Below are positions 1-30,732 of a DNA stretch of 30,732 nucleotides, in pieces. Numbering within the stretch: position 1 is the stretch's first letter; the number at the start of each line of letters is the position of its first letter. Origin of the DNA: a virus; the IMG/VR virus record IMGVR_UViG_3300046005_002613, positions 1 to 30,732 of that record; one strand, written 5' to 3'. A model generated the notes under the pieces. It searched no databases. It worked only from the letters and a program-made list of their open reading frames with translations, and had not been told where the DNA came from. The translations under genes and the position numbers were made by a program.

Positions 1-1207
1 CAAGATTAAGATTTTTATAATTTAGATTTAACCAATATTCTTTAATCCTTAAATCTTGATAACCAAAGAATTTAAGTGCATTAATAAGACCTTTATAACT
101 TCCTATATATGGATATATTTCCTCACCTGCAATAAGTAATTCCTTTCTTTTATCATTTATTTCTAAGAAATTTGGGGAATTTTCTGAGGGATCATGATCT
201 CTAAGTATATTAGAATCAGTATTATAAAAGGATCTACCGACATTTTCCAACAATACTTTGAATCTATCATCCTCACCTATTATTTGACCATAATAATCAA
301 CTTCTAATACTTTAATAGGTATACCATTAGTAATATCTTCAACTATAAGTTTTCTTTCGTATATATTATCATATCCTTCGGTTACATTCAATGCAACATT
401 AATAGCTAATGCCTCTGAATTTACTGTTTCCGTATAAATATACCCATTATTATAATAATCAGAAGCAATATTATCTATAGGAAAAACCATATTAGGATAG
501 CTAACTATCAATGGCTCTCCATCCCCGCCTTCTAGTTGTTCCTCTATTGTATACGTAAATATAATTTCAGATATATCGGTTTCCCCGTAATTGTCATTAT
601 ACCATCGGGTTCTCCATTTTCCAGGGTTTACTGATCCGGTAATTCCAGCATGCGGAAGTCCATTCTCTAAACCAGTACTTGTTAAAAATTCTTGTATTAT
701 GAATATCTGTTCATTCTCATAAAGCCCAGCAGAAACTGGATCAAAATATATATTACCTTTAAAATATCCACCCGGTCTTTTATCGTAAGTTGTACTAAAA
801 TATATTTGATTATTCGGGCTTATTATACTTTGACCTAAATAATCATCCTTTAGTATAACAATGGTAATTTCATTACCAGATATACTAAGGGTATTTATTT
901 TTCCCTTTAAATTCTGTTGACTTAATATATCACCATTTAAATATACGTCTGCTCCCTTCGATATAAAATCCAATGATTCATTATACCATTCAGTTATATC
1001 AAAATTATTTAAATCGGAAGTATTTAAAATGAATGTATATGCATTACTTGATTCTGTTATATGCAAATCCCCCGGATTTACTGCACCAGAATAACTAGTT
1101 ATATATGTAAATCTATTATCTAATGGGGTTGGTCCGGTTGCTCCTATATAATCGAAATTTAATGGGTTCCCTCTTTTATCGAAAAAATTTAGTTTTGTAT
1201 TTGCCAT
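1..1207 (-). CDS. Virion structural protein, probably baseplate/tail, partial (C-terminus beyond left edge)
   Basis: An open frame runs without a stop from an ATG at 1207 to the left edge, giving 402 visible codons. The start MANTKLNFFDKRG follows an A/T-only leader (TTCTAATTTAAA) and lies 6 bp below the end of the 175-aa gene, so it is the fourth gene of the gp25/gp6 operon. The visible part is rich in Asn, Tyr, Gly and beta-prone residues, typical of tail or baseplate proteins. Near the left edge is a segment reading YIGSYKGLINALKFFGY, which recalls a conserved segment of large structural proteins in T4-like phages; this is a memory-based resemblance, not a search. No catalytic motif is visible. 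Its place right after the gp6-like wedge gene is where T4 carries further wedge proteins (gp7, gp8). The exact role cannot be assigned. Confidence 0.8.
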   Translation of the reverse strand, partial: MANTKLNFFDKRGNPLNFDYIGATGPTPLDNRFTYITSYSGAVNPGDLHITESSNAYTFILNTSDLNNFDITEWYNESLDFISKGADVYLNGDILSQQNLKGKINTLSISGNEITIVILKDDYLGQSIISPNNQIYFSTTYDKRPGGYFKGNIYFDPVSAGLYENEQIFIIQEFLTSTGLENGLPHAGITGSVNPGKWRTRWYNDNYGETDISEIIFTYTIEEQLEGGDGEPLIVSYPNMVFPIDNIASDYYNNGYIYTETVNSEALAINVALNVTEGYDNIYERKLIVEDITNGIPIKVLEVDYYGQIIGEDDRFKVLLENVGRSFYNTDSNILRDHDPSENSPNFLEINDKRKELLIAGEEIYPYIGSYKGLINALKFFGYQDLRIKEYWLNLNYKNLNL

Positions 1208-1213
1208 TTTAAA

Positions 1214-1741
1214 TTAGAAAACTCTTCTGTTATTTCTTTTTACTGTATAATTAACAAAGTTTTTTATACCCTTTGTTGATTCGATTAATCCATAAACTAC
1301 CCTTTCAAAATAACTAAGTATCCCCTCTTTTATTGGATCCTTGTATATAACATTAGATAAGCTTCTTCTTAATATTTCATATCTATATTCAAATCCATTA
1401 TAAAGATCATCATTTACGCTATCCCTTATATCATAAATATTTTGGGTGGGATCAAAATCATAATATCTTCTATCTACCGTAGTTTTTGATAGTTCCCTCA
1501 TAATTCTTTTATAGTCAGATGCAGATTCACACGGGGAATACTTATATTCTCCATTAGCGTTAGAAATTATACTTCTACATCCGGTACATCCAATATTATA
1601 TGCCCTAGTATTAGCTAAATCCGCAGTATTGTATAATTCATTAGCTTCGTGAAAACTAGTATTGGTCGTTTTAGGCTTTATCCCATTAATAGAATATTTT
1701 TGTCCCTTATTATCATCGAAAAATGGAGAATAGTTTTGCAT
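1214..1741 (-). CDS. Hypothetical protein in baseplate wedge operon
   Basis: A 175-aa protein whose ATG overlaps the stop of the gp6-like gene as TAATG, so the two are translationally coupled. I do not recognise the family. It is hydrophilic and Tyr/Asn/Arg-rich. It has a CxxC pair (IGCTGCRS) near residues 52-55 and a third Cys (SPCES) near residue 71, which could bind a metal but need not. The C-terminus is basic (TVKRNNRRVF). No signal peptide or membrane helix is seen. Being wedged between the gp6-like gene and another structural gene argues for a small virion or baseplate-assembly protein. This is inference from position only. Confidence 0.75.
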   Translation of the reverse strand: MQNYSPFFDDNKGQKYSINGIKPKTTNTSFHEANELYNTADLANTRAYNIGCTGCRSIISNANGEYKYSPCESASDYKRIMRELSKTTVDRRYYDFDPTQNIYDIRDSVNDDLYNGFEYRYEILRRSLSNVIYKDPIKEGILSYFERVVYGLIESTKGIKNFVNYTVKRNNRRVF

Positions 1742-3465
1742 TATTGTAAAGGTTTTGCTAATTGTGCTTTTAATTCTGTTGTTAATCCACTTCTAAAATT
1801 TACAGGTACAATAGAAGAAATCGATATATTTAATGGACCCTGTTTACCGTCACTTATGCCTTCAGTGTAATAGTTACCATTACGATCAGTCCATCCGCCT
1901 CTTAATATAACTAAATCGTTTCTACCTATTATAATATCTCCAAATTCATCCATCCCTATTACTGTATCTAATTGTGTTTGTGATACATTTGTAAGGGTTG
2001 ATACTAAAGCCTGATATTCCTCATTTTTTTGCCCGGTAAAGAAAAATGAAACAGAATCCACCCCTATAATAGGTTCTATTATAGCAATCATATCTGATTT
2101 TGGTATTCTATCTCTTCTTTTATTATTTAACATATAATCAGATATTTTTGATCTTATCTCATTTTTTATTGTTTCTGGATCATATCCCTCAAATATAATT
2201 AATACTACATTAGCTATATATTTCATAATCACAGGTTCTACTATTTTAACTACAGTAGTAGCTATCATAGATCCAGAATCCTGTATAACGTTTTCAATTT
2301 TGGTTTTCTGTGATAGAGTTAATAAAAACTCAGAAATAGCTATATTGAAATAGTCCTCATTAGTTGATAGATTTAGAGTCACATCAGGGACCAAATAGAT
2401 ATAAACAACGTTATCATCGTCAAGATATTCGTCATCAAATGTGGAAAATGCGTGGATTTGTGAAAACATACCAAATTTACTCAAAAAGATTTCATAATTT
2501 TCAGCGTTAGCAAAAACAAAAGATCTACTGGTTTTTGGTGCTATTAATTTTATAAGTTCTGTCGATTCAGGATTAGTACCAAATGTAGGATCCAATACAT
2601 TACTAATATTAAGATATAGATTCAAATCCAAATCGGTACCAAATAAATCGGTACCACCCGTAACAAATTTATATGTTAATGGATTTTCTTTAGTTGAATT
2701 ACTATTTCCTCCACTACCGGACGTTTGAAGATATTCTACCCTTATTCTAGCACCACTCTGCGGCATTTTTCCAGAATTTGAATTGCCAAAAAATACATCA
2801 AGACCTTCCTGTATTCCTCCTCTTACCAGATATCCCTTCGCTCCCAATGGAATATCATAAAATGAATCATATCTTTTCCATTTTTCTTCGTTTACGTAAA
2901 CATCAACATAAAATTGATCTATGTAAGCACCAGCACTAGAAGGTAGATTAAAACTTTGCAAAGGAAGACCTGTTCCAGTTACGGTAACATTTTCAAAAGT
3001 TCCTTGTGCAATTTTAGCATTTAATGAATTTCCTCTAACTAAAGGTAAAGTTATCTGTGAACTACCAAATCTAATGGAATAAATTTTACCATTCTGTAAA
3101 CATCTAACCTGCGTATTATTTTTTATGATAACAGATCCACCACCAACCTCTCCATCTCTGGCATTCCAAGAAATCCCTATTTCCCCTTGTGCAGCTGATG
3201 CTCTTCCGGGATCATATCCAGCAATCCTGGCCAAACTTCGAATAGAATAATCTCTAGTTGCTTGATAAATATTTAATTCTGTTATAGAATCTTCTATAAA
3301 ATATAAAATAAATTGTGATATATTTTGCAAAACAAATAATATTTGTCCCCATGCAGATGCAGCAGTAAATACATTAGCAGTTTGGTTATAGGTCGATTGC
3401 AAAAAATTAAACGTATCGTTTAAAAGACCATTAATAAGTACATTATTTTTCTTGAATATATTCAT
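1741..3465 (-). CDS. 6: Baseplate wedge protein, gp6/baseplate-J-like
   Basis: A 574-aa protein, somewhat shorter than T4 gp6 (about 660 aa). In T4, gp6 forms the inner ring of baseplate wedges around the hub, working with gp25 and gp53. The N-terminal part (about 1-100) contains helical segments then SLARIAGYDPGRASAAQGEIGISW, the kind of sequence that opens J/gp6 proteins (an early helical arm, then the segment with a small-residue turn leading into beta structure). The middle (100-280) is beta-rich; the C-terminal half has the alternating alpha/beta pattern expected of the family (e.g. FEGYDPETIKNEIRSKISDY near 430-450, then RDRIPKSDMIAIIEPIIGVD). It follows the gp25-like gene by 10 bp, the same pairing as in other contractile tails. 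The start follows TAATTAAATTAAA with no Shine-Dalgarno. The family call rests on pattern and context, not alignment. Confidence 0.75.
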   Translation of the reverse strand: MNIFKKNNVLINGLLNDTFNFLQSTYNQTANVFTAASAWGQILFVLQNISQFILYFIEDSITELNIYQATRDYSIRSLARIAGYDPGRASAAQGEIGISWNARDGEVGGGSVIIKNNTQVRCLQNGKIYSIRFGSSQITLPLVRGNSLNAKIAQGTFENVTVTGTGLPLQSFNLPSSAGAYIDQFYVDVYVNEEKWKRYDSFYDIPLGAKGYLVRGGIQEGLDVFFGNSNSGKMPQSGARIRVEYLQTSGSGGNSNSTKENPLTYKFVTGGTDLFGTDLDLNLYLNISNVLDPTFGTNPESTELIKLIAPKTSRSFVFANAENYEIFLSKFGMFSQIHAFSTFDDEYLDDDNVVYIYLVPDVTLNLSTNEDYFNIAISEFLLTLSQKTKIENVIQDSGSMIATTVVKIVEPVIMKYIANVVLIIFEGYDPETIKNEIRSKISDYMLNNKRRDRIPKSDMIAIIEPIIGVDSVSFFFTGQKNEEYQALVSTLTNVSQTQLDTVIGMDEFGDIIIGRNDLVILRGGWTDRNGNYYTEGISDGKQGPLNISISSIVPVNFRSGLTTELKAQLAKPLQ

Positions 3466-3475
3466 TTTAATTTAA

Positions 3476-3847
3476 TTATGTTAATTTTAGTGATACTAGT
3501 GGACTTAAAGCTCCATCCTTAGGTATACTAAAATCTAAAGTTGCAATATCTCTTAAGCTACCTACAAAAAATTTAAGATTATAAGTCCCACCAAGTATTG
3601 CAAATAATGGAACATATGCCTTTAGATATAAATCAAGTTCTTTCTTTATACTGGCCTCAGATAAATCCAAATTGAAAATAAGATCCTCCAGATTTAATCC
3701 AAATTTAGGATCACCTAATACTTCTCCTTTATTAGTAAGTAATAGCATTTTTAATTGGCCTGTACATATTTCTATCGGATCAGTAGTTTCTAGCTGATAT
3801 GGGTTGTAATTAGGATCTTGGGGATCTCTATTATAAATTTCTCTCAT
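3476..3847 (-). CDS. 25: Baseplate wedge protein, gp25-like (GPW/gp25 family)
   Basis: A 123-aa protein, close to T4 gp25 (132 aa). The family forms part of the baseplate inner ring and is thought to nucleate sheath assembly; despite the old name it is not expected to be an active lysozyme in tails. The hallmark is the central stretch ICTGQLKMLLLTNKGEVLGDPKFGLNLEDLIF (about residues 27-58, quoted here in pieces): a helix, LLLTNKGE, then GDPKFGLNLEDLIF, matching the family pattern of 'LLTPKGER...PDFG..L..LLF'. The rest is a helical stretch and a beta-rich tail. It opens the last operon of the window, after a terminator (3887-3925) and with a GATATATA motif only 4 bp before the ATG. The gp6-like gene follows. 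Confidence 0.85.
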   Translation of the reverse strand: MREIYNRDPQDPNYNPYQLETTDPIEICTGQLKMLLLTNKGEVLGDPKFGLNLEDLIFNLDLSEASIKKELDLYLKAYVPLFAILGGTYNLKFFVGSLRDIATLDFSIPKDGALSPLVSLKLT

Positions 3848-3851
3848 ACGT

Positions 3852-3859
3852 TATATATC
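3852..3859 (-). promoter_or_regulatory. Putative late promoter octamer before gp25-like gene
   Basis: Minus strand reads TTTTTAGATATATAACGTATG, with the octamer GATATATA shared by four other leader regions. It lies between the terminator at 3887-3925 and the gp25-like start. Only 4 bp separate it from the ATG, so a T4-late-type start site would give an almost leaderless mRNA. Assignment is from recurrence and position. Confidence 0.45.
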
Positions 3860-3886
3860 TAAAAATTTTGATGAGGATAAATTAAA

Positions 3887-3925
3887 AAAAAACCTAAAAA
3901 TTATTTGATAATTCTTAGGTTTTTT
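3887..3925 (-). terminator. Rho-independent terminator after 260-aa gene
   Basis: Arms AAAAAACCTAA (3887-3897) and TTAGGTTTTTT (3915-3925) are perfect complements; inside, AATTAT (3899-3904) pairs with ATAATT (3908-3913), leaving one mismatch. On the minus strand the stem ends in a T-run. It sits 20 bp past the stop of the 260-aa gene and before the gp25-like gene, and could work in both directions. Confidence 0.8.
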
Positions 3926-3945
3926 AATTATTATAATATTATCTT

Positions 3946-4728
3946 TTAATTCCACTGCAAGAAATAGCTTGGGGTATTTTCATTATTTATCATTTCCATA
4001 ACTTCCGTTAATTCTGCATCTCCAGTAGCTCTTATATCAGCAGTATTGATAGTAACCCCACCAGGAAGAGTATAATTAAACACAGATAGCATATTAGCTA
4101 ATGCGATTTTAGATTTGGCTATACAATATCTAACAAATAATTCATCATCATATAATGCATCTTCATTTATAGCAACAAAACATCTTACTGAAACATCCAT
4201 TCCACCAATAGTAGCACTCTCTGATCCTTGCGCTGATCCAGTTCCGGATCTGCTTGGATCTCTTCCCTGTATAGTTAGATATTTAGTATTTTTGTTATAT
4301 TTAAATGCAAACGTATTCAATAAATATGCTTTTGCTAGGTCAAAATATGAATACATAACCGTACGATAAACTAAATTATCCCCGACAAAAGGGGAAAGCA
4401 TTAATTCAGATCCTAGTAATTTGGAATCACTAAAATCCCTATCAGGATTACCAGATATACCATAACTACCTGCTTCTCTAACATCATATACACTTATTAT
4501 TGTAGATGGTAATTTTATCTGTCTGGTTCTTTTAAACTCCGGATGTCTAAATATATCATTTGCTATTATAAATACTCTATCCTCTACTGCATATTGGTAG
4601 TTATCATAAAACCAGTTTCTTGCTCTTTTTATGATTCTTTCTACTTCAGTTGGATTCAAGTTATATGGCAATGCACAGCTAAATGATAGCGAATCTTGTA
4701 TTTCTTGTACTAATTCCTTTTCTGTCAT
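3946..4728 (-). CDS. Virion structural protein, possibly neck/connector-type
   Basis: A 260-aa protein and the last gene before a terminator. The N-terminal 60 residues are helical with ERIIKRARNWFYDNYQYA; then RTRQIKLPSTIISVYDVREAG reads as a beta-strand segment with a 'lysine-leucine-proline' turn. The C-terminal part has a helix (VRYCIAKSKIALANMLSVF) followed by YTLPGGVTINTADI. This layout (short helical start, 'P..I..VY.V', 'YC.A..K...A..L..F...LPGGV..N...I...A..E') resembles a structural protein widely found in T4-like marine phages that I recall as neck or connector-associated, but I cannot confirm this without a profile search. There are no catalytic motifs or membrane segments. It lies 11 bp after the amidoligase-like gene. 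Confidence 0.7.
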   Translation of the reverse strand: MTEKELVQEIQDSLSFSCALPYNLNPTEVERIIKRARNWFYDNYQYAVEDRVFIIANDIFRHPEFKRTRQIKLPSTIISVYDVREAGSYGISGNPDRDFSDSKLLGSELMLSPFVGDNLVYRTVMYSYFDLAKAYLLNTFAFKYNKNTKYLTIQGRDPSRSGTGSAQGSESATIGGMDVSVRCFVAINEDALYDDELFVRYCIAKSKIALANMLSVFNYTLPGGVTINTADIRATGDAELTEVMEMINNENTPSYFLQWN

Positions 4729-4739
4729 ATCAGTATATT

Positions 4740-6146
4740 TTATTGATTGGTATTTCTAAATTTGGGAACTAGAAAATTGGTATTATCATTTTTTAATCTA
4801 TTATCAGTAATAAATCTGGTCATTCTCATTTCACTTTTTCCTTTAACCATTAATGTTTCTTTACTCAATTCTGAATTTTCACCAACCATACCAGCTCTAA
4901 ATACCCCGCCGGTAACTTTACAATCTATATTTTTTCCTTCACAATCTATAAAACAATCTTTAAGCTCATTGGTAAATTCACATATAGTAGCTTTTATCTT
5001 CGATGAATATACAGTGGTTCCGGCAAAAATATACGATTCATCTATAGATGATTTTTTTATATCGCAATTATATATGTTGCAGTTTCTTATAGTTCCGTTT
5101 TTTATATCGCATGCGATCAAATCTACATTACTGATATTAAAAGCTCCCCTACTTCTTGCTTCTTTAATCTGATATCTACCTGTAGTAGTATCATAATTAA
5201 AATACCCTTCCGTTATGTTGCCTTCTATTATCAGATCAAAAATTTTATCTCTTATAGCCGGAAAATACGTTTTTATATTTTCCTCGAATCCTTTTAAATC
5301 GACAAAAACATGGAAATCTGGATAGCTTTTAAAAAAGAATGCTGGATCGCTGAAAGATCTAACTACCTTAGTATACTTAGCCATCATTTTTTGTAACGTT
5401 GCTAGATCATTTTTATCATATCCAGATATTCTATGACTTAACAGATCATATAAATATAATATGATATAATCTATTACCTCTCTTATATCCTTTATTTTTT
5501 TCTGATAATCACGATTACCAAGATATCTAAATTCTATATAGCCCTTTGGTATTTTTGTGAAATTAACACCATAATACTTATCCTCAGGTACCCTGTACAT
5601 TTTTGGATCTATCGATGTAATATTTTCAAGTATAGAAAATCTATTTATAGGAAGTACCTTTTTAATGGATTTAGCATAAACGTTCTTTTCTCTAGTCCCA
5701 AATTTAGAATATATCAATTCCTCATCAAGGCCAAGTATAAATTTCAATTTATCGAGATTTTCTATTTTATCCTTTACATCTCTGCGGGTTTTATCAAAGC
5801 TTACCGAAAATTGAAATGCACATTTATCTGTAGTCCAGCCGTTTTCGTCTATCCATTTTAATATTTTAATCAATATCGGAATAGCCTCCATATATGAAAG
5901 AGGACCAGTAATTAATTCCATCATTTTATTACCACCTGAATAATCAGGTTCCAATTTAAAATTATTGGCATCAACTAATATATCAGAGTGATATTTCTCA
6001 GAAACTACTACTTTTTTTTTGACTAAACTAGATAATGACTCAGCAGCCCGGCCTTTTAAAAGATCAGTATAAAATTCAAACTCGAATCCGATAACGGAAG
6101 AGCTGAGAGCATTAAGTTTATCAAAATGTGTTCTATTATCAGGCAT
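4740..6146 (-). CDS. Amidoligase-like enzyme (glutamine-synthetase fold) with C-terminal beta-helix
   Basis: A 468-aa protein. Residues 1-310 show motif order of the amidoligase_2 / COOH-NH2 ligase family: GFEFEF (20-25) as first acidic strand, LEPDYSGGNKMMELITGPL (65-83) matching the family 'D.S....E.vTpPl' block, a long helix then CAFQFSVSFD (109-118), GVNFTKIPKGYIEFRYLG (193-210) as the 'vN....tiEfR' block. Such enzymes join carboxyl and amine groups using ATP, often modifying peptides, proteins or cell-wall precursors. One expected histidine pair ('HvH') is replaced here by FQFSV, so activity is uncertain. Residues about 334-435 are a run of short I/C/N-rich turns (CDIKNGTIRNCNIYNCDIKK) like a right-handed beta-helix or pentapeptide-type stack. 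Its ATG overlaps the S1 gene stop by 8 bp (ATGCCTGA). Substrate unknown. Confidence 0.65.
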   Translation of the reverse strand: MPDNRTHFDKLNALSSSVIGFEFEFYTDLLKGRAAESLSSLVKKKVVVSEKYHSDILVDANNFKLEPDYSGGNKMMELITGPLSYMEAIPILIKILKWIDENGWTTDKCAFQFSVSFDKTRRDVKDKIENLDKLKFILGLDEELIYSKFGTREKNVYAKSIKKVLPINRFSILENITSIDPKMYRVPEDKYYGVNFTKIPKGYIEFRYLGNRDYQKKIKDIREVIDYIILYLYDLLSHRISGYDKNDLATLQKMMAKYTKVVRSFSDPAFFFKSYPDFHVFVDLKGFEENIKTYFPAIRDKIFDLIIEGNITEGYFNYDTTTGRYQIKEARSRGAFNISNVDLIACDIKNGTIRNCNIYNCDIKKSSIDESYIFAGTTVYSSKIKATICEFTNELKDCFIDCEGKNIDCKVTGGVFRAGMVGENSELSKETLMVKGKSEMRMTRFITDNRLKNDNTNFLVPKFRNTNQ

Positions 6147-7296
6147 CTACTATTTTAACGAATATTTTTCCACCTATTACATCTACCTCGTAAGGTATAA
6201 CTGTAATATCGTCATTAACTCTAATATCATTTCCTCTTTTTCCCAATTTATCCTGAGGTACTAATGCTAGAATTCCAAGCTTTGTTATTTCTACTAAAGC
6301 CCCATTTTTTCTTTTATGTTTAACTTTTGCGCTGAACTCTTCAATGGTTCCATCGTATATGCCTGCTTCTAGTTCTTGTAGAATTATATTTTTCTCCAAT
6401 GGTCTATCTAAAGTTAATGTTAATCTGTTATTGTCCTTTATTTCCTTAACATAGAACTCTATTTCTAATCCAGGAGATAAACTTGCCAAAGGATTAGCAT
6501 CATTAAATTCACTTTTATGTATAAGTCCAGTATAAACGCTATCCCATTCAACAAAAACACCAAAATCACTAGTACCTGTAATATATCCTCTATATTTTTT
6601 AGTTAAATCGAGTTCTTGTATTTTAGTATCCATTATTCTATTAAGATATTTTTTATACGAAACTATGAAAATATCCTTAGCTTCGATATATCCTTCTATC
6701 ATAACGTGCATTTCTTTTCCGATGTATGATTCGAAATCAGTAATTTTATTAGCAGCAGCTAAAGATCCAGGTAGGAAACATTTAATACCAGAAAGTTCTG
6801 CTATGTATCCTCCCTTATTAACGCTTAATATTTTTATTAGATATGCCTTACTCTCTTTCTTAATTTCTTCGAATAATTCTATTCTTAAATTATGCATATA
6901 ATACTCGATAATGGATCCACTATAATTTCCATTTATTCTTCTTACCTTGGCTTTTAATTCTTCGCCCGGCATAAATCCAATTCCAGTAATGTTTAATTTT
7001 TCAGCATCCCTTCTTTCCCTTTTCAAATCTATGTAAATAGTTTGACCAGAAGCAGTTTGGGCTAAAGCTTCATCCTCTTTTAAGCTTATTATAGTACATA
7101 CATACACTTGACCATCAACAAGATCCTTAGATCCGAAGTCTGTCTGATCTCCATTTGTAAAATATAGATTACCGAGTTCTTCCGCATACTCATCATGGCA
7201 ATATATTTTAGATCCCTCCGGGGATTTAATTTTAGTATTTAAAGTTAAGCCATTTGGTAGGTCCCACTCGAAATTTTCTAAAGTTTCAGCATTCAT
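6139..7296 (-). CDS. Phage-encoded multi-S1-domain RNA-binding protein
   Basis: A 385-aa protein that reads as four consecutive S1 (OB-fold) units: about 59-135, 148-215, 232-298 and 308-383. Unit 3 is the clearest: YRGYITGTSDFGVFVEWDSV then GLIHKSEF, the classical S1 pattern 'G.V..I.dFGaFV.l..v.GLiH.SE'. Unit 2 has IKCFLPGSLA, as in ribosomal S1 repeats. Ribosomal S1 binds single-stranded, AU-rich mRNA leaders and helps initiation; bacterial S1 usually has four to six such domains. Here the protein lies inside a virion operon, headed by a GATATATA motif (7330-7337) and coupled to the amidoligase-like gene. The obvious guess is assistance to, or takeover of, translation of the phage's leaders, which lack Shine-Dalgarno sequences. 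Other single-strand RNA roles (RNase, polynucleotide phosphorylase-like) are unlikely as no catalytic domain is present. Confidence 0.85.
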   Translation of the reverse strand: MNAETLENFEWDLPNGLTLNTKIKSPEGSKIYCHDEYAEELGNLYFTNGDQTDFGSKDLVDGQVYVCTIISLKEDEALAQTASGQTIYIDLKRERRDAEKLNITGIGFMPGEELKAKVRRINGNYSGSIIEYYMHNLRIELFEEIKKESKAYLIKILSVNKGGYIAELSGIKCFLPGSLAAANKITDFESYIGKEMHVMIEGYIEAKDIFIVSYKKYLNRIMDTKIQELDLTKKYRGYITGTSDFGVFVEWDSVYTGLIHKSEFNDANPLASLSPGLEIEFYVKEIKDNNRLTLTLDRPLEKNIILQELEAGIYDGTIEEFSAKVKHKRKNGALVEITKLGILALVPQDKLGKRGNDIRVNDDITVIPYEVDVIGGKIFVKIVDA

Positions 7297-7329
7297 ATTT
7301 TTTTTGTTTTAAATGATTAATAATTATAC

Positions 7330-7337
7330 TATATATC
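7330..7337 (-). promoter_or_regulatory. Putative late promoter octamer before S1 gene
   Basis: Minus strand reads AGTTAATGATATATAGTATA, containing GATATATA, 33 bp before the S1-domain gene ATG and inside the 74-bp gap after the 534-aa gene. No terminator hairpin is seen in that gap, so this may add to read-through transcription. Confidence 0.5.
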
Positions 7338-7370
7338 ATTAACTTATTTCCTTTAATTAGTAGAATATTG

Positions 7371-8975
7371 TTAATAAACGAGAGGTATAAATCCAATCAT
7401 TGGTACAGGTCCACCACTTGTTGGTATTCCACCTTTATATATAAATTTGAGTTCCAATAGATGCATAGCAAAAGAAAATGCTAAAGCACTAGCAACTATT
7501 TTAGCTGCGATTTTTATTTCAACCGGGGATTTAAATCTTTTTCCACTATTAAAAGATCTTCTTAAATAATCACCAAGTCTAGCTTGGCTTCCATAGTATA
7601 TTGGTGTATAAATGCCCATCTGAGGTAATGTTATAATACATGGATATACCGGTGGGGTTGAACTCAATGGCTGAATTATAGTAGATTTCCAATAATCTAT
7701 AATTCCACCAGCCATAACAAAATACCCGTCAGGATCTTTCTGGGCACCCTCGGTTTTTTTATATCCTTCCGCCATTTCATTTATCCAACGCATTCTAAGT
7801 TCTCTATATCTAGTATGTTCAGTATCGTATTTGTTAATTTTTAATCTTTTTATATTCCTATCTGATAATAAAATCCCCTTATTTGCATATATCTTATTTG
7901 TATCATCCAATACGTCCAATATAGCATCTTCCGATGCATACTCATCTTTTAATAATTTTTTAAGCTTATCATTAGTTGCATCAATCCTATTATATTCTGG
8001 TACATATGTAAAATGTATTATAAAATCTCTAGTCAAATATTTAGGTATTCTAATAGGGTCACAAATATATTCTTCCTGTATAACTTTTTTGGATATTATT
8101 ATGGACTGTATATTATTTGCTACATCAACGAATCTTATTTTTTTCTGTATGCTAGTATCAGTAATTTCCTTAATTAGCGTTTTTTTATGTTTTTTATCAA
8201 AATAAGATACGAAATATTTATTCGAATTACCACTATTCACAATTGATACTAATTTACCCTCTATTAAATTATTAAATTTTTTAACGCCTATCGTAGTATC
8301 AATATTGGTTTCTGATACAGATTTCGATATTTGAGAATTACTTATATTAGTATATTTTGCATATCCTCTAACGTATTCGCCAACTACGAAATCCTTAGAA
8401 ATGGTATTTTTCAATAAAATTTGGATCTCATCAAGTATCAAAATCCCCCAATCCGAATAATCACCGTATCTAAGAGAATATAACCACTGTATATAAGATG
8501 ATGTCCCATCAAATTGATGTAACAATTTTCTAGCTATTTCGGTTACTACGATTTTTTCTTTTTTTGGTACATTTGGATATTCGGAAAAAAATTGAGAAAA
8601 TCTAAAATCCGCTATCGCATTTTTTTCATCTTCTGCCCAAGCTAAGAAATCTAATTCTATTTGGTCTGTACTACTTTGTGGATCTGTATTAGGCATTGGC
8701 TCCTCTAAATCAGCATATCTAGGATCTTTAGTTTTTTCATCCAGCGTTGGGCTTCTTTCCGATTCTAATATTTTAAATCCTTTTTTTAAAGTTTTGTTTA
8801 GTATCGTTCTATCTCCCTTTTGATGTAAATTTCCATATGGGCTTTGTGCTTTCCCCACTATAGCAGACATATACTCATCAGTCAAAACATCAGCCATATC
8901 ATCAGATGATTTTATGGTATGCGATTCTATTTTTTGGCTAACCTTCGATATAAATGTATTCCAATCCGCTGACAT
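7371..8975 (-). CDS. Virion structural protein of unknown role in baseplate cluster
   Basis: A 534-aa protein starting one base after the stop of the gp5-like spike gene. I do not recognise the family. The first 130 residues are acidic and polar; 150-200 contain LLHQFDGTSSYIQWLYSLRYGDYSDWGILILDEI in pieces, suggestive of an ordered alpha/beta core; the middle (205-330) is basic and beta-rich. The C-terminal 90 residues are compact and hydrophobic, with YGSQARLGDYLRRSFNSG followed by an amphipathic helix (IAAKIVASALAFSFAMHLLEL) and a Gly/Pro-rich end (GGIPTSGGPVPMIGFIP). That helix could be membrane-active or buried in a multimer. Its position between spike and wedge genes suggests a hub or wedge part. 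No catalytic motif is visible. Confidence 0.75.
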   Translation of the reverse strand: MSADWNTFISKVSQKIESHTIKSSDDMADVLTDEYMSAIVGKAQSPYGNLHQKGDRTILNKTLKKGFKILESERSPTLDEKTKDPRYADLEEPMPNTDPQSSTDQIELDFLAWAEDEKNAIADFRFSQFFSEYPNVPKKEKIVVTEIARKLLHQFDGTSSYIQWLYSLRYGDYSDWGILILDEIQILLKNTISKDFVVGEYVRGYAKYTNISNSQISKSVSETNIDTTIGVKKFNNLIEGKLVSIVNSGNSNKYFVSYFDKKHKKTLIKEITDTSIQKKIRFVDVANNIQSIIISKKVIQEEYICDPIRIPKYLTRDFIIHFTYVPEYNRIDATNDKLKKLLKDEYASEDAILDVLDDTNKIYANKGILLSDRNIKRLKINKYDTEHTRYRELRMRWINEMAEGYKKTEGAQKDPDGYFVMAGGIIDYWKSTIIQPLSSTPPVYPCIITLPQMGIYTPIYYGSQARLGDYLRRSFNSGKRFKSPVEIKIAAKIVASALAFSFAMHLLELKFIYKGGIPTSGGPVPMIGFIPLVY

Positions 8976-8976
8976 G

Positions 8977-9678
8977 TTATTTAGTTTTAGATATTTGACT
9001 TAAGTGGGTAGCATCAACCATTTGTATAATTGGTGTACCCGAAGGGCCAACTCCGGTTGGATGTGTATGCGCATTATACAATTTTAAGAATGTACTTCCT
9101 TTAATTATTTTTTCTATTGCCGCTTCACCAAGTTCTATGTTTGATGAATTTACTATAACTTTTTGTTTTCCCCCGTTTTTTTCCATTCTAATCTCATCCC
9201 CGTTCATTTTTAAAACGATTCTAAGTTTTTCCTTATCGGTTCCGCCATTTTGTGTATCTAATTGTATAGTAGCATCACCTAATTTTAATACTAATCCATT
9301 TTTTCTGGTATATAGCATCTTTAATAATCCGGGTAAAGCTTCCCCATCATATATCAGAGATTGCGTACCCTCATAGGAATTTTCGGATTTCAATTCTTCC
9401 AATAGATCATTCGATATTTCCTTAAGATAATCAAATGTAATTTTGTAATAATTCTCTATCTCGAAATGAACAGATACAACAGCATCTAATCTTGGAATAG
9501 ATATATTTCCACCCCCGTGATTAGCACCAAATGCAAGTCCAGCATTCTGTTCAGCCCATGGTAGATCCTCAATTGGTATATCATCAAATATACCGAATAC
9601 ACTTATTTTAGCTCTACCTTGATAAAGAGGATCTTTTATATCTACTATCCTTCCTAAATATGTTTTTTCACTTGGCAT
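8977..9678 (-). CDS. 5: Baseplate central spike, gp5/gpV-like, without lysozyme domain
   Basis: A 233-aa protein. Residues 6-80 form the OB-fold expected at the N-terminus of gp5-type spikes: YLGRIVDIKDPLYQGRAKI, then LPWAEQNAGLAFGANHGGG and IPRLDAVVSVHFE. Residues 125-195 are a short beta-prism region with repeating strand-turn units. The C-terminus has FLKLYNAHTHPTGVGPSGTP; the His-x-His at 204/206 resembles the metal-binding tip of P2 gpV-type spikes. T4 gp5 (575 aa) has a lysozyme domain between OB and beta-helix; here nothing is inserted, so any peptidoglycan cutting must come from another protein. It follows the repeat-bearing 774-aa gene by 2 bp. The spike pierces the outer membrane during contraction. 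Confidence 0.85.
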   Translation of the reverse strand: MPSEKTYLGRIVDIKDPLYQGRAKISVFGIFDDIPIEDLPWAEQNAGLAFGANHGGGNISIPRLDAVVSVHFEIENYYKITFDYLKEISNDLLEELKSENSYEGTQSLIYDGEALPGLLKMLYTRKNGLVLKLGDATIQLDTQNGGTDKEKLRIVLKMNGDEIRMEKNGGKQKVIVNSSNIELGEAAIEKIIKGSTFLKLYNAHTHPTGVGPSGTPIIQMVDATHLSQISKTK

Positions 9679-9680
9679 AA

Positions 9681-12005
9681 TTATACAAAATCATTTTTAT
9701 CTGAATTAAATCCATCAGTACTTATATTATACTTAGTATCAGGTTTTAAGTTTCCTAAATCTATTGGAGGTTTAGCTATAAAATCACCAATCGTAGTAGG
9801 ATATATCCTTCCCATATTCCTTGCTCTATTATCTATAGTATTTTCTACTGGCTTATATACAGGTTCAGGTTTTTGAGTGAATGTATTACTTGGATCCCTT
9901 AATTCACCATCAGAAGATATTTTAGAAACTTTAGTATACATAGAATTATTATCAATATTTACTGGATATGGATTAAAATCACCGTTTGTATAAACGCTTT
10001 CTGAATCTATTGATCCTCTTTGTATAGTTTTATCATCATAAGCTTTATCATTAATTCCTCTATAAATACGTTCGGGTGCTCCTAAATCAGGTCCAGGATT
10101 AGTCGGATATACATCACCGCTTGGAACTGAGTATATTCTATCAGGCACTCCCAAATCAGGTCCAGGATTAGTTGGATATACATCACCCGATGGTGCTGGG
10201 TATATTCTATCAGGTACTCCCAAATCAGGTCCAGGATTGGTTGGATATACATCACCTGCTGGTACTGGATATACTCTACTAGGAACACCTAAATCAGGTC
10301 CAGGATTAGTTGGATATACATCACCCGATGGTGCTGAGTATATTCTATCAGGTACTCCCAAATCAGGTCCAGGATTAGTTGGATATACATCACCTGCTGG
10401 TTTACTATAAATTCGTTCAGGTATACCTAGATCTTTACCTGGATTTGTTGGATATACATCACCAATCGGTGCTTTGTATACTCTTTCAGGCAATCCTAAA
10501 TCTTTACCAGGATTAGTTGGATATACATCACCCTTAGGTGCTGGATATACCCTTTCAGCAGGCCCTCCTAATCCCATAGATTGCGGATTTGGCAAAGTAG
10601 TATTTTTAAATCCTGCTTCTACACCAGAAAGGCCATTTAAGAAATTCTGAGCACTATTATACGAAAGATTAGTCATTAGTTCGCTTGGATTAAAACTATA
10701 CACATTACCCATAAGTAATTTATCAATTCCTGCTACATTAGGTTTGATAAAGCTAGCTACACCTTCATTTATTAGATCATTTACAGAGTTACTTATAAAG
10801 TTAGTAAGTAATTCACCGCCCAATGAAATTATATCATCGCTATTAATAGGATTCTTTTGTACCGACGTTCTAGCAGAATCCCATCCATCACCGATTATCA
10901 ATGGTTTACCATCAGTTCTTATATTTGGATACTGATTTCTCATTCTAACTTTACCGACGTGAATTTTAAATTTTTGTCCTTCCGGATCAGCTGTAGAACT
11001 CCCGTTGCTTATCGATACTTTTAATGGTGTACTTTCAGTAAAATCAAATTCGCAATTTCTACACTCGAATACAAGCATAGGCTTTATACCTGATGTATCC
11101 TGTTGATTTTTTAAAAATGAAAGATCACTATCTATTCCCGATTTATTTATAACATTACCAACAAAAGAATTAAACACACTGGATGGACTGAAATTAGACT
11201 TACCAAATTCGGTATTTTGTTCTCCGATTACTCCGAGATTACTACCTGGATTATTACCAGAACCTAATAAACTAGATAAATCATCAATTGCAGTTAATGC
11301 TGTTGATGATCCTATTAATCTTGATGTTTTGAAAAAATTTCTAATTTCAGAAACAAAAATGTACATAGTAAATTTTCTAAGATTTCTTGGAAGTAATTCT
11401 CTCATATTATCATAATCAAACGTTGCAGTATTATATAGATCTGCAAGTGCAGTCATTCTTAAATTTAATGATTCAAGAGTCGTAAATTCTAATACTTTTC
11501 CAGCTGTTCTTTGGGGATTAAAAGCAGTATATGCATTTTCTCCCTGTGATTGATATCCAGGTCTAGGAACTTTCATCATTTCATCAAGACCTGTTATTGA
11601 TTGTATAAACCATGGAGAATTAGTAAGCAAATCACTAAACGTAATACCAAATTGTTTAAGAGCATCAGCCCTTTTTCCGCCATTTATAAAATCAAATTCT
11701 CTTTGTTCTAAGTAACTAATAGCTGAATAATATGCTACGTCACCATCATTACCAGAGCTTTTTTGTGAATACTGTTCCTGTCCAAATGGGTTTGTACCAA
11801 ATAGTGTATTCTTATCGGTAAAATAACTGCCTTTTTTAAATAGTGGGCTTGGAGGTAATCCATCATCAGCATTGATAGGTAAACTACCAAAATCCACTAC
11901 TATTTTAAATCCCAAATATGTTGGATCTTCATAATTTCCTTGTTTCGAAAGATTAAATCCTTTTAGAAATAAGCTTCTTTGTTTATCTGTTGCTCCTAAT
12001 GACAT
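9681..12005 (-). CDS. Large virion/baseplate protein with seven proline-rich 23-residue repeats
   Basis: A 774-aa protein between the hub-like and spike genes. Residues 1-400 look like a folded structural domain: LEFTTLESLNLRMTALADLY, then LLPRNLRKFTMYIFVSEIRNF, then a segment with MLVFECRNCEFDFTES and FKIHVGKVRMRNQYP. The order 'LPRNLR.F.MYI.V.EIR' then a strand-rich 'C.FDF' block suggests a tail-tube-like or baseplate-tube fold, recalled from T4-like phages but not searched. Residues 485-645 are seven head-to-tail 23-residue units with core GDVYPTNPGPDLG and a following R(I/V)Y. A degenerate copy (GRIYPTTIGDFIAKPPIDLG) lies near residues 735-755. The repeats probably form an extended proline-rich linker or polymer-binding rod. 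There is no signal peptide or catalytic motif. Confidence 0.75.
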   Translation of the reverse strand: MSLGATDKQRSLFLKGFNLSKQGNYEDPTYLGFKIVVDFGSLPINADDGLPPSPLFKKGSYFTDKNTLFGTNPFGQEQYSQKSSGNDGDVAYYSAISYLEQREFDFINGGKRADALKQFGITFSDLLTNSPWFIQSITGLDEMMKVPRPGYQSQGENAYTAFNPQRTAGKVLEFTTLESLNLRMTALADLYNTATFDYDNMRELLPRNLRKFTMYIFVSEIRNFFKTSRLIGSSTALTAIDDLSSLLGSGNNPGSNLGVIGEQNTEFGKSNFSPSSVFNSFVGNVINKSGIDSDLSFLKNQQDTSGIKPMLVFECRNCEFDFTESTPLKVSISNGSSTADPEGQKFKIHVGKVRMRNQYPNIRTDGKPLIIGDGWDSARTSVQKNPINSDDIISLGGELLTNFISNSVNDLINEGVASFIKPNVAGIDKLLMGNVYSFNPSELMTNLSYNSAQNFLNGLSGVEAGFKNTTLPNPQSMGLGGPAERVYPAPKGDVYPTNPGKDLGLPERVYKAPIGDVYPTNPGKDLGIPERIYSKPAGDVYPTNPGPDLGVPDRIYSAPSGDVYPTNPGPDLGVPSRVYPVPAGDVYPTNPGPDLGVPDRIYPAPSGDVYPTNPGPDLGVPDRIYSVPSGDVYPTNPGPDLGAPERIYRGINDKAYDDKTIQRGSIDSESVYTNGDFNPYPVNIDNNSMYTKVSKISSDGELRDPSNTFTQKPEPVYKPVENTIDNRARNMGRIYPTTIGDFIAKPPIDLGNLKPDTKYNISTDGFNSDKNDFV
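10071..10553 (-). repeat. 7 x 69-bp in-frame tandem repeat within the 774-aa gene
   Basis: Seven units of exactly 69 bp (483 bp in all). The shared plus-strand string GGATATACATCACC begins at 10105, 10174, 10243, 10312, 10381, 10450 and 10519. Units nearer the left end (protein C-terminal side) are more alike; the two rightmost carry GKDLG instead of GPDLG. The period is a multiple of three, so all frames stay open across it, which explains the spurious overlapping open frame at 10082-10288. Confidence 0.95.
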
Positions 12006-12030
12006 ACAATTTATTATTTTTATATTATTC

Positions 12031-13578
12031 TTAGTACTTTCTATTAATTATAGAAATAGGAAATGCTCTTGGTGTAGCACCAGATATATTAGCATCCCAC
12101 GTTCTTTTAGATAATATTAGTTTTTGTTTTATACCTCTAGATGGATCCCAGTATACAGTAATCCCGATAACAATATAATTACCAGATAAAAATAAATCCA
12201 GTGTTGGGCTTAATCCTGTATTTGGTTCCTTATTTGGTATTTTCCCAACATTTTGTTGTCGATTTCCTCCCTCAAAAACATATATTTCTACTGGTACGAT
12301 TTGACCTCTTATTATTCCAGGAAAATAATTTTCTAATTCAACCTCCAATGTCATCTTAGTGGTATCATTCTGGTTTATTAGATTTTGATATTTGGCATGA
12401 AGAAAATTTTCATGAACCCCATTACCATTAGAATCCCGATTTAATACACCAAGCCATTCTTTCCTGGTCTCTTCTTTATAATCATTACTTCTAACTCTTC
12501 CTTTTTGTAGCATAGATCCAGGCTTCACGTTATCAGATGTTATTGATTCTATGTCATATTGTATATATTTACTATATGGCTGATCAACTTCAGCAACATC
12601 ATCATAAAATCCAATGGTTGTTATATAACCCATGCTATTGCTATTTGATCCTGCTCTGGATGTTAGCGTATATCCGTTTATCAAAAATGGGCTTTCACCA
12701 GGTACTCCTTTATTTGTTAATAGAATATTTGCAGATACGCTAGCTGGTGTTGATGCTCCTGGTATATTCATATCAACATTTAGTCCTCTGTTAGTATATC
12801 CTGGTATATAAACTACCTTATCTTTTATTATTCCCTCGTATGAAAATTGTGATCCCATATTAATAAAATTTAAATTATAATACGAATCTATCCATACATC
12901 AAAAAAACTACTTTCATCATCTTTATATGATCTTGCTACAACTTCATGTATAAAATCATAATATGAATAATTTGGACATATCCATGTCATGATATCATTA
13001 GTTGATTTGTCGTTAGTAGAAAAACCAAGATTCAGATTTTGGGAAACCTCTAATAAAACATCCATCGATGTTAATTTTGGAAATGATTTTATTCTAGGAG
13101 AATATAAACCAGGAATAAAGCATTCGGCGACAATTGAAAATTTAAAATATTTACCGATTGAATCTTCCCCCTCTGGTGAATATTTACTAGATACATCACT
13201 ATATACATTTAGTATTTTAAAATCCATTCTAAATGGTTTATAATAATCCCCCGGGGATCTCATATAAACAGAAACTATATCACCATCTTTAGGATAATTA
13301 TTAGATATAAAAACAGGATTACCAGCATTAAAAGAAAACCTAACAACAGGCAAAATACCACTAAGCTCCAAATTAAAATTTGACATATATGTGGTTATAT
13401 TATAGCCATTTATTGTTACAAATGGGCTATTTGTACCGGTTGCTTTTTCAGCAGTTGAACCCATCCATTCTTTAGCTGTTTGGCTATCAGATCCACCTGA
13501 TGTATCAATCTGAAACATTTCATCCAGCTTAATATTATTAAGAGCTATAGAAGCAATTTTAGTAGTATCTGAATTCAT
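12031..13578 (-). CDS. Baseplate hub protein, gp27/gpD-like
   Basis: A 515-aa protein. Residues 40-150 are strand-rich with FVTINGYNITTYMSNFNLEL and DGDIVSVYMRSPGD, the kind of beta-barrel seen in hub proteins; about 150-165 reads FKFSIVAECFIPGLYSPRIK. Then comes KSFPKLTSMDVLLEVSQNLNLGFS, followed by WICPNYSYYDFIHEVVARSYKDDESSFFDVWIDSYYNLNFINM (quoted in pieces in the finding sense: 'sY.dFI..v...', 'FF..WID..YNLNFIN'), a block typical of gp27/gpD-like hubs, which join tail tube to spike. T4 gp27 is 391 aa, so this is longer. It sits directly between the gp53-like gene and the repeat protein, with the gp5-like spike two genes on. Starts after AATAAAAT with no Shine-Dalgarno. The gp27-type role is an inference from pattern and neighbours. 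Confidence 0.65.
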   Translation of the reverse strand: MNSDTTKIASIALNNIKLDEMFQIDTSGGSDSQTAKEWMGSTAEKATGTNSPFVTINGYNITTYMSNFNLELSGILPVVRFSFNAGNPVFISNNYPKDGDIVSVYMRSPGDYYKPFRMDFKILNVYSDVSSKYSPEGEDSIGKYFKFSIVAECFIPGLYSPRIKSFPKLTSMDVLLEVSQNLNLGFSTNDKSTNDIMTWICPNYSYYDFIHEVVARSYKDDESSFFDVWIDSYYNLNFINMGSQFSYEGIIKDKVVYIPGYTNRGLNVDMNIPGASTPASVSANILLTNKGVPGESPFLINGYTLTSRAGSNSNSMGYITTIGFYDDVAEVDQPYSKYIQYDIESITSDNVKPGSMLQKGRVRSNDYKEETRKEWLGVLNRDSNGNGVHENFLHAKYQNLINQNDTTKMTLEVELENYFPGIIRGQIVPVEIYVFEGGNRQQNVGKIPNKEPNTGLSPTLDLFLSGNYIVIGITVYWDPSRGIKQKLILSKRTWDANISGATPRAFPISIINRKY

Positions 13579-13584
13579 ATTTTA

Positions 13585-14169
13585 TTAAATTGGTTTATTG
13601 AATCCTCCTCCACCTGCATCGGGTGCAAATATTAGAAAACCATCTTTCTTAAGTATGGTAGTTTCATTAGGTTGTGTTATATTTGGAGATAATATCATAA
13701 CTGGATGATTCTTAATCTTAGAATCCAAGAATTTTTTTCTACCGTCACTAACTTTGAATTGTTTCTGCTCCTGGGTCTTCTTAAATACTTCATTTGGGTT
13801 ACTATTTGTATTAGAGATTGGATTAGATTGGTTTTTATTTTTTCTTTGCGTAAATGGATCCTCTATTGATTTATAAGAGGGCATAGCTAATACTGTACCT
13901 TCCATTAAAGCAAAAGGATTACTAATATTATTATATTTCAATAAAGATCCAACTTTAGAATGATCCCCATATTTTATAGCAGCAATTAAATCAGGACGCA
14001 TTTGATAGTATTCGGTAACTATAAAAACATCATCAAATATAGGTGTAGATGAATAATATACAGAAGATTTAGTAAGATCCCATATACCATATTTTGCAGA
14101 ACTTAATCCAGGATCAGGATTAAATACACTTTTATTTTTGCTTATAGTATCTATTATTAAAACTCCCAT
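13585..14169 (-). CDS. 53: Baseplate wedge protein, gp53-like (LysM-like fold)
   Basis: A 194-aa protein, close to T4 gp53 (196 aa). The segment at about residues 48-95 reads IVTEYYQMRPDLIAAIKYGD, then LLKYNNISNPFALMEGTVLAMPS. This follows the pattern 'D.iA...YGd......ll..N.i.nPf.l..Gt.L.iPs' of gp53 and LysM-like phage baseplate proteins. In T4, gp53 joins neighbouring wedges into the ring. After residue 100 it is polar, Asn/Lys/Gln-rich, and ends with GFLIFAPDAGGGGFNKPI. Its ATG overlaps the 608-aa gene stop as TAATG. The family call is fair but not searched. Confidence 0.6.
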   Translation of the reverse strand: MGVLIIDTISKNKSVFNPDPGLSSAKYGIWDLTKSSVYYSSTPIFDDVFIVTEYYQMRPDLIAAIKYGDHSKVGSLLKYNNISNPFALMEGTVLAMPSYKSIEDPFTQRKNKNQSNPISNTNSNPNEVFKKTQEQKQFKVSDGRKKFLDSKIKNHPVMILSPNITQPNETTILKKDGFLIFAPDAGGGGFNKPI

Positions 14170-15995
14170 TATCTTTTTATCATATTATTTACGTCCTCGC
14201 TATATACGGTATTACTTAAACCTGCAGCTGCAGTTGTTGGTACATTATGGCCTTCTGTATCCATATGTGCACTATAAGATTGTTGTGATGTTGATGTAGG
14301 CTGTGCTGATTGATATAATCTACCGTCACCTCTATTGAAGATACTTTCTATTTCACCTCTTTCTCTATCTCTTCCGTGCTCCAGCGTGTAGGTTGCCTTT
14401 AGCATAGTTGGGAAATCATCCGGTCCCAATATATCATTAAATTCAATTTTTACGCCTTTACATATTAAATTACCAATCATTGCTATGGGATTACATGGAT
14501 TACCGATAGTTAAATGCCATTCTCCTATCGGTGCACCTGTTAAAAAGCTAGCAGGAGCTTGATATTTTTCTAGAAATGATGTAGTAGCCATCATTTTTAA
14601 TACACCACCCACGCCTTTTTCAACGTTAGAATAATCTATTTTGGTAGTATCCGATACTTTATACATTTCAGGTTTTTCTATATTAAGTACACCACCTATC
14701 GTATTTTTATCACCTTCACCGTTACCGCTGGCAACCGCATTCTTACCAATATCTGTCAATTCAGCTCCGTATGTTTTCATAAAACTTATAGGATCCCTAT
14801 AAAATTCTTCCAATCCTGCATCTCCACCGGGAAATCCAAGAGCTGGATAATTCGAATTATATCTAAAATCTGGTGTCAGAAAATTACCATAATTAGTTCC
14901 GATCGATAATAAACTTGCTAATAGATCTAGCATAGCTGCTTTAGTATTAACTTCCCCTACTGATGTTAGATCATATTCGCATACTATGGATAATGGACCC
15001 CACTCAAAAGGTAATCCAGCAGTTCTTATATTCGTTTTACTTATAGTATCAACAGGAACCCATATATATTCGCTCATTACCCCACCTCTAGTAGGATCTT
15101 TAGCTAATTCTCTAAGGCCTTGATATTTTACATTTTCTATAGTTGTATTCTTATCATCAAAAGCTATGGCCATACCATTTACTATTGTTGCAAAGCTACC
15201 ACCAAGATCATAACCCGTACCAAGTTCTGCCAGTTTGCTCATCCATTGATATGGAAGATCTTCAAAAAATCCTTTAGAAAAGGCATTTTGCGTCAATGTT
15301 TGTTCTTGTGTTCTTTGTTCAAATGATAATCCAGTAGTAAATGATATCAAATCATTTAGTTTATTACCTGTATTTCCTCCGAACCACGTAATAGCCTGAG
15401 CTACTGGTCTTCCTGCACCTTCCTTTTGCATAACCGAACTATTCTTTATAGCATCAGGCACACTTAAATTATCTAATACAGGAGTAGGAAATCTTCGAAG
15501 AGTCACCATATAGTTATTAGGTATAGTACCGTAATATCTAGCATATAGAAAATCTTTCCAATAATACGGAGCACTTATTCCTCCTATTATGTTCTTATCA
15601 TAATTTCCACTAAGCCCACCAGTTATAGTTCCTTGATTTGATTTATCAACTGCTTCCGAATCAGCAGTATCTCTTATCAAAAATCCAGCAGATGGATTTT
15701 TTGATTTTAGTGAGGATATAGATCTATTATATGCGGAGTTCTCTGATTTATAATAAGAATCTATAAAATTATTATCATTATTACCTAAAGAATAGAATAA
15801 GAATTGTCCATATTTACCAGGTGTTCTTTTTCCAGCTTCGTAAAAAAGAGTACGAGCAGTAGGACCCTTATATGGATTTGCTGATCCTAGATTACTATTG
15901 CGTTCTACTGAATCAGACATTACTCCCTGATACCTTCTTTCTATAGTTCCTCTTATATTAGACCCGCCTTGTGGATTTAGGGGTAGTGTTGACAT
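14169..15995 (-). CDS. Virion structural protein, possible baseplate tube-cap type
   Basis: A 608-aa protein. The first 120 residues are polar with many Asn, Ser and Gly. Residues around 150-185 read YWKDFLYARYYGTIPNNYMVTLRRFPTP, where 'N..VTLRRFP.P' is a strand-turn seen in phage tube or baseplate proteins. The clearest block is C-terminal: PIGEWHLTIGNPCNPIAMIG, then GVKIEFNDILGPDDFPTMLKATYTLEHGRDRERGEIESIFNRG in pieces. The pattern 'G.W.LTIGNP...I....L...GV...F.....PDDFPT.L...YTLE' suggests the tube-like fold of T4 gp48/gp54-type caps, which link baseplate and tail tube; this is inference. The last 55 residues are Ser/Thr/Gln-rich and likely disordered. It starts the baseplate part of a long operon and overlaps the gp53-like gene by one base. 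Confidence 0.7.
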   Translation of the reverse strand: MSTLPLNPQGGSNIRGTIERRYQGVMSDSVERNSNLGSANPYKGPTARTLFYEAGKRTPGKYGQFLFYSLGNNDNNFIDSYYKSENSAYNRSISSLKSKNPSAGFLIRDTADSEAVDKSNQGTITGGLSGNYDKNIIGGISAPYYWKDFLYARYYGTIPNNYMVTLRRFPTPVLDNLSVPDAIKNSSVMQKEGAGRPVAQAITWFGGNTGNKLNDLISFTTGLSFEQRTQEQTLTQNAFSKGFFEDLPYQWMSKLAELGTGYDLGGSFATIVNGMAIAFDDKNTTIENVKYQGLRELAKDPTRGGVMSEYIWVPVDTISKTNIRTAGLPFEWGPLSIVCEYDLTSVGEVNTKAAMLDLLASLLSIGTNYGNFLTPDFRYNSNYPALGFPGGDAGLEEFYRDPISFMKTYGAELTDIGKNAVASGNGEGDKNTIGGVLNIEKPEMYKVSDTTKIDYSNVEKGVGGVLKMMATTSFLEKYQAPASFLTGAPIGEWHLTIGNPCNPIAMIGNLICKGVKIEFNDILGPDDFPTMLKATYTLEHGRDRERGEIESIFNRGDGRLYQSAQPTSTSQQSYSAHMDTEGHNVPTTAAAGLSNTVYSEDVNNMIKR

Positions 15996-16016
15996 ATATT
16001 ACTCAAAATCTTTTTT

Positions 16017-16346
16017 TTATAGATTATGAATAGTATACTCTATTGTAGTTTCTGATTCGTCAAGAAAATCTTCAAGATTTTCAACAAAATCATCATTTAA
16101 ACTTTTATAGCACACGAGTATACCATCACTCTTTGTACTATATATTCCTTGCGTAATTTTCTTTCGAATAGTATAGTTAATAATGAACTCAGATTCATTA
16201 GTTAAATTATCTAATTCATATCCTAGATCCTTTATTAACTTAGTTATATCAACTATATAAAAATCTGATCCGACCGGAGATCTTTTTTTAGATTCTTTCG
16301 GCGAATATTTAGATAAATAAAAAATTACTTTAATTACTTTCTCCAT
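16017..16346 (-). CDS. Hypothetical small protein
   Basis: A 109-aa protein, family not recognised. It opens with a hydrophobic strand (VIKVIFYLSKYS), has a basic patch (KESKKRSP), and an acidic C-terminus (ENLEDFLDESETTIEYT). It follows the 91-aa gene by one base and precedes the 608-aa structural gene, so it may help tail assembly, but only the position supports that. Confidence 0.7.
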   Translation of the reverse strand: MEKVIKVIFYLSKYSPKESKKRSPVGSDFYIVDITKLIKDLGYELDNLTNESEFIINYTIRKKITQGIYSTKSDGILVCYKSLNDDFVENLEDFLDESETTIEYTIHNL

Positions 16347-16347
16347 T

Positions 16348-16623
16348 CTAGGTATTGGATTCGGGTTCGTCCCAATTTTTTTTCATTAACAATGATTGAA
16401 AAGATGAATATTTATCATCAATATTTTCGCTAAAAAATGAAGCATTGTCTGTATTTTCTACTGAATTTTTTCTATTATCCTCATTCTTTACATTCTGTAA
16501 ATATTGACGATGCAAATTTTTACCCTTTTCTATATTAGCACCAACATCGCTTGGTTTTTTTTTATTAAGATTTAAAATACCTAATTGCTTAAGCATCAAT
16601 CTTCTTTCTTTTCTATTGCTCAT
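16348..16623 (-). CDS. Hypothetical small basic protein
   Basis: A 91-aa protein, unrecognised. The start MSNRKERRLMLKQLGIL is strongly basic and helical, a type of opening often seen in small phage proteins that bind nucleic acid or a partner; the rest is polar and probably disordered (many Asn, Lys, Asp, Ser). It lies between the Nudix gene (12-bp gap) and the 109-aa gene (1-bp gap). Confidence 0.7.
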   Translation of the reverse strand: MSNRKERRLMLKQLGILNLNKKKPSDVGANIEKGKNLHRQYLQNVKNEDNRKNSVENTDNASFFSENIDDKYSSFQSLLMKKNWDEPESNT

Positions 16624-16635
16624 ATCTATTAAAAA

Positions 16636-17214
16636 TTAAATTTCTCCAGTAAATCCTTTTTCTTTGCCAAAGGTTGAATCGTCTCTATTGTATAAATCCA
16701 TGCCGACTACAAATTTAAACAATTTAAGGAATAGTGCAGGTATAAATACATCCTTAGCTTTAACTACATCATTAGCAGCAATAAAATGAAATTTTGATGC
16801 TTCTTCTTGCTCAGAACCATCAGTAATAGGTTTACTTGGCTCTATACCGGTAACATCTATACCGAAACATGAATATTCCTTATCTACGAATTTATTACCA
16901 GTTACAGTACCTAAGAAATACCACTTATCGTTGTCATCTACATCATAACCAGATTCCTCTTTTAATTCTCTCTTAGCGGTTTTTAAATAATCATCATTAT
17001 CCTCGCAAGTTCCTGTTATTAAACTTTGTGCATATCCGCCTTCTCTAAAAAAATTTCTTTCTCTTAAAACCCCAATCATTAATGGCAAACCTTTATCATC
17101 GCTAATAAAAGGCAATAACATTACTGTTTCAACAGTAGAAACTATTCCCATTTTATTTTCCCTTTCTATTAAATTAAATTTAGGGGTTTCTGTTACAATT
17201 TTATCTTTATACAT
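16636..17214 (-). CDS. Nudix hydrolase
   Basis: A 192-aa protein using the ATG at 17214, which overlaps the previous gene's stop as ATGTATAA. A longer in-frame version to 17265 would add 17 Lys/Leu-rich residues and overlap 59 bp; I reject it. The Nudix box runs from Gly68 to Tyr90: GTCEDND, seven residues, then RELKEESGY. It fits GX5EX7REUXEEXGU except that the first Glu is Asp. Such enzymes use a metal to cut nucleoside diphosphates linked to another group (ADP-ribose, dinucleotides, NADH, capped RNA, odd dNTPs). T4 has one (NudE). Substrate cannot be read from sequence. Unusual location: inside a baseplate operon rather than in early genes. Confidence 0.85.
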   Translation of the reverse strand: MYKDKIVTETPKFNLIERENKMGIVSTVETVMLLPFISDDKGLPLMIGVLRERNFFREGGYAQSLITGTCEDNDDYLKTAKRELKEESGYDVDDNDKWYFLGTVTGNKFVDKEYSCFGIDVTGIEPSKPITDGSEQEEASKFHFIAANDVVKAKDVFIPALFLKLFKFVVGMDLYNRDDSTFGKEKGFTGEI

Positions 17215-17848
17215 CTTTAATTTTTTCTTTTTTAACAACAGGAGCTTTTGCTTCAGTCTTATCATTAATATAATATGATTTCTTGATCGATTCGGCTAGT
17301 GCAGCTTTGATATCATCAATATCAATATCGGATAAAACGAAATCTATTATTTCTTTTTCTGCATCATCAAATGAAGATGCTAATATATTATAAAGATCCT
17401 TAGATGGTAAATTCAATTTTAATTTGATGGAAACATCAACTTGGTTCTTTTTTTGTTTTTTCAGTAATTTATATATCGGGGATTCTACTGGATTCGGTTT
17501 CTCTGAAATTACAACAGAAGTAACATTAGTAGGTCTAGAATATTGAATCTGGTCTACACTTTCTATATTTATAGGTAGCGGATAATATATCATATATTCA
17601 GTTAATAAATCAGAATTCATTCTTTTACCGCTATTAAAGGATAAAAAAACATCTTCATCATTAATTATCAATTCATAAAAAGTTTCAGTCATTCCCTGAT
17701 CATCACCCTTGATCCATTGGAATTCCATAGCTTTATATTTAGTTTCTAGTTCTATTTTTTCTTCTGGAGACATTGCAGTATCAGGATTCATAGCTTTATT
17801 TTTGGTTTTTAATGGATTAAAAGAGAATATGTTTTTTATTTTCCACAT
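17207..17848 (-). CDS. Hypothetical protein, first gene of the long baseplate operon
   Basis: A 213-aa protein, family not recognised. It starts MWKIKNIFSFNPLKTKN; a moderately hydrophobic but short N-terminus that is not a convincing signal peptide. The middle has strands (FYELIINDEDVFLSF, MIYYPLPINIES) and the C-terminal third is acidic and helical (FDDAEKEIIDFVLSDIDIDDIKAALAESIKK) before a basic tail (VVKKEKIKDV). It is followed by the Nudix gene with an 8-bp overlap. It lies just after the terminator at 17874-17919, so a promoter should lie in the leader; TTATATATTATTA 15-25 bp upstream is a weak relative of the GATATATA motif. Confidence 0.75.
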   Translation of the reverse strand: MWKIKNIFSFNPLKTKNKAMNPDTAMSPEEKIELETKYKAMEFQWIKGDDQGMTETFYELIINDEDVFLSFNSGKRMNSDLLTEYMIYYPLPINIESVDQIQYSRPTNVTSVVISEKPNPVESPIYKLLKKQKKNQVDVSIKLKLNLPSKDLYNILASSFDDAEKEIIDFVLSDIDIDDIKAALAESIKKSYYINDKTEAKAPVVKKEKIKDV

Positions 17849-17873
17849 TAGATTAATAATATATAAGAAAGTA

Positions 17874-17919
17874 AAAACACCATCTCGTTACTCTTTTATA
17901 GAATAACAATAGGTGTTTT
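17874..17919 (-). terminator. Terminator after 317-aa gene
   Basis: Outer arms AAAACACC and GGTGTTTT (17874-17881, 17912-17919) are complementary; on the minus strand an inner stem GTTATTC/GAGTAAC (one G-T pair) sits within. A T-run follows (GGTGTTTTT). It is 15 bp past the 317-aa stop and separates that cassette from the 213-aa gene. Confidence 0.7.
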
Positions 17920-17933
17920 GTTTCATTAAATAT

Positions 17934-18887
17934 TTAAATATTACTAGGATATACTTTTTCTATTTTTTCGCTAGATACAAAACTGGATATGATTTTTTTC
18001 AATTCTTTCAGTTTTTTAGATCTTTCCTTATATAAAGCCTCTGTTTTAGCATCAATTTCATTATTATGTACCCAATTGTTAGATTTGATATAATCACAGA
18101 AGTAATCATAAAGTCTTTCCTTGTCCGTATTGGTAGAAAGATTTAATGATTTTTTTAGAAGATAATTTAATTTGGGATCTTTATTTATATTGCTTATATC
18201 CGATTCCTCCTCAGTTGTATAGGCATCATCAAGATAAAAAGATAATAGTATCTTATCAGACATACTTTTTATTTCAAATGACGGATGGGAAGATGATTCA
18301 GTAACATAAAATTTAAATTCTCCAATAAGATCATTAGAATTTCTTTTTTTTATCTCTATGAAAATATCATTATCTAAAGTTACCTCGTATTCATTATTAT
18401 CTGATATCTTTTTTATATCCCTTATATTGCATTCTATATCAAGTATATCCATTATGCTAATAACGTCCTCTTTTACTGTATTTATTGCAGATGAATCATA
18501 TAACTTATCACGCATCTTGCAATCATATAGATCCTCTATAAAATCATCAACTAAGTTCATATTAGCATCTTTAGAAAACCATTCTTTATCAGGATCTATT
18601 GTAATGATATAATCGTTTTGTTTTTTCTCTATATCTATAGCCTCCTTTGGTATCCATAACTCAGTTTTTTGCTTACCCTTAAAATCAAAGAAACTTAGAC
18701 ATATACTTTTCTGTATATCCTTAGTTACTAATATTACACCGAATGGTGGTGTTCCCTCAGAATCTATAAAATCCTCCGCAGTAATTTCATATAAATCGCC
18801 CATTACTTTTTTAACTCCCGTAATTTCATCATATATTAGAGGTGCACTTTCGTTCATTATAAAATTTGGAAACTTTAAAATCTTCAT
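17934..18887 (-). CDS. Hypothetical protein with capsid-targeting-like N-terminus
   Basis: A 317-aa protein, unrecognised apart from its start. The first 14 residues are MKILKFPNFIMNES: Phe-x-x-Phe then MNE followed by Ser. This resembles the T4 internal-protein targeting peptide (MKTYQEFIAE, cut after Glu) and the N-termini of the 298-, 86- and 379-aa proteins here. The rest is acidic with alternating strands and helices (FGVILVTKDIQKSICLSFFD in 50-75; a helical C-terminus KKLKELKKIISSFVSSEKIEK). No catalytic motif is seen. It forms a two-gene cassette with the 143-aa gene, with a promoter motif in front and a terminator behind. I infer a protein packaged in the capsid and trimmed by the prohead protease, perhaps injected with DNA. 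Confidence 0.75.
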   Translation of the reverse strand: MKILKFPNFIMNESAPLIYDEITGVKKVMGDLYEITAEDFIDSEGTPPFGVILVTKDIQKSICLSFFDFKGKQKTELWIPKEAIDIEKKQNDYIITIDPDKEWFSKDANMNLVDDFIEDLYDCKMRDKLYDSSAINTVKEDVISIMDILDIECNIRDIKKISDNNEYEVTLDNDIFIEIKKRNSNDLIGEFKFYVTESSSHPSFEIKSMSDKILLSFYLDDAYTTEEESDISNINKDPKLNYLLKKSLNLSTNTDKERLYDYFCDYIKSNNWVHNNEIDAKTEALYKERSKKLKELKKIISSFVSSEKIEKVYPSNI

Positions 18888-18900
18888 TTTTATTTAATTT

Positions 18901-19332
18901 TTATTTATTAAAATGCACAATGACATCAAAATTGCTAGGCTCTGTAGATTTATTCATATCTATTTCCAATTTGGTAGGATATGTAGGTATACACGAATCA
19001 CCCTTTTCTATTTGGATCTGTCCAAAATCTATAGTTTTTCCTGGAACTAAGTCCATATCAAATTCTTTGGGAGCATTTGGTGAATCGTCAACTTCAAATT
19101 CAAATTCGATTGAATTAATCACAAAATCTATAGAATCTATTCCAGCTTTTTTTATTATGAAATTTACAGTATATTGTATAAAAGCTTTAGCATCATTTAT
19201 ATCTGTATATTCTTCAGGTTTATTATGTATATCTATATCAACATATTTTACTTCCATACCAAAAGTATAATCTCCAGTATTTGAAGGATTCTTTGAATCA
19301 TTAAATGCTAAATAGTCATATATCTTATTCAT
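18901..19332 (-). CDS. Hypothetical acidic protein
   Basis: A 143-aa protein, not recognised. It is acidic and strand-rich (TFGMEVKYVDIDIHNK, DFVINSIEFEFEVDD, DFGQIQIEKGD). No signal peptide or membrane segment. It is the first gene of the cassette with the 317-aa gene (13-bp gap) and is preceded by a GATATATA motif 19 bp before the ATG, in the divergent region facing the only plus-strand gene. Confidence 0.75.
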   Translation of the reverse strand: MNKIYDYLAFNDSKNPSNTGDYTFGMEVKYVDIDIHNKPEEYTDINDAKAFIQYTVNFIIKKAGIDSIDFVINSIEFEFEVDDSPNAPKEFDMDLVPGKTIDFGQIQIEKGDSCIPTYPTKLEIDMNKSTEPSNFDVIVHFNK

Positions 19333-19351
19333 TATCTAAGTTTATTTTTAT

Positions 19352-19359
19352 TATATATC
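19352..19359 (-). promoter_or_regulatory. Putative late promoter octamer before 143-aa gene
   Basis: Minus strand reads TTAAAGTGATATATAATAAA with GATATATA 19 bp before the ATG at 19332. It lies in the 78-bp divergent gap between the 143-aa gene and the plus-strand gene. Confidence 0.5.
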
Positions 19360-19379
19360 ACTTTAATTTTTTGATTGTA

Positions 19380-19393
19380 GGTATATATATACC
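19380..19393. promoter_or_regulatory. Perfect 14-bp palindrome in the divergent intergenic region
   Basis: GGTATATATATACC is a perfect palindrome, 17 bp before the plus-strand ATG at 19411. It could be an operator or the TATATATA core of a plus-strand promoter. Function is not shown by sequence alone. Confidence 0.4.
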
Positions 19394-19410
19394 ATTATTA
19401 AAAATACAAA

Positions 19411-20130
19411 ATGAAAAAGATAAATCATACATGGTTTATAGAAGAACCATTCGATCAAGAACATAAAGAATATATACTTCTAAATTATCTAAAGCATATA
19501 AGTAAAAATTTAAAACCCGAAAATTGCTATTCGATATTAAAATCTGTATCAAAAATAATAAGATCCCTAAATTATTTCAAGAAACACAAATCATTAAATA
19601 TTGATGAGCCAGGTTTAACAATTAAGGATAAAAAATATATTAAAAATTTCAATTTTAATATGTTAAGTAATAACGATAAATCAACAGTAATTGATACTAT
19701 TGAATCATCATTAGAAACACTTTATAGATATTCAGAGATCTTTTTGGAAATACTTAAAACGGAAGAAGAAAAAATAAAGATATTTAGAATACCCCCACCA
19801 AAAAGTAACGAGAATACGATTAAAAGTAATTCGGGTATACTAATTATCAGAAATATGATAACAGATGGAATCATATCGTATTATTGGCAGGGATCAATGA
19901 CGCTAAAAACAACGAATGGTGATAAGAGTATATGTATACTCAAAAAAATCAATTCAAAAAATCAAAGATTCTCTTTATGCTACGAATTCATATATCACGA
20001 ATTACTAGAAAATTTTAAAGAAGAAAATATATCCCCTGATTTACACGTAATAGAAATTTATGAAAATTTTGATGAGCATTCAGAAATTTATAAATTAGCA
20101 AAAGAAAAATTTATAGAATCAGTAACATAA
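19411..20130 (+). CDS. Hypothetical protein, sole plus-strand gene
   Basis: A 239-aa protein, MKKINHTWFIEEPFDQEHKE at the start, about residues 1-20. It is basic and mainly helical, with aromatic residues. The first 130 residues look like a helical bundle (YLKHISKNLKPENCYSILK, SKIIRSLNYFKKHKS); after about 150 there is a mixed region with IRNMITDGIISYYWQGSM and ICILKKINSKNQRFSLCYEF. I do not recognise the family. Alone on its strand between two convergent/divergent borders, it has its own leader with the TATATATA palindrome and a terminator directly after the stop. It may be expressed earlier than, or independently of, the virion genes. Function unknown. Confidence 0.8.
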   Translation: MKKINHTWFIEEPFDQEHKEYILLNYLKHISKNLKPENCYSILKSVSKIIRSLNYFKKHKSLNIDEPGLTIKDKKYIKNFNFNMLSNNDKSTVIDTIESSLETLYRYSEIFLEILKTEEEKIKIFRIPPPKSNENTIKSNSGILIIRNMITDGIISYYWQGSMTLKTTNGDKSICILKKINSKNQRFSLCYEFIYHELLENFKEENISPDLHVIEIYENFDEHSEIYKLAKEKFIESVT

Positions 20131-20162
20131 AAAAAGAGAGCATATGCTCTCTTTTTTTATGT
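20125..20162. terminator. Bidirectional terminator between convergent genes
   Basis: A 38-bp perfect palindrome with core AGAGAGCATATGCTCTCT flanked by A7 and T7 runs. It overlaps the stop of the plus-strand gene and lies 13 bp past the end of the minus-strand 103-aa gene at 20176. Both orientations give a stem followed by a T-run. Confidence 0.9.
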
Positions 20163-20175
20163 ATATTATATTTTT

Positions 20176-20487
20176 TTAGAATTCTTCTAATTTCTTTATG
20201 AACTCCAATTCTACTTTGCTTTCATTAGTATCCATATCGAATACAGTACCACTGTCTCCGGGTACTACTAATGCAGGTGTATCGATTTTTGATTTACCAG
20301 CAAATACAGAATCTGCGTATCCAACAAAGTCGTATGCTTGTTCTCTTTTTATTTTCGATAAACCAGTTTTTTCTGATTGGTCTGTTTGATTTTCTGCTGA
20401 AAATGGTTTATATGTATCATCGTGAACTTTTTTTAAAAATTCACTATAATCTAATAATTCTCTTTTTGCTACATCGTGTTGATTCAT
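20176..20487 (-). CDS. Hypothetical small protein
   Basis: A 103-aa hydrophilic protein, not recognised. It has LLDYSEFLKK near residues 11-20, which shares the aromatic-x-Glu-aromatic core of the targeting motif but lacks a following xE cut site within reach (only KVHDD follows), so I do not call it cargo. The rest is polar with a Lys/Asp-rich C-terminus (ELEFIKKLEEF). It follows the 205-aa gene by 22 bp and ends at the shared terminator. Confidence 0.7.
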   Translation of the reverse strand: MNQHDVAKRELLDYSEFLKKVHDDTYKPFSAENQTDQSEKTGLSKIKREQAYDFVGYADSVFAGKSKIDTPALVVPGDSGTVFDMDTNESKVELEFIKKLEEF

Positions 20488-20509
20488 AGTAATCTATTTA
20501 TTTTATTTA

Positions 20510-21127
20510 TTAAGAACTTTTAGTAAATCCGCTCAAAAAATTAGAAATCATATCAGGTTGATCTGATTTAACGTTTGCTCCCGATGTTTTTGATATTTGA
20601 TCCTTTACCGCACTACTTACTGCATCTTTGTCCTCTGGTGGTAATTTATCCATTATTTTTGCACCTTTAGATATATCACTAAATGCAACCATTATAGCTT
20701 TTTCTATTTTCTTTTTGCCCAATTCGCCAACTAATGAATTAACAAGTGTTGTATATATTAATCCTCTAGGTTCTATACCTATCGATGTTGCAATTCCATC
20801 AAATCCTTTTCTTTCTATCGTTCCTTGTATAGATGCTGCTAATACAGGAGCAAAATATTCAAGATTAATATCATCTCCTGATATTATGGATGGCCAATCT
20901 GCAAGTGGTATAGAGTCAAATGCTTGCTGTAACATAGTTGACATAATTGATTCCTCTTTTATGCCAAATTTTTCTAATATGTATGCTAGGAATTTTTGCT
21001 TTATAGTTTTTATTACACCTTCGCCCAATGTAGAAAATGCTTTTCCTAATAGGTCAAGTACATTAAAATCCTCATCGATCGCTTCTCTATTGTATGAAAA
21101 AGTTTCGAATGTATCCAATTTTGTCAT
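20510..21127 (-). CDS. Hypothetical protein, possible head-associated
   Basis: A 205-aa protein, not recognised. The start MTKLDTFETFSYNREAIDED has FETF and then AIDE, a weak version of the targeting/cleavage motif. The main part is helical with hydrophobic faces (FLAYILEKFGIKEESIMSTM, MLQQAFDSIPLADWPSII, LAASIQGTIERKGFDGIATS, LIYTTLVNSLVGELGKKKIE), suggesting a helical bundle that may multimerise. The C-terminus is polar (SDQPDMISNFLSGFTKSS). A GATATATA motif lies 19 bp before the ATG; the 103-aa gene follows. Confidence 0.75.
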   Translation of the reverse strand: MTKLDTFETFSYNREAIDEDFNVLDLLGKAFSTLGEGVIKTIKQKFLAYILEKFGIKEESIMSTMLQQAFDSIPLADWPSIISGDDINLEYFAPVLAASIQGTIERKGFDGIATSIGIEPRGLIYTTLVNSLVGELGKKKIEKAIMVAFSDISKGAKIMDKLPPEDKDAVSSAVKDQISKTSGANVKSDQPDMISNFLSGFTKSS

Positions 21128-21146
21128 TTCTATAGTTTATTTAAGC

Positions 21147-21154
21147 TATATATC
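21147..21154 (-). promoter_or_regulatory. Putative late promoter octamer before 205-aa gene
   Basis: Minus strand reads TTTTAGTTAGATATATAGCT with GATATATA 19 bp before the ATG at 21127, in the 44-bp gap after the asparagine-synthetase-like gene. Confidence 0.5.
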
Positions 21155-21171
21155 TAACTAAAATAGAAATA

Positions 21172-22575
21172 TTATGCTCTGGATAAAAAGAGTTCTATTG
21201 CTTTTTGTCTGTATGCTAATTTATCATCCTTTATCTCCGGATTCTTTAAAGCTTCTTTTTTCCTGTCCAAAATAGAAGCGGGTAATATAGACTCGAATGT
21301 ATCTTTCAATATCTTTTTATCGGTTCTCCATTCTATAGGAAGATGCATAGCAAATCTAACTATATCCAAATTAAGAAAAGGTGATCTTAATTCCAAGGTA
21401 TGAGCCATTGACATCTTATCAAGTCTAGGTAAATGATAAAATGTTAATTCTTCAAATATATCTGATTTTTGTGAATCGTATTCATGTATCCTCGAATACC
21501 CACCAAATAATTCATCTGCTCCATCTCCGCTAATAACTATTCTAAAATCACTATGTTTACGAATAGCTTCAAATAAATGGTATTGCGGTATGACAGATCC
21601 CAAATCAATCGGGCTTTCATTCCATTTAGCATATATAAGAGCATTTTTACTACTATCCATAGAATAGCTTAGAAATTTTACGGGTGTGTCTAAATAAGCG
21701 CTTAAATCATTAATAAATGGGGTCTCTCCGTTCTCTATACTAAACCAAGTTACGTCTGAATTATTACCCTTAAGTATAGCAGCTATTATAGATGAATCGA
21801 GTCCTCCTGATACTAAAATTGAAATTGGGTAATTTTTAGAAACCAATCTATTTTCTACGCTTTCTACCATCTTATCCCAAAGCCAATTCATATGGGTTTC
21901 GTAATCAGCATTAACTAATTCAGGTATAGGCGAATTCCAAACTACGTAATATTCATAATATATATGATCAAACATAGGCGATGCCATATTATACGAATAT
22001 ATGTTATTAGGTAATAATCTTTTTATATTTTCATATGGTGTTCTGTTATCCTTATTATATCCCCATTTTCTAATTACACTAATATATTTTTCGTCCATAA
22101 TAGATTTTGGTGTATATAAACCTTTTATCTCTGAACATATCTCGCCTAGCTCATTTTTATATAAACATTTCTTTCCAAGAGGATCGGTAAATGCTAAAAC
22201 ATCCTGAGTTTTCGTATCGTATATTACAATTGCCCAAAACCCGTCCCATCCTATAATATGTGGGATATACATAGCACTAAAAAATTCTAAACTATTTTTG
22301 CTATATCCAGAAAACAGATTACATAGATATTCTGTATCAGATGAAAATAATTCAGTATCATAATTAAATATCTCACCATTAAACATCAAATAAATACCGT
22401 CGGATATCTCTATGGGTTGACTCCAATCATCACCATCAGAAGTTTGTATGGGTAATCTATGATGGCATAATGTTACACTACCGAATGTTTCCGATGATGA
22501 TTCTATACCCCTATGTTTAATAGAATCAAAGACATCCTTATTATTTACTGCCGTTGTTAATAAAATTCCGCACAT
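21172..22575 (-). CDS. asnB: Asparagine synthetase-like, glutamine-hydrolysing amidotransferase
   Basis: A 467-aa protein, shorter than E. coli AsnB (554 aa) but with both halves. Residues 1-190 are a class II glutaminase: MCGIL with Cys2 as nucleophile, HHR (38-40), NGEIFNY (66-72), SDTEYL (79-84) and DGFWAI (111-116). Residues 230-460 are the ATP-pyrophosphatase synthetase part: VSGGLDSS (255-262), SGDGADELFGGY (349-360), then DKMSMAHTLELRSPFLN (386-402). All expected catalytic elements are present, so it is likely active. Family members make asparagine or amidate other carboxylates (for example cell-wall peptides or antibiotics); sequence does not show which. It follows the kinase gene by 3 bp and the two probably form one unit. 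Confidence 0.88.
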   Translation of the reverse strand: MCGILLTTAVNNKDVFDSIKHRGIESSSETFGSVTLCHHRLPIQTSDGDDWSQPIEISDGIYLMFNGEIFNYDTELFSSDTEYLCNLFSGYSKNSLEFFSAMYIPHIIGWDGFWAIVIYDTKTQDVLAFTDPLGKKCLYKNELGEICSEIKGLYTPKSIMDEKYISVIRKWGYNKDNRTPYENIKRLLPNNIYSYNMASPMFDHIYYEYYVVWNSPIPELVNADYETHMNWLWDKMVESVENRLVSKNYPISILVSGGLDSSIIAAILKGNNSDVTWFSIENGETPFINDLSAYLDTPVKFLSYSMDSSKNALIYAKWNESPIDLGSVIPQYHLFEAIRKHSDFRIVISGDGADELFGGYSRIHEYDSQKSDIFEELTFYHLPRLDKMSMAHTLELRSPFLNLDIVRFAMHLPIEWRTDKKILKDTFESILPASILDRKKEALKNPEIKDDKLAYRQKAIELFLSRA

Positions 22576-22578
22576 GTT

Positions 22579-23163
22579 TTAATTTGTTTTTATATGTTCT
22601 CTTATAATATTTTCCAATTTTTCAAGAGAATCTGGTTTAAAGTTATTATAGAATTTTTGTATACAATTAGGTTTAATCTCATTAAATTTAGATATAACAA
22701 ACTCGAATGCATTTTTTTCTAAATCGTTATTGTCAGCATAATCCCATTGATCCTTGTTCCTATCCTGCGTATCCGGATTATCTCCACAAATATAAATAAT
22801 ATGAATGTCTGATAATAAATCATTCTTTATTATAAATTCAATTTGCCTAATTACTTCCGCTTTGGTTATTCTATTTTCAGATAAACCCCAAGCAAGAACA
22901 GTTAGAATCCCTCTATCGTGTATAAAGTTACCTATACAATTTTTACCGTTCAAATCTCTGGCAATCTGCATAATCATGAGTTCTTTACCCATAGCAAAAG
23001 AATGGGCCTCGGTATTATCCTTACTTGTTAATCTCAATAGATCGAAATAATTAACAAAATCGAATTGAAATCTAGACAAATCGTCTATATTTTCCGATAT
23101 TTTTTGGGAAAGATAAGTTTTCCCCGAATTTCTTGGTCCTTCGAATACATAAATCATATACAT
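22579..23163 (-). CDS. P-loop kinase, deoxynucleoside/thymidylate-kinase-like
   Basis: A 194-aa protein using the ATG at 23163; a GTG 36 bp upstream is less likely, as it starts against the terminator at 23202-23228. The Walker A is GPRNSGKT at residues 9-16, preceded by the strand YMIYVFE. HDRG (residues 82-85) is the aspartate-arginine motif of deoxynucleoside and thymidylate kinases; IHIIYICGDNPDTQDRNKDQ in the later part is the following strand and likely lid region with Arg. Such enzymes phosphorylate nucleosides or dTMP. It might also be a kinase for another small substrate. It shares an operon with the asparagine-synthetase-like gene. It sits after a strong terminator with no GATATATA in its short leader (AAATAAATATATTTG is the nearest). 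Confidence 0.75.
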   Translation of the reverse strand: MYMIYVFEGPRNSGKTYLSQKISENIDDLSRFQFDFVNYFDLLRLTSKDNTEAHSFAMGKELMIMQIARDLNGKNCIGNFIHDRGILTVLAWGLSENRITKAEVIRQIEFIIKNDLLSDIHIIYICGDNPDTQDRNKDQWDYADNNDLEKNAFEFVISKFNEIKPNCIQKFYNNFKPDSLEKLENIIREHIKTN

Positions 23164-23201
23164 TATAGTATTAACAAATATATTTATTTCACCATACACA
23201 A

Positions 23202-23228
23202 AAAAAAGAGGACGATGTCCTCTTTTTT
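23202..23228. terminator. Strong terminator after 824-aa gene
   Basis: Perfect 12-bp arms AAAAAAGAGGAC / GTCCTCTTTTTT around a 3-base loop, 15 bp past the 824-aa stop. T-runs occur on both strands, so it could work both ways. It separates the head-protein operon from the kinase gene. Confidence 0.9.
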
Positions 23229-23243
23229 AAACTATATTAATAT

Positions 23244-25718
23244 TTATTTAATCTCCTTACACTTAAACCCTTTACTGTCATTAGGGAAATCTGAAAATTT
23301 CACCATGTTCATTCTTTGTAAATGTACTTTGATTCCTGGATATATCTCGGACCCAATATATTCACAATTTTTACATAATGCTTTTCTTTGTCCCCTATTA
23401 CCTCCGTAATTAAGAAATGGATCCAAACTGCTAACATCCTTATGAGATTTTAAACCTCTTTTTATTTCTATATTCTCGTACGAAGCTACTGTATTATTTA
23501 TTATTTTGCTACCAGCAAAACCGAGTACGACCTTACCAGTATCGGAGGATGTACTAGTAATTATGGAATCACTAGCTATTTTTTCTGTTTTGTATTTAAG
23601 CTCATCGTCATTTAGCCATTTTAAACAGCTTATAAATTTTTCACCATCAAATGATATAGCATTAGCAACAGAAACCAATAAATTATTAAATGCTACAAAT
23701 TCATTTCCTCCCCAATCATCATCATCGGTAAGTATTCTGAATGCTTCTTTAATACCACCTTTTAAATCATCAAATTTTATAAACGGTGTTACCTTATTAA
23801 CTATAGTTAAATCCATCTTATTGTATACTCCAGGCAATTTTAATTTATCCTTCATTCCCAATATGGAATTTATTCCGTTATATCTTTCAGCTGGTCTGAT
23901 CATACCAAAAGTTGCCCACCCTTTAAGATAGTTATTAAAAAATACTAATGGATCATCACTTTCATCCAGTTTTTCAAATCTTTCCCAGTTACAAGGAAAC
24001 TTTAATGATGTGCTAGCAAGATTGATATTATATAAACCGTTATTAAAAAAGAAATATGAATAATCTTTTGGGTTTTCTGCGGTAGCAGCTAAAGCTGAAT
24101 TCCATGCTTTTATGAATTTAGTATCATATGCAGGTTTTAATGATCCATCATTTCTGATAAAGTCACTACCCTCAACTTTTAAATTATAATTTTTTCTAAG
24201 AGAAGAAGCAAGTTTATCTACTTCTTTCCCTGCAGATCCTGTAATATCGTCACCCTCATTGTCCCCTATTTTATTAGAAGCTGCACGTGTCATATCATTA
24301 CCTGTTATATCTTTATATTGGTTTGCTAGTTCCTTTTCGAAATCTGAATTGTTTATTATTATCTTAGATTCGTTTATAGTTATATTAAGAAAATCACCAA
24401 ATTTCATAACACCAGTATTACTTTCGTGCATTTTACCTCTTATTATATCCAAAGATTTTTGTATGGCTGCTTTATCTTTTTCAGAAACCCAGTCAGATGA
24501 TATAATATCATCCAATAGTGCTTGATCTAAACTACCATTAGTATTCTTATTACCTACAGATTTTTGTATAGTGGCTATTATAGATGTAGTAGCAGGACCA
24601 TATTTACCATTAGGACCTCCTTTAGATCTCAACAAAGTACCTGCTGATTTAATACCATTAGCAATAGCTGTTTGTATAGCTGCTATTAATCCGCTTTCTT
24701 TTATTTTATCATCAGCATCGGTATCACCTCTTTTAAGCGGAAATAAGGTTTTAATAAAATCACCTTCCTTCGTCTTATGGTCATCACCTATCTCGCCTAT
24801 TGCAATATTTCTTTGTGCATCAGCCCTAGTTTTAAGTTCGAGTGCCTCTGTTGTTAAATCAGTAACATCCGAATATGATCCTTTGATCTCCTCATCATTT
24901 TGAATTTTCAATAAATCATTATCTATAGATTTATTGGATGCAGTTAAAAAATCAAGTCTAAATTTATCTACTTGTTTTTCAAGTTCATCTAGTGATCTTT
25001 TGTCCTTTTCACCAAATCCGCCTCTTCCGTTATCTAATGCTTTTCTTTTCTCATCAAGATCAAGAAAAGTTCTCTTCCAATCTCTACCATACCCATTTTT
25101 ACCATCCTTACCTTCAGCTGAGCTTATTAAATTTACTAGCATTTTTCTCAATGAATCGACTCTACCTTTATATCCGGTAAATAATCCATTTTCATTAAGG
25201 ATATCGTCACTGAAATAGAAAGATTCTTCTGAGCTGTTCTGTGTTTTACTATCCAATTCAGCTTGATATTCTTTAGCCCTATTGTCAAATGAGTTTTGTA
25301 ATTTTTGTGCCGCATTCTTAGCGTATGCGAGTATGCCTTCTTCTTTTTCTTTACTTATCTCTACTCCTCTTTCTAAAGCTTCTGCAAACTTCTCAAGTGA
25401 AAGCTGATATAATCTTTTTGCTTCCGAATATTTAGAATTTACCACATCAACATCCATAGTATCATTAGTTAATATAGAAGATAATTCTTTTACATTTTTA
25501 GCATTAGCCATAAGTGATAATTTGGCTCTGGTAGCTTCTGGATTCCTATCCCTTTTTGGTGCTATATCAAATATAAGTATTTTGAAAACCTCCAAAGCAT
25601 TAGCAGTTATTTTATTTAATAGTGCATCGACTAATTCGTTTTCAAAAAGTTTACCGTAATTGTAGCTATCTAATAAATTTTTAGCTACTGGATTGTTTAT
25701 TTGTGGATTCTTATTCAT
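23244..25718 (-). CDS. Large internal virion protein candidate with peptidoglycan-binding-like domain
   Basis: An 824-aa protein, the last of four genes after the capsid gene. Residues 1-300 are mainly helical and charged (coiled-coil-like). About 341-405 resembles a peptidoglycan-binding domain: GLIAAIQTAIANGI, then GPNGKYGPATTSIIATIQKS and a final GSLDQALLDDI, matching 'v..LQ..L...G....DG.yG..T..ai..iQ...G...dG.ld'. At 438-451 the sequence MKFGDFLNITINES resembles the targeting peptides that start neighbouring proteins, as if a second gene had been fused here. Further prohead-protease-like sites: LNEN (174-177), MHES (430-433), LDES (584-587). The C-terminus holds a CxxC (782-785). The likely role is a capsid-internal, possibly injected protein; this is inference. 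Confidence 0.8.
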   Translation of the reverse strand: MNKNPQINNPVAKNLLDSYNYGKLFENELVDALLNKITANALEVFKILIFDIAPKRDRNPEATRAKLSLMANAKNVKELSSILTNDTMDVDVVNSKYSEAKRLYQLSLEKFAEALERGVEISKEKEEGILAYAKNAAQKLQNSFDNRAKEYQAELDSKTQNSSEESFYFSDDILNENGLFTGYKGRVDSLRKMLVNLISSAEGKDGKNGYGRDWKRTFLDLDEKRKALDNGRGGFGEKDKRSLDELEKQVDKFRLDFLTASNKSIDNDLLKIQNDEEIKGSYSDVTDLTTEALELKTRADAQRNIAIGEIGDDHKTKEGDFIKTLFPLKRGDTDADDKIKESGLIAAIQTAIANGIKSAGTLLRSKGGPNGKYGPATTSIIATIQKSVGNKNTNGSLDQALLDDIISSDWVSEKDKAAIQKSLDIIRGKMHESNTGVMKFGDFLNITINESKIIINNSDFEKELANQYKDITGNDMTRAASNKIGDNEGDDITGSAGKEVDKLASSLRKNYNLKVEGSDFIRNDGSLKPAYDTKFIKAWNSALAATAENPKDYSYFFFNNGLYNINLASTSLKFPCNWERFEKLDESDDPLVFFNNYLKGWATFGMIRPAERYNGINSILGMKDKLKLPGVYNKMDLTIVNKVTPFIKFDDLKGGIKEAFRILTDDDDWGGNEFVAFNNLLVSVANAISFDGEKFISCLKWLNDDELKYKTEKIASDSIITSTSSDTGKVVLGFAGSKIINNTVASYENIEIKRGLKSHKDVSSLDPFLNYGGNRGQRKALCKNCEYIGSEIYPGIKVHLQRMNMVKFSDFPNDSKGFKCKEIK

Positions 25719-25731
25719 GTCTTTTTATTTT

Positions 25732-25992
25732 TTAGTATGTATCTGTAGACGGCTTAGTCACTGTTGGCTTTCTCATCTCTCCGGAAAGCATTTTCATCAA
25801 TCCAGAAATTTCCAAATATATAGCAGCTTGCTTATCTACACTTAGAATTTCGGAATTTCTATCCCCTGGTTTTTTTAATTTTTTAGCTTCTGTTATATCA
25901 TCAAATTTTTTAGCAATATTAAGTTTAATCTCTTGTAACTTAGTATTATCTGATGCCTCCGTTAATTTACTATAATCTTTATAACTAATCAT
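25732..25992 (-). CDS. Small head protein with targeting-like N-terminus
   Basis: An 86-aa basic, helical protein. MISYKDYSKLTEAS at the start fits the T4 internal-protein targeting peptide pattern (aromatic-x-acidic-aromatic, then LTE before Ala). T4 major capsid itself is cut at LTE-A. After removal of 12 residues, a 74-aa Lys-rich protein would remain, similar in size to T4 internal proteins. ATG overlaps the previous gene's stop by 8 bp (ATGATTAG). It precedes the 824-aa gene. Confidence 0.75.
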   Translation of the reverse strand: MISYKDYSKLTEASDNTKLQEIKLNIAKKFDDITEAKKLKKPGDRNSEILSVDKQAAIYLEISGLMKMLSGEMRKPTVTKPSTDTY

Positions 25993-26881
25993 TTCTTCTT
26001 GCTATTGTTATTTTTGAACGTAATTCCTTAATTTTATCCATATATTTAGCACGGATTTCAGTAACCTTATTAGCAGCGCTTTCCTTAGTTGCGCCATCAC
26101 CTTCTTTTTTAGAAATAAGATCATTAAGAGCTTCTCTCTCTACTTCCATTTGCGTATATAATTCATTTCTATTCTGTACTAATTTAGCAACTAGATCTTT
26201 TATTTGTTTAGGATCCATGTTTTTAACGCTTCTAGAAAAATCACCAAGATTCATTTTAGCATAACCACTGACTTCACCAGCAGATCCAATTACTTTACTT
26301 CTATTAGTACCTGAGCTTTCCGATCTAAAATCAGAACCGCTTAAAAGATCACCATATTCTTTTTTGAATTCGGTATCCCTATCTTTTGCTTTTAATACAG
26401 CTGCTTTATATTTATTATATAATTCACCAGATAATGTGCTACTTGCTAGATCCTTAGATCTATTATACATATCCTCTGCTATTTCTGAATCAAGTTTAGA
26501 TTTATTTAATTCCCAATACTTTTTAAGTCTTTCGTCCTCGTCTATAACTTTCTTAACCTTATTCATTATATAATCAATCTTTCTAGAATGTGCTTTTTCA
26601 CCAGCAGCAAGAGATTCATTATTTCTCTGTATAAATTTATCGGTTTTTTTCAATTCCGCAGGATCGCTTTTGATCTGTGATCTTTCTAATGAAAGTTTAT
26701 CTATGGCATCATGTATTTTCTCCCATTCATCCAGATATTCAAGTTCAGCAGATTTATATTCACCTAATAGATTATTTAATTTACTATTAGCCCCACCAAA
26801 ATTGCTACTAAACCAATCTTTAATTTTATCTTCCATGCCAGATTCGTTCAATACTGACCATTCCTTAAATTTTAAAGTCAT
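25985..26881 (-). CDS. Coiled-coil internal head protein candidate
   Basis: A 298-aa protein. MTLKFKEWSVLNESGMED at the start has Phe-Lys-Glu-Trp then LNE before Ser (E13/S14), matching the proposed targeting and cut site. The remainder is charged and helical with heptad-like stretches (YKSAELEYLDEWEKIHDAID, LVAKLVQNRNELYTQMEVER, VTEIRAKYMDKIKELRSKIT). The middle (about 190-215) is Ser/Gly-rich. Its ATG overlaps the 379-aa gene stop as TAATG, so the two are coupled and likely made in fixed proportion. The role may resemble prohead core or internal proteins. Confidence 0.8.
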   Translation of the reverse strand: MTLKFKEWSVLNESGMEDKIKDWFSSNFGGANSKLNNLLGEYKSAELEYLDEWEKIHDAIDKLSLERSQIKSDPAELKKTDKFIQRNNESLAAGEKAHSRKIDYIMNKVKKVIDEDERLKKYWELNKSKLDSEIAEDMYNRSKDLASSTLSGELYNKYKAAVLKAKDRDTEFKKEYGDLLSGSDFRSESSGTNRSKVIGSAGEVSGYAKMNLGDFSRSVKNMDPKQIKDLVAKLVQNRNELYTQMEVEREALNDLISKKEGDGATKESAANKVTEIRAKYMDKIKELRSKITIARRND

Positions 26882-28020
26882 TATAAATTTAATTTTTTTC
26901 TGATTTGTTCAATCGTATCAAGAGTTAATTTACCAGATTTATTAATACCAACTAATGAAAGCTTATTTTTAAGTTCTTTAGAAAGAGGTCCAGATGCAGA
27001 TTTTGCAGTGTTTGCATTTGCATTTACTTTAGATAAAGCATTAGATACAGCATCTTTGTTATCTAGATTCTTATCTATCCCAACAACGGATTTACCCAAA
27101 CTTGAAAGAGTTGCTAAAAGATTTCTTTTATAATCAAGAGTTGCAGCCATTTCTATTATATCCAATTTATTATTTTCTAAATATCTAGGACTAAGTGGTT
27201 TATCTGATCTTTTAAGTTTAGCTTCTAATGCATTAAGCTTTCTTTCCATATCAGCTTTAGTATCGGATATTTCTTTTTCTAATTCATTTTTCCTTTTAAT
27301 TATATCACCACCTCTTTTTTTGGTTAATAATTTCTTCTCAGGTTCTGGGTTGATTGAAAAATCATCCAGATTGGATTTTCGTTTATTTGCACTATCAACT
27401 TCTTCCTCCATTTCCTTTGCTAATGCATCAACTTCAGCACTAGCGGTTTTTACCTTATCTGCATATTTACTAAGTTTACTCTGATCTTCAGAGTGGGCTT
27501 TTGCTAAATCATATTCAACCTCAGCAAGTGCAAGCGCGTTTTCAGCGTAGCATCCCTCCAAATATTCTCTTCTTCTATGATTATCATCCACTAATTTTTT
27601 AGCAACATTTTTGGATTTCTTAATTTTAAGTTCCTGTGCTTTGTTGAATGCTTCAAATTCTCTTATCTTTGCAACTTTTTCATTTTGCAATGCAAGTTTT
27701 CTATCATTATCACTAGTTTCTTTTATCTCTTTTTCTATATTGGCTATAGTATCTTCAAGTGCATATTCTTTCTTTACCAGATCTATTTCTAAAGATAATA
27801 TTATGCTTACCGCCTGATCTAACATACCTATACCAGAAAAAGATCCTAATAGGAATTTAGATAATTTATTTTTTAATATATTACCAATTCGACCTTCGTT
27901 TATATTATATTCAAGGTTAGTAATATCAATTTCTTTTAATTCTTCTACCAATTTAATATCGATACTCTCTATAAGTGAATCGTATTCAAGAAACTCAGAG
28001 AAGGAAGGCATATTTATCAT
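26881..28020 (-). CDS. Coiled-coil head protein candidate, first gene after capsid unit
   Basis: A 379-aa protein. MPSFSEFLEYDSLIES lies at residues 4-19: Phe-Ser-Glu-Phe then LIE before Ser. A start at Met4 is possible. Residues 75-250 are long, charged helices typical of coiled coils (EDTIANIEKEIKETSDNDRK, LALAEVEYDLAKAHSEDQSK, ELEKEISDTKADMERKLNAL). The C-terminal 90 residues are less charged and may fold separately (LATLSSLGKSVVGIDKNL ... GINKSGKLTLDTIEQIRKKL). It follows the capsid terminator and is preceded by GATATATA 22 bp before the ATG. Together with the next three genes it forms an operon of probable prohead-internal proteins. Confidence 0.8.
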   Translation of the reverse strand: MINMPSFSEFLEYDSLIESIDIKLVEELKEIDITNLEYNINEGRIGNILKNKLSKFLLGSFSGIGMLDQAVSIILSLEIDLVKKEYALEDTIANIEKEIKETSDNDRKLALQNEKVAKIREFEAFNKAQELKIKKSKNVAKKLVDDNHRRREYLEGCYAENALALAEVEYDLAKAHSEDQSKLSKYADKVKTASAEVDALAKEMEEEVDSANKRKSNLDDFSINPEPEKKLLTKKRGGDIIKRKNELEKEISDTKADMERKLNALEAKLKRSDKPLSPRYLENNKLDIIEMAATLDYKRNLLATLSSLGKSVVGIDKNLDNKDAVSNALSKVNANANTAKSASGPLSKELKNKLSLVGINKSGKLTLDTIEQIRKKLNL

Positions 28021-28042
28021 ATGATTGTTATATTTTTCTATG

Positions 28043-28050
28043 TATATATC
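28043..28050 (-). promoter_or_regulatory. Putative late promoter octamer before 379-aa gene
   Basis: Minus strand reads CATGTTGATATATACATAGA with GATATATA 22 bp before the ATG at 28020 and just after the capsid-gene terminator. Confidence 0.5.
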
Positions 28051-28082
28051 AACATGTTATAACTTATTTATATCTAACAAAA

Positions 28083-28110
28083 AAAAGTCCTAAGTAAACT
28101 TAGGACTTTT
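28083..28110. terminator. Terminator after major capsid gene
   Basis: Perfect 12-bp arms AAAAGTCCTAAG / CTTAGGACTTTT around loop TAAA, with flanking A- and T-runs, 18 bp past the capsid gene stop at 28129. Confidence 0.92.
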
Positions 28111-28128
28111 AAATAACTATTTAAAGTA

Positions 28129-29802
28129 TTATGCCAAACCACCAACTGGTACTTGTACAAATAATGTTAAGTACATAGTTTCTGGTAAGAATCCAGCTTC
28201 AACTAAAGCATATCTAGATTTTACCGCGATTTTAGGTGACATAGTACCTTCAGAGATTGTCTGAATGCTTTCTGCCATCATGTAAGGCATGAATTTAATA
28301 CCTGGCTCATCGTCACCACCTTTTCTACCGATCAAGATTCTGGTATCGTTGTAGTTCATGTTCTGATCTACATAAACGGTCATACCAGCAAGTGAACCTA
28401 CAGGGTATAAAGTACCATTATTTTGAGTTAAAGTATTAGAGAATGGAGCAAAAGTGAACTGAGAAATATCTTGAAGTGCACTAGCTAAAGCAGCGTTAGT
28501 AACGATGAAGTTAGCAGGTCCTCTTCTACCTCTATTTGCAACTACATTAGCACCTGCAAGTATTCTTGAAAACAATCTTCTTTGTAGAGTTGATAAGTTT
28601 TCATATCCTCCTGATACTGGACCAGCAGGGATTACCATAGTTGATGCAGTGTCGTCTTTTTTCACATACGCTAAAGTTGTACCAGCAGCACCACTTAACA
28701 CTAAGTTAAGGTTAAGGTTTTGACTTTCAACTAAGCTAAATTGTAAGTGATTTGACCATCCTAGAGCAAATGCTCTTGAAAGTATGTGTTTGTTAATAGC
28801 CTGAGAAACTTCATTAACCAATGCGTTTTCGATCATTGAGATAACGTCGATACCGAATTGTTTGTTAAGATCCTGAATTTGCTCAGTTGTAACTGCAGCA
28901 GCTACTTGGAAAGTTTCAGCTTCAACGAATTTAGTGAAAGTTGAAAGACCCATTGAGTTATAGTAAGTAGACTCACCAGTTCCTCTTAACATAGGGTTGT
29001 ACGTTTTAGTACCATCTACATAAGGACCTTGCCAAGCATCACTATTAGTAGAACCAGCTCCAACATATCCTTGAATATGATCTTGCAAAGCTTTAACTAA
29101 TTGTGCAGAACCTGCTGTTCCCACTGTATAGAATCCGCTAGTTCCAACCTGATAAGAAGTACCGTTGAAATAAGTAGAGATATTGCTACCTTGTGCTATT
29201 GCAGTTACTTTAAATATAGGGAATCCATCTATTCTTGATAATCCGATGAATGTTAATTCTAAAGTAGTATTAACAGTGTAAGTAGTACCAACAGTAAAAG
29301 TAGTAGCGCTAGCGCCAGTACCACCTGTAATTCCTGCTACCTCAACTGGGAATTTAATCATAGAAGGTGCAGAAGCTAACTGATCAGCAGCAGTAGATGC
29401 AGAAGCAGCTCCAATTTTACCACCAGCGTATACATAATCTAAGTAAGATAAGATACCTGTTGGTCCTGACATAGGTATAACAGGTACGATATCAAACCCG
29501 ATTGTCTTAGCAGCTACTTGTATAGCTAAAGGCAATAATGAAGGGAATTTATCTCCTGAACCTTGATTTCCTGTATTGTAAAATGCAGTATTAGCATTAC
29601 CAGTAGGATATACCGGTGCAGCAACGTTACCCATACCGTTTACAACTCCTAATGAATTATAAGCTCCGGCAGATTCGTTTAATGAATGGTAATGACAATA
29701 TTTAGTCAACCATACTTTTTTATTTTCGTCTGTAATACCAGCTTTGCTTTCAATAAGCGGTGACCAGGTATCGTAGATTTCTTGTTCGTTAATCAATTTC
29801 AT
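28129..29802 (-). CDS. 23: Major capsid protein, T4 gp23-like
   Basis: A 557-aa protein, near T4 gp23 (521 aa). Residues 10-20 (YDTWSPLIES) match the 'W.PLIE' opening of gp23. The segment 86-120 ends in PVIPMSGPTGILSY, matching the gp23 'D..GVQPMSGPTG' block; the C-terminal region GMTVYVDQNMNYNDTRILIGRKG, then IKFMPYMM and SRYALVE matches the gp23 strand that ends '...PY...RYG'. A protease-like site SLNESAG lies at 40-46 (cut expected after Glu43), corresponding to T4's cut after LTE at residue 65. It follows the scaffold-like gene by 16 bp and ends at a strong terminator. The head is built from this protein around the scaffold. GC and codon choice in this gene look a little richer than its neighbours, as expected for a highly expressed gene. 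Confidence 0.93.
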   Translation of the reverse strand: MKLINEQEIYDTWSPLIESKAGITDENKKVWLTKYCHYHSLNESAGAYNSLGVVNGMGNVAAPVYPTGNANTAFYNTGNQGSGDKFPSLLPLAIQVAAKTIGFDIVPVIPMSGPTGILSYLDYVYAGGKIGAASASTAADQLASAPSMIKFPVEVAGITGGTGASATTFTVGTTYTVNTTLELTFIGLSRIDGFPIFKVTAIAQGSNISTYFNGTSYQVGTSGFYTVGTAGSAQLVKALQDHIQGYVGAGSTNSDAWQGPYVDGTKTYNPMLRGTGESTYYNSMGLSTFTKFVEAETFQVAAAVTTEQIQDLNKQFGIDVISMIENALVNEVSQAINKHILSRAFALGWSNHLQFSLVESQNLNLNLVLSGAAGTTLAYVKKDDTASTMVIPAGPVSGGYENLSTLQRRLFSRILAGANVVANRGRRGPANFIVTNAALASALQDISQFTFAPFSNTLTQNNGTLYPVGSLAGMTVYVDQNMNYNDTRILIGRKGGDDEPGIKFMPYMMAESIQTISEGTMSPKIAVKSRYALVEAGFLPETMYLTLFVQVPVGGLA

Positions 29803-29818
29803 GATTTAATTAATTTTT

Positions 29819-30732
29819 TTATCTTATTTGGAATTTTTTATCCAATGCTGAAGCGATAGCAGCCATATAATCGTTGCTATAACCTAATGTTGGTGTATTG
29901 GATATTTCCGTGTTTTCATTCTCGTCTAATTTTTGAACCCCTATTGGAGCTGTTCCAAGTTGACGTGTTGACCAGAAGTTTCTGATCTGGTATGGTGTAT
30001 CTAAATTCCAGGTGTGGCTTTGAGCAATAATTGATTGCTTGTGACCATCTGTAAGTGATTCCCATACTTTAGCATAATCTTCAGGAATTTCGTCTATAAA
30101 CTTAAGTCCAGTTTTATTAGTGTTTTCCTTTTCGTTAAGAACTTCTTCTTCTTTAGCCTCTTGTGTATTGGCTACTTGCTTCATTTTATTAGAAGCTTCA
30201 TTTATATCTGATTCAGTTTTTTGTGTTTTAACTGATTCTATCAAATTATCTATTTTACTTGTAAGATCTGTATAATCTCCACCAAAACCAGATTCGTTTA
30301 ATCCTGCTTCAGATGAAAGTTCTACGCCTTCTCTTAATGTTTCACTTGGTTTCATAGTGTTAGTATTTATACTTTCACTTATATATTCAGTATATGAAAT
30401 AGATTTTGTTAATCTCTCTGAAATATATTCGGAATAATCCAAACCTTTGTTAACATTTTCTGCTAAATAATTAGCATATTGTATATTTTTATTAACTGTC
30501 TCATCTAATGCTTCAGTCTTTTTAATTCCATTATTTAAATTTTCTGCAAGATACTCGGTATAAGCTATTCCTTTTTCTAAATTCTCACCTAGATATTCGC
30601 TATAAGCTATTCCTTTTTCTAAATTTTCACCTATGTATTCAGAATATTGTATATTCTGATCAACTTTCTCAGCAAGATATTTGGAATATTCTATACTTCT
30701 ATCAACACTTTCTGCAACATATTCAGAATTCT
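29819..30732 (-). CDS. 22: Prohead scaffold/core protein, gp22-position, partial (N-terminus beyond right edge)
   Basis: The frame is open from the right edge to the stop at 29819, 303 visible codons. A TTG at 30442 could be read as a start, but repeats continue upstream in frame. Visible part: nine 14-residue units (see repeat), then a polar region with candidate protease sites GLNES, LIES, INEAS and VLNEK, and a C-terminal block HTWNLDTPYQIRNFWSTRQL with two-helix character. Its position immediately before the capsid gene matches T4 gene 22, whose product forms the prohead core and is digested by protease gp21 during maturation. Helix-rich, acidic composition suits this. No sequence identity to T4 gp22 is claimed. 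Confidence 0.8.
   Translation of the reverse strand, partial: NSEYVAESVDRSIEYSKYLAEKVDQNIQYSEYIGENLEKGIAYSEYLGENLEKGIAYTEYLAENLNNGIKKTEALDETVNKNIQYANYLAENVNKGLDYSEYISERLTKSISYTEYISESINTNTMKPSETLREGVELSSEAGLNESGFGGDYTDLTSKIDNLIESVKTQKTESDINEASNKMKQVANTQEAKEEEVLNEKENTNKTGLKFIDEIPEDYAKVWESLTDGHKQSIIAQSHTWNLDTPYQIRNFWSTRQLGTAPIGVQKLDENENTEISNTPTLGYSNDYMAAIASALDKKFQIR
30353..30730 (-). repeat. Nine 14-residue (42-bp) tandem repeats in scaffold-like gene, continuing beyond the edge
   Basis: Exact 42-bp period over 378 bp. Representative unit YSEYLGENLEKGIA; variants include YTEYLAENLNNGIK, YANYLAENVNKGLD, YSEYISERLTKSIS and one poor unit (KTEALDETVNKNIQ). Units 3 and 4 from the right edge are nearly identical at DNA level, pointing to recent duplication. 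Each unit (except the poor one) has aromatic-x-x-aromatic then (L/I/V)xE. Confidence 0.95.

Follow-up and report, generated by a model that had tools for sequence, protein, structure and literature searches.

The 30,732-base IMG/VR virus record analysed here, referred to below as the window, raises the question of what a protein resembling amidoligases might be doing amid the genes for a phage baseplate. The gene in question (4740..6146, minus strand) runs from an ATG at 6146 to a stop at 4740, and its open reading frame, family and structure characterize the 468 aa product as an amidoligase-like protein fused to a pentapeptide-repeat helix. Relatives were recovered in >460 IMG/VR loci, with identities ranging from 81% down to about 30%, and the dN/dS (NG86) of the gene over close pairs with dS<1 is 0.02-0.06, similar to that of the neighboring wedge gene. 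Conservation on this scale together with such ratios indicates that neither the frame nor its motifs arose by chance, and, as judged by these substitution ratios, the gene is under strong purifying selection. Six deposited records of uncultured huge phages, 462-735 kb in size, carry the family (two are of the same size with identical match coordinates), and all carriers found are uncultured; genomes >634 kb have been placed in the Mahaphage clade with predicted Bacteroidetes hosts (Al-Shayeb et al., PMC7162821). Searches with the family profile (hmmsearch) recovered a single full-length copy in each record; an additional weak amidoligase-like match, to profile columns 181-255, was noted within a frame of 368 aa in a 642 kb phage (W03; LR756502.1 208756-208974).

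A first scan of 84,980 prokaryote genomes yielded no cellular homologues, and the sole match in a second scan of them was a 71-residue fragment of the gene at the end of a Burkholderiales MAG contig (L252:8001-8216) with bacterial chromosomal genes upstream. This lone fragment is probably a product of chimeric assembly; a cellular origin was accordingly set aside, and by these scans the gene is phage-restricted. No description of it was found in the published literature, most subscription journals and preprints lying outside the scope of that search. While the kind of enzyme is itself already known, the solo occurrence, the fusion to a pentapeptide helix and a His-to-Gln change distinguish this protein from known amidoligases.

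An AlphaFold model built from an 86-sequence alignment (pLDDT 86.7, pTM 0.79), which replaced a mediocre 19-sequence model with residues 155-207 unresolved, is of low confidence only in the C-terminal tail. It predicts a GS-like (amidoligase) domain in residues about 15-307 (5226..6104, minus strand), a right-handed pentapeptide-repeat helix in residues about 330-435 (4842..5159, minus strand) and a low-confidence tail formed by residues 436-468 plus the stop (4740..4841, minus strand); the C-terminal end reads KFRNTNQ in the window protein and ..FGNMNY in most of its clade. The original prediction of a GS-fold domain fused to a beta-helix hinged on such a fold in residues 15-300, and the model agrees with it, as do Foldseek searches. 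Against the PDB the best-ranked matches were glutamine synthetases (E 3e-5, probability 1.00, full-chain TM 0.28), followed by pentapeptide-repeat proteins, and among viral models an uncharacterised uncultured-phage protein matched over its full length (TM 0.83/0.88), with the next matches including many phage proteins named amidoligase, that of Atu_ph07 among them. The glutamine synthetase/glutamate-cysteine ligase fold is thus the best PDB match (1v4g at E 5e-3), although full-chain TM-scores are low (0.2-0.3) and the window protein has an additional C-terminal domain.

The Foldseek list also contains E. coli gamma-glutamylcysteine synthetase and, as GS-fold ligases include the glutamate-cysteine ligases, the protein could be conceived as a small-molecule ligase, that is, an auxiliary metabolic enzyme having nothing to do with the virion. 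We regard this as quite improbable: the gene is core rather than patchy in its clade and linked to tail genes, as described below, and no conserved metabolic partner gene is evident beside it.

The I/N/C-rich C-terminal stack, earlier described only as a beta-helix, can be specified further. Pentapeptide_4 of Pfam matches 55/86 members and the family profile matches the McbG-like, MfpA and Qnr structures in the PDB (E 3e-6), a PDB sequence search with the single window protein having given no match; on these profile matches and the model, the stack is specifically a pentapeptide-repeat (Rfr) helix. It resembles AlbG/McbG-like, MfpA and Qnr proteins in both profile and fold; however, unlike them it is short, single and fused to a ligase, and nothing suggests gyrase binding or DNA mimicry. 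Conservation is concentrated elsewhere in the protein, with 25 invariant columns in residues 15-300 and none in the helix.

At the sequence level, the comparison with PF12224 (Amidoligase_2) divides the family at the gathering cut-off of 22 bits: the window protein scores 17.2 bits, whereas orthologues at about 80% identity in five large records score 24.8-26.1 bits, and the profile is found at E<0.01 in 28/86 members. Moreover, the family profile matches the Atu_ph07 protein AUZ94978.1 (hhalign 97.6% probability, E=3e-12; hmmsearch E=9e-20), which itself scores 30.2 bits on PF12224, over the same cut-off. The aligned blocks are LEPD/FEPD, ELITGP/ELVSP, AFQFSV/GFHINI, R..N.YA.S and IEFRYLG/IEFRAVG. 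Neither LUZ24 gp18 nor E. coli GlnA was matched by sequence, and a direct sequence kinship to GS or to LUZ24 gp18 was therefore not retained. The phage members of PF12224 (AUZ94978.1, LUZ24 gp18, phiEco32) nevertheless have the GS-like fold in common with the window protein, and the motifs GxExE, E..(T/S)GP/SP, the H-strand and E-x-R recur in its family; unlike them, the window protein shows Gln112/Ser114, a C-terminal pentapeptide helix and no set of partner genes. Together, the GS-like fold, the phage proteins named 'amidoligase enzyme' as its nearest named structural relatives, and the profile matches favor an amide ligase.

The blocks named in the original prediction are all present and, together with KLEPDYSGG, map to a putative active site. 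GFEFEF (residues 20-25; 6072..6089, minus strand) contains the invariant E22 and E24, putative metal ligands; KLEPDYSGG (residues 64-72; 5931..5957, minus strand) contains the invariant D68 and S70 and a nearly invariant E66, and aligns with FEPDGS of Atu_ph07; ELITGPL (residues 77-83; 5898..5918, minus strand), with E77 and G81 invariant, aligns with VELVSP of the same protein; and KYYGVNF...IEFRYLG (residues 190-210; 5517..5579, minus strand), whose (Y)IEFRYLG portion spans residues 203-210, contributes K190, N195, E205, R207 and G210. Across 135 distinct members, the invariant residues comprise E22, E24, D68, S70, E77, G81, S116, E142, R152, Y157, K190, Y191, G193, N195, E205, R207, Y208 and G210, a pattern which again favors an amide ligase.

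The remaining strand, FQFSVSF (residues 111-117; 5796..5816, minus strand), is the putative metal/ATP strand and, as earlier noted, has FQFSV (residues 111-115) in place of the expected 'HvH'. Of the same 135 members, 72 have His and 63 Gln at column 112, and 73 have Asn and 62 Ser at column 114; one member (L032) is a Q/N intermediate. The window's clade thus lacks HxH, having Q112/S114, and the motif is HxN in the sister clade as well as in Atu_ph07. On a tree built without columns 112 and 114 a single H/Q change suffices (SH-aLRT 81), the long-branch member L158 falling on the Gln side with unsure placement. The presence of His in Atu_ph07 suggests that Gln112 is the derived state, and the single change on the tree indicates that the absence of HxH is a stable trait of the clade rather than decay. 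By analogy with GS, we take this strand to be the one carrying the n2-metal ligand His269 and the ATP contact His271; Gln can coordinate metal via its carbonyl oxygen. With one ligand long changed and its acidic partners all fixed, the site looks like a tuned rather than a decaying one, and the retention of the acidic and arginine motif residues in both clades argues for an active site that is working, or was until recently, as opposed to a degenerate structural protein.

The latter possibility, which was part of the original prediction, is that of a catalytically dead GS-fold protein serving as a structural or chaperone component of the tail, with the H-to-Q change marking the loss of activity. 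Replacement of the presumed metal ligand indeed weighs against an active ligase, pentapeptide helices are mostly non-catalytic, and a core gene strictly placed beside neck and wedge genes is what a structural part might look like. Yet, even over wide divergence, no acidic or Arg motif residue varies within the Gln clade, the conserved columns cluster in the GS domain and not in the helix, and dN/dS is not relaxed. A structural role of this kind is, in our estimation, unlikely, and we consider the ligase to be quite probably catalytically active.

The predicted baseplate setting is confirmed by the gene-neighborhood. Immediately downstream of the ligase gene lies a neck gene (head-tail adaptor Ad2-like; 3946..4728, minus strand; phrog_211 E=3e-7 and synteny), followed by genes for gp25-like (3476-3847) and gp6-like (1741-3465) baseplate wedge proteins recognized by homology (together 1741..3847, minus strand). 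On the 5' side are an S1-domain protein (6139..7296, minus strand; PF00575 E=2e-13), whose gene shares 8 bp with the beginning of the ligase gene, and genes for an OB-fold spike, a hub-like and a LysM-like protein. Only one PF00575 match is seen in the S1 protein, but more S1-like repeats are likely. The same region encodes a 774-aa protein (9681-12005, minus strand) in which near-identical units of ~23 aa follow one another (DVYPTNPGPDLGVPDRIYSAPSG) and which has no Pfam or PHROGs match. At the edge of the window, just upstream of a major-capsid-like gene, a protein running off the record (29819-30730, minus strand) has repeated 'YSEYLxENLxKGI'-like units and may be a scaffolding or head-core protein.

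Loci of the window's clade hold to a nearly fixed gene order, hub - spike - S1 - ligase - neck - gp25 - wedge. When wedge loci were collected independently of the ligase, through the wedge gene, and counted only where flank was enough, the ligase was present in 74/74 loci of this clade; a further wedge locus (L250) from an LR756500-type phage is without it within 10 kb, and LR756500 itself carries it at a distance of about 10 kb. By these counts the ligase is a core gene of the window's group. In the sister clade a tail or neck homologue occurs within 8 kb in 74/85 loci, often divergently oriented, with the wedge and S1 genes located elsewhere, and the copy in the 735 kb phage has no recognised tail neighbor within 8 kb. 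In most sister-clade loci the ligase is directly adjoined by a conserved small protein of ~130 aa (cluster 2; e.g. L146:7505-8002, minus strand), which is usually encoded on the opposite strand next to a u608-like gene and is a possible partner of the ligase. The Atu_ph07 relative, which also shares HxN with the sister clade and has the R..N.YA.S block, is two genes from the portal gene; counting from the portal (gp198), we place it within the cluster of CDS 170-215, which is rich in virion proteins (PMC6102473). The linkage in both clades, the single full-length copy and the location of this relative favor a ligase with a client in the tail, while the looser, often divergent arrangement in the sister clade and the 735 kb copy speak against one.

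The 8-bp overlap, seen in most near relatives, raises the alternative that the ligase modifies, RimK-style, the S1-domain protein translated along with it, or some other translation factor, in favor of phage translation, and S1 proteins have been noted among huge phages (PMC7162821). However, three loci (L073-L075) lack the upstream S1 gene and yet keep the ligase, and in the sister-clade genomes that carry S1 it is far from the ligase. We accordingly rejected this as the main reading and hold it to be very improbable. The S1 homologue found elsewhere in several sister-clade genomes, the 735 kb one included, is a diverged one.

A more serious contender is an active amidoligase directed at host cell-wall peptides or the cell surface, aiding lysis or superinfection exclusion, such a wall or surface role having been proposed, in a passage of PMC10580990 citing Iyer 2009, for the amidoligases of phiEco32 type and of Marvin. 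The phiEco32/LUZ24 amidoligase-GATase-ATP-grasp clusters likewise encode phage amidoligases, but they lie beside early genes and include COOH-NH2_lig and GATase, whereas the window ligase is solo and in a tail module. In a search that detected the LUZ24 positive control, the COOH-NH2 ligase (PF14395) was found in 0/26 huge-phage records, and GATase only as an AsnB-like gene, in 10/26. This gene encodes a glutamine-hydrolysing amidotransferase, an asparagine synthetase homologue recognized by homology in the structural-gene region of the window (21172..22575, minus strand); enzymes of the AsnB-like class are able to amidate wall peptides, and its co-occurrence with the ligase would suit a wall role. 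It is present in 10/10 large records of the window's clade and 0/16 sister-clade records, but this amounts to one phylogenetic split and is uninformative, and a functional tie between the two genes was not upheld. Neither a signal peptide nor a membrane segment is evident by eye in the window protein. In light of these points a wall client seems to us fairly unlikely, although we rank it ahead of the structural pseudoenzyme.

Fold, domain composition, conservation of the motifs, core status and linkage being established, the reading we place first is that of a solo, stand-alone ATP-dependent GS-fold enzyme acting on a virion client of the tail; we advance it tentatively, its chances falling somewhat short of even. 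ATP and Mg would be bound through E22/E24, E77, E205 and R207, with Gln112 replacing the usual His, and the enzyme would couple a carboxylate to a protein- or peptide-borne amine at the cost of ATP. The repeat helix and the C-terminal tail beyond it could form a docking arm for the client, a virion protein that would be modified or cross-linked during tail assembly. The ligase likely acts late in infection, and, given activity, a virion protein is about as probable a client as the cell wall and all others combined; core status and the linkage to tail and baseplate genes are what lead us to favor it. The stronger proposition, that a dedicated ATP-dependent ligase makes amide or isopeptide bonds on the huge phages' own contractile-tail proteins as a core gene of the tail module, is doubtful at this point.

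If true, this would amount to the covalent finishing of a phage tail by an enzyme. Among the largest phage genomes known are several in which the gene is conserved; if the enzyme is active, a dedicated ligase would chemically alter giant virions or their host cells. The pair of clades separated by the H-to-Q change offers natural material for testing the mechanism of GS-fold ligases, and the ligase provides a clear test case for interpreting uncharacterized core genes of uncultured huge phages.
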